This document shows, piece after piece, positions 1 through 64,000 of a stretch of DNA of 64,000 nt. The stretch's first letter is position 1. Each line of letters begins with the position of its first letter. A program made the translations under genes and the position numbers. This DNA comes from a virus. The notes beneath the pieces were generated by a model. The model ran no database searches. It had not been told where the DNA came from and saw nothing but the letters and a program-made list of their open reading frames with translations. The stretch is taken from positions 1-64,000 of IMG/VR virus record IMGVR_UViG_3300031221_000001; one strand, given 5' to 3'.

Positions 1-5
1 GTATA

Positions 6-809
6 ATGAGTAAAGAACAAAAGTTACTAGACAAAATTAAAAAGCTACTTGCATTAGGAAACGATCTAAGCACAACTCAGCAAGAAGCACAATCAGCACT
101 TAGAAAAGCAAATCAATTACTACTGCAACACAATCTGACTTTGACGGACGTTGAAGTGAGTAGTATTCAATCTGATATTGTAGAAACAGATAAATCTAAA
201 CTTGCGTTTGGATCCATCAGAGAAGAAGGTCAATGGGAAGCTAATTTACTCAACGTCCTTTGCTATTACAATCTATGTCACAGCATTAAGCATGTGACAA
301 TATACTCCAGTAAAGGATCGCTGTCAATTATAGGCAAAAAGCATAATGTGGAGATCGTAACTTATTTGTTTGACGTTGCACGACAAATGTTTAGATCATT
401 AAGTAAGCAAGAGTACAATAAACACAGAAAACAAGTACTTGAGCAATTTACACCTGAAGGATTGAGTGAGAGAGATTGTTTGAAACAAAAGCATTTAGGA
501 TATCGTATGCCTTGGATACGATCATATCTCAAAGGATGCGTGTTTGGACTAAGCGCTAAATTGAAGTTGGAGAAGAAATCGGTCGAGAAAGATATCAGTG
601 GAGATAAGTATGCAGTAATGTGCACCAACACTAGTGTAGCGATTGAAAACTTTAAAAAACAGCAGTATAGTAACTTGAAAAAGGGTAGAGTTGTAGGCAA
701 AATAAAAGATGATCACGGTGCATATACTAAGGGACTGATTGCTGGAAGAAATAGCAATCTATCTAAAGCAATATCGTCAAGAGAAACTACTGCAAAACAA
801 TTATCGTAA
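6..809 (+). CDS. DUF2786-family phage protein
   Basis: The N-terminus (residues 1-45) has the DUF2786 pattern: a charged LLDKIKKLLALG helix followed by a second helix with QEAQSALRKANQLLLQHNL. A middle segment with FDVARQMFRSLSKQEYNKHR and a basic C-terminus follow, as in phage members that carry a second domain after DUF2786. The molecular function of the family is unknown. The start is the ATG at 6, and earlier sequence is outside the window. The stop overlaps the next start (TAATG), so the two genes are probably translated together. It lies at the head of an early-type cluster. Confidence 0.75.
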   Translation: MSKEQKLLDKIKKLLALGNDLSTTQQEAQSALRKANQLLLQHNLTLTDVEVSSIQSDIVETDKSKLAFGSIREEGQWEANLLNVLCYYNLCHSIKHVTIYSSKGSLSIIGKKHNVEIVTYLFDVARQMFRSLSKQEYNKHRKQVLEQFTPEGLSERDCLKQKHLGYRMPWIRSYLKGCVFGLSAKLKLEKKSVEKDISGDKYAVMCTNTSVAIENFKKQQYSNLKKGRVVGKIKDDHGAYTKGLIAGRNSNLSKAISSRETTAKQLS

Positions 810-1237
810 TGAAAAAACTGTTAAACAGACTGTATAAGTGGATGTACAAATTCTCATCAGTCAAATTAGGAATCACAGAAGAGTCTCTAACAAGCACAAC
901 AACCAAAGGTCTACACATCAATCAGTACGCAGTTAGAGTGCATCTAAATGCTCAAGATGCAGGAATCTTGCAATCGGAATCTCTTGGATTTGGACCTTTA
1001 GTAGAGTTAGCAAACCGATGTAGTCCTGCAGAAGCTGTGAGGGAGTGGAAAGATAACGTTCAACAAGTTCATTCAGTAGCATCGGTTGTTGACAGAATGA
1101 ATCGTGAATTTGTTGAAAAACTGACTAGTAGCCATAAAACGATTGCACAGCTAGCAGATTGGGAGATTGAGCAATCGATGATGGGAGAACCTACAGCAGT
1201 AATATATAAACTACTAACAGTCAAACCAAAGAAGTAG
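809..1237 (+). CDS. hypothetical protein, 142 aa
   Basis: I do not recognise this protein. It has a basic, aromatic N-terminus (MKKLLNRLYKWMYKF) without a clear membrane helix, then mixed alpha/beta sequence, and ends in a Lys-rich tail. The start overlaps the previous stop by one base, and the next gene begins two bases after its stop. It therefore belongs to the same operon as the DUF2786 and macro-domain genes. Confidence 0.6.
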   Translation: MKKLLNRLYKWMYKFSSVKLGITEESLTSTTTKGLHINQYAVRVHLNAQDAGILQSESLGFGPLVELANRCSPAEAVREWKDNVQQVHSVASVVDRMNREFVEKLTSSHKTIAQLADWEIEQSMMGEPTAVIYKLLTVKPKK

Positions 1238-1238
1238 T

Positions 1239-1697
1239 ATGGCAAAGAAACACGAGTACATAGAAAAGAACGGAAACTTAATTGATATGTTTAGTCAAGG
1301 AGAATTTGATGCAATTGCACACGGATGCAATTGCTTCAATAGAATGGGAGCAGGATTGGCTGCTCAAATTTCAATTAGGTATAGAGAGGCTATGGACGCT
1401 GATAACTTAACGACCTCAGGAGATTTACTTAAACTTGGATCATTGACATTAGCAGCAACAGATGATGGTGTGATATACAATCTTTACACGCAATATCAAG
1501 GAGGAAAGCACTTAGACTACGACGCATTGACGTTATCATTGAGAAAAATGTCAAAAATGATAAAAGGAAAGGACTGGACTATTGGGTTTCCGCAAATTGG
1601 AGCAGGTATTGCTGGAGGCAATTGGAATAAGATTAAAAGAATTATACTGAGAGAGTTTGCTGGCGAAAAAATTGTGTTCGTTTATTTCAAAAAATAA
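1239..1697 (+). CDS. macro-domain protein (ADP-ribose binding or hydrolysis)
   Basis: Three macro-domain signatures are visible in order. HGCNCFNRMGAGLA (about residues 28-41) is the adenosine/diphosphate-binding loop, NLYTQYQGG lies in the middle, and GFPQIGAGIAGGNW is the glycine-rich phosphate loop near residue 117. The length of 152 aa fits a single-domain Poa1p/ALC1-type macro protein that binds or removes ADP-ribose or ADP-ribose-1''-phosphate. In a phage this could reverse host ADP-ribosylation or handle NAD-derived signals made by defence systems; that role is inference. It is the last gene of the first operon and is followed by a promoter. Confidence 0.85.
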   Translation: MAKKHEYIEKNGNLIDMFSQGEFDAIAHGCNCFNRMGAGLAAQISIRYREAMDADNLTTSGDLLKLGSLTLAATDDGVIYNLYTQYQGGKHLDYDALTLSLRKMSKMIKGKDWTIGFPQIGAGIAGGNWNKIKRIILREFAGEKIVFVYFKK

Positions 1698-1710
1698 TAG
1701 GTCCAAAAGG

Positions 1711-1741
1711 TTGCTATAAAGATAACGGTTAGGTATCTTTA
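1711..1741 (+). promoter_or_regulatory. dyad-type phage promoter P1
   Basis: TTGC at 1711, three bases, AAAGATA at 1718-1724, nine bases, then TATCTTTA at 1734-1741. TTG plus TAnnTTT matches the Bacteroidota -33/-7 promoter. The AAAGATA/TATCTTT arms form an inverted repeat found with the same spacing in other promoters of this window. It drives the 63-aa gene and the rIIA-like gene. Confidence 0.8.
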
Positions 1742-1766
1742 TGATATAATCTAAAACATCAATATC

Positions 1767-1958
1767 ATGTACAAGTCAGTATTATTACAATCAGTAGATC
1801 AAGCTAAAGAATTCAAAAAACAATTTTCTAAAGTAAATGATCACAAAACTTTCAGACAAGGAAAAGTGATCAACATCAAACTTGATAAAAATATATCAGA
1901 AAACTTTACAATCATATGTGATGTAAGAGATCAAATAATTCAAACGTTAACAAAATAA
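1767..1958 (+). CDS. small hypothetical protein, 63 aa
   Basis: First gene after promoter P1, eleven bases upstream of the rIIA-like gene. The protein is basic and soluble, with no membrane segment or recognisable motif. Its leader has an AT-rich sequence and no Shine-Dalgarno. Being the first gene in front of rIIA it is probably expressed early, but no function can be assigned. Confidence 0.55.
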   Translation: MYKSVLLQSVDQAKEFKKQFSKVNDHKTFRQGKVINIKLDKNISENFTIICDVRDQIIQTLTK

Positions 1959-1969
1959 AGATAGGTATT

Positions 1970-4183
1970 ATGGAACTTAATCAAACCACATTTAAAGACT
2001 CGGTATTTGGAGCAGAATCGGAAATGAGCTTTTCGATTGACGACAACAATTCAATCATTTTTGACATTCTTAGAGACAAAATGTATTCGAATAAAATAGG
2101 ATCATTATGTAGAGAAGTTGCATCGAATTCAAGAGATGCGAATAGAGAAGCTGGAATGAACGATACTCCAATTGAGATCGAAATAATTAACCCAGATAAA
2201 CTTGCATTTATCAGCGATATGTGTGTAGTTTTTAGAGATTATGGTATAGGAATTACTCCTGATCGTATGATGAATGTGTTCGTTAAGTATGCGTCGTCAA
2301 CTAAGAGAAGTTCAAATGCTCAAACAGGAGGATTTGGCCTTGGAGCTAAGACACCATTTGCATACACTGACACTTTCAGCGTAGTTACTATATGTGACTA
2401 CGAGGGTTCTCGTAAAAAATACACATACACTGCAATGATCGATAGCAGTAGAAAGGGCAAAATGATACTGTTCGATTGTGAAGAAACTGATCAATCTACA
2501 GGAACGCAAATCATTGTTCCAATTCAAGAAAAAGATAGAGGTACATTTGAAAGAGAATGTCTATACAGTACATGTTTGTGGGAAGTACAGCCAAAGATGA
2601 TTAATTTCAATATCAATCAGTACGTGATTGATAAGATAATTGACCAGCCTACTTTCAGTATTGTTAAAGATGATGATGATGAATGCAGACTTGGTGATGA
2701 AGGATATTTCGTTAACATAGATGGGATTTGCTACAAAATTGACAGAGGAGCATTAAAGATTCGAGATCAAGGAATAAATGACGGATACAAGGTGATTGCA
2801 AAGTTTAATGTCGGTGAACTAACTATATCGGCCAATAGAGAAGCTTTGCAGTACGACGAACAGACTAGTGAAAAGATAAAGGCTACTTTCAATGATGCGA
2901 AACATCACTTGTTGGATCTATTGAGTGAGCAAATATCGTCGAGTCAGACTTATTTAGCTGCATGTGAAGCCTTGAGCTCGATAATTGGAAAGCGAGGAAA
3001 CAGTATAGAAGAAGGTAGAGACGATCTTAAAGTAATTTCATCAGCAATTGGAGATCGGCATTCATCAACAATTCTAGGAGAAATAGACAGCGAACAAGTT
3101 AAAAGCAGAATCAAGTGGAACGGAAGATCGTTAACGAATAGATTAGTGCTAAATGCACACTCAATAGCCTATGTTAGAGAGCCTTTAAATGAAAAAGTTA
3201 ATTATGATACATTAACAAACAACCACATAAATCGTTTACTAACAGACTCTCCAATATATTACTTGGACACTAGAAAGAACGTTCGAAGAAACATTACAAT
3301 CTGGAACAATAGACCGAAGAGTCAGAAAGGATTCATATTGATCATTCCTAACAGTAAAGCAACAAGAGATCAATTACTTGATGATGGAATTAAGTTGAGT
3401 GTGGATTATGATATTGATGTCAAAATGTATAGTGACGTTGAGAAAGCAGAAAATAACACAATTAGCGGATCTGCATACACTCCTTCAGAGACAGTAACAA
3501 TAAGAACTCGGACAGACGACTCAGCCTATCTTCACAGAAAGTATGAGTGGAGTACTAGTAGATCAATTGATCTACACAGAGAAAAGATGCAGTTTTGGGA
3601 CGTAAGCAATCAAAAGGCATTAGATGAGAAATTTGCATATTTAGTAGTAGATCAATTGAGCGATACTAGCAGACTAAATACTTCATTAATTAGAGACAAG
3701 ATCAAATTGATTAAATCAATAGATAAAAGAACTGTGGTATTGATCAACAAAACTACACAGAGCAGATACGCAGATAAAATAACCGATTTTGTAGAAGTGT
3801 CAGAAAGAGGAGATCAGTTGATTAAGAAATACAGAAAGCAATTGAATCAAGCGAAGCTTTTCGAGAAGCTAAATGCAATCGTATCTGCAATTCCTGAACT
3901 TATGAGAGAGGAGTTTGTAAAATTATATCCGAAAACTGTTCAAGACTTTGTTCAAAGATCAAGCGAAGGAGAACAACAGGAATTTCCTCTATTAGAGACG
4001 TTAGAGGTTAAATTCGACTTTAAAGGATTGAAAGATAAAATTCAAGCGTCGTTAGACAAGTATCCAATGCTTGAATCTTACGTAGATGCACATTTGAGAG
4101 GGTATCATTGGAGAACGACGCTCCATACGGAAAAGTTGAATCACTCAAAAGTGATAAAAAATTACATTGAGCTTGTAGGATAG
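1970..4183 (+). CDS. rIIA: rIIA-like GHKL-family ATPase
   Basis: The N-terminal half is a GHKL (Hsp90/gyrase/histidine kinase) ATP-binding fold. The N-box is at residues 48-60 (E49, N53, D56), the G1 box DYGIGIT at 90-96, and the G2 box GGFGLGAKTPF at 120-130. The length of 737 aa is close to T4 rIIA (725 aa), and the next gene is an rIIB-like gene, which supports the assignment. In T4 the rII proteins are membrane-associated and protect infection from the lambda rex exclusion system; the biochemical mechanism is unsettled. It is transcribed from P1 with the small gene upstream. Confidence 0.85.
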   Translation: MELNQTTFKDSVFGAESEMSFSIDDNNSIIFDILRDKMYSNKIGSLCREVASNSRDANREAGMNDTPIEIEIINPDKLAFISDMCVVFRDYGIGITPDRMMNVFVKYASSTKRSSNAQTGGFGLGAKTPFAYTDTFSVVTICDYEGSRKKYTYTAMIDSSRKGKMILFDCEETDQSTGTQIIVPIQEKDRGTFERECLYSTCLWEVQPKMINFNINQYVIDKIIDQPTFSIVKDDDDECRLGDEGYFVNIDGICYKIDRGALKIRDQGINDGYKVIAKFNVGELTISANREALQYDEQTSEKIKATFNDAKHHLLDLLSEQISSSQTYLAACEALSSIIGKRGNSIEEGRDDLKVISSAIGDRHSSTILGEIDSEQVKSRIKWNGRSLTNRLVLNAHSIAYVREPLNEKVNYDTLTNNHINRLLTDSPIYYLDTRKNVRRNITIWNNRPKSQKGFILIIPNSKATRDQLLDDGIKLSVDYDIDVKMYSDVEKAENNTISGSAYTPSETVTIRTRTDDSAYLHRKYEWSTSRSIDLHREKMQFWDVSNQKALDEKFAYLVVDQLSDTSRLNTSLIRDKIKLIKSIDKRTVVLINKTTQSRYADKITDFVEVSERGDQLIKKYRKQLNQAKLFEKLNAIVSAIPELMREEFVKLYPKTVQDFVQRSSEGEQQEFPLLETLEVKFDFKGLKDKIQASLDKYPMLESYVDAHLRGYHWRTTLHTEKLNHSKVIKNYIELVG

Positions 4184-4206
4184 AAGATAACATTTAAGTA
4201 TCTTTA
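4173..4206 (+). promoter_or_regulatory. dyad-type phage promoter P2
   Basis: GAAGATA at 4183-4189 and TATCTTTA at 4199-4206 keep the nine-base spacing of the dyad family with one mismatch. The TTG (4173-4175) sits three bases further upstream than usual. It lies in the rIIA-rIIB gap and gives rIIB its own start. The leader TTAAAACACTGTAAA precedes the ATG. Confidence 0.65.
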
Positions 4207-4236
4207 AAAAAACAAATTAATTTAAAACACTGTAAA

Positions 4237-5535
4237 ATGAAAATCAAAGGATTGATTAGTGAAAAAACCGTCGTATTGAAGTACGACGGTCAAGAGATCA
4301 ACATACAGAGATCTCAAGATGAAAAAATATTCCTCAAAATCTCTCAATTACTTATTGATGGAAAACAAGAGGAGTTGATTAGTGAATTCTTAGACATAAA
4401 AGCTAAGATCGAAAATTTCAGCGAAAATACTTTCACAGTTAAAGATCAAAAGATAGTATTGAAGGACGATTCAACAGCTATTCCACAAGCAATTGCTAAA
4501 AAATTACTTGAAATGGAAAAAGAGGGTGAAGACTTTCTTCCACTAATTAGGTTTTGGAAAAAACTGAGAAAAAATCCATCTAAAAATTCTAGAGAACAAT
4601 TGTATGGATTTATGCTTGCGAACGATATAGCACTAACTGTGCTAGGAGATATTGTAGTTGAGAAAGGAGTTCGGCAAAAGTATCAAGGACTTCCAGGAGA
4701 GCTAGTTGATTGCCACTCTAGGTCTGTAGACAATAGTGTAGGAATGATTGTTGAAATGCCTAGAGAAAAAGTCAATGACGATCCTGCACAAACGTGTAGT
4801 TATGGACTTCATGTAGGTGCTCCAAAATATGTGAGACAGTGGTATTCTTCCGACATCATTGTCGATTGCATAGTCAATCCAGTAGATATAGTTTCTGTTC
4901 CTAAAGACTACAATAATACAAAGATGAGAGTGTGTAGATATCAAGTGATGGGATATAGCGATAAATCAAGAAATCCCAAAAGGATTGTCAATCTAAATGA
5001 GTTTCTCAAAACTCCTACAGAAGAGGCTAAAAAAACTATAAATACTCAAATCAAAGCTGATAAAGGATCTTCTCACAAAGCAGACAATGACAAAGTCAAG
5101 TCGGTGAAGCAATCTGTTAATGTAGAACAAAATCCTTACATGAATGAAATTGAAGGAAAGACTGCAAAACAGATCATTGAATATGTATTGCAGAAGACAG
5201 GAGTTAATGTTGAGGGAAGTCTAAAGAACAAATCCTCAATAGTAAACAAAGCTGTTAGAATACTTGAACTGAAGGACACCGACTACAAAGATCAAGATGT
5301 GATTCAAGATCAAAAAGCTCTACCATCTAACTGTCATCCAGTCAAGCAAGTCGAAGATCAAGGAAAGTTTGTTGATTTGACCAAGTACAGTAAGGACAAG
5401 AAGCACAGAAAAGAATTGATCGAATTGATTAAATCTAAGTTCAACGAGCAAGTGAGTAAGTTTGCTCCAACTAAGAGTATAGTTAAGAAGGCAAGAGAAT
5501 TATACACTGAAGCAGGGTACGAAGTTAAAGGATAA
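4237..5535 (+). CDS. rIIB: rIIB-like protein
   Basis: The core of about residues 95-235 matches the rIIB family: LIRFWKKLRKNPSKNSREQL, LYGFMLANDIALTVLGDIV, then DNSVGMIVEMPREKVNDDP and TCSYGLHVGAPKYV. T4 rIIB is 312 aa, and this protein is longer because of a lysine-rich linker and a C-terminal helical extension (about 300-432). It has its own promoter and directly follows the rIIA-like gene, so the pair probably act together at the membrane as in T4-like phages. The Lys-rich tail may bind nucleic acid; that is a guess. Confidence 0.85.
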   Translation: MKIKGLISEKTVVLKYDGQEINIQRSQDEKIFLKISQLLIDGKQEELISEFLDIKAKIENFSENTFTVKDQKIVLKDDSTAIPQAIAKKLLEMEKEGEDFLPLIRFWKKLRKNPSKNSREQLYGFMLANDIALTVLGDIVVEKGVRQKYQGLPGELVDCHSRSVDNSVGMIVEMPREKVNDDPAQTCSYGLHVGAPKYVRQWYSSDIIVDCIVNPVDIVSVPKDYNNTKMRVCRYQVMGYSDKSRNPKRIVNLNEFLKTPTEEAKKTINTQIKADKGSSHKADNDKVKSVKQSVNVEQNPYMNEIEGKTAKQIIEYVLQKTGVNVEGSLKNKSSIVNKAVRILELKDTDYKDQDVIQDQKALPSNCHPVKQVEDQGKFVDLTKYSKDKKHRKELIELIKSKFNEQVSKFAPTKSIVKKARELYTEAGYEVKG

Positions 5536-5543
5536 TAACAACT

Positions 5544-5639
5544 AAGACCGATCTAAAGTCTGATTCCGTGACAAGGATTCTGACCTTGAAGAGAAGATGT
5601 GTTTACAGACGATACATCACATCACACCACATCGGTCTT
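5544..5639 (+). ncRNA. structured RNA element or branched terminator between rIIB and dNMP kinase
   Basis: AAGACCGAT (5544-5552) pairs perfectly with ATCGGTCTT (5631-5639) and encloses about 78 bases. Inside, GATGTG (5596-5601) pairs with CACATC (5618-5623), and a weaker AAGTC/GACCTT helix is possible, giving a multibranch shape. The closing helix runs into TTTCTTTTTC, so it may end transcription like an intrinsic terminator. It could also be a stand-alone small RNA or leader element. No known RNA family was recognised. Confidence 0.45.
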
Positions 5640-5654
5640 TCTTTTTCAAAATAC

Positions 5655-6326
5655 ATGAAAGTAACATTACTGTTGGTTAGCGCCAACACATTCGGAGCAG
5701 GCAAAGACACTGCATGTGACTTAATTGCTAAGTCAATCAAACAATCGACTCAATCAAAATCTACAAAAATATTTTGCTATAGATTTGCAGATAAGCTGAA
5801 AGAGTGGGCACAACAAATGACAGGAATCAAAAGAAAGATTCTACCATTTGAACACTACGATGATATAGTTGTAGACTTCACTCAAGAACAAAAAGAACAG
5901 TACTGCACAATGTGGCAAATGACGTTAGGTCAACTATTGCAGAAGTTTGCTACTGAAGCTTGTCGAGACAATTTCGATGAATTGATTTGGTGCAAATGTT
6001 TAGCTCAAGAAATTAACGATCAGATTAGCGACACCAAACAGTATAGTCCTGATTGTGATAGATTAGTGTTTTTAATTCCAGACTTCAGATTCAACAATGA
6101 AGAGCAATTAATAGATTACGTCACAAGCAGTTGTGTAGTCTATCAACAAACTATGAGAATCGAAAGACCATTAACTGAAATATATCATAACACTAGAGAT
6201 GTTAATCACCGATCAGAGACGGAATTGTCTAAAAAAACAAATTGGACACACGAAGTAGATAACAGCAAAGACATATCATTCTTAGAGGATCAGTGCAAGC
6301 AGATAGCTTTAAAAATCTGTAGATGA
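5655..6326 (+). CDS. deoxynucleoside monophosphate kinase (T4 gp1-like)
   Basis: After the ATG at 5655 the protein begins MKVTLLLVSANTFGAGKDTA, a P-loop with the GKDT variant typical of phage dNMP kinases (T4 gene 1 family). FADKLKEWAQ and the later R/D-rich lid region FLIPDFRF fit the fold. The length of 223 aa is normal. An earlier in-frame start exists upstream, but it would translate through the structured element at 5544-5639, so the internal ATG is preferred. The enzyme phosphorylates dNMPs to dNDPs, linking nucleotide salvage to the reductase and ThyX encoded nearby. Confidence 0.8.
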   Translation: MKVTLLLVSANTFGAGKDTACDLIAKSIKQSTQSKSTKIFCYRFADKLKEWAQQMTGIKRKILPFEHYDDIVVDFTQEQKEQYCTMWQMTLGQLLQKFATEACRDNFDELIWCKCLAQEINDQISDTKQYSPDCDRLVFLIPDFRFNNEEQLIDYVTSSCVVYQQTMRIERPLTEIYHNTRDVNHRSETELSKKTNWTHEVDNSKDISFLEDQCKQIALKICR

Positions 6327-6811
6327 GAGAAATAATCGTATACACAGATGGGAGTGCGAATAATAAAAAGACTGCTAGAGATGGAGGTCTTGGAGTTGTA
6401 ATTCGATACAAAAATGCTAACGGAACTCTATACAAAAAAGACTATTGTGAAGGACAGTTTGTAAACACATCTAGTGCACGAATGGAGATATTGGCTGCAA
6501 TAAGAGCATTGGAGCTGATAAAGCCTACCAGAAAGTATAAAATCAAGATTCATAGCGACAATCAATACGTAGTCAAGACTGTAATGTGTGGATGGTTAGA
6601 AAATTGGCTAGTTACACAACAGAACAAAGCCAATATGGACTTGTGGCACAGATTCAATTCAATCTTCAAATCACATGGAGGATTGCAGAATGTAGAGCTA
6701 ATATGGATTAAAGGACATGCAGGGATTGAGTTAAATGAATTAGCAGATAAGCTAGCAAATCAAGGTAGAAAGAAACAGCAACTAATAACAGATCGTAAAA
6801 ATGAAATATAA
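6323..6811 (+). CDS. rnhA: ribonuclease HI
   Basis: All catalytic carboxylates of RNase HI are visible: D9 in YTDGS, E55 in RMEI, D79 in HSDNQ and D142 in NELADKLA. The KGHAG motif supplies the catalytic-loop histidine. The length of 162 aa is standard. It removes RNA from RNA-DNA hybrids such as lagging-strand primers. The gene overlaps the kinase stop by four bases and the helicase start by eleven, consistent with a replication operon. Confidence 0.93.
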   Translation: MREIIVYTDGSANNKKTARDGGLGVVIRYKNANGTLYKKDYCEGQFVNTSSARMEILAAIRALELIKPTRKYKIKIHSDNQYVVKTVMCGWLENWLVTQQNKANMDLWHRFNSIFKSHGGLQNVELIWIKGHAGIELNELADKLANQGRKKQQLITDRKNEI

Positions 6812-8270
6812 GCCAAGCAAATATCAAAGCGATATTTACCGAGAGTTTCAAGACAACAACACAAACATATTAATCTCTGCTGTGGCTGGAAGTGGTAAGA
6901 CATCCACATTATTAGAGCTACTCAAATTGACACACGTACAGACCACTTTTGTTGCATTTAACAAATCAATACAGCAAGAGATAGAGGCTAAGGTAGGTCA
7001 ACAATCCAATGTGGATGTGATGACGATTCACTCATTAGGAATGAAAGCGTTGATGAGACACTTTAGAAGAAAGTTAGAGGTCAAGTCAAATAAGATATGG
7101 GATTTCACTAACAAGTTGAACAAACAGTGGGATATTCCTAAAAACAAATACGTACAGACAGTACTCACCATTCAAAATCTAGTTGACATATACAGGCTGA
7201 CAATGTGTGAAACCGATGATCGTCTCAGAGAAGTTGCAGATGGTTTAGGAATTGATTATACCAACGACGACATTAGATATTCAATGGAAGTTCTAGCTGA
7301 ATATAAAGTATACAATCAAAATCCAGAAGTGATTGATTTTACTGACATGATCTATATTCCAGCAACCAACAAACAAATAGGACTTACAGTAAGACCTAAA
7401 CTTGTATTCATTGATGAGTGTCAAGATCTCAATGCCTGTCAACACGCATTGATTGATAGAATGATAAAGAAAAACCACTCTAGATTTGTTGCTTGTGGAG
7501 ATCCTTACCAATCGATTTACGGATTTGCAGGAGCAGACAGTAACTCTTTTAATCAGTTTCTAGACAAGCCAAACGTAAAACAAATGCCATTGTCAATATG
7601 TTATAGATGTCCGACGAGAGTTGTGGATAAGGCTAATCAAGTACATAACATAATGGAGCCTTTTGAAGGCAATGAGCCTGGAGAAGTTCGTTTAGGAAAG
7701 CAAACAGAAATTCAAGAAGGAGACATGGTTCTTTGTAGAAATGTTAAGCCTTTAGTAAAAGTGTATTTTAATCTACTTGCGCAAGGGAAGAAGGCTTCGA
7801 TTAGAGGGAAGGATTTAGGAAAAGGATTGATTAAATTGGTTAAGCCATTTGAATATCAATCTGTAGGACATTTAATGGCATCTCTATCGTCCAAGCTGAA
7901 TCAAAAGCGACAAGAATTAATTAAAAGAGAGATAGAAAACCCTTCAAACCACCCCTCATACGTCAACTTGCAGGAAAAGATTGAAGTGATCACGTTTGTA
8001 GGTGAACAATTCGAAAGAGCAAGCCAAATTATTGATTTTTTTGAGAAATTATTTCAAGACAATCAAAAGAAAGGAGTAATGTTATCGACTGTTCATAAAT
8101 CAAAAGGGCTAGAAAGTTCCAATGTGTTCTTATTGGACAGACAACTGATTCCTTCAAAATTTGCAAAGACGCCAGATCAAATTAAGCAAGAGCTAAATCT
8201 GATGTATGTGGCAATTACAAGAAGTCAATCAAAACTAATTTTTATACACTCACAACAAAAAAACAAGTAG
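6801..8270 (+). CDS. superfamily 1 DNA helicase (UvrD/Rep type)
   Basis: Walker A is AVAGSGKTS at about residues 27-35. The Walker B/DEAD-like motif is VFIDECQDL (about 200). Motif III is GDPYQSIYGFAGA, motif V is LSTVHKSKGLE, and motif VI is LNLMYVAITRSQSKL. At 489 aa it is shorter than UvrD, as in phage Dda or RecD-like helicases with reduced accessory domains. It unwinds DNA with 3'-5' polarity if it behaves like the family. It is coupled to RNase HI by an overlap and followed two bases later by the reductase gene. Confidence 0.9.
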   Translation: MKYKPSKYQSDIYREFQDNNTNILISAVAGSGKTSTLLELLKLTHVQTTFVAFNKSIQQEIEAKVGQQSNVDVMTIHSLGMKALMRHFRRKLEVKSNKIWDFTNKLNKQWDIPKNKYVQTVLTIQNLVDIYRLTMCETDDRLREVADGLGIDYTNDDIRYSMEVLAEYKVYNQNPEVIDFTDMIYIPATNKQIGLTVRPKLVFIDECQDLNACQHALIDRMIKKNHSRFVACGDPYQSIYGFAGADSNSFNQFLDKPNVKQMPLSICYRCPTRVVDKANQVHNIMEPFEGNEPGEVRLGKQTEIQEGDMVLCRNVKPLVKVYFNLLAQGKKASIRGKDLGKGLIKLVKPFEYQSVGHLMASLSSKLNQKRQELIKREIENPSNHPSYVNLQEKIEVITFVGEQFERASQIIDFFEKLFQDNQKKGVMLSTVHKSKGLESSNVFLLDRQLIPSKFAKTPDQIKQELNLMYVAITRSQSKLIFIHSQQKNK

Positions 8271-8272
8271 TT

Positions 8273-10339
8273 ATGATTAAAAAGTTTAAGTTAAAGCAGC
8301 AATTTATTGACAGCTATCGAACTGCGACACCTCCATTTGGATTCAATGGACTTGGAGAACTGACTTATATGAGAACGTATTCTAGGCTAATTTGTCCAGA
8401 AACAGAGACGTACGACTATACAGTAGATGACCAAGGCAAAAATGTCTCAGACGAATCTGGAAAAGAGATGATCAACGAGCAATGGTTTCAGACAATTAGA
8501 AGAGTAGTTGAAGGAACGTATAACATGCAAAAAAGACACATCACAGAAAACGGACTGGGATGGAGTGAGAAAAAAGCACATAAATCTGCTCAAGAAATGT
8601 ACGATAGAATGTTCACAATGAAATTTCTTCCACCTGGAAGAGGACTGTGGGCAATGGGAACTAATCTTACAGAAGAAAGAGGCCTGTACGCTGCGTTGAA
8701 TAACTGTGCGTTCGTTTCGACAGAAAATATAGGAGCATCTACTGAAGATGCCGTTAAGCCATTCGAATTCTTAATGGACATGAGCATGTTGGGTGTTGGT
8801 GTTGGATTTGACGTTAAGGGAGAAGGTAAAATCAAAATAAACGATCCAGTAAGAGAAGGTATTTTTGTAATTCCGGATACTAGAGAGGGATGGGTAGAGT
8901 CTTTATCAATTATACTAAAAGCATTCTTTACCAAAACCACAGCTTTACCACAAATGGACGTGAGTCTGTTGCGTAAAAAAGGAGCTCCGATAAAAACTTT
9001 TGGAGGAACAGCTTCAGGACCAGGGCCACTACAAATTCTACACGAGCAAGTAATTTCCTTATTTGAAAATAGAGAAGGAGGTGCGATTACACAAACAGAC
9101 ATCGTCGATATTATGAACATGATTGGATGTTGTGTTGTAGCTGGAAATGTTCGAAGAACTGCAGAGATAGTCTTTGGAGATCCTACAAGCGACGAATATT
9201 TATCACTAAAAGATTATCGTTGGAACAGCGAGAAGATGGGATGGGAAGGTAAGAACGTAAGAAGATCTGAATTTGGCTGGACATCAAATAATAGCGTATT
9301 TGCTGAAGTAGGAATGGATTACACTAGAGTTGGAGATCAAACAGCTTTGAACGGAGAGCCTGGATACGCTTGGCTACACAATATGCAAAAATACGGACGA
9401 TTAGTTGATCCTCCTAACTGGAAAGACAGGAAAGCTAAAGGAGGAAATCCTTGTTTAGAACAAACGTTAGAGTCATTTGAACTTTGTTGTTTGGTTGAAA
9501 CATTTCCGACACAATGTGATTCGTTAGAAGATTATTTAAGAACACTGAAGTTTGCGTACCTCTATGCAAAAACAGTAACGTTAGGAAAGACTCATTGGAA
9601 CGAGACCAATAGAGTAATGCTTAGAAATAGAAGAATTGGAACTTCACAAAGTGGAATCGTTCAGTTCATAGAGGCTAATGGAGTTGAGGATTACAGACAG
9701 TGGTGTGATGCTGGATACAAAACCATTCAATCACATGACACTGAATACAGCGATTGGCTATGTATTCCAAAATCAATCAAAACTACATCAGTCAAGCCTA
9801 GCGGAACTGTGTCATTACTTCCAGGAGTAACGCCAGGAATGCACTATCCTGAAGCAAATCATTACATTAGAAGGATTAGAATAAGCGAAGACAGTGCTTT
9901 AGTTCAAAAATGTACAGATGCAGGATATCATGTAGAAAAAGATGTAGTTAGTCAAGGAACTATGGTAGTTTCTGTGCCAATTAGTGTAGAAGGAGTTAGA
10001 ACAGTCAATGAAGTTTCAATGTGGGAACAGTTATCGTTGGCAGCATTAATTCAAGAGTGGTGGGCAGACAATCAAGTATCGTCTACAGTAACGTTTAAGA
10101 AAGAAGAGGCTTCACAGATTAAGCATGCATTGAACTACTTTCAATATAAGCTGAAAGGAGTTAGTTTCTTACCAAAACTAGACATGGGAGATACTACGTA
10201 CGCACAGATGCCATACGAAGAGATCTCCAAAGAGACTTTCGATCAAGAAATCTCTAAAATAGGAACATTAAACTTTTCTGGAGTATCAGAAGATTCGACA
10301 CCAGAAAAATATTGCGATTCAGACAATTGTGAAATTTAA
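8273..10339 (+). CDS. adenosylcobalamin-dependent class II ribonucleotide reductase
   Basis: The 688-aa sequence matches the monomeric class II (B12-dependent) ribonucleoside-triphosphate reductase of the Lactobacillus leichmannii type. Key residues are C145 in LNNCAF, the radical-site loop NPCLEQTLESFELCCLV with C394 and E396, and a C-terminal redox pair C681/C686 in YCDSDNCEI. FLPPGRGLWAMGT and MSMLGVGVGFD are family landmarks. It makes dNTPs without oxygen or a second subunit but needs coenzyme B12 from the host. It sits last in the replication operon and a strong terminator follows. Confidence 0.92.
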   Translation: MIKKFKLKQQFIDSYRTATPPFGFNGLGELTYMRTYSRLICPETETYDYTVDDQGKNVSDESGKEMINEQWFQTIRRVVEGTYNMQKRHITENGLGWSEKKAHKSAQEMYDRMFTMKFLPPGRGLWAMGTNLTEERGLYAALNNCAFVSTENIGASTEDAVKPFEFLMDMSMLGVGVGFDVKGEGKIKINDPVREGIFVIPDTREGWVESLSIILKAFFTKTTALPQMDVSLLRKKGAPIKTFGGTASGPGPLQILHEQVISLFENREGGAITQTDIVDIMNMIGCCVVAGNVRRTAEIVFGDPTSDEYLSLKDYRWNSEKMGWEGKNVRRSEFGWTSNNSVFAEVGMDYTRVGDQTALNGEPGYAWLHNMQKYGRLVDPPNWKDRKAKGGNPCLEQTLESFELCCLVETFPTQCDSLEDYLRTLKFAYLYAKTVTLGKTHWNETNRVMLRNRRIGTSQSGIVQFIEANGVEDYRQWCDAGYKTIQSHDTEYSDWLCIPKSIKTTSVKPSGTVSLLPGVTPGMHYPEANHYIRRIRISEDSALVQKCTDAGYHVEKDVVSQGTMVVSVPISVEGVRTVNEVSMWEQLSLAALIQEWWADNQVSSTVTFKKEEASQIKHALNYFQYKLKGVSFLPKLDMGDTTYAQMPYEEISKETFDQEISKIGTLNFSGVSEDSTPEKYCDSDNCEI

Positions 10340-10363
10340 GTGTGATTAGTTTGTTTGTTTTTT

Positions 10364-10389
10364 AAAAGCCACTCGAAAGTGGCTTTTTT
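10364..10389 (+). terminator. intrinsic terminator after the reductase
   Basis: AAAAGCCACT (10364-10373), loop CGAA, AGTGGCTTTT (10378-10387) and further Ts. A ten-base-pair perfect stem with a T-run ends the 5655-10339 operon. Confidence 0.9.
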
Positions 10390-10390
10390 A

Positions 10391-10424
10391 TTGGTGTCAA
10401 CCATACTGTTTTTCAGTATATTCA
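10391..10424 (+). promoter_or_regulatory. possible promoter before the metallophosphoesterase
   Basis: TTG at 10391-10393 and TATATTCA at 10417-10424 are 23 bases apart, a looser match to the Bacteroidota -33/-7 pattern. The AAAGATA arm is absent. The position directly after a terminator and 24 bases before the ATG supports it. Confidence 0.4.
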
Positions 10425-10447
10425 TGGTCACATACATAAAAACAAAT

Positions 10448-11968
10448 ATGGGATTGAAATATCAGAAAATCGCAAAAAAACTTTCGTCAAAAATTCAAAA
10501 AGTACATGACGAAAATCCAGGAATAAGTGATAGGAAACTAGCAGTCAAGATAGTAGAGAGGTTCAACCTTGAAGTCACACCAGACTATTTACGAGCAGTG
10601 ATCCGTACATGGAAGGCTTTGGTTCAACAAAATAAAACTGATGAACTAGAAGAGGAATCTAAATCACAGCCTGTAAAAGAAAAAACAGGACTGGAGCTCA
10701 GAGACAATTATGTGATCAATTGGAGTGACAAAACAATGGTCACTGATTTAGGAGTTTTCGGAAGCTATATATGTTCAATTGATCGTCACATGATGATTCA
10801 AAGAAAATATGTATACGATGATGGGAACGAGACAGCAGCGATAGTTGCAATGGAATTTGACTTTGCACATACGAAAGCTGTTTATGTATATGCACGGATT
10901 CACGGATTCTCTAAAGCATCTCCTCCACAAACAGACATCGAATTTGAATTAGGAAAATCTGTAAATGAATCTGTAGAGGAAAATATTCAAACAATCAAGC
11001 GCAATGTGTATAAAAAGACACAGAAGCGTAAATGGAAGGAGACAGTAGATGCTGCAGATAAGTGGTGGAATTTAGAAGACACAGTCATCGAAGCAATCAA
11101 AGCTCTATCATTTGAGCTTCAATCAGAAAACGTCGAGAGCTTACAATTTGTGATTCCAGATTCAGACTATAAATTTGCTGCATTTGTAGGAATAACAGAT
11201 GCGCACTATCTCAAACTGTGCTACAATCACTCAGGAGAGGTTATGTACAATAAAGAGATTGCTAAGAAACGAATTCAAGATCACGTACAGAGATTAGCTA
11301 CAGAGGCTTCGAGATATGGTAGGCCTGAAAGATTTTACGTTACTTGTGGAAATGACAATATTCATGTAGACGGAATGCATCATTCTACCACCAAATTAAC
11401 TCCTCAACATCAAGCTACAGATGGCCTTTGGAGACTAGAATTGAAGAACTATATCAAAATTCAAATTGATTTAATTAACTATTACAAACAGATAGCTCCA
11501 GTAACAGTTCTTCCAGTGAAAGGAAATCACGATTATGAAACTTCAATAGCTGTTCAAGCCTTCATGGAAGTCTATTTCGAAAAGGATCCTTTAGTAGAAG
11601 TGCAAATTTGTCATGACGCAAGAGTGTACATTCAATATCACAAAGTATGTATGATAGCAACTCATGGAGACGAGCTGGGTAGTGTCAAGAACTTAGAAAG
11701 TCAGGCACATAAATTAATTATGGGAGAGGCTAAGGATCAAGGAATTGATGTGATGGAGGTGGAATACTATATACTATTTCATGGACACGAGCATGTTGGA
11801 AGTTCAAGAGATCTCAATGGAAGAGTGCAAAGAATTGGATTATCGTCTTTGTCAGGAATAGACGATTGGTGGCACAAAGAAAAAGGATTTGTTGGAAGAC
11901 AGCCAGAAAGTCAATTGATAATTGTTGATAAAAATACGGGAAGAAAGGCGATATTGTACGTTCAATAA
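10448..11968 (+). CDS. calcineurin-like metallophosphoesterase with N-terminal helical domain
   Basis: The C-terminal 270 residues carry the five metallophosphoesterase motifs in order: GITDAHY, CGNDNIH, KGNHDYE, ATHGDE and FHGHEH. These ligands bind two metals and hydrolyse phosphodiesters or phosphomonoesters. The N-terminal 60 residues resemble a helix-turn-helix (DRKLAVKIVERFNLEVTPDYL), followed by an acidic linker. The ATG at 10448 was chosen because upstream in-frame sequence runs through the terminator. Phage relatives are often annotated as DNA-metabolism phosphoesterases; the substrate is unknown. Confidence 0.8.
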   Translation: MGLKYQKIAKKLSSKIQKVHDENPGISDRKLAVKIVERFNLEVTPDYLRAVIRTWKALVQQNKTDELEEESKSQPVKEKTGLELRDNYVINWSDKTMVTDLGVFGSYICSIDRHMMIQRKYVYDDGNETAAIVAMEFDFAHTKAVYVYARIHGFSKASPPQTDIEFELGKSVNESVEENIQTIKRNVYKKTQKRKWKETVDAADKWWNLEDTVIEAIKALSFELQSENVESLQFVIPDSDYKFAAFVGITDAHYLKLCYNHSGEVMYNKEIAKKRIQDHVQRLATEASRYGRPERFYVTCGNDNIHVDGMHHSTTKLTPQHQATDGLWRLELKNYIKIQIDLINYYKQIAPVTVLPVKGNHDYETSIAVQAFMEVYFEKDPLVEVQICHDARVYIQYHKVCMIATHGDELGSVKNLESQAHKLIMGEAKDQGIDVMEVEYYILFHGHEHVGSSRDLNGRVQRIGLSSLSGIDDWWHKEKGFVGRQPESQLIIVDKNTGRKAILYVQ

Positions 11969-11980
11969 AAATTAAAGATC

Positions 11981-12166
11981 ATGGAATTGAAAGACTTTTT
12001 AAAAACAACAGAAGCTTTAGTAGTACTGTTAGGACTGTTCTTGGCTGTAGTGTTAGGAAAGTTCTGGGCAATCGCAACAGCGATCGTTTATGTATTGATT
12101 AATGTACCTAAACTATGGGACAAGTTAAAGCAACTCTACAAAGACAAAGTCAAAAACCGACAGTAG
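11981..12166 (+). CDS. small membrane protein, 61 aa
   Basis: One long hydrophobic stretch (about residues 12-43, broken by a Gly/Lys) is followed by a basic tail, suggesting one or two inner-membrane helices. It follows the phosphoesterase by twelve bases and is one base from the next membrane gene. The function is unknown; a holin-like or host-membrane-modifying role is possible but unsupported. Confidence 0.55.
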   Translation: MELKDFLKTTEALVVLLGLFLAVVLGKFWAIATAIVYVLINVPKLWDKLKQLYKDKVKNRQ

Positions 12167-12167
12167 T

Positions 12168-12524
12168 ATGGAATTGACAATCACCTTAGTGATGCTTGCA
12201 GCAATATCGTTCATTCAAAACATGGCATTCACTTTCACAAGTAGAAGTAGAAATTCTGGAGATCCAAGCTATCACAGAAAGGCTGCGTGGGGAAGTAATG
12301 GAATTTGGCTATTGAATCAAATCTTTTTAGTCAAGATAGTTTGGGAGCCTGTAATGAATGGAGACTGGCTACAAGTAACTTTAGCAGCAATCGTATATAT
12401 CGCATTTACCACAGAAGGTAGTGTGTATATGATGAAATTGATGCTCGGACACATCACCAAAGGAGCTTTAGCTAAATTATTCAAAGAAAAAGGTAGTAGA
12501 AAAGTTGGTGCAGACAAGAAGTAA
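12168..12524 (+). CDS. phage membrane protein, 118 aa
   Basis: Three hydrophobic segments can be seen (about 3-22, 45-62 and 70-88), with a basic loop after the first and a strongly basic C-terminus ending KGSRKVGADKK. It shares its topology with the membrane protein at 22632-22931: a short first helix, an Arg-rich loop, and a DW motif before the last helix. No catalytic motif is visible. Its stop overlaps the next gene by one base. Confidence 0.55.
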   Translation: MELTITLVMLAAISFIQNMAFTFTSRSRNSGDPSYHRKAAWGSNGIWLLNQIFLVKIVWEPVMNGDWLQVTLAAIVYIAFTTEGSVYMMKLMLGHITKGALAKLFKEKGSRKVGADKK

Positions 12525-12742
12525 TGCCAAGGAAAGTCACATACATAACTGTTCGATATAGATTGACTGGAGAGATCTACTATCAGCCATGTGACATAGA
12601 CATTCCTTTAAATCTTGATCAAGACGATCAGACACTATCAGATCACTGTCACAATGTAATGGCAACTAGATTTAGAAATAAGCTAGTTGCTTTTTTCATT
12701 TACAGAAAACGATATTCAAAGCGTTGCAAGAAAGATGTGTAG
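12524..12742 (+). CDS. small basic hypothetical protein, 72 aa
   Basis: A beta-rich N-terminus (VTYITVRYRLTGEIYYQP) is followed by a basic C-terminal helix ending KRYSKRCKKDV. There is no known family. It is translationally coupled to the membrane protein before it. The 3' end of the gene overlaps the next promoter (12724-12754), so the coding sequence and control region share bases. Confidence 0.5.
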   Translation: MPRKVTYITVRYRLTGEIYYQPCDIDIPLNLDQDDQTLSDHCHNVMATRFRNKLVAFFIYRKRYSKRCKKDV

Positions 12743-12754
12743 GTAGTATCTTTA
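12724..12754 (+). promoter_or_regulatory. dyad-type phage promoter P3
   Basis: TTGC at 12724, AAAGATG at 12731-12737, nine bases, TATCTTTA at 12747-12754. It has exact family spacing and lies partly inside the preceding reading frame. Confidence 0.8.
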
Positions 12755-12772
12755 TTTTTAAATACTAAAAGA

Positions 12773-13072
12773 ATGGATAATAATTTACTACAGAAAGGAC
12801 AGCAGATTATTGATAGCTGTGAAACACAAGATCATTTCAACACGTCACTTAAATGGATTGAATTGGTTGGAAGAATAGACGTACACGTAGCAATCTTTTT
12901 ACTCAAATCAACAAGGCAAAGAATCAGAGCTCTTCGAAGAGAAGATTTTTCGAGATCAGAATACATGCTTACGATATCGTTGATGATAGAGATTCAGTTT
13001 CTAATCGACAGTCTCAAAAATCGACAATCTGTCGATCTTAAATGGAGCCAAGCTTTGTCATTACACAATTGA
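12773..13072 (+). CDS. hypothetical protein, 99 aa
   Basis: An all-helical, charged protein with an RQRIRALRREDF segment and no membrane helix. It is the first gene after promoter P3 and precedes thyX. No family was recognised, and it may be a small regulator or host-interaction protein by position only. Confidence 0.5.
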   Translation: MDNNLLQKGQQIIDSCETQDHFNTSLKWIELVGRIDVHVAIFLLKSTRQRIRALRREDFSRSEYMLTISLMIEIQFLIDSLKNRQSVDLKWSQALSLHN

Positions 13073-13097
13073 TTAATAAAACCCACAAAATATTCAA

Positions 13098-14036
13098 ATG
13101 ATAAATGCAGAAATCATTGCTGATAGCAAGAACACTATCACTGAAGAAAGAATCACAACATTTATAGTTAGATTTCCAAGAATAGTTCTTGCAGAACTGA
13201 ACACACACAGAAATTTCAGTAGAAATAGCGCAAGTAGTAGGGCGATACCTTTCGATAAAATGTTAGATCAAGTAATCGAAGATCCTTTTGTACCAATTAG
13301 ATTTCACAGAGATCATAAAGGAATGCAAGGCTCAGCATACTTGACAGGAGAAGAGCATCAACTAGCAACCAATCGGTGGTTGAGTTCTAGAGACAAAGTG
13401 GTAGAGCAAGCAACCCTACTCAATAAGAATCTTAACGTAACCAAACAGCTTTGCAATAGACTATTAGAACCATACATGTGGCATACAGCGATAATCACTG
13501 CAACTGAATGGGAAAATTTCTTTGCTCTCAGAGCTCATCCAGCAGCAGAAATTCACATAGCTAAATTAGCAGAGAAGATGTTGGAAGCGTACAATAGAAG
13601 TATTCCTAAAAATCTATGCCCTGGACAATGGCACATTCCGTTCGCAGAGAAGATGTATAGATGGCGGCTTTTAGACCTAGTAAAGGTTGATGCTGATGGA
13701 GACAAGATGTTTACTCCTGACATTGAACAATCTTTGAAAGTTAAGATTGCAACTGCAAGATGTGCTCGAGTTTCCTATTTGAATTTTGAAGGAAAAGACG
13801 ACTATGAAGCAGACATTAAACTACACGATTCGTTAGCTAAAATGGGACATTGGAGTCCATTTGAACACTGTGCTCGAACAATGAATAGTGACGAATACTA
13901 TCCATACGCTCACGTAGAAGGACTAAGAGATGCAGACCGAATAGAGGGATGGAGTGGAAACCTAAAAGGATTCGTACAATATAGAAAGATGTTCAAACAT
14001 GAATCAAAAAAAGATTCAAGAATTATTGTCAAATAG
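13098..14036 (+). CDS. thyX: FAD-dependent thymidylate synthase
   Basis: The ThyX signature RHRxxSxxxxSxR appears as THRNFSRNSASSR (residues 36-48). The first Arg is replaced by Thr, as is usual in phage members of this family. A second landmark is FALRAHPAAEIHIAKLAEKML, near residue 145. The enzyme methylates dUMP to dTMP using methylenetetrahydrofolate and FADH2. At 312 aa it is longer than bacterial ThyX (about 220-260). Transcription comes from P3 together with the 99-aa gene. Confidence 0.85.
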   Translation: MINAEIIADSKNTITEERITTFIVRFPRIVLAELNTHRNFSRNSASSRAIPFDKMLDQVIEDPFVPIRFHRDHKGMQGSAYLTGEEHQLATNRWLSSRDKVVEQATLLNKNLNVTKQLCNRLLEPYMWHTAIITATEWENFFALRAHPAAEIHIAKLAEKMLEAYNRSIPKNLCPGQWHIPFAEKMYRWRLLDLVKVDADGDKMFTPDIEQSLKVKIATARCARVSYLNFEGKDDYEADIKLHDSLAKMGHWSPFEHCARTMNSDEYYPYAHVEGLRDADRIEGWSGNLKGFVQYRKMFKHESKKDSRIIVK

Positions 14037-14124
14037 GCTGCTCACTAAAATCTGTAAACTGACAACGAGAGACATCTTAATTGGGTATCTTCACAAACCT
14101 CAATGAATAAACAGAGAAGGAACA

Positions 14125-15291
14125 ATGGCAGACAGATACACCGACATAGAGAAGCAAGTAGAACAGATAGTCGACAACCAAGACGATAAGTCAATTACGG
14201 TACCTGATACGGTCAAAGATCAGGTAGCTTATAAGAGGTACGTTAAGCTAAAAGATGCAAAGTCTTTACAGAGAGATAACCGCATGATTACTACTAGTGA
14301 CGTCAATCTAACGATAGATCCAATAGGGAACCTAAGTAGGACAGAAAAGCTAATAGTACACTTGCCAAGCGATGAGCAAGATACCATACTAAAAAGGTGC
14401 AAAGCAATAAAGGTGATCTATCTAAAAGTAGGTGCCTTAAAGCTCAAAGCGTATGGTATGAAGCGTCCCAGGTACCATCACACACTACAGATGGGACTTC
14501 TTGATGAACGCAAAAGCGAGTTGATAGAATACTATGGCAGGATGCTAACGACGAAGGAGGTGCATAAGATCATCACTGTCGAATGGGGTTATGAGGTGGC
14601 TATTGAAACGTTGAGAAAGTTCAAGAAAACATACATTGACAAGATTAAGGATCGACAGGAACACTTTCAAAGGGACTTTAATGACATTAGGTTAGGTCAC
14701 AAGAAGGGACGTTTGGAAGAGCTTGTGTGGATGTACAATAGTAGAAAGCAAAAGTATGAGGATACAGAAACCAAGACTGACTATCAGTTAATGCTTCAAA
14801 CGTTAAGAGCAATACGAGATGAGGTGGAAGACAAGTCCCTACGCATTGATCACAACATTAATGCAAAGCTTGAAATAACGGTTAACAATCACATTCAAAC
14901 CGAGATAATGAAGGGGTTAACGATAAACGACATAATCATTGCAAGGGTTGCTGCGAGAATGAATATTAATCCACGATTCCTCATAACAAGACTTCACAAT
15001 AGTGCGTATGCGAAACATAGCGGATTCATTCGTCCAGATAGTGACCTAGATAAACAAGACGTCACTTACCCTTCTTCAATAGTATACAATTGGGACAAGA
15101 TTGAAAAGCAACACAAGAAGTATGGCGATGTTGGCCTGGACGAGGCTGAATGGGAAGAGGTGACTGAGCCAGAAAAGCAAAGAGCAGGAGACTTAAAAGA
15201 TGTACTACTCGCTAAGATATTGGACAAAAAAAGTGATCTTTCGACAGCAAAACAAAGAATCGTTAAAAATAGCGATCCTAAGAAAGAATAG
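14125..15291 (+). CDS. hypothetical helical protein, 388 aa (possible small terminase or DNA-binding protein)
   Basis: A charged, mostly helical protein. Residues 130-165 (MLTTKEVHKIITVEWGYEV) look like a helix-turn-helix, followed by a long coiled segment (NSRKQKYEDTETKTDYQL) and LTINDIIIARVAARMNINP. That arrangement resembles phage DNA-binding and small terminase proteins, but I cannot confirm it. It is odd in two ways. Its codons (AGG, CGT, AAG, ACG) differ from neighbouring AGA/GGA-rich genes, and its ATG is preceded by a good Shine-Dalgarno-like AGAAGGA, which is rare here. A weak TATCTTCA box lies at 14086. Confidence 0.55.
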   Translation: MADRYTDIEKQVEQIVDNQDDKSITVPDTVKDQVAYKRYVKLKDAKSLQRDNRMITTSDVNLTIDPIGNLSRTEKLIVHLPSDEQDTILKRCKAIKVIYLKVGALKLKAYGMKRPRYHHTLQMGLLDERKSELIEYYGRMLTTKEVHKIITVEWGYEVAIETLRKFKKTYIDKIKDRQEHFQRDFNDIRLGHKKGRLEELVWMYNSRKQKYEDTETKTDYQLMLQTLRAIRDEVEDKSLRIDHNINAKLEITVNNHIQTEIMKGLTINDIIIARVAARMNINPRFLITRLHNSAYAKHSGFIRPDSDLDKQDVTYPSSIVYNWDKIEKQHKKYGDVGLDEAEWEEVTEPEKQRAGDLKDVLLAKILDKKSDLSTAKQRIVKNSDPKKE

Positions 15292-15335
15292 GCTACTCAA
15301 TAGATGGATTTTAGGCATTTTAGAAAAACATAATT

Positions 15336-15851
15336 ATGGAAGACGTCACAAAAGCAATACAAGAGAGAAGGGCCAAAATGAAAAGCAATCTAGCTTCACA
15401 ATTTGAGCCATCTCCTCACGAACAGTATTTACGAAAAAAGAAAGCTGAAGAAGCAAAGCCTAAACAAGACGATACAGTAATCAAAGCAATCGAACAAGTT
15501 TTGATGGGAGAAGATGATCTATTGGTCAAGGGACGAGCGCTTCCAGTAGGTACGATCAAAAAGAGAGGACCGAACAGTTTCATCAAGACAGCAAGTGGTT
15601 GGAAGTATCATGGTAGAGCTAATGAAAAGCAAAGTAGTTCGTCAAGTGAAGACAAGTCAATGACTAGAATTCAGATGGTAGAAAAATTGAACCATTTACA
15701 ACAAACTCGAGACGACTTCTACAATAGAGGATTCGACGACCAAGGAAAGAGGGTTCAGAAAGACATAGATAAGCTAGGAAAGAAAATGAAGGAGAGTGAA
15801 TCAACACTTAGAGAAGTTCTAGCAGATAAGGATGCAAAAAAGACTGATTGA
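15336..15851 (+). CDS. hypothetical protein with a KTxxGW module, 171 aa
   Basis: The protein has a charged N-terminal helix, a central motif LPVGTIKKRGPNSFIKTASG-W (about 65-88) and a C-terminal coiled coil. The KTxxGW(K/V) module recurs in phage virion-associated proteins, and a related stretch occurs at residues 45-60 of the protein at 38902-39867. The function of the module is not known to me. The gene follows the 388-aa gene after 44 bases. Confidence 0.55.
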   Translation: MEDVTKAIQERRAKMKSNLASQFEPSPHEQYLRKKKAEEAKPKQDDTVIKAIEQVLMGEDDLLVKGRALPVGTIKKRGPNSFIKTASGWKYHGRANEKQSSSSSEDKSMTRIQMVEKLNHLQQTRDDFYNRGFDDQGKRVQKDIDKLGKKMKESESTLREVLADKDAKKTD

Positions 15852-15933
15852 ATCTGTAGAAGAGCGTAACAGATATTAATAACGGCACAATTCAAGTATT
15901 TGCTGTGTCAGATCAATTCACAAATCTAAAACA

Positions 15934-16572
15934 ATGATCACAACAGACGAACAGGCGTGGGAAACGTGCTCTTTGAAAGACAAGTGGGTATTCAACAAGT
16001 TAGAAGTTGCAATGAGAACGGGATTGAAGTGCGGTTTGAGAGAAATTCCTGTATTTATGAAAGGACAGTACATTATTCGACCAGTATACAACCTAAACGG
16101 ACTGAGTCGAGGAACGAAAGACAGATACCTCACTCCAAAAACTACAGAATTCAACGTTCCGTTAGGACATTTTTGGAGTGAAAAGCTACAAGGAGAGCAC
16201 TTATCGGTAGATTATGTGTTCGGAACGCCTGTATTGACAGTGGTTGGAAAGAAGTTTAAGAACAGCCTATCACTATTCGATTCATGGACAAAGATATCTA
16301 GCGAGAAAGCGCCACAATTGCCAGACTTCTTGTACGATTTGACAACAAGACATTCAGTGATTAATGTCGAATTCATAAACAACATACCGATAGAAGTGCA
16401 TTTAAGGCCTAACCCAGACTTCACCAATCACAACTACAACAAATTGATTACAGTATTCAGTCCATTAGAAGCTGATCTAAGCAATCCTGATTTTATCGAA
16501 GATAAAGCGACTGTACATGGACAAGATGGCCAGAAATTCACTAGATACGGATTTATTGGAAGTGATGAGTAG
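15934..16572 (+). CDS. ATP-grasp-like phage protein
   Basis: Features of a phage family that I associate with the ATP-grasp fold: WVFNKLEVAMRTGLKCG at the start, YIIRPVYNLNGLSRG (about 50-64), PLGHFWSEKLQGEHLSVDY (about 78-96) and IEVHLRPNPDF near residue 150. The last resembles the metal/ATP-binding Asn region. The fold assignment is from memory of similar sequences in large phages and cyanophages, and no substrate is known. It would be an ATP-dependent ligase or kinase-like enzyme if the fold is right. Confidence 0.5.
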   Translation: MITTDEQAWETCSLKDKWVFNKLEVAMRTGLKCGLREIPVFMKGQYIIRPVYNLNGLSRGTKDRYLTPKTTEFNVPLGHFWSEKLQGEHLSVDYVFGTPVLTVVGKKFKNSLSLFDSWTKISSEKAPQLPDFLYDLTTRHSVINVEFINNIPIEVHLRPNPDFTNHNYNKLITVFSPLEADLSNPDFIEDKATVHGQDGQKFTRYGFIGSDE

Positions 16573-16603
16573 GTTATAGAGAGCAACCTAAACCTTTTCT
16601 GTG

Positions 16604-16611
16604 TATCTTTG
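16604..16611 (+). promoter_or_regulatory. -7 box TATCTTTG just before an ATG
   Basis: A canonical Bacteroidota -7 element TATCTTTG ends only four bases before the ATG at 16616, so transcripts from it would be leaderless or nearly so. The upstream AAAGATA arm and a clear TTG are missing. Confidence 0.55.
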
Positions 16612-16615
16612 CAGC

Positions 16616-17059
16616 ATGAATCTGATAACAAAGGACATAGAAAAGGCAATTGTTCAGTTCGAACATAGAGCTCCAATAAGATCTTTACGAACTAGTGCGA
16701 TATATCCAAACCACGAATGCGATGCTCTAGTAATTACCAATAGCAATTATGCAGTTGAGTATGAAATAAAGATTTCTAGAGGAGACTTCTTCGCAGACTT
16801 CAAGAAGAAGAAGCATAAATCGATGAGGCGGAATGATGGAGGCAAGATTAGTCGTTTCTACTACGTAATGCCAAAGGACATGGTCTCACTAGACGATATT
16901 CCTCAATATGCTGGACTAATTTACGTTGACAAATCACTGGAGTGCTCAATAATCAAACCAGCACCAAGACTTAGGTGCGAAAAGGTTAGTGATAAGGACA
17001 TAAACCGAGTGTACAGATCAATCATGTTTAGGTGGTTAAAGGATCAGTCAGAAAAATAA
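16616..17059 (+). CDS. MmcB-like PD-(D/E)XK nuclease-fold protein
   Basis: CDALVITNSNYAVEYEIKIS followed by RGDFFADFKKKKH shows the D...ExK core (EYEIK, about residues 50-54) of a PD-(D/E)XK fold, most like the MmcB family linked to DNA repair. The length of 147 aa fits. The ATG at 16616 is chosen because it directly follows the TATCTTTG box. It may be an endonuclease; that family is poorly characterised, so the activity is inferred. Confidence 0.7.
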   Translation: MNLITKDIEKAIVQFEHRAPIRSLRTSAIYPNHECDALVITNSNYAVEYEIKISRGDFFADFKKKKHKSMRRNDGGKISRFYYVMPKDMVSLDDIPQYAGLIYVDKSLECSIIKPAPRLRCEKVSDKDINRVYRSIMFRWLKDQSEK

Positions 17060-17071
17060 TTTCAGTAACGG

Positions 17072-17117
17072 TTGCTTTAAAGATATCTTTAGAGTATCTT
17101 TGTTATGTCATAAGACA
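17072..17117 (+). promoter_or_regulatory. dyad-type phage promoter P4 with start-site palindrome
   Basis: TTGC at 17072, AAAGATA at 17079-17085, nine bases, TATCTTTG at 17095-17102. Immediately downstream is the palindrome TGTCATAAGACA (17106-17117), also found at P6. The leader contains ATG-TCA-TAA, a two-codon minimal reading frame. Confidence 0.8.
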
Positions 17118-17120
17118 ATT

Positions 17121-17306
17121 ATGAAAACAATACTATTTTTACAAGGTCGTGGCCCAGACAAATGGACGCCAGCGTGTGACAATCCGAATCCTCCATTTTG
17201 GTGTGATGAACAAGTAGAACCAGGAGCGCCAATTGATCAATATATCTTATGCCTTCTTATTATTGCAGTTCTCCTTGGAATTTATATTATATGGAAAGAT
17301 AAATAA
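17121..17306 (+). CDS. small membrane-anchored protein, 61 aa
   Basis: The N-terminal part is polar with Cys and Pro (PACDNPNPPFWCDEQ), followed by PGAPIDQYILCLLIIAVLLG and a short basic end. This P-G-x-PID plus C-terminal membrane helix arrangement resembles sequences common at the C-termini of Bacteroidota surface proteins. The start at 17121 follows promoter P4. The function is unknown. Confidence 0.6.
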   Translation: MKTILFLQGRGPDKWTPACDNPNPPFWCDEQVEPGAPIDQYILCLLIIAVLLGIYIIWKDK

Positions 17307-17309
17307 GTG

Positions 17310-17522
17310 ATGAAGCTAAAAGAATTTAAACAACAAATTGAACAACATTTTATACTGAGAAATTTGACAAGCACTTATGCGAATGCACGGGCACAATTGC
17401 ATTAAATAAAGGCGATAGATTTACAGACAAAAAAAGGTAATGTATATGAAGTTGTTTGGAACTTATTTAATGTAACAGATATGATAATGGTTTATCACGG
17501 TAAATTAATAGTGGGAGCTTAA
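17310..17522 (+). pseudogene. broken small gene at the edge of the cassette region
   Basis: ATG at 17310 opens a 31-codon frame (MKLKEFKQQIEQHF...). Further coding-like stretches follow in other frames: NKGDRFTDKK, then after a run of A residues GNVYEVVWNLFNVTDMIMVY ending at the TAA at 17520-17522. The pieces look like one gene split by at least two frameshifts. It is followed by an attC-like half site. Base use is AT-richer than the phage genes. Confidence 0.5.
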
Positions 17523-17523
17523 T

Positions 17524-17556
17524 GCACCCTAACGGTTTGTATAAGGTACGTTGCGA
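17524..17556 (+). other. attC-like half site
   Basis: CCCTAACGGTTTGTATA followed by GGTACGTTGC lies right after the broken gene and before the next small ORF. It resembles the left arm of the complete site at 17817-17952. No matching right arm was found. Confidence 0.35.
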
Positions 17557-17596
17557 CCTTGAATTAAGCGACAAAACTAATCAATAAATAGAAATT

Positions 17597-17815
17597 ATGA
17601 GTAAAGAAATAAGTAACCAAAAATATAAAAAGCAATGGACTTTATACGGTATTCTGCAACGTTATTTTTTTATTAGTTGGCATAAATATTGGAAAGGAAT
17701 TTACATTCACTTACCTAGAGTAACGCACCGATTTTACCTTAATAAGCGATGGATATTTAAACACGATAAATATTCAAATGTAGGTTCAAGAATATCACAA
17801 AAATTAGGTGTGTAA
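17597..17815 (+). CDS. cassette-type small ORF, 72 aa
   Basis: A basic, aromatic-rich protein (LYGILQRYFFISWHKYWKGI) with a possible weak membrane or amphipathic segment and no known family. It is a single small ORF flanked by attC-like sequences on both sides. Its codons (TTT, TAT, ATA) differ from phage core genes. It is best described as a captured cassette gene of unknown function. Confidence 0.5.
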   Translation: MSKEISNQKYKKQWTLYGILQRYFFISWHKYWKGIYIHLPRVTHRFYLNKRWIFKHDKYSNVGSRISQKLGV

Positions 17816-17816
17816 T

Positions 17817-17952
17817 GTTGCATAACGTGTTGTATATGGTTTGTAGGCATAGACAAGAGCTAACTTTAGATTAAGCACCTACTTAAAGAATAGAAAATAA
17901 ATATTGAATTATTAACTAAATTGCCTATAAATTATATACTTTGTTAGGCAAC
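17817..17952 (+). other. complete integron attC-like site
   Basis: Left arm 17817-17849 and right arm 17922-17952 form an imperfect inverted repeat. GTTGCATAAC pairs with GTTAGGCAAC (9 of 10), GTATAT with ATATAC, and TAGGCA with TGCCTA. The right end contains GTTAGGC, which fits the attC core consensus GTTRRRY; the left core GCATAAC is one base off RYYYAAC. The length of 136 bp is within the attC range. It separates two single-ORF units. Confidence 0.6.
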
Positions 17953-17967
17953 GTAAATTAGATAAAA

Positions 17968-18189
17968 ATGAGTAAAGATAAAATTAACATTACAGCAGAC
18001 CAATTAGAAACCATAGAACATTACCAGCGAATGTTTAGACTTAATTCTGAAACAATACAAGGCTTGTGTAGTGAAGAGCAAGACGATGTTGTCTATGGTT
18101 TTGAATTAGGAAAGATGCACTCACATTTAGAAGAATGCTTTATGGGAATGATGAAGTTAACTGATGAGATTAGGTCTAATAACAGTTAG
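17968..18189 (+). CDS. cassette-type small ORF, 73 aa
   Basis: An acidic, helical protein with no known family; ITADQLETIEHYQRMFRLNS and a Met-rich C-terminal helix can be seen. It begins 15 bases after the attC-like site and is followed by another half site. Standing alone between recombination-like sites, it looks like an integron-style cassette gene. Confidence 0.5.
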   Translation: MSKDKINITADQLETIEHYQRMFRLNSETIQGLCSEEQDDVVYGFELGKMHSHLEECFMGMMKLTDEIRSNNS

Positions 18190-18196
18190 GTATTAT

Positions 18197-18228
18197 GTTG
18201 CTTAACGGACGAGTATATGGCAAGTTGC
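18197..18228 (+). other. attC-like half site
   Basis: GTTGCTTAAC (18197-18206), containing the RYYYAAC-type core GCTTAAC, is followed at nearly the same distance as in the complete site by GTATAT (18213-18218). The right arm is missing. Confidence 0.4.
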
Positions 18229-18258
18229 TTATTAATAAATAAAACAAAAACTTTGAAT

Positions 18259-18498
18259 ATGATTACAAAATATATAAATACTTGGAGACTTAAAAAATGG
18301 CAAAGTAATTTGCTATATACATTGTTAGGGTTAGTTTACTCTACAAAGATTGTAAAAGGTGACAAAATTAGATGTTATGGAATAGGCTACCCTCATTGGA
18401 AAGGTGAAGAGTTTGAATGTACACTTGACTTTAAAGATGGAACAATAGGTGTAAGAAATGCAGTAAGGGTATCCGAGAAAGATTTTAGGAAACTATAA
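18259..18498 (+). CDS. cassette-type small ORF, 79 aa
   Basis: An N-terminal helix (WQSNLLYTLLGLVYS) is followed by a beta-rich half: VKGDKIRCYGIGYPHWKGEE and DGTIGVRNAVRVSE. The second half looks like a small SH3-like barrel. The start is set at 18259 because the earlier in-frame ATG at 18217 lies inside the attC-like half site. The function is unknown. Confidence 0.5.
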   Translation: MITKYINTWRLKKWQSNLLYTLLGLVYSTKIVKGDKIRCYGIGYPHWKGEEFECTLDFKDGTIGVRNAVRVSEKDFRKL

Positions 18499-18503
18499 AT
18501 TAA

Positions 18504-18518
18504 CCCTAACGGGATGCA
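18504..18518 (+). other. attC-like core fragment
   Basis: CCCTAACGGGATGCA directly follows the stop of the 79-aa ORF, in the same relative place as the other TAACG-containing sites. It is too short to call a full site. Confidence 0.25.
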
Positions 18519-18536
18519 AATAAATAAAGTACGACT

Positions 18537-18779
18537 ATGAAAACACTAAATGACATTTTAACAAAACTCAAATTCGACAAGGAATCAAGCCCAATTGAAG
18601 CACATAATCAAGTATTGGATTTATTTGCTGTTAGTGGCTGGCTCGAATTTGAAGGTAACGAATCAATCTTTAATGAATATGCAAAACGCAATTGTCTTTG
18701 TAAATTCGATGATGGAACTGAATGCAGGTATGAGGATGAACACCCAATAGCATTACTCACTCACTTTAGATGTAAGTAG
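18537..18779 (+). CDS. cassette-type small ORF, 80 aa
   Basis: A soluble protein with FNEYAKRNCLCKFDDGTECR near the C-terminus; three Cys and a His could bind a metal. No family was recognised. It is the last ORF of the cassette-like stretch. Codon use returns to the phage pattern after it. Confidence 0.45.
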   Translation: MKTLNDILTKLKFDKESSPIEAHNQVLDLFAVSGWLEFEGNESIFNEYAKRNCLCKFDDGTECRYEDEHPIALLTHFRCK

Positions 18780-18799
18780 AGCTTGCTACTAACAAAACC

Positions 18800-18975
18800 A
18801 TGAATGAAATTGATAAATTACTAAAAAGCTCAAGCAAGATCAAAATATCCTATTGGAGAACTTCAGGGAAGAGGTTTTAAGAATCCAATCAGGACAGCAA
18901 ACAATCGACGTAAGTAACGTGGAGAAAGAAGGATTTGTAATTACTGCATCAGCGGGATCATTTGCATTCGTATGA
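18800..18975 (+). pseudogene. small gene interrupted by a one-base frameshift
   Basis: ATG at 18800 encodes MNEIDKLLK. A change of frame at a run of five A bases (about 18825) would then continue as KQDQNILLENFREEVLRIQS up to VITASAGSFAFV and the TGA at 18973-18975. The combined product of about 58 aa looks like a normal phage protein. The cause could be mutation, sequencing error or programmed slippage. Its stop overlaps the next gene. Confidence 0.45.
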
Positions 18976-19187
18976 TAAGAATTTACAAGAAGACTCAAGT
19001 CAGTCACACACATAGCGCTTATTTAATGGTCAACGATAAGAATGGTCAAGCAATCGAATCACTATGTACTGAAGATGAGATCGAAAAGTTGAAGAATATT
19101 CTACCATGCACTGAAGTTAGTGAGAGACCAAACAACTTTACCAAACTACCAAAATCAGAAGAAGAGGAATTTTTCATAAACGCATAA
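18972..19187 (+). CDS. small hypothetical protein, 71 aa
   Basis: The N-terminus looks like a small beta sheet (MIRIYKKTQVSHTHSAYLMV) and the C-terminus is acidic (KSEEEEFF). No known family. It overlaps the frameshifted gene upstream by four bases, which suggests that gene was once translated to its end. Confidence 0.5.
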   Translation: MIRIYKKTQVSHTHSAYLMVNDKNGQAIESLCTEDEIEKLKNILPCTEVSERPNNFTKLPKSEEEEFFINA

Positions 19188-19189
19188 AG

Positions 19190-19432
19190 ATGGATTATTA
19201 ATATTGGAAAGCACTGGGAATTTTAGGTCACGCAAACTCAGGAACTGCTCAAGTAGCGAATCAAATGGCTGAAAGAGGAATAAACATCGTATCAGAAGAG
19301 TCCACCACACTCCGTATAGCGAACTGTGCATATTTCAATCAGTCATATATAATAGATCCTCAAATCAAACAAAGTAGACGTGAGAGGAGGGCTGAACAGA
19401 GACGATTAAAAAGTTGCATAAAAGATAATTAG
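19190..19432 (+). CDS. small hypothetical ORF with an in-frame stop at codon 4
   Basis: The ATG at 19190 reads ATG-GAT-TAT-TAA. The same frame then stays open for 76 codons (YWKALGILGHANSGTAQVAN ... ESTTLRIANCAYF) with a basic end (RRERRAEQRR). Either translation starts downstream at a non-ATG codon, or the gene carries a nonsense mutation. The coding character of the open part is good. The function is unknown. Its 3' end overlaps promoter P5. Confidence 0.4.
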
Positions 19433-19444
19433 TAGCTATCTTTA
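19414..19444 (+). promoter_or_regulatory. dyad-type phage promoter P5
   Basis: TTGC at 19414, AAAGATA at 19421-19427, nine bases, TATCTTTA at 19437-19444. The leader then carries AAAGACTGTACAA immediately before the ATG at 19469. Confidence 0.8.
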
Positions 19445-19468
19445 AGAAATAATTTAAAGACTGTACAA

Positions 19469-19702
19469 ATGGGAAACATGATCACAGACAGAGAATTAAT
19501 CTGTCAAAAGCACTTATCTATCAGCACAGGAAACAATGCTGATAGATTTTCACTAGAAGAGTTCTGTGAATTTCACTCACTGAGATCCAAAGATGCTGTG
19601 GGGTTGATTCAATCATTGCAAGATGTTTCGATAATGAGAGACATGTGTGAAGGAGATTTCTTATCTTTCGACTTTGATAAACTAATTGGTCAAATAAAAT
19701 AA
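19469..19702 (+). CDS. small hypothetical protein, 77 aa
   Basis: A soluble, acidic, helical protein (FSLEEFCEFHSLRSKDAVGL) that could hold a short helix-turn-helix, but this is weak. It is the first gene after promoter P5 and starts a run of short genes linked by two- to ten-base gaps. Confidence 0.5.
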   Translation: MGNMITDRELICQKHLSISTGNNADRFSLEEFCEFHSLRSKDAVGLIQSLQDVSIMRDMCEGDFLSFDFDKLIGQIK

Positions 19703-19704
19703 TT

Positions 19705-19971
19705 ATGGAAATCACACAAGGACAAGATTTTGGACAAATATTACAGACAGTGATAGTAACGTTCGGCGTAATGACCGTTCTAGCAATCACACTACTAAGT
19801 GGAATATATGTAATTTGGAGGTATATATGGGATAGTAGAGGGAAGCATAACTCTATCGAAGACATAAATCTAGCTCAGGAAACTTTATGTACATGCGAGA
19901 AAAGTCTGAAATATCCAATGGATAAGGACGGGATTTCGGATTGCAATACATGCTTAAACGGAACAATTTAA
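19705..19971 (+). CDS. single-pass membrane protein with Cys motif, 88 aa
   Basis: One membrane helix (about residues 13-38, VIVTFGVMTVLAITLLSGIY) is followed by a cytoplasmic tail containing CTCEKSLKYP and SDCNTC. Four cysteines in two pairs suggest a small zinc-binding end. Nothing is known of its role. Confidence 0.55.
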   Translation: MEITQGQDFGQILQTVIVTFGVMTVLAITLLSGIYVIWRYIWDSRGKHNSIEDINLAQETLCTCEKSLKYPMDKDGISDCNTCLNGTI

Positions 19972-19981
19972 CAATAGAGTT

Positions 19982-20356
19982 ATGTCACATTTAATATCAT
20001 GGCTACTAGTGATTTCGATAATGATTTCGATAATAATAGCAACAGACACGTTTCGAGTTCGAAGAAAACGTAAACAGTATAGAAAGCAAATTGCAGAAGA
20101 CAATTTAAGATTTAACCAATGCGTTGATTCAATTAATGATCAAGACGTCGAGTTGGCGATTAAATTGTACAATCAACTAATCAGTCGAAATGGTAATAGA
20201 GCATTCCTTAACGGAGTGATGATTGGAATGCAACTACCAAAAACTAAAGCAAAACTTCATCGTCACAAATATCAATGCTGTGATCCTGAAGCAACACTTA
20301 ATCAATTATTCAAAGTAGGAACAAGTAACACACAAGACAATGAAGACAGTAAATAG
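19982..20356 (+). CDS. membrane-anchored hypothetical protein, 124 aa
   Basis: An N-terminal membrane helix (LLVISIMISIIIATD) is followed by RVRRKRKQYRKQ, which should keep the rest cytoplasmic. The C-terminal region is helical with HRHKYQCCDPEATLN. The coding DNA of the helix contains a 12-base near-repeat (GATTTCGATAAT). It overlaps the next gene by 17 bases. Confidence 0.5.
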   Translation: MSHLISWLLVISIMISIIIATDTFRVRRKRKQYRKQIAEDNLRFNQCVDSINDQDVELAIKLYNQLISRNGNRAFLNGVMIGMQLPKTKAKLHRHKYQCCDPEATLNQLFKVGTSNTQDNEDSK

Positions 20357-20540
20357 AGTAGCGACAGCGATGATTTTATTATTAGGACTAATGATAATTT
20401 GCGGATGTAGTTCAGTCAAAGAACCATTGATAGTTCTAACTGGCCGAGAGGTCGTAGCAATGATAGTATTTGGAGTAATCGTAGCAGTTGCAGTGATATA
20501 TACCTTTGCAGCGTGGCTAACAAAAGTTTTTAAAAGATGA
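20340..20540 (+). CDS. small putative lipoprotein with a membrane helix, 66 aa
   Basis: A signal-like N-terminus (MILLLGLMIICGCSS) has a possible lipobox around the Cys residues. A second hydrophobic helix (VVAMIVFGVIVAVAVIYTFA) and a basic end (KVFKR) follow. It could be processed as a lipoprotein or be a two-helix membrane protein. The function is unknown; small lysis or exclusion proteins look like this, but so do many others. Confidence 0.5.
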   Translation: MKTVNRVATAMILLLGLMIICGCSSVKEPLIVLTGREVVAMIVFGVIVAVAVIYTFAAWLTKVFKR

Positions 20541-20749
20541 ATTCGACTCTAAAAACAACTACAATAGGAACCGACTATTTAATTACTGCAAAAGGTCCTT
20601 CAATAATTAGAGCATTTAATGCAAAGAGAGTGCAGAACCAGCAGGACTTGTTTGAAATGTCCGAAACTATCGGAAATAGAAAAACAATACTCTACAAGCA
20701 GATAACACTGGATAAGTGTAAAAAAGTTGCTGCAATGTTAGTAAAATAA
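20537..20749 (+). CDS. small hypothetical protein, 70 aa
   Basis: A basic, soluble protein that overlaps the previous gene by four bases (ATGA). No motif was recognised. It is the last gene before promoter P6. Confidence 0.45.
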   Translation: MNSTLKTTTIGTDYLITAKGPSIIRAFNAKRVQNQQDLFEMSETIGNRKTILYKQITLDKCKKVAAMLVK

Positions 20750-20759
20750 TTCAGAAAGG

Positions 20760-20805
20760 TTGCTTAAAAGATATAGATAAGGTATCTTTGCTGTGTCATA
20801 AGACA
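20760..20805 (+). promoter_or_regulatory. dyad-type phage promoter P6 with start-site palindrome
   Basis: TTGC at 20760, AAAGATA at 20767-20773, nine bases, TATCTTTG at 20783-20790. The palindrome TGTCATAAGACA (20794-20805) follows, as at P4. The leader ends with AAAAGACCGTAAA before the ATG at 20827. Confidence 0.85.
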
Positions 20806-20826
20806 GTAACCATAAAAGACCGTAAA

Positions 20827-21273
20827 ATGAAAACAATGATCTTATTTAGATTTGGAGTAATGCCAAATCCTTCAGTATCAGAAATCTTAGCAAATCACAT
20901 GGCAGATAAGGGCTATGTAATGAAAGTTCCAGGAGCAGTAGTTTCGATCTTCCATACAGACAGTGAACTATCACAAATCGATCAAGAACTCAAGAGGCTA
21001 AGTACCAAAGAGGAACCGAGCACTGTTCCTTTAACGTATATGTTGACTGAAATAACCGATCTTCCATACAGCATTGCTTTGCAAGATCAATTGATCAACG
21101 ATTATGTTGGTCAATACACAAACTATAACAGTTATAGCCAGAACTCTACGACGAATCTTCAAGAAAAAATTCAACAATTGCAGAAAAAGCTTGAACAAGC
21201 GATTGCGACAGAGGAGTTTGAAGAGGCTGCTGCGATTAGAGATCTAATCCTAACAGCAAACAATCAGTTATAA
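20827..21273 (+). CDS. hypothetical protein with a C-terminal UVR motif
   Basis: The last 35 residues (LQEKIQQLQKKLEQAI then EFEEAAAIRDLI) match the UVR motif of UvrB, UvrC and ClpC-like proteins, an antiparallel helical hairpin for protein-protein contact. The first 100 residues resemble no known domain. The length is 148 aa from the ATG at 20827. UVR-motif small proteins (for example McsA) act as adaptors. It is coupled by overlap to the deacetylase gene. Confidence 0.65.
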   Translation: MKTMILFRFGVMPNPSVSEILANHMADKGYVMKVPGAVVSIFHTDSELSQIDQELKRLSTKEEPSTVPLTYMLTEITDLPYSIALQDQLINDYVGQYTNYNSYSQNSTTNLQEKIQQLQKKLEQAIATEEFEEAAAIRDLILTANNQL

Positions 21274-22247
21274 TGAGAGAGTCAGTAACAATACACTACA
21301 CAGAAAAACAGGTATGTACTGAGCAGATCAAAGAGGAGAGCTATTCAATGTCTCCTCTTAAACCTGCACTATACATAGAAGCAATTAAGACTCATTTAAC
21401 AAAGTATCCTAATCTAGTACGGTGGAATACGCAAATCAAGCCATTTAGAAGAAGAGATTTCTTCAATGCACACACTCCTAAGTACGTTGAGAACTTCTTC
21501 GATGGAGTCAATAATTGCACTAGTAACGGAATTCCTTGGAGCAAAGAGCTTGCACGATCAGTGAGATACACCAATAGTAGCTTATATACAGCGATTAATG
21601 CAAGCGTTCATCAACCAAACGACATACACGTTAGTCCTACAAGCGGATTTCATCATGCAAGACCTGAAGGAGGTTCTGGATTCTGTACATTTAGTGGTCA
21701 GGTGATAGCTAGTTTAAAGCTATATCGCAAACACAAACTTAAAGGAGCTTACTTAGATTTAGACGGACATCATGGAAACAGTATAGAAGATAGTCGTTGG
21801 TACGTTGAAGATAGATACGGAATCGACTTAGATGAGGTGATTCCTATGAACATCAATCCAAAAGGGTGTGGAGAAACTTATTTGTGTGACTTACAAAGAA
21901 ACTTATTCTGGTTGGAGGACAAAATCATCAAAGGAGAGGTGGATTATGTTGTGTGGTGTCATGGAGCAGATAGTCATCAAGACGACGATCTAGGACATCA
22001 ACTTAGCACAAAACAATGGATTGAGGCAAGTACAAGATTCTATCAATGGCTCAATGATCTAGAAAAAAGACTAGGTAGAAAGATTCCTTTAACACTATCG
22101 CTGTTTGGAGGATATAGAAAAGACGACTATGATAGCGTAATTAACTTACATTTGACAGACCTCATAGTGGGAATTAATCATCTTACCAATAAGACAATTT
22201 CAACGAAACGGTTTAAGGTAAACGCAAAAGTGGCAACGTATGTCTAA
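21273..22247 (+). CDS. HDAC-family (arginase/deacetylase fold) enzyme
   Basis: The histone-deacetylase catalytic signature is complete. SGFHHARPEGGSGFC (about 124-138) carries the charge-relay histidines H127/H128. YLDLDGHHGNS (160-170) carries the zinc ligands D164 and H166, and HGADSHQDDDLG (230-241) carries the third ligand D233. The length of 324 aa is typical of bacterial class II and acetylpolyamine amidohydrolase-like members. It should remove acetyl or similar acyl groups from lysine, polyamines or small molecules. A phage copy is unusual. It is expressed from P6 and coupled to the UVR-motif protein. Confidence 0.85.
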   Translation: MRESVTIHYTEKQVCTEQIKEESYSMSPLKPALYIEAIKTHLTKYPNLVRWNTQIKPFRRRDFFNAHTPKYVENFFDGVNNCTSNGIPWSKELARSVRYTNSSLYTAINASVHQPNDIHVSPTSGFHHARPEGGSGFCTFSGQVIASLKLYRKHKLKGAYLDLDGHHGNSIEDSRWYVEDRYGIDLDEVIPMNINPKGCGETYLCDLQRNLFWLEDKIIKGEVDYVVWCHGADSHQDDDLGHQLSTKQWIEASTRFYQWLNDLEKRLGRKIPLTLSLFGGYRKDDYDSVINLHLTDLIVGINHLTNKTISTKRFKVNAKVATYV

Positions 22248-22635
22248 GGGATTCGAACAGTACACATATAAGCTGACAGATATTGAAAGGTATACATTGA
22301 TTCCAGCAATCATCAAAGCATGGGAGAGAAAACGTATTGGAGAAAAGGTGACTGCATCTGAAATGATTGGAGGACTGAATGATTTCTGCAAAAAGCACAA
22401 CATTCTCAATGCACACAATAAGCAATACAAGGTTCATGGAGCTAGGTTGAGGAAAATGATACACTACATTCGTAACAGAAACCTAATTTGTAATTTAATT
22501 GCAAACCAAAGCGGATATTGGAAGTCAAGTGATAGTAGTGAAATTATCAGCTTCATCGACTCGTGTGAGGAAAGAGGGTCTTCTTTAATAGCAACAGCAG
22601 AGGCACTGAAGTCTCGATTAACACGACAGCAATGA
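22240..22635 (+). CDS. winged-helix-like phage protein, 131 aa
   Basis: The pattern KLTDIERYTLIPAIIKAWER, KVTASEMIGGLND, VHGARLRKMIHYIRNRNLI and ANQSGYWKS matches small proteins common in Bacteroidota phages that look like a winged helix with a final beta wing. It probably binds DNA, perhaps as a replication or transcription regulator; neither is shown. It overlaps the deacetylase stop by eight bases. Confidence 0.6.
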   Translation: MSKGFEQYTYKLTDIERYTLIPAIIKAWERKRIGEKVTASEMIGGLNDFCKKHNILNAHNKQYKVHGARLRKMIHYIRNRNLICNLIANQSGYWKSSDSSEIISFIDSCEERGSSLIATAEALKSRLTRQQ

Positions 22636-22931
22636 ACGAAATTGTATATCAATCACTAATAGCATTAGGATCGCAAATAGCATTTTTGTGGGCAAGAACG
22701 TACAATGTTCACGCTACAGCAAGGTTAGAGATCAGTAACACGTTGAAGAGTGGTATAGTAATTCATCTACTATGGCTAATCGGAATCTCAATAGGTGCAA
22801 ACGGTGCATATAAGGTGCTGGTAGATTTTGACTGGAAGTATTTGCCAGTATTAGGATGTTCTTTGATTGGAAGTGTAATTGGCAACTACATTGGATTAAT
22901 CAAGAGAAAAGGTAGTTGCGAGAAGAAATAG
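22632..22931 (+). CDS. phage membrane protein, 99 aa
   Basis: Three hydrophobic stretches (about 7-22, 42-62 and 73-92) with an Arg-containing loop after the first and a basic C-terminus. Its topology resembles the protein at 12168-12524, including a DW just before the last helix, which may indicate distant relationship. The function is unknown. Confidence 0.55.
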   Translation: MNEIVYQSLIALGSQIAFLWARTYNVHATARLEISNTLKSGIVIHLLWLIGISIGANGAYKVLVDFDWKYLPVLGCSLIGSVIGNYIGLIKRKGSCEKK

Positions 22932-22934
22932 CTG

Positions 22935-22965
22935 TTGCATATCTTTATTGTGCAGAGTATCTTTA
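22935..22965 (+). promoter_or_regulatory. variant phage promoter P7
   Basis: TTGC at 22935 and TATCTTTA at 22958-22965 keep the 20-base spacing. Instead of the AAAGATA arm there is a direct TATCTTT (22940-22946). This is the one family member without the inverted repeat. Confidence 0.7.
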
Positions 22966-22980
22966 TAAAAACAAACACAA

Positions 22981-23091
22981 ATGAAATCAATTATCAATTA
23001 TTTAAACAACAATCAAGGCGTAGTGGAGGTATTACAAGCAACAATATTAGCAATGTTTGGATATGCCTTAATCTATTTATCATCAATCTAA
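22981..23091 (+). CDS. 36-aa single-helix membrane peptide
   Basis: ATG at 22981, fifteen bases after the -7 box of P7. The peptide starts MKSIINYLNNNQGVVEVLQA and ends with the hydrophobic ILAMFGYALIYLSSI, a single membrane helix. Being first in a transcript, and with normal codon use, it is likely real. The function is unknown. Confidence 0.5.
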   Translation: MKSIINYLNNNQGVVEVLQATILAMFGYALIYLSSI

Positions 23092-23103
23092 AACACACAA
23101 ACG

Positions 23104-23613
23104 ATGGAAGCTGCAGTAGAAGTAGTTAACTCAATATTTGGACAGCCTGTCATAGGAATGATTATAGGGCTCTTAATATTGGTAGGAGTATCGATTTTAA
23201 TTAAGATTAAATTTCCACTAATAGTTTTTGACGAAGAGATTAAAGGAGATCCGACAGAACATTCAGAAGAAATGGTGACAAAAAGATCTGTTGTTGTTGA
23301 AAGAAGAACTGTAGGACTGTTAAATTCAGACGTAGAAGTGCCTATAACTCTTGGATGGGAAAATCCTAGGGAAGTTATCGGAGTAGCTACGGCACACAGG
23401 AACGATCAAGGAGAAATTGTAGCTGATATGAAAATCTACCATAAATGTGTAGAAACGGACAAGAATAAAATTGACTACATAAAAGGAATGTATCCTTCAA
23501 TAGGTGGCAAGATTGTCGAAATGAGTGAGGAGGGAGATATATTGAAATTTGAGCTGATAGGAATATCTCTAGGCATAGAACCTAATCAAGATCCAACAAT
23601 CAAGTCGTTATGA
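23104..23613 (+). CDS. membrane-anchored hypothetical protein, 169 aa
   Basis: An N-terminal membrane helix (about 12-36, PVIGMIIGLLILVGVSILIK) is followed by a beta-rich soluble domain of 130 residues (VPITLGWENPREVIGVATAH). The domain was not recognised. It lies in a group of four small membrane genes behind promoter P7. Confidence 0.55.
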   Translation: MEAAVEVVNSIFGQPVIGMIIGLLILVGVSILIKIKFPLIVFDEEIKGDPTEHSEEMVTKRSVVVERRTVGLLNSDVEVPITLGWENPREVIGVATAHRNDQGEIVADMKIYHKCVETDKNKIDYIKGMYPSIGGKIVEMSEEGDILKFELIGISLGIEPNQDPTIKSL

Positions 23614-23672
23614 GAGACAATTTAAGCAATATTGTATTTATAGCCCTAGCGATCGGATTGTTGTTGTGTTGA
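23610..23672 (+). CDS. possible 20-aa hydrophobic peptide
   Basis: The ATG at 23610 overlaps the previous stop (ATGA). The product is MRDN followed by a hydrophobic stretch ending IALAIGLLLC. It is a plausible translationally coupled micropeptide but too short for certainty. Confidence 0.3.
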   Translation: MRDNLSNIVFIALAIGLLLC

Positions 23673-23684
23673 TTCGTTGCATCA

Positions 23685-23819
23685 ATGGAACCGATCATCA
23701 TAGCATATATTCAAGGAAACGACTGGTTGATATCATACACAGTTTGGTGGATTTCAATGATTGGAGTCGCCCTATTGATTAGAGGATTAATTAATGTACT
23801 TATTTCATTAATGGAATAA
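23685..23819 (+). CDS. 44-aa membrane peptide
   Basis: ATG at 23685. The sequence contains two hydrophobic stretches, SYTVWWISMIGVALLIRGL and LINVLISLM. The coding pattern resembles neighbouring small membrane genes. No function can be given. Confidence 0.45.
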   Translation: MEPIIIAYIQGNDWLISYTVWWISMIGVALLIRGLINVLISLME

Positions 23820-23848
23820 AAGTTAGAAGTTTACCAAAAAAAAATAAA

Positions 23849-25606
23849 ATGAGCAATTTTTCATTAGACGACACATTAAATAAAAGCGTATTCGTTACGC
23901 TAGATAGTGATCAGTTGATAAATGTACACCACATAGCAGATAGATTGAAGAATTTAGGCAATTGGCCAAAGTTCTACGAAGAAGATCAAGTGAGAAAGGC
24001 GCTAGATAGTGAAGGAATAGACTTAGATCAGTTAATCAAAGCTGGAAGAAACATTGGTAACTTGATTCCTGTTAGACGAAGAATGGTCAATAAGCAAGGA
24101 ACTGCATACATGAAGACCGTCTACATCAAGAAGGAGGATCCAGGAGATCCTCAAAAGTCAGCAAGATTCTTAGAGCAGAATGAATTGGAGCAGTCTTTGG
24201 CAGTAGGAGATAGGGTTAATGTCAATTTCAAGGGATGGAATAGTGGAACAAAATATTCCACAGACAAAGTGAGGGTCAAGAAAATTGAGAGTAACAAAAT
24301 TACTGTAGAGTTCACTGAAGAATTCCAAACAAACAATAGTCGAAATTATAAGTACTCTGTTGGAGATGAGGTGGTGATCCCTAAATCAGAATCATCAGAA
24401 TGGAACAAAGATATGTCAATCTCTCGTTATGTAGAGCCTACACCTGAGCCTGTAGTTGAACAATCAGTAGCAAGTGAGATAGTCGAATCGATAGATCAAA
24501 TTAGTGTTGGTGACAAAGTGATGGTCAAGCAAAGAGGAGACGTTGACGATGTTGAGGGAGAGATAAAGTACATCCATCCAAGAGGAGACTTTATCGATAT
24601 CCAAGTTGGTGATAAAGTTAAGAGAAGAAAGCTCGGAAGATTTTCTTTAGTTCAAGAAACTCCAGCAATTCAAGGACTAAATTCAGAAAGAGTTGCTAGA
24701 TTGAGAGAGATGGGAATGTCAATTTCTGGACCAGGATCTGCGATGATCTCGAGAGAAGACAGAAGTAGAGTGGTTGGTCAAGAAGAGTATCAAATTAGAA
24801 CTCGTATTGATAGGTTTGGAGTGCCAAATTCCAGAGGTAGAAGTTGGGGAAACGTTACTAAAGTTAGAAATAAATTCTATCAACGAACCGATGAAGAGAT
24901 GGAGCAATTAAGACAAGAAGCTGATCGAACTCAATTTAAACAGTTCAATGAAAAGTTTGGCAACTTTGATTTCGAAACATATATACAAGAAACTAGATCT
25001 GTGATAAGAGAAGCGGATCCTACAGTGAGTACTAACGCAATAGGTTTCACTGTTAGTGTAGCTGCTTCAGGAAATTTTGCACTAAGAGTAGGCGGACCCG
25101 GATTGACTATGACAAGAAGGTTCGATGCAGACAAGATGAGCGTTGATCATTCATATTTTACATTAGCTTCAACTGACCAAGGAAAGGGCGTTGGTAAAAA
25201 GTTATTTAAGGCATTGTATAAGCAGTACAAAAGAATTGGACTTAAAAGCGTAACTTGTCATGCAAACATTGATGTGGGAGGATATGCGTGGGGAAGGTAT
25301 GGATTCGATGCTCCAAGAGACACAGCAGAAAGGTTCGTAAGGGCTTATCAAACAAATATTGGAAGATCGAGAGGTGGATATGTCGTAACTCAACAAGATG
25401 CTGACAAAGCTAAGCAAGCGTATAATGAATTTTATCAAAGAAACGATGCGCAAACTAGATTTCCAATGAACTTACTGTCATGTATAGGACCTGACAGTAA
25501 GGCAGGAAAGGCAATTCTTTTAGGAGCAGACTGGAGGGGTAGATTGAATTTGGAAAACACTACGCAAAGAGTTCATTTTGAAAATTATATTGGATTCTCT
25601 GAATAA
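23849..25606 (+). CDS. multidomain phage protein with a GNAT-like C-terminal domain
   Basis: 585 aa. Residues 60-95 contain a KTxxG-like stretch (NLIPVRRRMVNKQGTAYMKT). Two SH3/KOW-like segments follow (VGDRVNVNFKGWNSGTKYS near 120 and VGDKVMVKQRGDVDDVEGEI near 225). The C-terminal 200 residues resemble a GNAT acetyltransferase: YFTLASTDQGKGVGKKLFKA looks like the acetyl-CoA pyrophosphate loop, then LKSVTCHANIDVGGYAWGRY and GFDAP. Similar domains occur in phage head-associated proteins, so it could be a virion protein rather than a free enzyme. Confidence 0.6.
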   Translation: MSNFSLDDTLNKSVFVTLDSDQLINVHHIADRLKNLGNWPKFYEEDQVRKALDSEGIDLDQLIKAGRNIGNLIPVRRRMVNKQGTAYMKTVYIKKEDPGDPQKSARFLEQNELEQSLAVGDRVNVNFKGWNSGTKYSTDKVRVKKIESNKITVEFTEEFQTNNSRNYKYSVGDEVVIPKSESSEWNKDMSISRYVEPTPEPVVEQSVASEIVESIDQISVGDKVMVKQRGDVDDVEGEIKYIHPRGDFIDIQVGDKVKRRKLGRFSLVQETPAIQGLNSERVARLREMGMSISGPGSAMISREDRSRVVGQEEYQIRTRIDRFGVPNSRGRSWGNVTKVRNKFYQRTDEEMEQLRQEADRTQFKQFNEKFGNFDFETYIQETRSVIREADPTVSTNAIGFTVSVAASGNFALRVGGPGLTMTRRFDADKMSVDHSYFTLASTDQGKGVGKKLFKALYKQYKRIGLKSVTCHANIDVGGYAWGRYGFDAPRDTAERFVRAYQTNIGRSRGGYVVTQQDADKAKQAYNEFYQRNDAQTRFPMNLLSCIGPDSKAGKAILLGADWRGRLNLENTTQRVHFENYIGFSE

Positions 25607-25610
25607 AGCG

Positions 25611-25641
25611 TTGCTAGAAAGATGTGTGTAGTGTATCTTTA
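25611..25641 (+). promoter_or_regulatory. dyad-type phage promoter P8
   Basis: TTGC at 25611, AAAGATG at 25618-25624, nine bases, TATCTTTA at 25634-25641. It drives the 67-aa gene and very likely the RNA locus behind it. Confidence 0.8.
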
Positions 25642-25663
25642 TAGAAACAAACAAGTAGAAATT

Positions 25664-25867
25664 ATGGAAGATACATTTATAGGCAATGAAGTCGGAGAAG
25701 ACGCCATTGTGAAGGAAACAGCTAGATCGAACGATTATGCAAATTACAATGCATATCTCAAACTAACGCAATTAGACTACACTCACGAACAGGCAGCAGA
25801 TCACATGTCGCTGACTAGCAAAGAGCTAGAAAACATAATTGACAAATTCGATCCAGGAACAGAATAA
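25664..25867 (+). CDS. small hypothetical protein upstream of the RNA locus, 67 aa
   Basis: An acidic, helical protein with YTHEQAADHMSLTSKELENI, which could be a short helix-turn-helix (a homeodomain-like HEQAADHMSLTSKEL). The start is taken at 25664, behind promoter P8; an earlier in-frame codon lies inside the promoter. As the only protein gene between P8 and the tmRNA it may be a regulator, but that is inference. Confidence 0.55.
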   Translation: MEDTFIGNEVGEDAIVKETARSNDYANYNAYLKLTQLDYTHEQAADHMSLTSKELENIIDKFDPGTE

Positions 25868-25889
25868 ACTAGCTCTTTGTTTGAAGGTA

Positions 25890-26030
25890 AACGTAACGTG
25901 TAGGTGAAAGTCCTACTACCCTGTGGTATTTGTATTAAGCCACATTAAGGCAACTGAGAGGGGAATTGAACTCGAGACATCGATTTAATTTGCGACCGAA
26001 AAGAGAGACATGGAAAGTTCATTGAAATAA
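25890..26030 (+). ncRNA. candidate structured RNA with a GGTGAAAGTCC motif
   Basis: There is no ORF here. GTAGG-TGAAAGT-CCTAC (25900-25916) forms a hairpin, followed by TGTGG (25922-25926) pairing with CCACA (25940-25944), then AAGGCAACTGAGAGG. The GGTGAAAGTCC ... AAGCCACA ... GGCAACTG order recalls domain I of bacterial group II introns. However, I find no domain V and no reverse transcriptase, so this may be an intron fragment or an unrelated RNA. Confidence 0.35.
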
Positions 26031-26032
26031 AA

Positions 26033-26102
26033 CAATTGTTAGTAACAGGATCAGTACCGTTGTGAAGAGAGGTCTCATCACCTAGTACAACACTAACAAT
26101 TG
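26033..26102 (+). ncRNA. long hairpin directly upstream of the tmRNA
   Basis: CAATTGTTAGT (26033-26043) pairs perfectly with ACTAACAATTG (26092-26102). Inner helices are GTAC/GTAC (26054-26057 with 26085-26088), GTGA/TCAC (26062-26065 with 26078-26081) and GAG/CTC around an AGGT loop. The stem ends two bases before the first base of the tmRNA, so it could guide processing of the tmRNA 5' end or be a separate small RNA. Confidence 0.6.
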
Positions 26103-26104
26103 AT

Positions 26105-26454
26105 GGGGGCGACTGGTTTTGACTGGTACGTAGTAAATAATGTTCAGCCGTTGTAGTCAACGTAAAAACGTGGTGAATTTCTTTAAATGGAAACACAGAT
26201 ATGACAGCAGGAGAGACTGCACAAGTAGAAGCTAATATGAACGTAGTACACAATCTCGTGAATAACAGTAACGAAATTGCCGAATACAAATTAGCAGCAT
26301 AAAAGTACTCTGAGTGTAACTAGCTCAGATGGTGGATTGTTGGAAGACTCGTCTTTCGACCCTATTGTGACGACAATTCAAACACGTAGCAAGCTGTGCT
26401 AAAAACATTATTTATAAAATGCTTGGGACGGGAGTTCGAATCTCCCCGCCTCCA
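26105..26454 (+). ncRNA. ssrA: transfer-messenger RNA (tmRNA)
   Basis: The 5' end GGGGGCGACTGGTTTTGAC is the standard tmRNA start. GGGGGCG (26105-26111) pairs with CGCCTCC (26447-26453), and the T-arm is GGGAG-TTCGAAT-CTCCC (26430-26446). The discriminator A is at 26454 and CCA is not encoded. The tag frame most likely begins at GGA 26210 and ends at TAA 26300-26302. It gives 30 residues that start GETAQVEANM and end NEIAEYKLAA. As I recall them, host Bacteroidota tags are much shorter (GENNYALAA type). It would rescue stalled ribosomes and tag the products for proteolysis. Confidence 0.92.
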
Positions 26455-26460
26455 CAAATT

Positions 26461-26628
26461 AAAATGACGAGAAAAGTCAATTGACTTAGCGGTCTTTTGA
26501 GTCAGAAACCTGCAAGCGGAATAGACGCTCTGTGATATCGAAATTCTAATTCTAACTCCAATGCCCGCGCGAGAAAGCTCAGGAAGCATAAAGATTGCAG
26601 GAGGAATGGATCTGCAACTAGTCGTTTT
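26461..26628 (+). ncRNA. candidate structured RNA, closed by an 11-base helix
   Basis: There is no ORF. AAAATGACGAG (26461-26471) pairs with CTAGTCGTTTT (26618-26628), with one G-U and one G-A position. Inside are AAGTC-AATT-GACTT (26474-26487), AGCG/CGCT (26515-26518 with 26526-26529), GAG-AAAG-CTC, and TTGCAG/CTGCAA (26595-26600 with 26612-26617). It begins six bases after the tmRNA. The family was not recognised. Confidence 0.5.
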
Positions 26629-26634
26629 TATCAA

Positions 26635-26752
26635 ATAAAGATGTTGAGTAGTATGTGAAAGGCTGTAAGAACCGTAAGGTGCCCTACAATGAAACTACAA
26701 GACTAACAGCTTGGTTTGCTACGTATTTCTGTTAGTGCGTAGCCATCTTTAT
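26635..26752 (+). ncRNA. candidate pseudoknotted RNA
   Basis: ATAAAGATG (26635-26643) pairs with CATCTTTAT (26744-26752). Inside is a hairpin ACC-GTAA-GGT with a GNRA tetraloop, flanked by GGC/GCC. There is also an H-type pseudoknot: CTAACAG (26703-26709) with CTGTTAG (26729-26735), interleaved with GCTACG (26718-26723) and CGTAGC (26738-26743). All helices are perfect. I know no family with this layout next to a tmRNA. Confidence 0.6.
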
Positions 26753-26805
26753 CTTTAACAGTTTTCGCCGTAATGCGTGTCTCTGTAAAAAGCACAACTT
26801 ATAAA

Positions 26806-26878
26806 TGTCCTGTGGTGTAATTGGTAACTCTTCTGGTTTTGGTCCAGAAGAGTCTAGGTTCGAGCCCTAGTAGGATAA
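26806..26878 (+). tRNA. tRNA-Gln (anticodon UUG)
   Basis: The acceptor stem is TGTCCTG/TAGGATA with two wobbles, and the D-arm GTGTAATTGGTAAC is of Bacteroidota tRNA-Gln type. The anticodon stem TCTGG/CCAGA holds the loop TTTTGGT (anticodon TTG), and the T-arm is CTAGG-TTCGAGC-CCTAG. It is 73 bases long and CCA is not encoded. The anticodon stem can extend to nine pairs (CTCTTCTGG/CCAGAAGAG). CAA is heavily used in the phage genes. Confidence 0.9.
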
Positions 26879-26949
26879 CAAATAACAAATCATAGTAGAT
26901 GGGTGGTAATTTTTTAGGATATTTACATCCATATCAAATTATTATTATT

Positions 26950-27333
26950 ATGGAAGCTATCAAAAAAGACGTTAGAGGAGAACATAGTGCAAATATAGGC
27001 CTACTAACAGAATATCAAATCAACTTATCAGTTGCTGAAGGATATCCAGGAGGGGCTCTTGTAGCAGATTTATTAGGATACAGACTAGCTTCAGTTACTG
27101 TATCAGGCACAGGAGCTTCAGGAACCTCTGGAACTGCTGCGATTAAACAATCAAATGAAATCAGCGGAACCCTTTTCGATCTAGCAGCACCGAAGTCAGT
27201 AGACTTTAGTGCTAACGGAACTGACGGAGCTTTCGATATTGAAGTTAGTGGTCAGTACTTAATCATTGACGCATCATCAATTGTATTTGGACAAGTAGGA
27301 AAGTTGACAGTACGAATCGTAGGCAAAAGATAA
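26950..27333 (+). CDS. putative virion surface or fibre-associated protein, 127 aa
   Basis: A Gly/Ser/Ala/Thr-rich beta protein (VSGTGASGTSGTAAIKQSN, FDIEVSGQYLIIDASS). The start ATG at 26950 is preferred to 26899. It lies directly upstream of the collagen-repeat tail fibre, separated by two bases, so it is probably a small structural or decoration protein. No family was recognised. Confidence 0.5.
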   Translation: MEAIKKDVRGEHSANIGLLTEYQINLSVAEGYPGGALVADLLGYRLASVTVSGTGASGTSGTAAIKQSNEISGTLFDLAAPKSVDFSANGTDGAFDIEVSGQYLIIDASSIVFGQVGKLTVRIVGKR

Positions 27334-27335
27334 TT

Positions 27336-30332
27336 ATGACTCAGCAGAACATAAGGGATTACAACAACACTCAATATTCAATTGCTGAAGGTGCTGCAAT
27401 CATAAGCGAATTAAACGCTAGAACCTCTCACGCAATTAATGGATACAATAGCATCGCAGAGCTAGGAGTTAAAGTTAAAGCGATTTATGACGACAAGGCA
27501 ATCTCTCCTCTTGCAGTAGTTGAGGGAAGTTATTCTATTCCAACAATAGACCCTTCAAAGACAAAGCTAGTACAAATAGCAGAAGAAATTAGTAATGGTG
27601 CAGACTTTAAATTAGACAAGTCCACTCTAATAATCTTCACTGTAATTTATGGAGATGTAATAGTCAAAGGTACTCTAAGAGGAGTGCTTGAAGGATCTTA
27701 CGGAATTAACGGATCAAGTATTGCATCAACCGACTTAGTGCTATTTTCTGAAGTAACATTGAACAGTACAGGAGTTGATTCTTCAAGCGCAGATAGAATT
27801 GATTTAGGAAACATAGGAACAACTGAAATACACACACATCTAGCTAATCTGTCAGACATGGATGCAATAGATGTTCAGCCACTTGCTCTTGGATTTACAA
27901 TCTTTAAAGCAGTTCAAAACGGAGTTCCTTCACAATGGGTGTATTACGGAAACAGTGGACTAGTAGGAGAAAGCTACTACCAACCGATTCAATCAGATCT
28001 CAAGCCATTAGTGCTTGCTACAGGAACTTTGCCGACATACCAACAAGTAATCGACGCATCGACTATACAACAAGCGCTATTTGCTTCTGGAAACAAGATG
28101 GGTGACGACGGAACTAAGCTCGTGATGATTAGTCAAGACGACAATTCTGTAATCACTGTTCAAAACGGACAAATAACAATCAATAGCGATAAATTAATTC
28201 TTCAAGGATCAGATAGTGATGGATTTACAGGGAGAGTTCTTCGAGTAAATAGTGATGGAGAAGCTGTTTGGGAAGACCTTCTAGGAGAAACTTCTACTAC
28301 AGCATATAGAGGAGATCGAGGAAAATCTGCATACGAGCATAGTGAACTTACTGAAGGAAATCCTCACCAAGTAACGAAAGAAGAGGTAGGATTAGGTAAC
28401 GTAGACAACGTCTCAGACGAGAACAAGCCGATAAGTATATCAGTACAGAGTGCTCTCAATGCATTTCAGACTAAGTTCAAGAACATCAGCAGTCCAGCCA
28501 ACGAAGTTAACATGTCGAATCAAATGATGGACTTGTACAACTGGACAAGTCCTACAGATCAAATCAATTTTAATTTAACCAATCTACAAGCAGGAGGTCG
28601 TGCAGTGATTAGAATTCTAAAAGATACTTTAGGCAATCCTCAAACAGTTACCGTTAACGGATCAGAGAATTTCAGAACATGTTCAAGGCAAAATTGGAAT
28701 GATTCAGAAATAATGGAACTATTCATCTTTGCAACATCAACGACTACATTTGAGTGGTTTTATAATGTAAAGCAAACTTACAATAACGATAGATACTTCA
28801 AAGGACTATACGCTACAGAACAGGCACTAATAGATGCCACGTCAACCATGGACCCTGCACCTAAGACAGGAGACTACGCAAAAGTAGATCAAGGAGCTGG
28901 TAGTGATGTCGTTAAGTATATATGGGACGTGTCAGATTCTCAATGGATAATTGGTGGAGGAACCGGATCAGTAGAAAGTGTAAATAACGTTGCTCCAGAT
29001 CCGAACGGAAATGTAGATACTCCACAATCTGATTGGGATCAAGCAAACACTTCTGAACCTGATTTTATAAAGAATAAGCCAACTCCTTTACAAGGAGATG
29101 ATGGAATTTCAGCCTATCAAGCTTGGCTTAATTTAGGTAACACAGGAACTGAGCAAGACTATTTAGAATCTCTGGTCGGGTCTAAAGGTGACAAGGGAGA
29201 TCAAGGAGATGACGGTCTAAGCTCTTACCAAGTATGGCTTGCAAATGGCAATACAGGCACTGTCCAAGATTACTTGGACTCTCTAGTAGGTGCTGACGGT
29301 GCTGATGGTAACGATGGTGCAACTGGTCCACAAGGGATTCAAGGTGATGATGGAGAACAAGGTACTGGATTAAATATTGTTGGAAGTTTAAATAACGAAA
29401 CAGAATTACCTTCAACTGGAACTTTGGGAGAGGCTTATTTGATAAGTGGTGATATTTGGGTATGGGATGGAACAAGCTATATAAATGCGGGTAATATTCA
29501 AGGTGCTCAAGGTGAAACTGGGCCACAAGGAGATCCGGGAGCCGACGGAGCCGACGGAGCTGATGGTGCCGACGGTGCCACTGGTCCGCAAGGACAAGTG
29601 GGAGATCCGGGTGCTGATGGAGCTCAAGGAGATCCAGGCCCACAAGGTGCTGACGGAGCAACTGGAGCAACTGGACCACAAGGACCTATAGGTAACGATG
29701 GACCTACTGGTCCACAAGGTATTCAAGGTGTAAAAGGAGATGACGGTCTAACCTCTTACCAAGTATGGCTTGCAGATGGTAATGAAGCATTAAAGCTAGA
29801 AGATTATTACGAGTTCATTAGTGGCCAAGATGCTATAGCTTATATATCTAAGTGGAATCCCACAACCAATGTGCCTTCGCTTACAGATGGAAATGCATCC
29901 AAGGCTAGGAATGCATATAGATGTACCAATAACTTTACCCGTTTTAGCATAGATTGGAAAATCGGGGATTATTTACTCTATGATGATAATGGAGATATAT
30001 TTCGCGAACCAAACCCAGATGTTAACCAGTATCTAGAAACTAAAACAGCGGTAACTAGTTATTTATTTGAAGAAAATAACAAGTCGGTAGCCCCTATGTT
30101 CACAGCCTCTACTGCGGTGAGTGCAGTGGTAAAGCTAGATATACCTGTAGGCACTCTTTTTTTGCTTAGTCCGTGGGGAGAAGGAGAAGTTACCATTACT
30201 GGAGAAACTGGTGTAACCTTAAGATTTCCAGAAGATGAACTTCCTATCATAGCTTCTAGATATAGCTGGATTCAACTCAAGGTAGTAGATATTAATGAAG
30301 TGGCCATAATCGGCAGACTAAAACCAGCATAA
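27336..30332 (+). CDS. tail fibre with collagen-like repeats, 998 aa
   Basis: Residues 1-330 are a beta-rich shaft. Near residue 345 the tail-fibre sequence NPHQVTKEEVGLGNVDNV appears. Residues about 615-805 contain collagen-like Gly-X-Y runs (GADGADG, GPQGDPGADG) interrupted by GDDGLSSYQVWLANGN-type modules. The C-terminal 190 residues form a globular, probably receptor-binding, end. The 5' part uses GGA/AGA codons; the part after about 29,800 uses more GGT/GCT/AGC, hinting that the tip was exchanged. Collagen-like stalks in phage fibres form trimers. Confidence 0.85.
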   Translation: MTQQNIRDYNNTQYSIAEGAAIISELNARTSHAINGYNSIAELGVKVKAIYDDKAISPLAVVEGSYSIPTIDPSKTKLVQIAEEISNGADFKLDKSTLIIFTVIYGDVIVKGTLRGVLEGSYGINGSSIASTDLVLFSEVTLNSTGVDSSSADRIDLGNIGTTEIHTHLANLSDMDAIDVQPLALGFTIFKAVQNGVPSQWVYYGNSGLVGESYYQPIQSDLKPLVLATGTLPTYQQVIDASTIQQALFASGNKMGDDGTKLVMISQDDNSVITVQNGQITINSDKLILQGSDSDGFTGRVLRVNSDGEAVWEDLLGETSTTAYRGDRGKSAYEHSELTEGNPHQVTKEEVGLGNVDNVSDENKPISISVQSALNAFQTKFKNISSPANEVNMSNQMMDLYNWTSPTDQINFNLTNLQAGGRAVIRILKDTLGNPQTVTVNGSENFRTCSRQNWNDSEIMELFIFATSTTTFEWFYNVKQTYNNDRYFKGLYATEQALIDATSTMDPAPKTGDYAKVDQGAGSDVVKYIWDVSDSQWIIGGGTGSVESVNNVAPDPNGNVDTPQSDWDQANTSEPDFIKNKPTPLQGDDGISAYQAWLNLGNTGTEQDYLESLVGSKGDKGDQGDDGLSSYQVWLANGNTGTVQDYLDSLVGADGADGNDGATGPQGIQGDDGEQGTGLNIVGSLNNETELPSTGTLGEAYLISGDIWVWDGTSYINAGNIQGAQGETGPQGDPGADGADGADGADGATGPQGQVGDPGADGAQGDPGPQGADGATGATGPQGPIGNDGPTGPQGIQGVKGDDGLTSYQVWLADGNEALKLEDYYEFISGQDAIAYISKWNPTTNVPSLTDGNASKARNAYRCTNNFTRFSIDWKIGDYLLYDDNGDIFREPNPDVNQYLETKTAVTSYLFEENNKSVAPMFTASTAVSAVVKLDIPVGTLFLLSPWGEGEVTITGETGVTLRFPEDELPIIASRYSWIQLKVVDINEVAIIGRLKPA
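29182..29755 (+). repeat. collagen-like coding repeats bounded by a 46-base direct repeat
   Basis: Gly-X-Y coding units with GCTGACGGT/GCCGACGGA-type 9-base repeats. Almost identical 46-base segments lie at 29203-29248 and 29734-29779, differing at two positions, and each encodes GDDGL(S/T)SYQVWLA(N/D)G. Recombination between them would remove or exchange the collagen stalk. Confidence 0.8.
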
Positions 30333-31225
30333 TGACAGGAATACTAGCATCTAGTCGAGTTAGGAGGTCAACAAGAAATCTATTGTTGATTACAACTAGC
30401 ACGAGTTCATCTTGGAAAATAAATTCAGCTCTTTTTAATCATAATGTTGATTATCAATATGTAGATAATACAAATGGAAACGTTTTATATTCTGGTAGTG
30501 CTGCAGATTTAGGTTTTGAAGTTGATCTTAGTATAGGTAATGGAGATACTTCTTTATTTATTTTAGATAGAGAATTAGGTTACGATATTGATGAATTAGA
30601 TTTGAGAGTTTTACTTCTTAATGCTATTAATGTAAATTTTTTACCTTCTTTATTATCTTTAAATATTGATACTAACAATGTTACAGTTTTAGATATTACA
30701 AAAAATACAAATTTAACAGGTTTAAGATTTGAAAGTAATGATATTTCAATATTAGACGTTACACAACATATAAATTTGACAGATTTATTAATTGCTCGTA
30801 ACAACATTTCAGTATTGGATGTTACACAAAATATAAATTTGACAGGTTTAAGTTGTTTTAGTAATAACATTTCAGTATTGGATGTTACACAAAATACAAA
30901 TTTGACAGCTTTAGATTGTGGTGATAACCCTTTTTCAGTTTTAGATTTAAGTCAAAATACAGCTTTAAGTTTTTTAGTAAATAGTCTCGGCAATATTTCA
31001 GTTTTAGATTTAAGTCAAAATACAGCTTTAAGTTTTTTTAAATGTATAGGAAATACGTTAACATCTTTAAATTTTAAAAATGGAAACAACACAAACATAT
31101 TAACTTTTAACATAACAAACAACCCAGATCTAGAATGTGTGTTAGTTGATGACGTAGCTTATGCAAATGAAAATTTTACAAGCAAAGATGCTCATACCAA
31201 TTACAGCGATACCACTTGCCCTTAA
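30332..31225 (+). CDS. leucine-rich-repeat protein of flavobacterial type
   Basis: 297 aa. Residues 90-260 contain at least seven LRR units of about 20-22 residues (NISVLDVTQNINLTGLSCFS). The C-terminal cap NNPDLECVLVDDVAYANENF, ending in a Cys-Pro, is like those of secreted flavobacterial LRR proteins. There is no signal peptide. It overlaps the fibre stop, so it is probably translated with it and may be a virion adhesin that binds a host surface ligand. DNA repeats (TTTCAGTATTGGATGTTACA) and GGT/TTA codons point to recent acquisition from a host. Confidence 0.8.
   Translation: MTGILASSRVRRSTRNLLLITTSTSSSWKINSALFNHNVDYQYVDNTNGNVLYSGSAADLGFEVDLSIGNGDTSLFILDRELGYDIDELDLRVLLLNAINVNFLPSLLSLNIDTNNVTVLDITKNTNLTGLRFESNDISILDVTQHINLTDLLIARNNISVLDVTQNINLTGLSCFSNNISVLDVTQNTNLTALDCGDNPFSVLDLSQNTALSFLVNSLGNISVLDLSQNTALSFFKCIGNTLTSLNFKNGNNTNILTFNITNNPDLECVLVDDVAYANENFTSKDAHTNYSDTTCP
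30748..31032 (+). repeat. tandem LRR-coding DNA repeats
   Basis: Units of about 63 bases coding for ISVLDVTQN-type repeats are highly similar at DNA level. Copies carrying TTTCAGTATTGGATGTTACA occur at about 30,807 and 30,870, and TTTAGATTTAAGTCAAAATA copies at about 30,942 and 31,005. This suggests recent duplication and possible variation in repeat number. Confidence 0.7.
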
Positions 31226-31265
31226 AATAAATAATAATAACAAGTAAATAAATAAATAAAAAATT

Positions 31266-31556
31266 ATGAAACCAAATGCAATAGCAAGTCCAGACGTTTT
31301 TCATCAAGCGACAACAGGACAATACGGAATAGTCAAACTTATAACTGATGATGTTAGTGCTGATAAAGTAGATGATTCTAAAGTTAATTTTGCCTTCATT
31401 AAATCTGAAGAAGACAACAGCTCTTTTGCTTGTAAGCTAAGGAGAGATTATGACGATGTGTTTACTTGGAACTTAGACAAAGGCGATGTAATACCTGGTC
31501 CTTTTTATGAAATCACAAAGGTCGTTGGCATCTTGGCTTGCTATCCTACAAAATAA
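31266..31556 (+). CDS. hypothetical protein in the fibre region, 96 aa
   Basis: A soluble protein starting MKPNAIASPDVFHQATTGQY. The N-terminal SPDVFHQATTGQYGIVKL resembles short fibre-associated chaperone or tip proteins, but I cannot place it. It sits between the LRR protein and another fibre-like protein. Confidence 0.5.
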   Translation: MKPNAIASPDVFHQATTGQYGIVKLITDDVSADKVDDSKVNFAFIKSEEDNSSFACKLRRDYDDVFTWNLDKGDVIPGPFYEITKVVGILACYPTK

Positions 31557-31562
31557 ATTATT

Positions 31563-31721
31563 ATGAAATTAGGAATGGGTTTAGGACTACATAAGCACAG
31601 GTTTAGAGGTGTTGGTGGAGATAGAACTCCCCCTAACAAAATGACTATTGAAAGTGTTGAGCTTACTAATGACACAACACCTCCTAATAAGATGACTATT
31701 GAATCTGTAGAATTAACTTAA
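31563..31721 (+). CDS. 52-aa protein with an internal repeat
   Basis: ATG at 31563, TAA at 31719-31721. The protein contains PPNKMTIESVELT twice (about residues 24-36 and 40-52), a 16-residue period that is also visible in the DNA. The N-terminus is MKLGMGLGLHKHRFRG. It looks like a small virion-associated or fibre-linker peptide; the function is unknown. Confidence 0.5.
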   Translation: MKLGMGLGLHKHRFRGVGGDRTPPNKMTIESVELTNDTTPPNKMTIESVELT

Positions 31722-31732
31722 AAATAAATAAT

Positions 31733-32755
31733 ATGGTATTAAAAATAATAGCAAATTTAAACGGAGGTGACTTAGTTACTCTTGATAATGAACTAACATA
31801 TAAAATATATGGTTCTGCTGATAACTATGCTTCACCAATAGCTACTTTAGGTAGTGCTATTAATGATAGTAAAGTAAGCGTTGCAAATGGAATTGTAACT
31901 ATTGATAATGTTAACGTAGGAACTGAAGATGTTTTTAAAATATCTTCTGTTGATGAGGCTGGAAATGAAGCTGAATTAAGTGATGCGATTTATAATATTG
32001 ACCCACAAGCACAGGCACAAATAACACGTATTCAAAACGCTGGTGGTACTATTGAAGATGCTAATATAATTGATGCAGACATTAAATTTCTGAAATCAAT
32101 AGGATTATTTGCAAATTTAAAATATGCAGTAGACCCTCGTGCTGGTATTATACAAAGAGTAGATGGTTCTGATATTTTTGCATCTAAGATATTTGATTAC
32201 AGTGGTAGTGATGCAGATACAGCAAATGCTACAGGTTCAGAACAACCAAAAAAAGGTGTTCTAAACGGTGTTACTTCATTAGATTTTGATGGAGTAAACG
32301 ACAGGCTTACAAATACAAATACCGTTAGTTTCCTTGCAGGTGAAGAAATGTTTTCTGTTGCTGTTTATGCACAGGATTTTGATAGTTCAGAAAAATACGG
32401 TTCTATAATAGACAAATTCAGCCTAAATGAGAGTGGAAAAGAATTTGCAAAATCAAGAGATGATATAGGAATTTTCGGAAATAGAATACCATACACTCCT
32501 TATCAAAACGTACAAATAATAGCTAGTGGTACAGTTGACACAAATAATTTGTCAACAGGTTTTATTAATGGTTCTCAAATCGGACAAAAAACTGAAGTAG
32601 CTAATGCTGTAGGTAAAAGATTAGGAGTTAATAGAAATGACTCATTTTATGCAAAAGCAAAATTTCAAAAGAATTGGGATTTTAACAAACTTCCTACAGA
32701 ATCACAGGCTGCTGCAATTAATACTTATTTAACCAATCAATTTAATATTTCTTAA
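31733..32755 (+). CDS. fibre-like protein with a LamG/concanavalin-like domain, 340 aa
   Basis: The N-terminal 90 residues resemble a fibronectin/Ig-like module (NVGTEDVFKISSVDEAGNEA). The C-terminal 200 residues (GVTSLDFDGVNDRLTNTNTV, FSVAVYAQDF, LGVNRNDSFYAKAKFQKNWD) look like a LamG/concanavalin A-like sandwich, common in carbohydrate-binding phage proteins. It is probably a receptor-binding or adhesin protein. It shares the host-like codon use of the surrounding 29.8-33.7 kb block. Confidence 0.65.
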   Translation: MVLKIIANLNGGDLVTLDNELTYKIYGSADNYASPIATLGSAINDSKVSVANGIVTIDNVNVGTEDVFKISSVDEAGNEAELSDAIYNIDPQAQAQITRIQNAGGTIEDANIIDADIKFLKSIGLFANLKYAVDPRAGIIQRVDGSDIFASKIFDYSGSDADTANATGSEQPKKGVLNGVTSLDFDGVNDRLTNTNTVSFLAGEEMFSVAVYAQDFDSSEKYGSIIDKFSLNESGKEFAKSRDDIGIFGNRIPYTPYQNVQIIASGTVDTNNLSTGFINGSQIGQKTEVANAVGKRLGVNRNDSFYAKAKFQKNWDFNKLPTESQAAAINTYLTNQFNIS

Positions 32756-32757
32756 TT

Positions 32758-32961
32758 ATGTATTATAAAGGAACTAAATCGCAATGTGAAGATTATAACT
32801 TAGAGGTTTATAATGGCACAGAAAGCATGAAGCAAGACCCCTTTACAACCTCTTACGCTTCAATTCAAGAAATAGAAGGACAGTTTTATATTTTGAAGCA
32901 TAAAGATTTTGAAAGTAATATGGATGAAGTTAGTCAAGTCCCAAAAAAAACAGAAATATGA
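32758..32961 (+). CDS. small hypothetical protein, 67 aa
   Basis: A soluble protein beginning MYYKGTKSQCEDYNLEVYNG. Similar short sequences of this kind often accompany Bacteroidota fibre genes, but no function is known. It overlaps the next membrane gene by four bases. Confidence 0.45.
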   Translation: MYYKGTKSQCEDYNLEVYNGTESMKQDPFTTSYASIQEIEGQFYILKHKDFESNMDEVSQVPKKTEI

Positions 32962-33236
32962 AAAAATTTAAAGATTACCTAAAAAGAACACGCCACCACC
33001 TTCACGCTATTGTAGGCATAGCGGGCGGATTCCTAGCCTCTTTGTCACTTTCATGGGTTTGGCTAGGTTTTAGGAATTTAGAGGCTTTAGACAAGGCTAT
33101 GTGGTTTCTCGCACCAGCTTTTATTATAGGTTTGATTTGGGAATGGAAACAGGGAAAAATTAATAAGTGGGATATTTTTGTGAGTGGTATAGCGATTTCT
33201 ACAGGAGTATATTTAGGGGGAATTGTATTTAACTGA
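32958..33236 (+). CDS. small membrane protein, candidate holin, first of a related pair
   Basis: A basic N-terminus (MKKFKDYLKRTRHHLHAIVG) is followed by hydrophobic helices at about 17-40, 48-62 and 70-90. The HLHAIVG stretch resembles HLHIIVG in the next protein, so the two are probably paralogues. Size and topology would suit a holin or antiholin, but this is not proven and no endolysin lies beside it. Confidence 0.5.
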   Translation: MKKFKDYLKRTRHHLHAIVGIAGGFLASLSLSWVWLGFRNLEALDKAMWFLAPAFIIGLIWEWKQGKINKWDIFVSGIAISTGVYLGGIVFN

Positions 33237-33273
33237 ATTGTAAAACATTTATTACAATAAATAAATATAAATT

Positions 33274-33615
33274 ATGAAGTTTTTTGACAAGATTATTAAA
33301 GAGAGATGGCACTTACACATTATTGTAGGGGAAGGTTTTGGATTTCTTCTATTTGTAGCATTTAGTTTGTTAGGATTTTATGATTCTACGAGATGGTGGG
33401 AAGAGATGGTTATTCAATTAGTTTTTGGAACTGTGTTTGGCTTGGCTTTTGAAATTATCCAGGACCACACTTCGGCGGTTTATTACAAGAAACTGGAGAT
33501 ACTCTACAAATTACAAATTTTCTCAAGAAATAAAATCGTAGAGAGCAAAGCAGATGCTTTCGCCACAGGCATTGGTTTTGCGGTCATTATTCCACTTATT
33601 TACATTTTTATTTAA
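33274..33615 (+). CDS. small membrane protein, second of a related pair
   Basis: 113 aa with hydrophobic segments at about 14-36, 45-62 and 95-113. HLHIIVGEGFGFLL matches the corresponding part of the upstream protein. An extra central basic loop (YYKKLEILYKLQIFSRNK) distinguishes it. The pair may be a holin with its regulator, or a pair that alters the host envelope. Confidence 0.5.
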   Translation: MKFFDKIIKERWHLHIIVGEGFGFLLFVAFSLLGFYDSTRWWEEMVIQLVFGTVFGLAFEIIQDHTSAVYYKKLEILYKLQIFSRNKIVESKADAFATGIGFAVIIPLIYIFI

Positions 33616-33673
33616 TTTTATGAGTATATTGCTACATAAGAGTCGTAATGAAGGCGAAAGTCACTAATATAAA

Positions 33674-33708
33674 CACTACATAGCCATTCGTCGGTAGGCA
33701 ATGTAGTG
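33674..33708 (+). ncRNA. hairpin in the 33,615-33,745 gap
   Basis: CACTACAT (33674-33681) pairs with ATGTAGTG (33701-33708), with an inner GCC/GGC pair. GTCG in the loop could pair with CGAC at 33721-33724 to make a pseudoknot. No T-run follows, so it is unlikely to be a terminator. The rest of the gap shows nothing clear. Confidence 0.35.
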
Positions 33709-33744
33709 TAAATGTATAATCGACAAAACCAAAATTAAAATCAA

Positions 33745-34143
33745 ATGAGTAAAGAAGACAGTAAAAAAGTAGAAGTAGAGATCAAGAATCTCTCAGAAGT
33801 GGAATTGAATGCGCACGAGTCAGGAAGAATTATCGTAACAGAGACTGAAGACGGTCAGGTAACGATTTCAGCAAAGACTAAAGGAGCGGTGAATGTAACG
33901 TATTTAGTTGGATTACTGGAGGTAGCTAAAAACGACATCCTCAATCGTCAAGAAGGAGACGAACATCAGCAAGAGACTGTTGATGTCGTTCTTGAAGAAA
34001 TCGACTTTGAGATGGATGTCCAAGGACAACTAAAATCTCAAGGAAAGAAAGTAGGAGACACAATTCAGATGCCAGAGCAAATCGCTGAACTTAGGAACAC
34101 AGCCAAATTACAGTTTGAAAAAAGTAAGAAGGTTAACAAATAG
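33745..34143 (+). CDS. hypothetical acidic protein, 132 aa
   Basis: A highly charged protein with a beta-rich first half (SGRIIVTETEDGQVTISAKT) and a helical C-terminus. No family was recognised. A terminator follows directly, so it ends the adhesion-region transcript. Its codon use is back to the phage core pattern. Confidence 0.5.
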   Translation: MSKEDSKKVEVEIKNLSEVELNAHESGRIIVTETEDGQVTISAKTKGAVNVTYLVGLLEVAKNDILNRQEGDEHQQETVDVVLEEIDFEMDVQGQLKSQGKKVGDTIQMPEQIAELRNTAKLQFEKSKKVNK

Positions 34144-34162
34144 TAAAATCACGACAACAATT

Positions 34163-34197
34163 AAAAGTCCTACAGATTAACGTTTGTAGGACTTTTT
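34163..34197 (+). terminator. intrinsic terminator before the head module
   Basis: AAAAGTCCTACA (34163-34174) pairs perfectly with TGTAGGACTTTT (34185-34196) across a ten-base loop, and Ts follow. The twelve-base stem separates the adhesion region from the head region. Confidence 0.9.
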
Positions 34198-34198
34198 G

Positions 34199-34229
34199 TT
34201 GCATTAAACATATTGTTTAGTTATCTTTA
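34199..34229 (+). promoter_or_regulatory. dyad-type phage promoter P9
   Basis: TTGC at 34199, AAACATA at 34206-34212 (one mismatch), nine bases, TATCTTTA at 34222-34229. It begins right at the end of the terminator and starts the head-module transcript. Confidence 0.75.
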
Positions 34230-34250
34230 GTAAATATTAAATCTAATGAT

Positions 34251-34682
34251 ATGGACAATAAGTATCGAGTACTAAAGGCATTGCAGAAGATAGAGCAATT
34301 ACCACAAGACATACCTTCAGAAAAAGGATTGTCACAGATATTCAAAGATCACGACTGTAAAAATTATGTGCGCTTAGCTAAGTATCTGGTGAACAATAAA
34401 TATCTTGAAAGAAAAGGATCTCCTAAAACTAAATACGTTTACACTTGGAGATGTAGTCACAGACCGAACATAAAGATGGTTGAGTTAATAATCAAAGGAG
34501 TTAGTAAAGTCAATAAAATCCAGAATCGACAGTACAATAAGTCGTCCAGAGCAAGTAGGCACCTATCGCCTAGCCAAGATTTTAGAATACAGATAGACCA
34601 ACAAATCGATAAAGTTCAAAAAGAAATTGACGAAAGAAGATTAATTTTACAGGCATTAAATACATTAAGATCAGAACTATGA
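34251..34682 (+). CDS. hypothetical protein with winged-helix-like start, 143 aa
   Basis: Residues 1-65 (YRVLKALQKIEQLP, GLSQIFKDHDCKNYVRLAKY, LVNNKYLERKGSPKTKYVYT) look like a winged helix. A basic linker and a C-terminal coiled coil (IDKVQKEIDERRLILQALN) follow. It is probably DNA-binding. As the first gene of the head operon it could be a regulator or a small packaging protein; this is not resolved. Confidence 0.55.
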   Translation: MDNKYRVLKALQKIEQLPQDIPSEKGLSQIFKDHDCKNYVRLAKYLVNNKYLERKGSPKTKYVYTWRCSHRPNIKMVELIIKGVSKVNKIQNRQYNKSSRASRHLSPSQDFRIQIDQQIDKVQKEIDERRLILQALNTLRSEL

Positions 34683-34990
34683 GAGAGCTAGAAAAACACA
34701 ACCCTGACAGTCACAAACAGATCAAGCAGGCAGAAATTAAGAAACAGCACAACCTACTAGGGTCATTCAAAAAAATTAGAGGACTAACACTGTTTCAAAT
34801 GGATGTTACTACAGGAAAGATCTCCAAAGCAAAATTTGAACAACGGACCGTAGAATATGTTGGACAAAAAAAGCGAAACAAACTGATAGCAGAAGAGAAC
34901 TGTCTGTATGTTCAAGCGTTGAATTTTAAGAACGCTAAAAAGAAGTTTACTAAGAAAGTTAAACAGCTAATAGCACAAAAACATGACTAA
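34679..34990 (+). CDS. small basic hypothetical protein, 103 aa
   Basis: Very lysine-rich and helical at both ends with a short beta centre (GLTLFQMDVTTGKISKAKFE). It overlaps both neighbours (4 and 8 bases). A nucleic-acid-binding role is plausible from charge only. Confidence 0.45.
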   Translation: MRELEKHNPDSHKQIKQAEIKKQHNLLGSFKKIRGLTLFQMDVTTGKISKAKFEQRTVEYVGQKKRNKLIAEENCLYVQALNFKNAKKKFTKKVKQLIAQKHD

Positions 34991-35369
34991 ATTACACGCA
35001 ATCGCCTTTGATCGGTATAAGAGTGAGCAGACTACTGAAGGAGTGATTTATAACATAGTGGATCAAGAGCACAACGTAATTGTCCAGTACTTTGTGTCGC
35101 ATAAAGAATACACACTCCACGACATGTATATAGAGAATCAATCTAGAGCACCAAGTAGTATGAAAAGAGCCTTGCAAAATTATCTCGATGATAGGTACGG
35201 TAAAGATTTGTGGAAGATCAAAACAGTATTTACAGGAATGATGGTCAAGAGGAGTCAGAGGTTGAGGCAAATAACGTTCAATCGAGATTCGATAAGGCTA
35301 GTGTACAACATGACAGACAAGCAAGTAGAGACAGGTAAGGCGAATCAAAACTCACAAAACGGTTTTTAG
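34983..35369 (+). CDS. hypothetical protein, 128 aa
   Basis: A basic alpha/beta protein (VIYNIVDQEHNVIVQYFVSH) with a helical C-terminus. No family was recognised. It overlaps the previous gene by eight bases, part of a tightly packed run leading to the portal. Confidence 0.45.
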   Translation: MTKLHAIAFDRYKSEQTTEGVIYNIVDQEHNVIVQYFVSHKEYTLHDMYIENQSRAPSSMKRALQNYLDDRYGKDLWKIKTVFTGMMVKRSQRLRQITFNRDSIRLVYNMTDKQVETGKANQNSQNGF

Positions 35370-35416
35370 TTAACGATTAATTGGTGAGCTTTAGAAAAAT
35401 TATACACAACAATCTC

Positions 35417-35959
35417 ATGGAAGACATTTCACAACACATAAAGGATAGACAGAACTTAATTAGAAACAACATTGGAGATAGTATTTCTAAAGGATCCTTT
35501 TCAGACGAATTTAGATATAACAGTAATGCAATTCCAATATCTAAGACAGGGAAAGAAATCAAAGTCAAGCTAGAAGACGTTAAGCGAGGTTCAATAAATC
35601 GTTGCAACGATTTAGCGAATGAAATGAAAGATCTATTAGCCAAGTGCTCAACTGTGCCAACAGAAGAACCTTCTACATACGAGTTTCAAAAAATGAAAAG
35701 CAAGTTCGATGTCATCCCTAAAATGTTTTCATTCAAACACGAAGAGATGAATGTGTCAGAAGGATCAATGGATCAGCCAAAACAAATGTCTTCTGAAGAA
35801 AAGGCTCAAAGAGAGTGCTGTCACATGTACAACGAAAAGGTATACAGCTACATTAATGCAAAAATTGATGCCTATGTAATTGATATAATGATTGACGGAC
35901 TTAAAGATAGTCGCAACTACGACTTAACAATAACACAAGCAACTCATTTAGGATTTTAA
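35417..35959 (+). CDS. hypothetical protein upstream of the portal, 180 aa
   Basis: The start is taken at the ATG at 35417, since upstream in-frame starts are TTG/GTG in AT-rich spacer. The protein is helical with a short Cys pair (RECCHMYNEKVYSYINAKID). No family was recognised. Its location suggests a virion or packaging role. Confidence 0.5.
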   Translation: MEDISQHIKDRQNLIRNNIGDSISKGSFSDEFRYNSNAIPISKTGKEIKVKLEDVKRGSINRCNDLANEMKDLLAKCSTVPTEEPSTYEFQKMKSKFDVIPKMFSFKHEEMNVSEGSMDQPKQMSSEEKAQRECCHMYNEKVYSYINAKIDAYVIDIMIDGLKDSRNYDLTITQATHLGF

Positions 35960-35961
35960 TT

Positions 35962-36267
35962 ATGGAGCACAAGATAAGAGAACATGCACAAGCAAAAGAA
36001 AACAACATTCACAGTCTATTGAAGAAGTCAATAGATCAATCAATGACTGAGCAGGAATTTACTGAAAAGTACGGATCAGGATATGAAGTATTTGCAAAAT
36101 CTGACATTGCACAATTTGTACACGATGCAGTAGATACAGAAGACATGTCTTTCGAAGATGCCGTGACTGAAGTTAAGACCTTAAATCCTGTATTGATCAA
36201 AGCAAACGGAATCGATGAACTTTCTACTCGATATGTTAGAAAAATTGAAGAAGAGAACCAACAATAA
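35962..36267 (+). CDS. small acidic hypothetical protein, 101 aa
   Basis: A helical, acidic protein (EQEFTEKYGSGYEVFAKSDI). It lies between the 180-aa protein and the portal with two- and ten-base gaps. It may be a head assembly factor, judged only from position. Confidence 0.45.
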   Translation: MEHKIREHAQAKENNIHSLLKKSIDQSMTEQEFTEKYGSGYEVFAKSDIAQFVHDAVDTEDMSFEDAVTEVKTLNPVLIKANGIDELSTRYVRKIEEENQQ

Positions 36268-36277
36268 ACGAAGCTAA

Positions 36278-38002
36278 ATGGAGTTTAATTACGTCTCTAC
36301 GTCAACGCTAGGGGACTCAGATGATTCTAAAAAAGAATCTATTAACGAGAACCAACTAGGCGATCAGCTAGATGCAATAAAAAAGTCACGCCATCAAATG
36401 GCAATAGATGAAGGTAGGGTGCTTGAAAGAGCATTCCAATCGTCAGATCCAGACATATTGCTCAAAGCAAACAGTCATTGGGAGGACGTTCAGCAACGAG
36501 AGGGGAGTGGTACGAAATCTGACTTAGTAGACCCTAACGCATGGACCGATTCTGTAGGGTATAAAAGTAAGGCAGTCTCAATGTCTTACGGAATGCTTAG
36601 AAAAATGGCAATAACGCCAGTAATTAAAGCAATTATAAGTACAAGACAGACTCAAGTATCTGCGTTCTCATCTCCTCAAAAAAATAAGTACGAAACGGGA
36701 TTTGTTGTAAGGAAAAAGAAAGAGTTTTATACTGAAGAAGAGCCCAAAGTTTCTAATTCAGACAAGCAAACAATAAAAAAGATCACTCAATTCATAATTA
36801 GTGGTGGAGAAAAATCTAACGCATGGCACGGAGACAGTTTTGATAGCTTTTTGAAGAAAGTTACCGCAGATTCGTTGACAATCGATCAGGGATGCTTTGA
36901 AGTTGTAAGAAACAGAAAGGGAATTCCAACAGAATACTTAGCAGTCGATGGAGCTACCTTTAGAATAGCTGATAGCTATGACGACGACAAGTATAGTGAA
37001 GGATCTTCTACTAAAAGAGAAAAGATTAGAGGATATTACCCTTCATACGTTCAAGTAATTGATGGGATAATCAAAAACGAATACTATCCGTGGGAACTGT
37101 GCTTCGGAATACGAAACACTACGACTGACATATATGCTAATGGCTACGGGAAAAGTGAAGTCGAGGAGCTAGTAAGCATAATCACATGGATGTTGTACGC
37201 AGATTCTTATAATGGTAAATTCTTTTCGCAAGGATCAAGTCCTAAAGGAATGATTAAAGTGTCTAAAGGAATGAACCGTAACAGACTTGCAGAATTTCGT
37301 CAACAATGGATATCAATGGTTGCTGGAGTACAGAATGCATGGAAAATGCCAATCATTGAAGCAGAAAAAATGGACTATATCGACTTGCAAAAAAGCAACA
37401 CAGACATGCAATTTGCTCAATGGCAAGAATATTTGATTAAAATTGCATGTGCGATATTCAAAATTGCTCCAGAAGAGGTAGGATTTAATTTAGGGAATGC
37501 ATCTGGAGGCGGAGCAATGTTTGAAGGTAACGGAGAGGCTAAGATTAAATACTCTAGAGACAAAGGATTGAAGCCATTGCTCAAATCGATTGAATTCTGG
37601 ATCAACAAATGGATCGTCAATGCAATCGATGAAGATTTTGAATTTAAGTTCGTTGGATTAGAGGTTGATACTGAAGAAGCTGAAGTGGAGTTGGATATCA
37701 AAAAAGTAGGCAGCTTTATGGGATTCAAAGAAGCTCGAAGAAAACACAACCTTCCAGAAGAGCTTGAAGAGGGAGACTTTACACTAAACCCACAATACAT
37801 TCAAATGATTCAGTCAAGAGAAATGAAGGGAGAGCAAGAAGAAAACGGTCAAGCTGTTGAAGAAGAATTTGAAGAAGACTCATTGTGGGACAATTTAGAG
37901 ACCGATGATGAAGTGATCAAATCAATGTTTACGTCAGAACAGTTATCAGGACATCAAAACAATCCTATGATGGCAGATGCATTTAAAATGTTAATGGAAT
38001 AG
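36278..38002 (+). CDS. portal protein
   Basis: 574 aa. Landmarks of tailed-phage portals include YGMLRKMAITPVIKAIISTR near residue 105, the wing region with DSLTIDQGCFEVVRN, YGKSEVEELVSIITWM (about 290), SSPKGMIKVSKGMNRNRL (about 320) and FAQWQEYLIKIACAIFKIAP near 380. The C-terminus is acidic. It forms the dodecameric DNA entry vertex. No terminase large subunit gene lies beside it, which is unusual; it must be outside the window. Confidence 0.88.
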   Translation: MEFNYVSTSTLGDSDDSKKESINENQLGDQLDAIKKSRHQMAIDEGRVLERAFQSSDPDILLKANSHWEDVQQREGSGTKSDLVDPNAWTDSVGYKSKAVSMSYGMLRKMAITPVIKAIISTRQTQVSAFSSPQKNKYETGFVVRKKKEFYTEEEPKVSNSDKQTIKKITQFIISGGEKSNAWHGDSFDSFLKKVTADSLTIDQGCFEVVRNRKGIPTEYLAVDGATFRIADSYDDDKYSEGSSTKREKIRGYYPSYVQVIDGIIKNEYYPWELCFGIRNTTTDIYANGYGKSEVEELVSIITWMLYADSYNGKFFSQGSSPKGMIKVSKGMNRNRLAEFRQQWISMVAGVQNAWKMPIIEAEKMDYIDLQKSNTDMQFAQWQEYLIKIACAIFKIAPEEVGFNLGNASGGGAMFEGNGEAKIKYSRDKGLKPLLKSIEFWINKWIVNAIDEDFEFKFVGLEVDTEEAEVELDIKKVGSFMGFKEARRKHNLPEELEEGDFTLNPQYIQMIQSREMKGEQEENGQAVEEEFEEDSLWDNLETDDEVIKSMFTSEQLSGHQNNPMMADAFKMLME

Positions 38003-38006
38003 CGCA

Positions 38007-38735
38007 ATGAAATCAATCAAAGATTACATACTAATTTTTATAATTGCAATGCTGGCAATCTTCTCTGGATATCAGTGGTGGAGAGCTAGTCAGGCTGATG
38101 ACGTAATCAAAGATTACAAAAGGTACGTGATAGAACGCGACACCTTAATTGAAGTGTCTAAAGGACAGTACAAAAAGATAGTCGACGATACCAAGTCAAT
38201 TAAAGAGTTAAATCAAACACTGAAAAATAGGAATGAGGAATTGTTTGAGGTGATAGAAGAACAGAATAAGGACATAGTTTCGCTAATTGAAATAACTCAA
38301 TCATTCAAGTCGAAAACCGATACAGTCTATGTTGAAAGCGACAACTCTTTTGTAGACTATTATCCGTCAAAACAAGATCCGTTTGTACAGTACACCAGTA
38401 GATACGTTTCCAGTAATAAAAGAATCGGTGAATGGTCTCTTTCAGATATAAACATAGACTTAGTGATTAGCGAAAAGATGCCAGGACTATTTGAGGCAGA
38501 TCTTAAAGGACCCTCTTTCTTAAAAATAAGCTCGCTGCAAGTAGAATCGTTGCCATTAGAAAACGTCAATCCAGATAATTTCGGATGGCTGTTGGGAGGA
38601 TCGTTGGATTACAATTGGACAGATCAGTCCCCAGCAGTAGATTTGTATGGAGGAGTGCGTGTTAAGAAAACTAACATATTTCTTAAAGCAGGAACTGACG
38701 CAACTTTAGGAGTAGGACTAATTAAAGAGTTTTAA
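38007..38735 (+). CDS. membrane-anchored coiled-coil protein, candidate spanin
   Basis: An N-terminal membrane helix (ILIFIIAMLAIFSGYQWW) is followed by a periplasmic-type coiled coil (residues 45-110). The C-terminal beta-rich part (FGWLLGGSLDYNW, LYGGVRVKKTNIFLKAGTDA) resembles proteins that contact the outer membrane. This build suits a unimolecular spanin or an envelope-spanning Rz-like protein, but its place beside the portal is unusual and the role is inferred. Confidence 0.5.
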   Translation: MKSIKDYILIFIIAMLAIFSGYQWWRASQADDVIKDYKRYVIERDTLIEVSKGQYKKIVDDTKSIKELNQTLKNRNEELFEVIEEQNKDIVSLIEITQSFKSKTDTVYVESDNSFVDYYPSKQDPFVQYTSRYVSSNKRIGEWSLSDINIDLVISEKMPGLFEADLKGPSFLKISSLQVESLPLENVNPDNFGWLLGGSLDYNWTDQSPAVDLYGGVRVKKTNIFLKAGTDATLGVGLIKEF

Positions 38736-38737
38736 CG

Positions 38738-38875
38738 GTGGCTAAGCGATACAAAGACAAGCCTAGATACAAAGCAATCAATGGCTATGAGAAAGAGTTT
38801 AAGAAGCAGTTTTCTAGCGTTTTAAGCCTTGCACTGAAAGACGTCGAAAAGAAAATGTATCAAATGATAAAATAA
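38738..38875 (+). CDS. 45-aa basic peptide, GTG start
   Basis: GTG at 38738, TAA at 38873-38875. The product (AKRYKDKPRYKAINGYEKEF, then KKQFSSVLSLALKDVEKK) is basic and helical. It fills the gap between the spanin-like gene and the 321-aa protein and shows coding-like codon use. The function is unknown. Confidence 0.4.
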   Translation: MAKRYKDKPRYKAINGYEKEFKKQFSSVLSLALKDVEKKMYQMIK

Positions 38876-38901
38876 TTGTACTTTTATAAAAAAATAAATC
38901 G

Positions 38902-39867
38902 ATGGAAGAATTTAATGTTATAAAGCAAAACCTTCAAAGAAAATCTCAAATACTCAAGTCATTTGGATACGAAGATCCTGACACTATTGAAAAAGGAAAG
39001 GCTGCGAATGAGGGAGAAGAAAGAGAGTGGAATGGCAAAAAGTATAAGAAGACTGGAGGCAAGTGGATTCCAGTAACAGGAGATAAGAAAGGCAAAAGTG
39101 ATGACGGTAAAGGCGACAAGTCTGCTAAAGACGATCAGAAGAAGATAAAAAAACCTGTACAATCAGGAGAGCCTGGAGAAGTGAGCAATCACGAAATCGC
39201 TCAGATGTCTTATATGAAAAAAGTGATGGATGAGAGTCCAGAAAGAGCTTATGAAATTTACCAAGAATTGTCACCAGAAGCACAATCAAAGATTCCTCAA
39301 GATGTAGTAAACAAGATTGTTGAATCTGGAATGAGTGAAGGAGAAGATCCTGCAGCAAAAGTGTTTGACGACGACAATAAAGGCAGTGAGCAGTCATTCA
39401 AGTATTCAGACGATATGAACAGCTTCAGAGAGTCGGTTCGTCGAATGAGAAAGATATATAATACGTTGACAGATGCGCTCGAAGACGAAGTTGTATTAGA
39501 GCAGTTAGGATACGATAAAGAAAGCGCTCAAGAAAAAATTGGTAATATCTACAAGTGGATGGACGGTGCTAGAGAGCACAAAAAACAGTTAGAGAGCAAC
39601 AAAAAACAGTTAGAGAGCAACAAAAAACAGTTAGAGAGCAACAAAAAACAGTTAGAGAGCAACAAAGTGAGCACTCCTGCTGAAGCAGCTAAAAGGTACG
39701 ATGAGCTGAGACAGTCAATAGGACAGTCGATGCTTGAAGAGTTTACGAGTGAAGGAAACAGCGCTGAAGACGTAGATTGGTCATCGTTTGAAGATGAAAT
39801 GAACGACAGAATTGCAGACATGTTAGGTGAAGAAGGAATGGAGTTGTATGAAAAAAACTTCGAATAA
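38902..39867 (+). CDS. head-module protein with KTGGKW module and heptad repeats, 321 aa
   Basis: Residues 35-60 contain EWNGKKYKKTGGKWIPVTG, a short module seen in several phage virion proteins. A Lys/Asp/Gly-rich linker and a helical domain follow. Residues 227-254 are four exact KKQLESN heptads forming a coiled coil. The C-terminus is acidic and helical. It may be a scaffold or internal head protein by location. The exact DNA repeat suggests copy-number variation. Confidence 0.6.
   Translation: MEEFNVIKQNLQRKSQILKSFGYEDPDTIEKGKAANEGEEREWNGKKYKKTGGKWIPVTGDKKGKSDDGKGDKSAKDDQKKIKKPVQSGEPGEVSNHEIAQMSYMKKVMDESPERAYEIYQELSPEAQSKIPQDVVNKIVESGMSEGEDPAAKVFDDDNKGSEQSFKYSDDMNSFRESVRRMRKIYNTLTDALEDEVVLEQLGYDKESAQEKIGNIYKWMDGAREHKKQLESNKKQLESNKKQLESNKKQLESNKVSTPAEAAKRYDELRQSIGQSMLEEFTSEGNSAEDVDWSSFEDEMNDRIADMLGEEGMELYEKNFE
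39580..39663 (+). repeat. four perfect 21-base tandem repeats
   Basis: The unit AAAAAACAGTTAGAGAGCAA-C is repeated at 39580, 39601, 39622 and 39643 without a mismatch. It codes for the heptad KKQLESN in frame, so any gain or loss keeps the reading frame. Confidence 0.95.
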
Positions 39868-40292
39868 TGCTGAAACAGCAAATTATACAGAGCAACATCT
39901 TTAAAGGATTTAAGGCAGAGATAAATTCTGCCGTTGGAGTGGTATTTGACAAATCTAACAAGATCCTAATAGGCCTATCAAATGACGACGATGATAGAAA
40001 TGGAAAGTGGTGCTTTTTAGGAGGAGGAGTCGACGAAGGAGAAAGTCCTTTACAAGCAGCAATAAGAGAGGTTTATGAAGAAGGAGGTGTCTCAGTTACG
40101 CCATTAGCGATATCAATGATCGTACATCCGTCAAAACCTACAGTAGGATTTTTTGTATTGAAATGCGATACAGATATGCCAGAAATGGTTAAGAACGAAG
40201 AGTTTGACGAAATGAAGTGGATTGAGGTGTCTAAGATACCAGAAACAATGCTTCCGTTGAACTTAGAAATATTGAAAATGATAGGTAAATAA
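39867..40292 (+). CDS. Nudix hydrolase
   Basis: The Nudix box is complete: G53-x5-E59-x7-R67-E68-V-Y-E71-E72-x-G-V (GGVDEGESPLQAAIREVYEE). The length of 141 aa is typical. The enzyme hydrolyses a nucleoside diphosphate linked to another group, with Mg2+ held by the REVYEE glutamates. Substrates such as mutagenic dNTPs, ADP-ribose or capped RNA cannot be told apart from sequence. It is overlapped by genes on both sides inside the head module. With the macro-domain protein it could belong to ADP-ribose/NAD metabolism. Confidence 0.88.
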   Translation: MLKQQIIQSNIFKGFKAEINSAVGVVFDKSNKILIGLSNDDDDRNGKWCFLGGGVDEGESPLQAAIREVYEEGGVSVTPLAISMIVHPSKPTVGFFVLKCDTDMPEMVKNEEFDEMKWIEVSKIPETMLPLNLEILKMIGK

Positions 40293-41257
40293 TGATATTT
40301 ACGCCTCAACAGATCGTAGAAATATTACAAATCGTTGACAGATACACTTTAACGTTTGTAGCACATCACGTAAGTCCAGACATTTTATCAGATCAAGACA
40401 AAGAAGTGTTACGTTCAAGTGGTATCGACTTGACAGGAATTCCTATTGACAGATCTAACGTCACTCAGGCATTCAAGTTTGGAATTTTAAGCACAACACT
40501 TCAAGATCCTACAGTCAGGTCTATGAGCTATCAACAATTTAAGTCGTACCTGAGTAGTGGAAAAATGTTTAGCTTAAATCCGCTAGAACTTTCTGCATTA
40601 AACAATTTACAGTATCAAACATATAGAGATGTATCAAAACTGTCAGGGAAGGTCAAGGATGACATTACAGACACGCTAGTTCATGCAGACAGAAAGAATC
40701 ATACAGTCAAACATTCCAAGACAGTAACAGATGCTGCAAGAAGAGCTGTTGAAAACAGAAAAGGCGTTGCAGATATTGTATCGACAATAGGACGAAAAAC
40801 CGAAAAGTGGGATAAGGATTTAGGAAGAATAGCAGACTTCACATTACATACAGCATTCGATGAGGGACGCGCTATGGGATACGTTAAGGAGGGAGGAGAC
40901 CATGCGATCGTATATAAAGACGTGTACCCAGGAGCATGTCCTCACTGCATAAGAGCATTTTTAAAAGGAGGAGCAGGTAGCGAACCTAAACTATTCAAAG
41001 TTAGTGAGCTTAGAGCTAACGGAACCAATGTTGGAAAAAAGGTTGGTGACTGGCTTCCAGTAATAGGACCTCATCATCCATGGTGCAGGTGTACTTTAAT
41101 GGACACTCCTAGAGGATTTACAGTAGCAGACTACAATGCAGGCAAATGGTATTGGAATGGCAAGGACTTTGAAAGAGATATGAGTAAGTTCGAAAGAAAA
41201 GTAAATAGAAACAGTAAAGTAAACGTAACCGTAAACAGCAAAACTACACAAATATGA
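40292..41257 (+). CDS. phage head morphogenesis protein (Mu gpF / SPP1 gp7-like)
   Basis: The C-terminal third has the family motif with metal-binding residues: GACPHCIRAF, then IGPHHPWCRCTLMDTPRGF, so Cys-x2-Cys and His-x2-Cys-x-Cys. It follows a helical region with HTAFDEGRAMGYVKEGG. The length of 321 aa fits. In Mu and SPP1 these minor head proteins are needed for capsid assembly or DNA ejection. It follows the Nudix gene by a one-base overlap. Confidence 0.82.
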   Translation: MIFTPQQIVEILQIVDRYTLTFVAHHVSPDILSDQDKEVLRSSGIDLTGIPIDRSNVTQAFKFGILSTTLQDPTVRSMSYQQFKSYLSSGKMFSLNPLELSALNNLQYQTYRDVSKLSGKVKDDITDTLVHADRKNHTVKHSKTVTDAARRAVENRKGVADIVSTIGRKTEKWDKDLGRIADFTLHTAFDEGRAMGYVKEGGDHAIVYKDVYPGACPHCIRAFLKGGAGSEPKLFKVSELRANGTNVGKKVGDWLPVIGPHHPWCRCTLMDTPRGFTVADYNAGKWYWNGKDFERDMSKFERKVNRNSKVNVTVNSKTTQI

Positions 41258-41463
41258 AAAGAGTGTTAATAGCAATTAAAGAATGGTGGAACAGAAACAA
41301 AATCTTGAAGCAAGAGAATCAAATTCTCAAGAACAAGTTAGTGCAAAGAGATCGTCAACTGATAATGGCATCAATCAACTACTCATCGGTTAAGGATCAA
41401 CTCTCTGAAGCACAGCAAGAGCTGATTGTGAAAGAATTACATATTGCATTGTTAAAAAAATAA
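41254..41463 (+). CDS. small coiled-coil protein, 69 aa
   Basis: An almost continuous amphipathic helix with a basic start (KRVLIAIKEWWNRNKILKQE) and Gln/Glu-rich centre, predicted to form a coiled coil. It overlaps the minor head gene by four bases. The role is unknown. Confidence 0.5.
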   Translation: MKRVLIAIKEWWNRNKILKQENQILKNKLVQRDRQLIMASINYSSVKDQLSEAQQELIVKELHIALLKK

Positions 41464-41481
41464 ACTTTTAGGACAGTTAGG

Positions 41482-41513
41482 TTGGTGACTTGTGTATGAA
41501 ATAGGTATATTTG
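41482..41513 (+). promoter_or_regulatory. host-type promoter before the protease/capsid genes
   Basis: TTG (41482-41484), 21 bases, TATATTTG (41506-41513): a good Bacteroidota -33/-7 promoter. It lacks the AAAGATA arm, so it may belong to a different expression class than the dyad promoters. Confidence 0.6.
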
Positions 41514-41545
41514 TAACCAATAAGAACAGTTTAATAAACTTAAAG

Positions 41546-41833
41546 ATGAAAACGATAATCTTAAAATCAGCAGACAACTCAATCAAATCAGAAGTCAAAG
41601 TAGATATTTTTGCAACCACTGCAGAATTGCAAGTTCCAGGATTCGATACTAGATTTACTGGAATGGAAATTGTAGACGATGAAGCTGCAATTGTGGCAGG
41701 AATTAATGTGAGAAACATTGAATACAACTGGCAATCTCTAGTTGCTCTTGCTCAAGAAAACAACCTATCATTATTTGTAATAGATCTCAATGGATCTGAA
41801 AGTGGTCCGGTAGAAGTTGTGGAAGCTCCATAG
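41546..41833 (+). CDS. hypothetical protein, 95 aa
   Basis: The start at 41546 follows the promoter at 41482-41513. A beta-rich, acidic protein (KSEVKVDIFATTAELQVPGF, LFVIDLNGSESGPVEVVE). No family was recognised. It lies just before the membrane protein and protease genes, so it may be a small head component. Confidence 0.5.
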   Translation: MKTIILKSADNSIKSEVKVDIFATTAELQVPGFDTRFTGMEIVDDEAAIVAGINVRNIEYNWQSLVALAQENNLSLFVIDLNGSESGPVEVVEAP

Positions 41834-41835
41834 CA

Positions 41836-42621
41836 ATGCGTGATCGCAAAATGAATAGTAATCGAAAAATTGAAAGTATGTTTACTGGATTTTGGGGCAC
41901 AGTTAAAACACTAAAGCCCTCTCACATATTTATTGTTGTTTTATTAGGTCTATTAGCATATACTTTAATTAATGGAGGATTTAACTACTTAACTGAACAA
42001 TCGAAAAACAAGCTGAAACAAGAGCTTGCTACTGAAATTGTACAGCTACAAGAAGAAAATCGGAGAATTAAAGACTCAATAACTAGAGACAGGCAGATAA
42101 GAGAACAAAATCAAAGTAGAATTAATGTAGATAAGATTTACGAGTTGATGGACGAGATTGAAAGAAACATTCCGTCAGCAAACAGTATTTCAATATACTA
42201 CATTCACGATTCAGGTGGTGTGCCTAAAAGTGGTGTACCACTTAAAGCAACTGTCCTTTATGAAAAAAGAGACAAAGAGGTTCCTTCATTAAAAAAATAC
42301 TGGAAATCAGAGCCTATACCAGAAGGATTTTTCTACTACAACAAATTTATATATGATTACAGAGAAAAATACGTCTCAGACGTAACTCAAGAAAAGAAAA
42401 TTTACGTAGAAGAAACGATTGAATTATTGTCGAGATATAAGACTAAAGCTATGTACGGAGTGTTTATAGAACAAAGCACTGCAGGAACGTATTACTTGAA
42501 TTTCGGATTTCCTAAAACAGATCCGTTTGAAGAGGATAGATACATAAAATATCGAGTGTTAGAATACGCAAAAAGAATCAGGCCGTTACTTCAAGTAGCA
42601 GAGGCTTCAATACTAAATTAA
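41836..42621 (+). CDS. membrane-anchored coiled-coil protein, 261 aa
   Basis: A membrane helix at about residues 30-48 (SHIFIVVLLGLLAYTLI) is followed by a coiled coil (50-95). Then comes a globular domain with a GAF/PAS-like pattern: SANSISIYYIHDSGGVPKSG, EPIPEGFFYYN and KAMYGVFIEQSTAGTYYLN. Its position inside the head module is odd for a membrane protein; it may act at the host envelope late in infection. Confidence 0.55.
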   Translation: MRDRKMNSNRKIESMFTGFWGTVKTLKPSHIFIVVLLGLLAYTLINGGFNYLTEQSKNKLKQELATEIVQLQEENRRIKDSITRDRQIREQNQSRINVDKIYELMDEIERNIPSANSISIYYIHDSGGVPKSGVPLKATVLYEKRDKEVPSLKKYWKSEPIPEGFFYYNKFIYDYREKYVSDVTQEKKIYVEETIELLSRYKTKAMYGVFIEQSTAGTYYLNFGFPKTDPFEEDRYIKYRVLEYAKRIRPLLQVAEASILN

Positions 42622-42622
42622 G

Positions 42623-44191
42623 ATGAACAGTCAATTTAACACAGTCCTTTCAATCGAATTAATCAAGGCTAAGTCTAGTGGCGGCAAGTCTGTGATGAAG
42701 ATGAAAGGAATTGCATCCACTCCCTCATTAGATAGTGACGGAGAGTACTTAGATCCGAAAGGGTTCGAAGTTGAATACTTTTTGAAGTACGGATTTATGA
42801 ATTGGAATCATCAAACCAACAGTGATCCTTTATCTGTAGTAGGAAAGCCTTTATCAGCAAAGGTGAATCGAAATGGAGATTTTGAAATAGAGTTTGAGCT
42901 GTTTGAGAAGAGCGCAAAAGCTATTCAAATTTACGAGCTACAAAAGATTCTTGAAAATCAAGGAATGTCTCTAGGACTATCAATTGAAGGTAAGGTAATA
43001 GAGAGAAATCCAAAAGACAACAGGATAGTAACTAAGGCTCAAATAACAGCATGTGCAATAACTCCTAACCCAAAGAACCAAGATACAGTCACTTCGATCA
43101 TAAAAGGTCAAGGATTTAACAAACTTTCTGCATACGACGAAATGTCAGAGGAGGAAAGAGAAAAGGCATTGATGGCCGGAAGTAGTAGTGGATCTGCACT
43201 GTCTAAGGAATCTCTCAATGGGAGTGTTAAAGAAATTGAGAAAAAAACTTTTAGTAAAGCCAAGTTCTTTGATAAAGTTTTCAGAAAGTTACCCTCGATT
43301 TCTATAAGAGGTGCACAAAAGATGTACGAATTAACTTACAAAATTGAAAAATCATTAATTATGTCAGAAGAGAATAAACAAAAAGAAGGGTTCGTGTCTG
43401 AAGAGGCTATTCAGAAAGCACTTGAAATATTAGAGCTCCAAGAACCTGAGGCGAAACAAACGCCAGAAGGAACTGAAATGCCAGCAGCACAACAATCGCA
43501 AGAGTCTGCTGACCAAGAAGAAGAGGTTTCTGTTAAAGAGTCTAAACAAGAACACGCTCAATCTTCAGCTACTGAAGAAGAAGAGACTGAAGAAGAAGAG
43601 ACTGAAGAAGAAGATGTAGATCATAGAGACGCTGCTTTAGTAAAGGCAAGATTGACAATTGAAGAATTGTCAAAAGCGCTAGAAGTAAAGACGCCGTCAA
43701 AGAAAGATCCAGAGCCAGAGATTCAAAAGTCAATTGAAACAGAAACTCCTACACAGTCAGACAACGTATTGTTGAAAGGAATTGGTGAACTTCTAAAAGG
43801 TGAAATTAGTGGATTCAAGTCAGAAATTGATAAGAAGTTTCAAGCAGTTGGAACATTGACTAAGTCGATGACAGACCAAAACGCTGAACTTTTTAAAAGA
43901 ATCACTAACCTAGAGAAAGAGCCTCAGGGAAGAAAAAGCATAACCACACAATCGTATGTGGAAAAAAGCTTTGGAGACGGTGACATAAAAAAAGGAGCAC
44001 AAGAAGATCAGTTAAGCATCTCTCGACACAAAAGACAAATTTGTGATTTATTGACTAAGTCAATTACAGGAGATGAAGGAATTACTGATCAGAGAACTGC
44101 TAGTGAGATCATGGCTTTTGAACAAGCAGGTCACGTAAGTAAGGGCTTAATTCAAAAAGCAAAAGATTTAGGGTACGCACTAACCAAATAA
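42623..44191 (+). CDS. prohead protease fused to a scaffold-like region
   Basis: Residues 1-150 match phage prohead serine proteases: MKGIASTPSLDSDGEYL, catalytic His63 in NWNHQTNSDP and Ser120 in MSLGLSIEGKV. Residues 230-520 are long, acidic and coiled (EEEETEEEETEEED), typical of a scaffolding domain removed during maturation. Such protease-scaffold fusions let the protease ride into the procapsid and cleave itself free. It is followed by the major capsid gene. Confidence 0.85.
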   Translation: MNSQFNTVLSIELIKAKSSGGKSVMKMKGIASTPSLDSDGEYLDPKGFEVEYFLKYGFMNWNHQTNSDPLSVVGKPLSAKVNRNGDFEIEFELFEKSAKAIQIYELQKILENQGMSLGLSIEGKVIERNPKDNRIVTKAQITACAITPNPKNQDTVTSIIKGQGFNKLSAYDEMSEEEREKALMAGSSSGSALSKESLNGSVKEIEKKTFSKAKFFDKVFRKLPSISIRGAQKMYELTYKIEKSLIMSEENKQKEGFVSEEAIQKALEILELQEPEAKQTPEGTEMPAAQQSQESADQEEEVSVKESKQEHAQSSATEEEETEEEETEEEDVDHRDAALVKARLTIEELSKALEVKTPSKKDPEPEIQKSIETETPTQSDNVLLKGIGELLKGEISGFKSEIDKKFQAVGTLTKSMTDQNAELFKRITNLEKEPQGRKSITTQSYVEKSFGDGDIKKGAQEDQLSISRHKRQICDLLTKSITGDEGITDQRTASEIMAFEQAGHVSKGLIQKAKDLGYALTK

Positions 44192-44273
44192 GAGTACCTT
44201 TATCAAAAATATTAAAGACTGTATAAATTAACTGAATGATTGGAAGCAAAAACTTTAATAAAACAAATTACCA

Positions 44274-45800
44274 ATGGAAAACATGTCAGTAAATCTTGCA
44301 GACTATCAGCACGGTTCTGGTTTTGGTGATTCAGCAATGAATCAAGCTAACCTAAGCACTGAACAACTTAGTGAGTTAAACAAAGCACTTGAAGCAGGAC
44401 AACTGCAAGGTGGTGATTTAACTGGAGATCAGTCAAGTGGTGGAGCACTAAAAACAGAAAGCCTCGAAAGCTCTTTAAAACTTATCACCTTCAAAGAAAG
44501 TGATATTCGTTTTTGGAAACGCTTTCCTAAAAGTGCTGCATTCAACACAGTTGAAGAGTATAATCAATTAACTAGCTACGGTACCGATCGTGGAGGATTC
44601 AACAACGAAGGCGAACTGCCCGAAGAAGAAGACTCTAATTACATACGTAAGGCTGAGCACGTCAAGTACTTAGGCGTAACGAAGTCTGTGACTCACCAAA
44701 TGCAGTTAGTGAACACTAACATCGGATCTGTTATTCAGAGAGAGACTACAAACGGAATTATGTGGATCTTGAGAAAAGCAGACAGAGCCTTATTTCACGG
44801 AGACTCAGAGGTCGTAGGTCAAGAGTGGAATGGTCTATATGCACAGCATATGAACAACGATCAGTACGCAAACCTAGACGAGTATATGGACTCTGATTTA
44901 GTGATCGACTTACGTGGCAAGACACTAAAACAAACCGATCTTGAGAGAGGGTCTCAAACACTATTGAACAAATTTGCACAAGCAGACTTGTTAGTGGCTC
45001 CTCCAGTTGTACTTTCTGATTTCGCTACAGGATTTTATGACAAGCAACGTGTTATGCTTGGAGGTGGTGCGAACAACACCAACACAACTTCTGGACAGCA
45101 CATGAGCAACTTCCAGTCTATGTACGGGAAGATAGAGTTTGAATACGATATTTTCGCTGCAAAATCTCCAGCAAAGCTTCCAAGTGCAAACGCAACATCG
45201 CCAAAAGCACCTAGTGCACCTACTGCTGACGGAACAGCTCCAGCAACAGTAATTACTTCAGATGGATCAAGTAAGTTTGCTGATGGGAAAGGAGATTACT
45301 TCTATGGAGTAGCTGCAATGAACAGATATGGTGAATCAGCAATCGCTCAAATTGGAGGCACTGTAACAGTTGCAAACAATGACGACTCAGTCGATCTCAA
45401 ATTTGCTGCAACAGCAGGTCCTTATCAACCAAACGCTTACATCATATTTAGATCAAAAGTCAATCCAGGAACAGCATTTGCTAACACACCAATGTCTCCT
45501 ATCATAGTAATTCCAGCGACAGGAAACGACGTTAAGAGAGGATCTCTTGCTAACGGAGTTGATGGTGGAGCTGCAGGTATCGTAAGAGATAGAAACAGAT
45601 ACCTTCCAGGAACACAAGACAGTTTACTATTGCAAGCAGACACTGACGTGATTGAATTTAAACAATTGGCACCTTTAATGAAAATGCCACTTGCTAAGTT
45701 GAGTCCAGCCGATAGATTTATGGTACTATTGTATGGTACTCCTATCGTGTACGCACCAAGTAAAATGGTCAGATATATAAATATTGGTAGAGAATTTTAA
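44274..45800 (+). CDS. major capsid protein
   Basis: 508 aa. The N-terminal 60 residues are polar and probably a cleavable delta domain. The core includes ITFKESDIRFWKRFPKSAAF, EYNQLTSYGTDRGGFNNEGE, YLGVTKSVTHQMQLVN and RKADRALFHGDSEV, consistent with an HK97-fold capsid protein of large myoviruses. The C-terminus contains a beta insertion (APTADGTAPATVITSDGSSK) like an Ig/fibronectin surface domain. It lies between protease and terminator with a long leader containing AAAGACTGTATAA. Confidence 0.85.
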   Translation: MENMSVNLADYQHGSGFGDSAMNQANLSTEQLSELNKALEAGQLQGGDLTGDQSSGGALKTESLESSLKLITFKESDIRFWKRFPKSAAFNTVEEYNQLTSYGTDRGGFNNEGELPEEEDSNYIRKAEHVKYLGVTKSVTHQMQLVNTNIGSVIQRETTNGIMWILRKADRALFHGDSEVVGQEWNGLYAQHMNNDQYANLDEYMDSDLVIDLRGKTLKQTDLERGSQTLLNKFAQADLLVAPPVVLSDFATGFYDKQRVMLGGGANNTNTTSGQHMSNFQSMYGKIEFEYDIFAAKSPAKLPSANATSPKAPSAPTADGTAPATVITSDGSSKFADGKGDYFYGVAAMNRYGESAIAQIGGTVTVANNDDSVDLKFAATAGPYQPNAYIIFRSKVNPGTAFANTPMSPIIVIPATGNDVKRGSLANGVDGGAAGIVRDRNRYLPGTQDSLLLQADTDVIEFKQLAPLMKMPLAKLSPADRFMVLLYGTPIVYAPSKMVRYINIGREF

Positions 45801-45819
45801 TCGCCAATCAACACTATTC

Positions 45820-45848
45820 AAAACCCGATCTAAAATAGATCGGGTTTT
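45820..45848 (+). terminator. intrinsic terminator after the capsid gene
   Basis: AAAACCCGATCTA (45820-45832), loop AAA, TAGATCGGGTTTT (45836-45848). A perfect 13-base stem with A-run and T-run, so it can work in both directions. Confidence 0.92.
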
Positions 45849-45864
45849 ATTGTTTAATTTTATG

Positions 45865-45872
45865 TATATTTA
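45865..45872 (+). promoter_or_regulatory. possible -7 box TATATTTA
   Basis: It lies directly behind the capsid terminator and 24 bases before the ATG at 45897. No well-placed TTG was found. The leader AAAAACTGTAAAC precedes the start codon. Confidence 0.4.
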
Positions 45873-45896
45873 GATCTAACTTAAAAACTGTAAACA

Positions 45897-46340
45897 ATGG
45901 CATTTATTAAATCCAACAAGATTGATGAAAGAGCAAAATCAAGAAGCACACCCTTCGGACAAATTAGCTTTGACGAGAAAGGTGTAGCTGAAGTAGAGCA
46001 GTCAGTAGCTGATCACTTATGTAAAATCTCTCCATCATTAACACTAGTGTCAGATCAAGGATCGAGCACACCAGAAACAGACACACCAGAAACAGACACA
46101 CCAGAAACAGACATCGCTTCAACTCCAAAAGTTGAAAACGCTATCCAAGAATCTGTAGAAGAGGAAAGCAAAGATCAGTTAGATGAGGTACGTCAATCAT
46201 TAGATCACAAATCTATGTCTGAAATTCGTCAAATTCTTAAAGACGCAGGAATAGAAGAGGAGGAGTTTGAAAAAGAAGAATTTAAAGGTAAAGAAGGAAA
46301 GCCTGCCTTAATCGAATTTGTAATCCAGAAATTGCACTAA
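45897..46340 (+). CDS. head-completion-region protein with SAP/HeH-like end, 147 aa
   Basis: A basic N-terminus, a central acidic linker with three exact PETDT repeats, and a C-terminal helix-extended loop-helix segment (KSMSEIRQILKDAGIEEEEF ... KEGKPALIEFVIQKL). Similar SAP/HeH-like ends occur in proteins encoded next to capsid genes. It is probably a neck or head-tail joining accessory. Confidence 0.55.
   Translation: MAFIKSNKIDERAKSRSTPFGQISFDEKGVAEVEQSVADHLCKISPSLTLVSDQGSSTPETDTPETDTPETDIASTPKVENAIQESVEEESKDQLDEVRQSLDHKSMSEIRQILKDAGIEEEEFEKEEFKGKEGKPALIEFVIQKLH
46068..46112 (+). repeat. three perfect 15-base tandem repeats
   Basis: ACACCAGAAACAGAC repeated at 46068, 46083 and 46098, coding TPETD in frame within the acidic linker. 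Confidence 0.93.
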
Positions 46341-46351
46341 GAACAAATTTA

Positions 46352-47134
46352 ATGGCTACATTAAAATATCTAGTTCGGTCAAATAAAAACGATTCGTTAA
46401 TTTCACCAAGTGAATTGACGAATCGTTATTTCTTTGGCATACCAATCATTGATCAAGGAGGCAATGTAATGAGTGAGGAGTCTCTTAACTTTTACATTCA
46501 GTCTGCAACTAAGTCTATCGAAGGACTGATCAATTCAAAGTTAAAAAAACAAGTGATTGAAGAGTCACTAAGTTATCACATAAATGACTATAAGAGTTGG
46601 GGATTTATACCAACTAGCTTTCCTGTAATAAAAGCACATTCATTGACAGGATTTATAGGCAACGTTCAGCAAATAGAATTTCCACCAGAATGGCTGTCTG
46701 CAAAGAGAACCACTGACGAAGGAGGATATCATAGAGCGATTTATCTAATACCTACGACTGGTGCTGCAAAAAGTAATAGTGTAGTGTATAGCGGAATTTC
46801 TCCACAATTAGGATGGTTTGGTCAAAAAACGGTACCTAATTATTGGACAATAAAATACTGTACATCGTTTGAAAATGTACCAGAAGATATCATCGACGCT
46901 GTAGGAAAGCTCGCTGCAATTAACGTGTTTCACCAGTTAGGAGACATAATTTTAGGTGCAGGTATCGCCTCACAATCAATAGGGATTGATGGACTCAGTC
47001 AAAGCATTTCAACAACATCATCAGCAACAAATGCTGGGTACGGTGCTAGAATAACTGGATACTTGACGGATCTAAAACAAGCTAAGGTCGATCTAAAAGA
47101 GAAGTACGACGGAATAGTTTTCGGAGTGCTGTAA
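46352..47134 (+). CDS. head-tail connector (adaptor) protein, 260 aa
   Basis: The N-terminus NDSLISPSELTNRYFFGIPI and QSATKSIEGLINSKLKKQVI resemble gp6-like head-tail adaptors. The rest is beta-rich with a helical end. Position directly behind the capsid gene and ahead of tail-completion genes supports the call, but sequence similarity is weak. Confidence 0.55.
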   Translation: MATLKYLVRSNKNDSLISPSELTNRYFFGIPIIDQGGNVMSEESLNFYIQSATKSIEGLINSKLKKQVIEESLSYHINDYKSWGFIPTSFPVIKAHSLTGFIGNVQQIEFPPEWLSAKRTTDEGGYHRAIYLIPTTGAAKSNSVVYSGISPQLGWFGQKTVPNYWTIKYCTSFENVPEDIIDAVGKLAAINVFHQLGDIILGAGIASQSIGIDGLSQSISTTSSATNAGYGARITGYLTDLKQAKVDLKEKYDGIVFGVL

Positions 47135-47145
47135 AAAATTACAAC

Positions 47146-47964
47146 ATGGACAATCTATCAGGAAACAGCTATATTCAAGCCACTCCAGTCAACACACAAG
47201 GAAAGGCTAGAGTCGATCTAGCTAAGAGCGATTTTGATGCAATTATCTGGCAGAAAGGATATGACGTGTTGCTGGATAGAGCAATTAAGTGTCCTTGTAG
47301 AAATGTTGCTGACAATCAAGGATTGTCAGACTGCAAGAATTGTGGAGGTAGTGGATGGTGCTTTATCAATAGAAAGGCCACTAGGATGGTTCTTCAGTCA
47401 ATGAACAAAGACACACAGTTTAAGGAGTGGAGCATGGAAAGATTAGGCACCACTAGAATTTCTTGTTTAAACGAAGAAAGAATATCCTACATGGATAGAA
47501 TTACTGTGACAAGTGCGACAGTGACCACATCACAAACAGTTCACTTTAAAGAGCATAGTGACGGTGTATTTAGAGCAGCGATTATATATCCGATAAAGAA
47601 ATTAATTTATAGCTTCCTATTTAAAGGATCACAAACACCCTTATTCAGAGCAGTAGAAGGAACGGATTTCGATATTGTAGATGGGAATTGGATTGAGTTA
47701 AAAAGTCAGCACAATCAAGATCATCCTACAATGTCTTTGAGATATGAACACAATCCGATGTATCACATACTAGATACAAATAGAGATGTAATGACAAGTA
47801 AAAAGTCTATCTCAGGCAAAAATGTCAAGAACAACTATCCTGTCTCAGGAATAGCAAAACTAGCTCATTACGTGTTAGATGAACAAAGCTTCAATGGAGA
47901 TTTTTTACTCGACAATAGCTTTGAGGAAAATTGCAAAGATAAATATACAGACAAACAGTGCTAA
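47146..47964 (+). CDS. neck/head-closure protein with a zinc-ribbon-like knuckle, 272 aa
   Basis: Residues 44-68 contain CPCRNVADNQGLSDC-KNC, a four-cysteine knuckle. The remainder is beta-rich (TVTSATVTTSQTVHFKEHSD, TDFDIVDGNWIELKSQHNQD). Its placement between adaptor and tail-completion genes suggests a head-closure role. Similar Cys knuckles occur in neck proteins of large Bacteroidota phages as far as I recall. Confidence 0.5.
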   Translation: MDNLSGNSYIQATPVNTQGKARVDLAKSDFDAIIWQKGYDVLLDRAIKCPCRNVADNQGLSDCKNCGGSGWCFINRKATRMVLQSMNKDTQFKEWSMERLGTTRISCLNEERISYMDRITVTSATVTTSQTVHFKEHSDGVFRAAIIYPIKKLIYSFLFKGSQTPLFRAVEGTDFDIVDGNWIELKSQHNQDHPTMSLRYEHNPMYHILDTNRDVMTSKKSISGKNVKNNYPVSGIAKLAHYVLDEQSFNGDFLLDNSFEENCKDKYTDKQC

Positions 47965-47967
47965 TAA

Positions 47968-48735
47968 ATGATTGATCTTCAAATAGACACTAGAGCTCTT
48001 TCAGAAGAGTTCAGCATGACACAGCAAGACGTTGATGGAATGTCTGAGTTCGTTGTCGACGAAGTGACTGCTGCATTTGCTAGAAAGTGGGACAATCAAG
48101 CAAAAACAAACTTAAACAGCACTAGAGAGCAGTATAGAAACGCTCTTCAAGTAAGTAAAAGAGGTAGATTTACAGGAGTGGTGTCATTGAATCCTGCAGT
48201 ATGGATAGCCAATGCATTAGAGATGGGAGCTAGTTCATATGATATGAAAACAGGACTTCTCAACTCATCTAAGGTAAAATATACCAGTAAAGGAAAGCCT
48301 TACATAACGGTACCTTTTAGATTTGCGACTGCAGGATCTGTTGGAGAAAGCTCTTTGTTCGCAGGAGTAATGCCAACAACGATCTCAAATCAAGTTCAAC
48401 AGGCACCGCCAAAATCTAGCTTAAAGATGGAGCAAATTCCATCACAATATCACATGCCTAAAAGTGCTTCGTTGAGAAATAGACTAAGAAGTAGAGGATT
48501 TTCTCAAATGGAAAGAAACACTAAAGTGACTTCAATTTATGAAGGACTTCAAAGAAACAGTAAAGGGTCTGGGTATGTAATGTTCAGAAGAGTAAGTTTA
48601 AACAGTGATGCAGATAGATTTATTCATCCAGGATTTGAACCTAGAATGTTGGCTGATAAGGCATTAAACAATATGAACGTCCCACAAGTAGTAGACGTAG
48701 CAATAGACAACTACTTAGCAAATTTAGGAATGTAA
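47968..48735 (+). CDS. tail-completion-type protein, 255 aa
   Basis: The N-terminal helical region with DEVTAAFARKWDNQAKTNLN resembles HK97 gp10-like/minor tail proteins, as does the tail-end WIANALEMGASSYDMKTGLL and YITVPFRFAT. The C-terminal GFEPRMLADKALNNMN is typical of this group (phage tail completion, Mu gpG-like). It overlaps the next gene by one base. Confidence 0.6.
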   Translation: MIDLQIDTRALSEEFSMTQQDVDGMSEFVVDEVTAAFARKWDNQAKTNLNSTREQYRNALQVSKRGRFTGVVSLNPAVWIANALEMGASSYDMKTGLLNSSKVKYTSKGKPYITVPFRFATAGSVGESSLFAGVMPTTISNQVQQAPPKSSLKMEQIPSQYHMPKSASLRNRLRSRGFSQMERNTKVTSIYEGLQRNSKGSGYVMFRRVSLNSDADRFIHPGFEPRMLADKALNNMNVPQVVDVAIDNYLANLGM

Positions 48736-49409
48736 TGGCAATAATGATACCAGAGCTAGTGTTGTTCAATATCGTGAACAATCTAGTCGAATATTTAGGA
48801 ACCAATTTTACAGAAGAATCTGATGAAACTAAAACGTTTTTACACAGAATCTTTAAGGGAAGTGTGCACGACAAAAAAGATTACTACGATCAAGCAGTAG
48901 CGTTGTTTACTAGAAAAAATGACAACCCGAGAAGTGTAAGAACTAGGCTGTTTTTTGATGCAGAAAGAGCTAAAATACCGACCGTCCACATAACAATGCC
49001 TGCAGACAGTAATGGAGAAGACTCGATTGGAGTAGGAGAGAGCGGAATGCCAGAATCTATGTATGAAGACAGCACTTCTCTAACCCCAAGTTACGAAAGA
49101 AGATTTGACACAACATTTCAGATCATATGTACTTCAGACAACCATTCAGAGGTGTTAATAATGTATCACGCAATTCGTGCAGGGCTGATTAGCATATTCG
49201 ACACAATAAGCTTATCAGGTCTTGAAAATGCAAAAATTAGTGGTCAAGAACTCAGAATTAAATCGGACCTTGTGCCAGAAAACATATTTATGAGGGGGAT
49301 AGGAATAGCGTCCTCTTATGAAGTTAAGGTTCCTAGATTGTGGAGTGAACAGAAAATCGTAGATCTCTTCATATGTCCAGATCAACCTAAAATTAAATTA
49401 GATGAGTAA
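48735..49409 (+). CDS. neck or tail-terminator protein, 224 aa
   Basis: A mixed alpha/beta protein with RRFDTTFQIICTSDNHSEVL and MYHAIRAGLISIFDTISLSG, reminiscent of tail terminators that cap the tube. Gene order (tail completion, this gene, sheath) fits a terminator or joining protein. The family is not certain. Confidence 0.5.
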   Translation: MAIMIPELVLFNIVNNLVEYLGTNFTEESDETKTFLHRIFKGSVHDKKDYYDQAVALFTRKNDNPRSVRTRLFFDAERAKIPTVHITMPADSNGEDSIGVGESGMPESMYEDSTSLTPSYERRFDTTFQIICTSDNHSEVLIMYHAIRAGLISIFDTISLSGLENAKISGQELRIKSDLVPENIFMRGIGIASSYEVKVPRLWSEQKIVDLFICPDQPKIKLDE

Positions 49410-49605
49410 GAAAATTAAAAAAGTAACAGCAAAGCAGTTTTCGTCAATGATAGGAATATCTAATAGAGGGAAGTTTTACGTAAACAAAATGCTATCGAAC
49501 GAAAAAGCGTCACTCAAAGAGTGGTCAAATACATTTATTAAAATTGGTTTAATCGAAAAGGAGCCTTCAATAGTAACTAATCAAAGCTCCAATAACAACA
49601 AATAA
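49402..49605 (+). CDS. small basic hypothetical protein, 67 aa
   Basis: Basic and helical, with KVTAKQFSSMIGISNRGKFY and MLSNEKASLKEWSNTFIKIG, somewhat like a short helix-turn-helix. It overlaps the neck gene by eight bases and precedes the sheath gene by two. The function is unknown. Confidence 0.5.
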   Translation: MSKKIKKVTAKQFSSMIGISNRGKFYVNKMLSNEKASLKEWSNTFIKIGLIEKEPSIVTNQSSNNNK

Positions 49606-49607
49606 AC

Positions 49608-51236
49608 ATGGCAACAGAGTTCAACTTTAACGGTCAATTAATTAAGCTACCAGGTGCATATGCCGAAATCAAATCTGGAATCAACAATGCTCCTTTAGCA
49701 TTTTCTTATGGAAATGTTTTAGTGATCGACACAGACTCAAGCAATGAGTTTGGAGGAGGTTCTGGAATTAATGGAGAGAGTGCTGAAGGGCAAGATTCAA
49801 TCTATACCTTCGACAATGTAAGAGACGTTCGACAATTTTTAGGAGGTGGCGAATTGTGGGACAATGTAGGACCCTTATTTCGACCTTTTGGCTCTGGATC
49901 TCAAGGAGTCAGTAACTTAATCTACATTAGAGCATTAACTACTGTAGCAGCTACATTGGAATTGACACTAGAGAACGGAGCATTAACGTTTGCCGCAAAG
50001 CATGAAGGCCTTGTAGGAAACGGAGTGGAAGTCGATGATGAATTAATTAAGGGATTTGCAGTAACCGTTGAAGCAGGAACATTAAGTACTGACAAATTTA
50101 GATTAAGATTCTGGAGAGGAACTTTTACAGGAAACGCACAAGATGGTCGCTCATATAACGGACTGTCTCAAGAGCAGTCTAGACCAAGATTACTTGCAAC
50201 ATCACCTGAGGTAGCAACGATTCAAGAGATAATCGACTGGGCTGAAGCGAATTTTGATTTCAACAATCACTTTTTGCTAACAGGCAACACAATTTCAAAT
50301 ACTGGAGAGATCGTATCTGGAGATCTAACGTCACTAGCTGGAAACAACTTATTTAGCGGAGGAACTCAAACAAGCGCTCCAGCAGACATGGATGCAGTTT
50401 TAGATGCAATTACCAAACTAGATTATACTCACATCTACAGTCTAGAAAGCGGAATAGACGCTTTAGGAGTCAACAACTTTAAAATATTATCTCACTTAGA
50501 GAGTGAAGCTAGATATGAAAAATTCCTAGTAGTTGCTGGAGGTGAAGACAAAGACACATTCCAATCGCAAAGTATCGCTTCTGCAACAGCATTTAACAGT
50601 CAAAAAGTGATACTTTGTCACGGAGGATGTTACGATAGAGGAATTTCTGGAACTGCTGGATTGAGAAAGAAAAATGCAAGATATCATGCAGCGTACATTA
50701 TTGGAAGAGTTGCAGGATTGCCACCACAAACTCCACCAACATTCAAAGGACTAGGATATTTAGGAGAGTTGCACAAAATGACGGACAGTGAAAGAGAGCT
50801 TGCACTAGATGCGGGAGTGATCACTACTTATTTAGACGATGAAATAGGATCCTCTGTCATCACTCAAGGGGTTAACACACTGCAGAAGAATGACAATTTA
50901 GTCAATGAGGATGGCACGTCATATTCTTGGCAATTAATGAGAATTGCTGCTCAGTTGAACAAAGAAATAGTAATCAACGCTAAAGTTCAACTTTTAGGAA
51001 ACCAAAACGAAGGACCTAATAGAGCAACACTTTCTCCAGAAGTAGTTCAAGAGTGGGTTAGAGGTTTCTTGAAAAACAAGACTGCAAGGGCAACAGAAGA
51101 CGATCTAATCTTATCATCACAAGATGTGACTGTAACGATAGATCAAGATGCATACTGCATTAATTATGCATTTGTGCCAAACTTTGAAGTAAATAAACTA
51201 TTTTTCACTGGATTAATTTTAGATCCAAACATATAA
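49608..51236 (+). CDS. contractile tail sheath protein
   Basis: 542 aa. The N-terminal FNGQLIKLPGAYAEIKSG and the C-terminal YCINYAFVPNFEVNKLFFTG are characteristic of phage tail sheath proteins. The central part has FLVVAGGEDKDTFQSQSIAS and RVAGLPPQTPPTFKGLGYLG. The sheath polymerises around the tube and contracts on adsorption, so the phage is a myovirus. The tube gene follows ten bases later. Confidence 0.88.
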   Translation: MATEFNFNGQLIKLPGAYAEIKSGINNAPLAFSYGNVLVIDTDSSNEFGGGSGINGESAEGQDSIYTFDNVRDVRQFLGGGELWDNVGPLFRPFGSGSQGVSNLIYIRALTTVAATLELTLENGALTFAAKHEGLVGNGVEVDDELIKGFAVTVEAGTLSTDKFRLRFWRGTFTGNAQDGRSYNGLSQEQSRPRLLATSPEVATIQEIIDWAEANFDFNNHFLLTGNTISNTGEIVSGDLTSLAGNNLFSGGTQTSAPADMDAVLDAITKLDYTHIYSLESGIDALGVNNFKILSHLESEARYEKFLVVAGGEDKDTFQSQSIASATAFNSQKVILCHGGCYDRGISGTAGLRKKNARYHAAYIIGRVAGLPPQTPPTFKGLGYLGELHKMTDSERELALDAGVITTYLDDEIGSSVITQGVNTLQKNDNLVNEDGTSYSWQLMRIAAQLNKEIVINAKVQLLGNQNEGPNRATLSPEVVQEWVRGFLKNKTARATEDDLILSSQDVTVTIDQDAYCINYAFVPNFEVNKLFFTGLILDPNI

Positions 51237-51245
51237 TCAACAATC

Positions 51246-51725
51246 ATGGCAGATAAAGTATTGACAGCTCCATTGGCATTAATTAAAGTTAATGGAGTCA
51301 CCATAGGAAAGATGAAGAACTTGAGAATCACAGAAACCTTCAGAAGAGGTAGAGTTAGTGGCATCGGTGAAGTTGTAGCTTCTGAAGTTCCTGTATTGGA
51401 ATTTAACGGAACCGTAACTTCAGAATTCTATGAAATAGATTTCTCGACAACAGGAATTCCAGATGCAATTAAAAGAAAAGCTACCTCTGTTCAAGGATTT
51501 ATTGACAACATTCTTCTTCAAGAAGAGGGAGTTAATATAGTGATCTTTAAGAAAGTTACAGACTTTACAGATCCTCAAACAGGACTGTTGAGAGCTAAAC
51601 TTAAAGAGCATGCGACGATAACTAGAGCATTCATCGATAGAGAAGGAATGGATGTTTCTGAAGGACAAATCAGTGGACATAACCAGGACTTCACTTATCT
51701 AGATCCAATTCTATCTAGCTTATAA
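51246..51725 (+). CDS. tail tube protein
   Basis: 159 aa, a beta-rich protein with IKVNGVTIGKMKNLRITETF, GEVVASEVPVLEFNGTVTSE and a C-terminal ISGHNQDF. Size and location directly behind the sheath fit the tube subunit of contractile tails, which shares the Hcp-like fold. Similarity is by pattern and gene order. Confidence 0.75.
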   Translation: MADKVLTAPLALIKVNGVTIGKMKNLRITETFRRGRVSGIGEVVASEVPVLEFNGTVTSEFYEIDFSTTGIPDAIKRKATSVQGFIDNILLQEEGVNIVIFKKVTDFTDPQTGLLRAKLKEHATITRAFIDREGMDVSEGQISGHNQDFTYLDPILSSL

Positions 51726-51747
51726 ATTAATTGCAAAACCGTATAAA

Positions 51748-52137
51748 ATGGAAAGCTTAAAAAGAGCCCTAACGTTCAACGTTAAAGGAAATCAGTACAA
51801 CATTAAAACTCCAACGTCAGGACAGTTATGGGATGTGGAAGAAATGAAAGCATTATTGACTAACGGTCAATACGGAAACGTATTGAATCACAGAACGTAT
51901 TGGTCTGAGTATAACTTAGACAACGTAGACATGTTTGCTTATATCTCAGTATTGTGCCCACAAGTGATTAAAGACTTAGAGGTAGAGACGTGGAAAGACT
52001 TAGATCCTTTCGACTTGGCAGAGTTGAAGAACGCATACAAAAAACAATTTCTTCCGTGGTATAATGAGTTTACTAAAATGCTGAAATCTGTAGAAAAGCA
52101 AAACGTAGACTCTCCTGATGAAAAATCTGATAAATAA
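51748..52137 (+). CDS. tail assembly chaperone-like protein, 129 aa
   Basis: The N-terminus NVKGNQYNIKTPTSGQLWDV and helical body (WKDLDPFDLAELKNAYKKQF) resemble tail assembly chaperones placed between tube and tape measure. Its 3' end overlaps the next frame by 20 bases in the +1 frame, a common place for programmed frameshifting, although a separate ATG is available there. The leader ACCGTATAAA precedes the start. Confidence 0.6.
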   Translation: MESLKRALTFNVKGNQYNIKTPTSGQLWDVEEMKALLTNGQYGNVLNHRTYWSEYNLDNVDMFAYISVLCPQVIKDLEVETWKDLDPFDLAELKNAYKKQFLPWYNEFTKMLKSVEKQNVDSPDEKSDK

Positions 52138-52585
52138 ACTATTTCGGGCACTATCGTCGACGAAAAGGCCTCTTGAAAAACATCAAGAGGTTTCTTCGTT
52201 AACGTTGATAGATCAGGCAAGAAGAGATGTCAAGCCTTCATACAATTCATCCAGTGACTTAAAAGAATTCATTACTCGATGGAACGCGATGTATCCGATA
52301 GACAGATGGTGGAGAGAGAAGTATAGAATCCCACTGAACAGTCCAGAACATAGAAGGGCTGTGGTGCTAGATATGAAATTAGATTGGGAAGAAGACTTAC
52401 TGTACAGACAAGTCAAAACTGAAATAGGTACACAAAGTAAAACAAAATACGTTCCAGGTCGAGGAGCGTGGTTAAAAAAGCGTGAAATTGAAAAGCCAAC
52501 AGACGATCAGGTTAACGATATGTTCGATGGTTTAGATTTATCTAGAATTGAAGGAGGTGAAGATTCTTCAGAAATAATAGTATAG
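52118..52585 (+). CDS. second tail assembly chaperone-like protein, 155 aa
   Basis: A basic protein with WNAMYPIDRWWREKYRIPLN and MKLDWEEDLLYRQVKTEIGT, ending in an acidic tail. It overlaps the preceding gene by 20 bases. In many phages this pair is made as a short and a frameshifted long form. Here an ATG at 52118 allows independent translation, so either mode is possible. Confidence 0.55.
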   Translation: MKNLINKLFRALSSTKRPLEKHQEVSSLTLIDQARRDVKPSYNSSSDLKEFITRWNAMYPIDRWWREKYRIPLNSPEHRRAVVLDMKLDWEEDLLYRQVKTEIGTQSKTKYVPGRGAWLKKREIEKPTDDQVNDMFDGLDLSRIEGGEDSSEIIV

Positions 52586-52586
52586 C

Positions 52587-54317
52587 ATGTCCCAGTCTAG
52601 GAGAGAAATAGTATTTAATGCAAGAGATAACGGAGTAGGTGACTTTATGTCAAAGCTTCGTCAATCGGCAAATGAGTTAGGTAGAGACTTGATTAGAGAG
52701 TCGATGCAAAACTCTAGTAGTGCTCAAGAAGCAGTTAAGTATTACGAACAACAAGTTCGATTGCTTGAGAAAAAAACTCGACTAGAGCAGAAAAGTACTA
52801 GAGCGTCTCTAGACAGCAGATACAACAATCTACTAGGAAAGGATGGTGCCAATCAATCCAAATTAAGTAGCGACTACAAAGATCAAATTTCAGACCTACA
52901 AAGAAGTACTCGAGAAGACACAATTCAGCTCGACTTACTTAGAGAACTGATTGATACAGTCAAGTTGACCTCAAACGAAGAAGTTCGTTCAGACAACAAA
53001 AACTCTACAAGAGAACAAAGTAGTGCTGAAAGAAGTAGATTAGCTTCAGACGTAGGTCCAGAAGCGACTGATCTAGCAGATCAGCTTTCTGAAGAAGGTG
53101 GCGGAGGATCTGGCGGAGGATCTGGCGGTAAGAGATCGAGACTCTCAGGACTTAATGTAGGATCGTTAATGAAAAAGGTTGCTACTTCAGGAGATTCAGT
53201 TGGTGCAGTCAACAGTGTCTTAGAACAGGCCAATGACATGGAGATCATGGGTACTGGATTGGGAATTCTAACTGGAGTGATAGGAACTAGTGTCGCTGCA
53301 TTAAATATTCGTGCGCAAAGAGAGAAGTCAGCAGAAATGATGTCAGCTCTTTCTGGACTATCAATAGATTCAATACTTGATCAAGGAATTGGAGGTACAG
53401 AGTTTGGGGGATACGGAGCAGGCACCTTAGGAGTGTCGAGAGAAGATTTCTTATCAAACAACATTCCAAGTACAATTAGAGCGTTAGGAACTAGTAGAAA
53501 TGCTGGAAGAAGTGCTGTTCAATCATTAGAAGTTCAAAAAGGATTCGGAGTAGATCAGTCTACTGTAGGAACGCTGGATAGATTAAGTAGGGTGATGGAA
53601 GGCGTTGCAGGATCTCAAGCATTGGCTTCTAAAGTGTACAGCAGTATGTACGGAACAGGAGCTCTTGGCCAGAACAATAATGATATGGCTAGAATGCAAG
53701 ACATTATGCAAGGATTCGCGTCATTTCAAGAGGGACAATTTATGCGATCTGGAACTGTTGACGGAACAACTACGCTAGGACTAATGCGGTCTCTACAAAA
53801 TCTTGGAGGAAACTTTCAAAGAGACGACTATGCGTTCGATACAATAAACCGACTAAATTCTGGACTGTCACAAGGAGGATCTCCAGAATCTAATGCAATA
53901 AAATTTGACGTTTTAAGAAGGCAAAATCCAAACAAAAGCTTTTTTGAGCTTCAAATGGAAATGGAAAAAGGTGTCAACTCAAAAGGATATCTTAGTGGGA
54001 TGTTTGATTATGTCAAGAATACTGGAGGAGATGTTAATAGTCAATCAATGCTATTTGATCAACTGACTGGAGGATCTATGAGAAAGAAAGATATTTTCGA
54101 CTTAATTTCTGGGAAAACTAGCCTAGATCAAATTAATACTGAAGGAGATGCTAGAGATCCTAGCATTCAACAAAGAGCAGCTAGTGCCAGTTCTGGAGCT
54201 CAGGCCGAACTATTGAATTTCACAGAATCGTTTAAGGACGTAATGGAGCCTGTTGGAGAACAAATTGAAGAACTAATCAAATTGGTTGGTGAAATGAATA
54301 GAAAAATAGACCTATAA
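52587..54317 (+). CDS. tail tape measure protein (short type)
   Basis: 576 aa. The N-terminal 200 residues are coiled coil (AVKYYEQQVRLLEKKTRLEQ), then a Gly-Ser linker (EEGGGGSGGGSGGKRSR). A hydrophobic Gly/Ala-rich stretch follows (MGTGLGILTGVIGTSVAALN, about 212-232), typical of tape-measure membrane segments, with a helical remainder. Position between assembly chaperones and hub supports it. The size would imply a rather short tail. Confidence 0.65.
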   Translation: MSQSRREIVFNARDNGVGDFMSKLRQSANELGRDLIRESMQNSSSAQEAVKYYEQQVRLLEKKTRLEQKSTRASLDSRYNNLLGKDGANQSKLSSDYKDQISDLQRSTREDTIQLDLLRELIDTVKLTSNEEVRSDNKNSTREQSSAERSRLASDVGPEATDLADQLSEEGGGGSGGGSGGKRSRLSGLNVGSLMKKVATSGDSVGAVNSVLEQANDMEIMGTGLGILTGVIGTSVAALNIRAQREKSAEMMSALSGLSIDSILDQGIGGTEFGGYGAGTLGVSREDFLSNNIPSTIRALGTSRNAGRSAVQSLEVQKGFGVDQSTVGTLDRLSRVMEGVAGSQALASKVYSSMYGTGALGQNNNDMARMQDIMQGFASFQEGQFMRSGTVDGTTTLGLMRSLQNLGGNFQRDDYAFDTINRLNSGLSQGGSPESNAIKFDVLRRQNPNKSFFELQMEMEKGVNSKGYLSGMFDYVKNTGGDVNSQSMLFDQLTGGSMRKKDIFDLISGKTSLDQINTEGDARDPSIQQRAASASSGAQAELLNFTESFKDVMEPVGEQIEELIKLVGEMNRKIDL

Positions 54318-57263
54318 ATGAAATCGGTACTAGGACAATTAGTAAACAATCAAGCTATTCGAGGAAACGATAGTGCAGGATCTGGGAGGTTCGGTAGTAG
54401 TAGGAAAAGGAACATTGATGGCAAGTGGATAAATATACCACAAGGACATCAGGGATTGGATATAATCACTTTTCCTGGACAAGCGATAAAAAGTCCTATC
54501 AGTGGAAAAATTGTAAAAGTTGGGAAAGCATATTCAGACGATTCAAGATTTGACACACTTCACATTCAAGGAGATGAGGAATGTTACAGCGGAATTAGGT
54601 GCAAATTACTATACATATCTTCATCAGTGTCAGGAATACTGAATAAAACCGTTACTAGAGGCGAAGTAATAGGAGTTGCTCAGAACATAAGCGTAAAATA
54701 CAAAGGAGCGACGAATCACTTACATTTAGAGGTGTTTTTCAATGGACTGATTCAAGATCCAACTAGTCTTTTTGGTCCAGAAAGTTGTGACGCTATCGAC
54801 AATTCAATAGCAATCTCAGAAGTTGCGAATTTATTGAATCAAGAAAACACACAATTCACTGCAGTAGAATACATACACCACATAGATCAGCCAGCGCAAA
54901 TTGAAGACTTATTATCTCAAGAAGAATTTCAAAAAGTCTCTTTAGATAAAAATCAACTATTGCAGATTAGATATGAGGGAAGAACTAATCACCGAAGACT
55001 GTATGAAGGCCTCTCAATAACTGAAAAGAAAAAGTACAATAAAGGTTCAACAGAATACAGCCCTTCTGCGAACTATCCAATAGTACAAGGAACTACAATT
55101 TTCATTCCAGTAAAGTCTGTTACGATTCAGAGCGCTTATGAAAGCAACATTACGGTGACGAAAACCGTCTCCACAAAGTATTTCGCGCCAATCCTTAGAG
55201 AACTGACAAACGATCCAGGATTTGTGCCAGGATCTAAGAATAGAGGAGTAGATGCAAAGGACATTAGGCCTCAACTAACAGTTTGGTTATGGTCAAGAAC
55301 TAAGTACTTAGAGAGTGGAGGAGATGATGGATTCGTTGATCTTACAAAAGACATTGTATCGTGCAATACAGGGAATACAATGGTCGATGGAGGCAACTTT
55401 ACCATAAACCTTGCTCCAGTAATTACTAGGCTAATTGAAGAGCAAGATTCAGAAGGAAATTCTAGAAGCTATTGGAAGAAGATCGACAGCGATCACTACT
55501 CAGATCAAGATTCGTCTGACAGCGTATCTCTAGGTCATATAAATAGAGAAAGAGCTTTCACATCAAACACAATAGGTTCTGAGTACGTTAGAAACGATCT
55601 GTATTACGAGAAAATTATTCAACAAAACGATTTAGTTTTTATCTCTTTTGAGAAATTAAAGATTGAAGGAAATGATATTTTAAACTCAGTTGGTGGTAAG
55701 TGGTACGATATGATTGGACTAGTTGACATTGTAACTAGACAAGATACAGCATCGACTTCAGATGCAACGATGTCTATTAGAGGGAGAGATTTATTCAAAG
55801 TGCTTCAAGACGACAATAGCTACTTCAATCCATACAGTATTGGACACGTAAATAGCTTGTATGGAGGAGAGTTGGGATCTCGATTTCTTCAAGGAGAGTT
55901 CAAAGAGATTTCAGCAATCATTCCGAGATCAATTAGAGACTCGATTGAATTCATTTTTCACAGAATAGCTTCAATTGGATATGTTCCGAATGATATTTTT
56001 AAAGACTTTACAAACAAAACCCAAACAACAAAGACCGTAAAAGGTGAAGACAAAAACGTAGAGAAGCAGGTTAAAGGAGTTTGGCAGTTGTTCAAAGTAT
56101 TTATCGATCAATCGATTCAAGATTTAAAGGTAATTGATGACAGTGTTGCAAATCCTAACGGATCTGTGTTGCAAATAATTAGAAAAATTTGTCAACAAGA
56201 ATTTGTAGAATTTTTCGGTGACACCTATGGCGATAAATACTATTTGACTTGTAGAAAGCCTCCATTTACATTTGATGCAGTCAGTCAAGCAGTTTGGAAC
56301 TTAGATACAGTAGACGAAGACTTTTCTTCATTCCAACAAGAGCAGCAAACTCCTGTAGGTCAAGCGACTACGCAACAAAAAAATCGATACGCTCAGAGAG
56401 AGGTTAGAAAACAGAAAGAGGTTGATGCAAGACAGAATACAAACGACATAGTAATTGACGACAACAATGACACAGCATTTGCTGTTCAAGGACTAGACGA
56501 AGCCGTAGTTACTGTTTCGGAGAACTATCCAAGAGTAATTAATATCAATGAAGACGACATTCACACATCAAATTTACAGTTCACTAACGAATATTATGCA
56601 TGGTACAAACTAACAGATAAGGGGAATTTTGCTGGCAATGCTGTAAATTTAGGACACGTTCCAGCGATATATTTTGACGAATACGCTCAGATTTTTGGAA
56701 ACAGAATGCTAGATGTGACAAACAATTACAGCAACTATAACTTTTTTGATCACAAAGAAGGCGAGAGAGAAGCAGACTTGTACGCTGAACAGGCATCTCA
56801 ACTACTATCGTTTCTAGTAGAATCCAACATATATCTACCATTCACAAGGCAAGGAACGATTACGATTAATGGGGACCGAAGAATCAAAAAAGGACATTGG
56901 ATATATTATAGGCCTACCAAAGAATTCTTTTATGTTACAGGAGTAGATCATTCAATTGCAATAAGTAAAGACAGTATTGATCGAACGACAAGATTGACGG
57001 TTGAGAGAGGGATGGTCAAATCTTACATTAGAAACAAGCCAGTCACAGTAACGGACAGATCAGGACAGGAAAGGCAGATTGACGTATCGTACTTCAATAT
57101 AGTGGATATTGAAAAGCTAAAGGACGGAATATATGACGTTGTGACTAAAGGATCAGCAAGTGAAAAGTTTGATTACAAAGCAAACATGTCTCTAAATGTA
57201 GATGTGATGGACTTCTTTTTACAGAAAAGACAATTTGAACAAAAGTATCAGTATGAAGACTAG
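54318..57263 (+). CDS. baseplate hub with N-terminal M23 peptidase domain, 981 aa
   Basis: Residues 25-160 form an M23 (LytM-type) zinc endopeptidase. H44 and D48 are in PQGHQGLDI, the GKIVKVGKAYSDDSRFDTLH region follows, and the HxH is at 134-136 in NHLHLEV. Residues about 260-980 are beta-rich hub sequence (IVSCNTGNTMVDGGNFTINL, DLVFISFEKLKIEG, MSIRGRDLFKVLQDDNSYFN), similar to gp27/gpD-like hubs of contractile tails. The enzyme would cut peptidoglycan cross-bridges during injection. Confidence 0.78.
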   Translation: MKSVLGQLVNNQAIRGNDSAGSGRFGSSRKRNIDGKWINIPQGHQGLDIITFPGQAIKSPISGKIVKVGKAYSDDSRFDTLHIQGDEECYSGIRCKLLYISSSVSGILNKTVTRGEVIGVAQNISVKYKGATNHLHLEVFFNGLIQDPTSLFGPESCDAIDNSIAISEVANLLNQENTQFTAVEYIHHIDQPAQIEDLLSQEEFQKVSLDKNQLLQIRYEGRTNHRRLYEGLSITEKKKYNKGSTEYSPSANYPIVQGTTIFIPVKSVTIQSAYESNITVTKTVSTKYFAPILRELTNDPGFVPGSKNRGVDAKDIRPQLTVWLWSRTKYLESGGDDGFVDLTKDIVSCNTGNTMVDGGNFTINLAPVITRLIEEQDSEGNSRSYWKKIDSDHYSDQDSSDSVSLGHINRERAFTSNTIGSEYVRNDLYYEKIIQQNDLVFISFEKLKIEGNDILNSVGGKWYDMIGLVDIVTRQDTASTSDATMSIRGRDLFKVLQDDNSYFNPYSIGHVNSLYGGELGSRFLQGEFKEISAIIPRSIRDSIEFIFHRIASIGYVPNDIFKDFTNKTQTTKTVKGEDKNVEKQVKGVWQLFKVFIDQSIQDLKVIDDSVANPNGSVLQIIRKICQQEFVEFFGDTYGDKYYLTCRKPPFTFDAVSQAVWNLDTVDEDFSSFQQEQQTPVGQATTQQKNRYAQREVRKQKEVDARQNTNDIVIDDNNDTAFAVQGLDEAVVTVSENYPRVININEDDIHTSNLQFTNEYYAWYKLTDKGNFAGNAVNLGHVPAIYFDEYAQIFGNRMLDVTNNYSNYNFFDHKEGEREADLYAEQASQLLSFLVESNIYLPFTRQGTITINGDRRIKKGHWIYYRPTKEFFYVTGVDHSIAISKDSIDRTTRLTVERGMVKSYIRNKPVTVTDRSGQERQIDVSYFNIVDIEKLKDGIYDVVTKGSASEKFDYKANMSLNVDVMDFFLQKRQFEQKYQYED

Positions 57264-58161
57264 AAGGATATACAGACAAATAGGACACTCAAAGATTGTA
57301 GGAGTTGGAGAGGATAGTCCTGTAGTTGGTTTTGGATTTGCAATAATTCCAAACGACATGGACCGATCTACGTATATAAATCGATACTACAAGACAGGAC
57401 TGTGTATGATCGTCAGTACATACAATGAAGTAATTAAAGACGTGAGAGTGCCTCTACACTTACTTCAAGAAATACAGTTTCCACAACAATCAGGAGCGTA
57501 CGGATCATTAGTTTCTTGGAATTGCCAGCCTGTCACGAATCAGATTTCTTTAACAGGAATACATCAAGGACCAGGCAAAATTTTCCTTAAAAAAGAAAAC
57601 GTGTGGACCACTTCTAGAACGATTGCTGGAAAGGGACGAATATCGACTATAACAGACCTCAATACAAAGACTCATACAATCAACAGTCGAAACGACGAGA
57701 GTGTAGAAGGAGGAATCTCGCTGATATCGTCTAGTGAAGTAGGAAAGTCAAAGTTCAGTATATACAATAACGGATCTGCGATACTGGAGACAGATGACAA
57801 ATTAGATGTGGTTTGTGAAAATCAAATATCGATTAAAATAGGATCGGAAAAGCCTAGCCACTTAACTATTGATGGTGAAGGCAACTTATCATACACCGAT
57901 CAGCACGAAAATACGGTCCGGATTACACAAGAAGGAATATTGCAAGAAGCAAAGCTAATTCAGTTAGGCAAGGAGGCCGAGCAAGAAGCTATGCTTTCGG
58001 GAGAATGGAAGACTCTTCAAGAAAAGCTAATTCAAGCGATTCAATCATTGACCGTGCCAACAGCGCTAGGACCGTCAGGAACTCCAATCAATACGCAAGT
58101 GTTTAGTCAAATAGCACAAGAGCTAGATAAAGTGAAATCTAAAAAAGTCACCCTAGAATAA
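57253..58161 (+). CDS. baseplate spike/hub-associated protein, 302 aa
   Basis: The start at 57253 is an ATG overlapping the end of the hub gene; a TTG six codons earlier is less likely. The N-terminal 100 residues look like an OB-fold (VGVGEDSPVVGFGFAIIPND). The C-terminal part has repeated beta segments (STITDLNTKTHTINSRNDES, HLTIDGEGNLSYTDQHENTV) like a gpV/gp5-type spike. It probably sits at the tail tip below the hub. Confidence 0.55.
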   Translation: MKTRRIYRQIGHSKIVGVGEDSPVVGFGFAIIPNDMDRSTYINRYYKTGLCMIVSTYNEVIKDVRVPLHLLQEIQFPQQSGAYGSLVSWNCQPVTNQISLTGIHQGPGKIFLKKENVWTTSRTIAGKGRISTITDLNTKTHTINSRNDESVEGGISLISSSEVGKSKFSIYNNGSAILETDDKLDVVCENQISIKIGSEKPSHLTIDGEGNLSYTDQHENTVRITQEGILQEAKLIQLGKEAEQEAMLSGEWKTLQEKLIQAIQSLTVPTALGPSGTPINTQVFSQIAQELDKVKSKKVTLE

Positions 58162-58622
58162 TGCTTAATCAAAAGATTCTTATACAAGAAATTCGTAAAA
58201 TTGCAGATCAAGAAAGTCCGCAATTCGAACGCTTTCCTAAAACTTCAATCGAAGTTGCTGAGAGATGGTCAAAGGCAATTGACGTATACGCAAAGGCAAT
58301 TGTACCACAATCAACGTCGTCAGCAAAGGCTAGGACAGAAATGATTGCTATAATGAGCACAATCTCTCCTACAGTAGACGGATTAACTATTCTCAGTCAA
58401 GCAATTACTACATACGCTATATCACTAGCGATAGGAATGGGACCTACTTTTGTAGCAGTGCCTCCTACAATTCCGTTAGCACTAGCTTCAGTAGCTCCTG
58501 TAGGTCTGTCAGGAGGATCGTCTGATCAATGCTGTACTCTACTTGGTGAAATTATTGACAAATGGTTCAGATTAGGGATAGCAGTAAATACATCAACGGG
58601 AGCGACTATCGTTTGGAATTAA
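58161..58622 (+). CDS. baseplate-region protein, 153 aa
   Basis: A helical first half and a Gly/Pro/Ala-rich hydrophobic second half (TFVAVPPTIPLALASVAPVG) with a Cys pair. It lies between the spike-like protein and the DUF5675 gene and overlaps the former by one base. No family was identified; it may be a tail-tip accessory. Confidence 0.45.
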   Translation: MLNQKILIQEIRKIADQESPQFERFPKTSIEVAERWSKAIDVYAKAIVPQSTSSAKARTEMIAIMSTISPTVDGLTILSQAITTYAISLAIGMGPTFVAVPPTIPLALASVAPVGLSGGSSDQCCTLLGEIIDKWFRLGIAVNTSTGATIVWN

Positions 58623-58648
58623 ATTAGGATATTTACTGCAAAAATAAT

Positions 58649-59062
58649 ATGAGTCAGAGAATTGTAATAGATCGGTACAGCCCTGAAGAGTCTCAGACAA
58701 TTGGAAAGTTCTACTTATTAGGTCAATCCGACAGTCTCTTGAAGGAGTGGGACTCTATGGAATTGCCATGGCTAAACAATCAACAATATATAAGTTGCGT
58801 TCCTATTGGAATTTACACTGCAATTAGACACTACTCACCAAAGTTTGGAGAATGTCTATGGATTCAAGACGTTCCTGGCAGATCTGAGATATTAGTGCAT
58901 TATGCTAACTATCACTATGACCTACTTGGATGTATTGGTATTGGTCAAGACCTAGCTTACATTGATCAAGATAAAGACATCGACATCACATCTTCTAGAA
59001 AATCAATGAGAGAGTTGATGGAATTAATAGAAGGAGACGCGATAGAGATTGAAATAAAATAA
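58649..59062 (+). CDS. DUF5675-family protein
   Basis: Matches the DUF5675 pattern: FYLLGQSDSLLKEWDSMELP, SCVPIGIYTAIRHYSPKFGE, LWIQDVPGRSEILVHYANYH and DLLGCIGIGQDL. The conserved C-x-P-x-G-x-Y and H/N/C residues suggest an L,D-transpeptidase-like or hydrolase fold, but the function is unproven. The length of 137 aa is typical. In other phages the family lies near lysis or tail genes, so it may act on the cell wall. Confidence 0.75.
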   Translation: MSQRIVIDRYSPEESQTIGKFYLLGQSDSLLKEWDSMELPWLNNQQYISCVPIGIYTAIRHYSPKFGECLWIQDVPGRSEILVHYANYHYDLLGCIGIGQDLAYIDQDKDIDITSSRKSMRELMELIEGDAIEIEIK

Positions 59063-59065
59063 CGC

Positions 59066-59803
59066 ATGGCACTAGAATCAGCACAGCAAATTCAAAAATT
59101 CATAACAGACGCAGGAAAGGCGGGTGCAAACGCACTATTTCCTAATGACTTTGAATATTATGCAATTACGCTTGAATTGACAGATTCTAAAGGAACCACT
59201 GTAGACTACTTGACTTTTCCTGTCAATCCTGAGGGAATTGATTATAATGAAACTAGTTTAGTCAACATTAAAAAGACATTAGGTGGAGTAACTGCACTAG
59301 ATACATCAAGCTTCATTCCAAAAAAATACACAATTACAGGAACGTTTGGTAAAAAGTTTAGATTGCTACTAACAAAGCCTTCCACTAGTGAACTGTCTAC
59401 AGATAAAGGAGTGTACGATAAAATTCAAAGTGGATTAGAAATCAAAACATCTGTATTGAACGCAAAGCTCAAAACAGGGTACGGAACCACAAAGCTATTA
59501 GAGGCAATCATAACAAAGTCTAGCGGATTAGATCAGTACAATCGTCCAATGAGACTGTACTTATACAATCCTACTCTCAATCATAATTTTTTGGTTAAGA
59601 GTCAATCGATCATGTTACATCAAGACAAGCAGGCGTCGAATATGATGTGGAAGTACACACTAACGCTAACAGCAATTGCACCAATCGACAGATTGAAGGT
59701 CGATCAAGATGTAGACTCTTCTCTTTTGAACTCCTCATCAATTTCTGTGTTGAGTAAAGGAGCGAACATTTTAGCTAAGAACATCAAACAAAGCATTTTT
59801 TAA
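59066..59803 (+). CDS. baseplate protein (LysM-less gp53-like candidate), 245 aa
   Basis: Beta-rich with YAITLELTDSKGTTVDYLTF, VNPEGIDYNETSLVNIKKTL and YTLTLTAIAPIDRL. The phrase 'FPVNPEGIDY' followed by a tail-like domain is common in baseplate or tail-tube-initiator proteins of contractile systems. It overlaps the next gene by one base. The exact position in the baseplate is uncertain. Confidence 0.55.
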   Translation: MALESAQQIQKFITDAGKAGANALFPNDFEYYAITLELTDSKGTTVDYLTFPVNPEGIDYNETSLVNIKKTLGGVTALDTSSFIPKKYTITGTFGKKFRLLLTKPSTSELSTDKGVYDKIQSGLEIKTSVLNAKLKTGYGTTKLLEAIITKSSGLDQYNRPMRLYLYNPTLNHNFLVKSQSIMLHQDKQASNMMWKYTLTLTAIAPIDRLKVDQDVDSSLLNSSSISVLSKGANILAKNIKQSIF

Positions 59804-60729
59804 TGGCACTTCCAAACGACATAGTCTCACAATTTCACAAATTGACTAGATATCCATTAGCTGAGTATCTAAATCAATTCGTCGACTTTATTGACGTTGA
59901 TAGAAACAATATTTTAGAATATTATTCGGGAAACGTTGACGTTCCTAATAAAACTAGTTTTGAAAAACTAAACAACTTACTCAAGCACAGCTCGCTAATT
60001 AATGATACGATAGAGAATTATAGAGACAGAATGAATAATGGAGCTTACTGGGAACTTGTTGAGCTTCTATCTAACATAGAAGTCTCTCTCTCAACAATTG
60101 AAAACAGCTCTAAGTGGTTACGATCTACAATTTCAAAAAACAACTTTACTCCACAAGTTGAGTTAAATTATGTACTAAAACAGTTAGAAACGTTAGAGGA
60201 TGCTTCTGTCAAGTCTGGATCCAATGACAAGGACAACGATTGGGTGACTATTGCATTAAGAAATGACCTAGAAGAAGAATTGTACACTCCAGACGGAGGG
60301 AATTCACTACTAATAGGATATCAAAACAAACTGACAGTAAGACTGCAATCAGTTGTTGATAATGTAGTAGGTGAAAAAGCATATGGACTAGACTTCAATA
60401 AAAAGCTGACCTTCAACCAAGAAGGACTTGAGGTGTTAGGCTATAAAGAAACGATGTCTCAGTCCGTCAATGTTCTAGCAAATTTGAGACAAGGAAACAC
60501 TCCAGAATTTCCGCAAGACGGGATTCAAAGTGAGTTAGTTGTTGGAAGCAACAGAGCAGCGATTGCATATCCAGTACTGTTTAGACAGTTTTATGCAACT
60601 TTTAGAAGAGATGATACGTTAAAAGCACTAAGGATAACCAATATAGAAAATACGCAAGAAGCACTTTTATTAGACTTCTCAGTAGAGACTAGATTGGGGG
60701 AAGAAATAGAACAAACAACGCAACTATGA
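59803..60729 (+). CDS. baseplate protein, 308 aa
   Basis: The N-terminal 120 residues are helical (FHKLTRYPLAEYLNQFVDFI, LVELLSNIEVSLSTIENSSK). The C-terminal part is beta-rich (DGGNSLLIGYQNKLTVRLQS, LRITNIENTQEALLLDFSVE). It sits immediately before the J-like wedge gene and overlaps it by four bases, consistent with a wedge component. It has no similarity to a named protein that I can state. Confidence 0.5.
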   Translation: MALPNDIVSQFHKLTRYPLAEYLNQFVDFIDVDRNNILEYYSGNVDVPNKTSFEKLNNLLKHSSLINDTIENYRDRMNNGAYWELVELLSNIEVSLSTIENSSKWLRSTISKNNFTPQVELNYVLKQLETLEDASVKSGSNDKDNDWVTIALRNDLEEELYTPDGGNSLLIGYQNKLTVRLQSVVDNVVGEKAYGLDFNKKLTFNQEGLEVLGYKETMSQSVNVLANLRQGNTPEFPQDGIQSELVVGSNRAAIAYPVLFRQFYATFRRDDTLKALRITNIENTQEALLLDFSVETRLGEEIEQTTQL

Positions 60730-61913
60730 TAACTAGAATTTCGACAATAAACGAACTCAAACAGATATACGTTGAGATCTTATTAAACAAAACAGATAAG
60801 ATAACTAAAATATCTGACGAGAGCGTTAATAATGGCATTGCGTATGGTATTGCTAAGATAGGCCAGAAAGCAGCTAAGGACATAGCACTAGTTGAAAGCC
60901 ACTCCTTTCCGAACAGCGCTTTCGGGAAACACTTAGATCAAGTTGCAGAAAAGAATGGGATTGCGCCTAGATTTGGAGCAAGTCAGTCATCAACTTATTT
61001 AAGGGTAGTGGCTACTCCAGGAACTGAATATGTAGTAGACACTCACACATTCTTCGGAAGCGGAGAGACGTTTGAACTAATTGAAGATGTTACTGTCGGC
61101 ACTGAAGGATATGTGTACGCAAAAGTACGAAGCCAAGATGTGGGACTGAAAACTAATCTTGCAGCACTGACCATAAATACAGTAACTCCACAACCGACAG
61201 GACATTTATTTGTAACAAATGAATATGAAGCTACTGGAGGTAGAAATGTTGAAGGAGATGCGTTATTCAAATTAAGAATTAAGGACGGTGCAAACATTAG
61301 TGCTAGAGGAACCTTAGCGTATATCACTCAAGTATTTTTGAAATTCAACTCAAACATACTTAGCGTATATAGTTATGGGGTGAATGATCAAAATCAAACA
61401 GTACTTGCAATAGCAACGCAGAACGGAGTAGATCTCAATTCAGATGAATTGAGTCAATTATCTGTAGACGTAGCGCCGTATTTAAGTTTGACTGAATTTA
61501 ATTCAGTAACCAACAATAGTATAGGAGTAGAATTGAGAAATGTAGAGTATCAAGAAATAGACATTAGCTTTAGAACGGAGCTGATTCAATCAACCTCTGC
61601 AGACTCAATTAGAAAAGACCTACAAATTAGAATGAGCAAATATTTAGATATAAGAAACTGGAAGGCAGGACAGCAAGTTGAGTGGGATGCTCTGTTACAA
61701 ATAGTCAAAGAACATCCAAGCATAAAATATGTTGCAGATTCATTCTTTTCTCCAAGAAGAGATGTGTATGTTGAGCCAGGAAAGTTTCCTAGGGTTCGAG
61801 GATTTGTGATGCTCGATCTCGATGGTAAATTAATCAATGACAATCAAGGACTGCTAGATCCAATCTTCTATCCGAACGATATAGACTTTAGCTTTCAACA
61901 AACTATACTATAA
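60726..61913 (+). CDS. baseplate wedge protein (gpJ/gp47-like)
   Basis: Key features of the baseplate J family: an N-terminal helix, SHSFPNSAFGKHLDQVAEKN, STYLRVVATPGTEYVVDTHT, then VTVGTEGYVYAKVRSQDVGL, GGRNVEGDALFKLRIKDGAN and AYITQVFLKFNSNILSVYSY, plus the C-terminal LQIRMSKYLDIRNWKAGQQV. The length of 395 aa is normal. J-type wedges link the hub to the sheath and fibres. The next large gene overlaps its stop (TAATG). Confidence 0.82.
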   Translation: MITRISTINELKQIYVEILLNKTDKITKISDESVNNGIAYGIAKIGQKAAKDIALVESHSFPNSAFGKHLDQVAEKNGIAPRFGASQSSTYLRVVATPGTEYVVDTHTFFGSGETFELIEDVTVGTEGYVYAKVRSQDVGLKTNLAALTINTVTPQPTGHLFVTNEYEATGGRNVEGDALFKLRIKDGANISARGTLAYITQVFLKFNSNILSVYSYGVNDQNQTVLAIATQNGVDLNSDELSQLSVDVAPYLSLTEFNSVTNNSIGVELRNVEYQEIDISFRTELIQSTSADSIRKDLQIRMSKYLDIRNWKAGQQVEWDALLQIVKEHPSIKYVADSFFSPRRDVYVEPGKFPRVRGFVMLDLDGKLINDNQGLLDPIFYPNDIDFSFQQTIL

Positions 61914-64000
61914 TGAGTGGAGTCTCCGATTTAACCTCTGCAGGAAAGACTAAGACCATAGTATCTAATCCTAGTGGTCAGGTAAAGAACGCAACTACAT
62001 ACTACAAAGATTGTGGATTGCCTAATACACCTCCAATTTTAGAGGATATTAGAATTAGAATCGACAGCAATTCTACCCATCAGTTCACTACATCAGATTT
62101 TTTGGAAAAATATCAAGATGTAGAAGGCGACTTGCCGTTAAGTGTCGTTGTAACTAGAGTGCCTAATAAAGGAACCTTAAAGCTAAATCAAATTCCAGTA
62201 ATAAATGGTCAAAAGATTTCGTTTTCACAGATAGAGAGCTTGTCATTCACTCCTGCAGAAGGAGGTGGTGGAATTAAATACACTAACTGCAAAGTTCAAA
62301 TTAATGACGATGGGATTGCTCCGAATCCGTTTAGTGTGGTTTCTAAAATAACGTTTGACGTAATTATAAACGAACCACCATCAGTACAAGACAACAGCAT
62401 TTCAATCATAGACGATGAATCCTACACTTTTAAGGTCAACGACTTTCTTATAGGATTCGTTGATAGTCAAAATGATCAGCCATTACAGTTGCAGATACAG
62501 TCTCTTCCAGAACAAGGAATTCTCAGACTTGACGGACAAACGTTAACTGTAGGACAAATAATTGGAATCTCACAAGCACAGCTAATAAGATACATCCCAA
62601 CACAAAATTCATTCGGAACTCCAGTCACTAGCTTCTTATTTGCTGTTAGCGATGAAGGTTCTCAAGAGTTTAGTGAAAGTGCACAAATGTTCATTAACGT
62701 AAACGCCAGGCCACAGTTCAATGGGTCTGTGATTACATTAGAGTTCAATTCTTCGTTCAGATTCTCACAAGACTTTTTTAATCAAAGAACTGTAGATCCT
62801 GACGAAGATGGTTTGAGCGCAATAAAAATAATCAATCCGCCAGCAGTTGGTCAATTGACATTCAAAGGCGTTCAAGTTCAGCAGAATCAAGCAATACCAA
62901 TATCCTCACTAAGTCAATTCGAATTAAAGTACACTCCTATAATAGGACAGTCAGGATACGGATATACTACAATAATATTTCAAGTAAGAGATGCTGATAG
63001 TGAGAGTCCTGCTTGGAGTAACGCTAACACTACGACAGTTAATGTATTGGAAGAAGTCAATGAGCCACCTACAGTTTCTAATGGATTATCATTTACCATA
63101 GAGACCTCAACAGAATATTCATTTACGTGGGCACAGTTTGAGAATGAGTTTGTAGATCCTGAAGGCGATCCTATGCAAACGGTGAGAATAGAATCTCTTC
63201 CACAGATTGGATCTCTAATCTATCTAGGCAATCCAGTTGCGCAAGGAGATGAATTTACACAAGCACAAGTTGCAGATTTGAAATATCAATCGGCACTCGT
63301 AGCTCCTCTAACAGAAGCGTTTAGTTGGTCTGCAGAAGATAGTGTAGGTCAATTTAGCAACATAGGAACAGTGACAGCAACGATAGAGCAGCCAGTACAA
63401 CCTGCTCCAGACACGATAGCGTTAGAAATTGCTGTAGGAGGGTGTAGAGTTGTTGCAAATAATTGGACACCTGCATGGATTTTGGCAACCGACTTTGTAG
63501 AACTTAACACGATAGTGTATTCAGATGAGCTATTAACTCAAAGAGTAAATGGACAAAATCAAATTCACAGAATCAAGCAAATTCCGTTTGTAATTCCAAA
63601 AGAATTTGTAATCAACTCTCAAGGAGAAATTACTTTAGTCAGGAATTGTGGACTTCAAGTATCAGCAGCTTCAGTCGAAGTTGCGCCAGGTAATTGTACC
63701 GATTCGATTGGAGATCTGCAATTTACAGAGCTTTTTTATTCGTCAGGAGCTACTTTGGAAGAAGGAACGATTTTATACACAGAAGATTCGTTGACTACAA
63801 AATTCAATGGTGGTGGAAACGATTATAGATTTAAAAGTGTAAATGGATTGCTAATTGAGCAACTATTTACAATAGAAAGTAATGGAGAAATTGGTAGCGC
63901 AGATGCTTGCATCAATGCTCAAGGATATGACGGAGTGCTTTTAGTCAATGACTGTTCGACTAGTGGAGGACTAAATACCCTAGTTGATTTAACAGATACG
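61913..64000 (+). CDS. large repeat-containing tail/baseplate protein, cut by the window end
   Basis: Open from the ATG at 61913 to the end of the window (at least 696 residues, no stop). At least four cadherin/CalX-like or Ig-like units occur, each with a NEPPSVQD/NEPPTVSN start and a (D)PEGD/DPDEDG motif (SVQDNSISIIDDESYTFKVN, FRFSQDFFNQRTVDPDEDG, FTWAQFENEFVDPEGDPMQT). Cys-containing modules follow (AVGGCRVVANN, VAPGNCTDSIG). Such repeat proteins in tails act as long fibres or adhesins. It directly follows the wedge gene, so it may be a baseplate-attached fibre. Confidence 0.65.
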   Translation, partial: MSGVSDLTSAGKTKTIVSNPSGQVKNATTYYKDCGLPNTPPILEDIRIRIDSNSTHQFTTSDFLEKYQDVEGDLPLSVVVTRVPNKGTLKLNQIPVINGQKISFSQIESLSFTPAEGGGGIKYTNCKVQINDDGIAPNPFSVVSKITFDVIINEPPSVQDNSISIIDDESYTFKVNDFLIGFVDSQNDQPLQLQIQSLPEQGILRLDGQTLTVGQIIGISQAQLIRYIPTQNSFGTPVTSFLFAVSDEGSQEFSESAQMFINVNARPQFNGSVITLEFNSSFRFSQDFFNQRTVDPDEDGLSAIKIINPPAVGQLTFKGVQVQQNQAIPISSLSQFELKYTPIIGQSGYGYTTIIFQVRDADSESPAWSNANTTTVNVLEEVNEPPTVSNGLSFTIETSTEYSFTWAQFENEFVDPEGDPMQTVRIESLPQIGSLIYLGNPVAQGDEFTQAQVADLKYQSALVAPLTEAFSWSAEDSVGQFSNIGTVTATIEQPVQPAPDTIALEIAVGGCRVVANNWTPAWILATDFVELNTIVYSDELLTQRVNGQNQIHRIKQIPFVIPKEFVINSQGEITLVRNCGLQVSAASVEVAPGNCTDSIGDLQFTELFYSSGATLEEGTILYTEDSLTTKFNGGGNDYRFKSVNGLLIEQLFTIESNGEIGSADACINAQGYDGVLLVNDCSTSGGLNTLVDLTDT

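Follow-up and report, generated by a model that had tools for sequence, protein, structure and literature searches.

The window analyzed here, a 64,000-nucleotide stretch of DNA from a virus that infects Bacteroidota (positions 1 to 64,000 of the IMG/VR virus record IMGVR_UViG_3300031221_000001), encodes a tmRNA whose predicted tag is about four times the length of bacterial tags (37 codons versus 9-10 in hosts). The same tag frame and motif were found in 125 viral contigs, and the frame carries the signature of purifying selection, indicating that the conservation of the tag exceeds chance. The novelty of this RNA lies in a predicted core, specific to phages, that separates the resume codon from the degron.

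ARAGORN placed a one-piece tmRNA gene at 26105-26455/57 on the + strand, and the Rfam model RF00023 matched it over its full length (positions 1-374; 71 bits, cut-off 47, E 1.3e-25). The gene spans 26105-26454 (+), from its first base to the discriminator A; CCA is not encoded and ACAA follows. No other tmRNA was found in the 95,137-bp virus record. The 5' strand of the acceptor stem (GGGGGCG, 26105-26111) pairs with CGCCTCC (26447-26453) at 7/7 positions, supported by covariation in 36 relatives, and its third pair is G3·U70, an alanine identity element present in the window and in 35/35 aligned relatives. The T-arm (GGGAG-TTCGAAT-CTCCC, 26430-26446) has a stem of 5/5 pairs and was indicated by ARAGORN, Rfam, pairing, and covariation. 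The 5' strand of P2 lies at 26135-26148, with partners at 26393-26396 and 26404-26413 and with changes on both sides at most pairs of the RNAalifold consensus. This consensus, computed from 36 diverse members, recovered the acceptor stem, the T-stem, and P2, with many pairs changed on both sides. Where PK1 would be expected, 5' of the resume codon, the window has the hairpin CGTTG-tagt-CAACG (26149-26162; consensus pairs 46-48/57-59); the hairpin alone was seen in the consensus, and other members have CAG-agagataa-CTG there. A simple pairing search found both the acceptor stem and the T-arm in 71 of the 82 distinct members with enough downstream sequence, and in some of the other 11 (L044, L081, and L118) a group I intron lies close to the T-loop. 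The tRNA-like domain, the G-U alanine identity, P2, and a resume codon with a tag frame, all features of one-piece tmRNAs (RF00023), were thus present, which supports the prediction that the window RNA folds as a one-piece alanine tmRNA. The initial annotation had called a tmRNA from its tRNA-like ends and 5' signature, with its end at 26454, and had proposed scoring by a covariance model; the call and the end were borne out by the 71-bit score above the cut-off of 47, the 7/7 acceptor pairs, P2, and the T-arm.

Group I introns (RF00028) were located within or just 3' of family tmRNAs at 785-1010 in L044, 3998-4221 in L081, and 1524-1739 in L118; the T-loop is interrupted by such an intron in L044 and apparently also in L021.

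A pattern for short tags starting with Gly, run on GTDB genomes, yielded 119 Bacteroidota host tmRNAs, which were therefore chosen by their tag. In these, the resume codon GGC directly followed a UUUAAAY-like sequence (U at -5 in 117, A at -4 in 118), and the tags had 9 codons (e.g., GENNYALAA); in 30 genomes picked by RNA family alone, host tags had 9-10 residues, with one doubtful ARAGORN call. The window has TTTAAAT at 26182-26188 (+) immediately 5' of a GGA codon (TTTAAAT-GGA, 26182-26191), a context shared with the 119 hosts and 85 distinct phage tags. Among these 85 relatives, positions -5 to -2 were U-A-A-A with few exceptions, base -5 having been left free in the patterns used on viral contigs, and the codon was GGC (50) or GGA (35). 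The site lies 84 nt into the gene, as compared with 82-90 nt in nearly all relatives. Because the context is host-like and the frame is the same, translation most likely resumes at GGA 26189, as judged by this comparison, giving a predicted 37-codon tag, GNTDMTAGETAQVEANMNVVHNLVNNSNEIAEYKLAA, that opens with GNTDMTAGETAQ. The tag reading frame (26189-26302, +; profile match E 8.9e-12) runs from GGA 26189-26191 to the stop TAA at 26300-26302.

The initial annotation had started the tag at GGA-GAG 26210, 7 codons downstream in the same frame. The 30-codon frame that it described (26210-26302, ending in YKLAA and then TAA) is indeed open, and its comparison with host tags of Bacteroidota was sound (9-10 codons, GENNYALAA and similar), as was its view of an unusually long tag with the LAA end retained (37 codons, LAA at 26291-26299). 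Its estimate of about 20 extra residues has to be raised to nearer 28, which hold a motif conserved across unrelated phages. Resumption at 26210 would give 30 residues opening with GE, as host tags do, and the codons are in frame; however, relatives have CAG-GAA or other codons at this place, the UUUAAAY context lies 21 nt upstream, and in 115/115 relatives the frame counted from the GGN further upstream is intact, the spacing being in whole codons, making this start very improbable. The same annotation had named a resume codon near the end of the frame as the outcome that would overturn it, and alignment with hosts moved the start 7 codons upstream instead. A late start at GCC 26279, giving the normal-length AEYKLAA that ARAGORN itself reported, has a negligible chance of being correct, since it lies 175 nt into the gene rather than 84, its context is not conserved, and ARAGORN also chose arbitrary points within the same long frame in phi14:2 and L031; AEYKLAA is a truncated call.

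The first relatives came from known phages, the Cellulophaga phages Calle_1/phi38:1/phi40:1 and the crAss-like phi14:2, whose tags have the same internal motif as the window, and a search with a tag-derived pattern gave further ones; a strict pattern of the 5' signature plus GCTAATATG retrieved known isolates only. To avoid circularity, IMG/VR was searched with a tag-blind pattern that drew solely on RNA 5' of the tag (GAGAYAACT...CNWAGGTGA...AAAYGG), which matched 116 stretches. A tag with NM in one frame, set by the GGN codon, was present in 115 of 120 copies (all loci read, including some duplicates of one phage), with a GGN-to-ANM spacing of 4-16 whole codons in the 115. In L108, the contig ends before the tag stop. 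Three distinct members of the RNA family lack ANM (L055, L079/L126, and L123) and have long tags in the same frame; the L123 tag (GKNVQIASAKVIALGG...) resembles a degenerate core. Relaxing the pattern brought in members whose hairpins differ, some unlike GAGAYAACT, as in the window, which lacks the upstream GAGAYAACT and CNWAGGTGA and has CGTTG-tagt-CAACG and CGTGGTGA; L312, L316, and L322 also have other upstream hairpins within the family. GAGAYAACT/CNWAGGTGA is therefore a search pattern for one subset and does not define the family, to which the window belongs by its Q[IV]xANMxxV core in the GGN frame. The 125 motif-bearing contigs carry 82 distinct tags of 24-50 codons.

By tblastn, 29 records of Flavobacterium psychrophilum phages had the family tag, with no feature annotated there; Rfam confirmed the tmRNA in FpV4 and Fpv2, and the FpV4 tag is GNTNNSVVSLEDNAQVEANMNMAFSLIREDVAVAA. 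With the window tag alone as the query, tblastn gave no match in phages; matches required a query typical of the family. In Calle_1, the tmRNA as annotated in the deposited record (L006 1553-1912; MT732432.1 43002-43361) starts ~52 nt past the RF00023 match (42950-43311) and misses the true ends. ARAGORN shortens or misses many tags of the family and most deposited genomes examined leave the gene unannotated, so that the family is easily overlooked.

The conserved core of the window tag, QVEANMNVVHNLV, lies at 26222-26260 (+) by comparison with relatives, and the family motif is Q[IV]xANMxxV[HF]x[IL][IL], usually with an AA end. Across the 76 distinct sequences tallied, the residues Q(-3), A, N, M, and V(+5) were invariant at codon bases 1-2 and varied at the third base, with all four codons used for Ala, both for Asn, and all four for Val; this tally took in only tags with NM, and the invariant positions were partly required by the tag-derived pattern and not by the tag-blind RNA pattern, the source of most sequences. 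The 13-codon core had a pS of 0.69 and a pN of 0.26 in frame, with pS/pN of 0.44/0.34 and 0.29/0.36 in the other two frames; these counts ignore relatedness, and the contrast between frames rests on the same sequences. That the conservation belongs to the RNA and not to the peptide, as a structural or frame-setting tmRNA element, could be argued from the strong bias of some codons (GCT for Ala, one Met codon) and from the part that bases close to the resume codon play in setting the tmRNA reading frame (PMC2481249). Invariant residues with varying third bases, pS/pN ratios that are opposite in another frame, indels in multiples of three, and a tag region in which RNAalifold found no consensus pairs among 36 diverse members make this explanation extremely improbable. 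The data support the interpretation that selection preserves the 37-residue peptide read from GGA 26189.

The predicted degron-like C-terminal LAA lies at 26291-26299 (+), and the AA is kept in 73-75/76 distinct relatives. This end is not universal: Calle/phi38:1 end in VGV (the predicted phi38:1 tag ends ...AQIEANMEAVNAILNLEVAVGV), and phi14:2, L027, and also L316 end in MVA. AlphaFold2 on the tag alignment predicted a helix with high local confidence over residues 11-20 (pLDDT 88) and low overall confidence (pTM 0.36), which is consistent with the core being a helix and with nothing further.

The tag appears to be confined to phages among the genomes searched. A strict tag pattern, covering the VVHN type only, had no match in genome contigs of 84,980 species. 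The resume context plus ANM was matched in 7 genomes out of about 790 from Bacteroidota (395 + 399, partly overlapping); none of the 7 was a tmRNA, and a backward control pattern matched at a similar rate. A profile of the tag had no match in 60 Flavobacteriaceae genomes; as a positive control, it found 9/9 motif-bearing phage records and not the three lacking ANM. The motif was not matched in plasmids, and the host pattern detected host-type short tags in only 15 IMG/VR stretches. The window differs from an ordinary Bacteroidota host tmRNA in its 37 codons and its conserved core. Such host tmRNAs (RF00023; GENNYALAA, GETNYALAA) are likewise one-piece and share the alanine identity, P2, UUUAAAY-GGN, and the AA end, whereas the host tags lack the core and are 9-10 residues long, and the sequence of the host upstream hairpin is different.

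The window phage encodes a tail sheath protein, RIIA/RIIB, and a major head protein of phrog_752, and is contractile-tailed by gene content. In the filed taxonomy, phi14:2 belongs to Crassvirales Steigviridae, Calle and phi38:1 to Pervagoviridae, and FpV4 to Fipvunavirus. Kinship of the phages was considered as the cause of the shared tag and rejected, as the major capsid protein of the window had no relative in 42 other records carrying the family; comparison of ORFs likewise detected no proteins shared by the window phage and Calle (E 1e-3). The tmRNA so appears to move between, or to have persisted in, lineages with little else in common. A phage-encoded partner of the motif shared by all lineages was sought among the ORFs of four carriers (the window phage, phi14:2, Calle, and FpV4), and no protein was common to them (phmmer, E 1e-3). 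The partner is therefore probably a host factor, with the reservation that a small, diverged partner encoded by the phages may escape phmmer. No second copy of the motif, as possible mimicry, was found in other ORFs of the four phages, and Pfam identified no SmpB, Clp, or Lon among ten window proteins.

Around the gene, the stretches 26033-26102 and 26635-26753 fold better than shuffled sequences (z -2.9 and -2.7), and the first is closed by an 11-bp inverted repeat; Rfam had no match in either, and they are possibly further small RNAs. A tRNA-Gln (TTG) follows the tmRNA at 26806-26878, and the Cellulophaga phages phi4:1 and phi17:2 have a similar stretch in their tRNA cluster. A protein search found no relatives of the neighboring gene at 26899-27333, and no match to a Bacteroidota-type promoter consensus was found near the tmRNA gene. 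The window also encodes a protein with a histone-deacetylase domain (21273-22247; PF00850, E 1e-20). Other forms of phage tmRNA were encountered as well. In an uncultured 484-kb phage (LR756508.1; L008 1419-1530), a 112-nt RF00023 match of 58 bits leaves no room for a tag; it seems to consist of the tRNA-like domain alone, as in mycobacteriophage DS6A, a type reported to inhibit host tmRNA (PMC4131195, PMC11915505). The Bacteroidota phage Maribacter phage Panino (PP540027.1; L007 1474-1682) has a permuted tmRNA (RF04321, 62 bits), and the tag printed for it by ARAGORN lacks the long-tag motif.

Long or composite tags are known from bacteria. The Mesoplasma florum tmRNA tag is long (about 27 residues) and is read by Lon, with recognition determinants inside; compared by description, it resembles the phage tag in its length and internal determinants and differs in being bacterial and in how it ends, and to our knowledge it does not share the phage motif. 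The use of mf-Lon has been described (PMC8138137). The E. coli ssrA tag is two-part, with an SspB site upstream of the ClpX site (PMC8138137); its adaptor-binding segment upstream of a ClpX-binding end is similar in arrangement to the putative docking segment of the phage tag, whereas it has 11 residues of other sequence and SspB is reported from certain proteobacteria only. Considering the two-part E. coli tag and the long Lon-read Mesoplasma tag, an added docking site is by analogy the most economical reading of the phage core. Phage-borne tmRNAs are also known from mycobacteriophage Bxz1, phage G, and the OM43 phage Melnitz, the last of which is two-piece, unlike that of the window; the portions of PMC4131195 and PMC9004378 available report no conserved long tag in them. 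A tmRNA database of 97,179 sequences gives 10 residues as the commonest tag length (PMC11915505), and one tmRNA was counted in Calle (PMC8776804). In the open literature, in mostly open-access text that included parts of PMC11915505, PMC4131195, PMC9004378, PMC8776804, PMC12656738, and PMC7162821, we found no account of a long tag conserved among phages, and one may exist elsewhere. Relative to this literature, mainly open papers, the long-tag phage tmRNA family appears to be new, the tmRNA itself being of a known kind.

In trans-translation, Ala-tmRNA and SmpB enter a stalled ribosome, the tag frame is read, and ClpXP degrades the product (PMC8138137 and PMC4131195); we assumed that these established steps apply to the phage tmRNA, for which extra rescue or a redirection of tagged proteins, as the initial annotation proposed, would be plausible. 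The reading we favor, and consider fairly probable, is that of a functional-looking tmRNA, from a family found in unrelated phages of Bacteroidota, whose tag combines a docking motif with a degron and acts via a host factor. Ribosomes that stall during infection on cut or truncated mRNAs would be rescued with host SmpB, and the nascent protein would receive a two-part tag consisting of a helical docking motif (QxxANMxxVxx[IL][IL]), a variable linker, and a C-terminal AA degron. The docking motif would bind a host factor conserved across Bacteroidota, the first candidates being a factor associated with the ribosome and an unfoldase or adaptor of a protease; proteins bearing the phage tag would be processed more quickly than those with the host tag, or in a different way, and the AA end would still pass them to ClpXP. 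The strictly kept residues argue against mere length as the point of the tag. More tentatively, with a chance slightly short of even, the conserved helix may be an independent element that captures or inhibits a host factor and reprograms the fate of rescued proteins beyond added rescue; a protease adaptor, a ribosome-associated factor, or a defence protein may be the factor concerned.

Two other explanations of the tag were weighed. The core might have no docking partner and instead target the host ribosome directly, as an arrest peptide or one acting in the tunnel; the ribosome is a universal host partner and would fit carriers without a shared protein. The length of the phage tag is close to that of the ribosome exit tunnel, a similarity that would suit such a role. 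However, the distance from ANM to the C terminus varies from 18 to 34 codons, suggesting that the core is not set to act at termination, and we regard this explanation as unlikely. A relic or decoy that only competes for SmpB and leaves the tag unused, like the tag-less DS6A form, would agree with the phage forms reduced to a tRNA-like domain that inhibit host tmRNA (PMC4131195 and PMC11915505); it is highly unlikely here, given a tag frame that is open and under purifying selection across lineages.

For why phages carry tmRNA, a survey of phage tmRNAs offers only possibilities, such as upkeep of the hijacked machinery and recycling of host proteins (PMC9004378). A phage-only tag segment that selection has maintained in phages with hardly any proteins in common should have an effect that host tags lack, and through it this question becomes testable. 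Cultured hosts and phages exist (Cellulophaga phi38:1, phi14:2, and Calle; Flavobacterium FpV4), leaving a specific and testable puzzle, namely what the conserved core binds. On the present sequence comparisons, proteins rescued during infection appear to be given a signal that is the phage's own; if this is true, trans-translation would serve Bacteroidota phages as a means of adding such a peptide.
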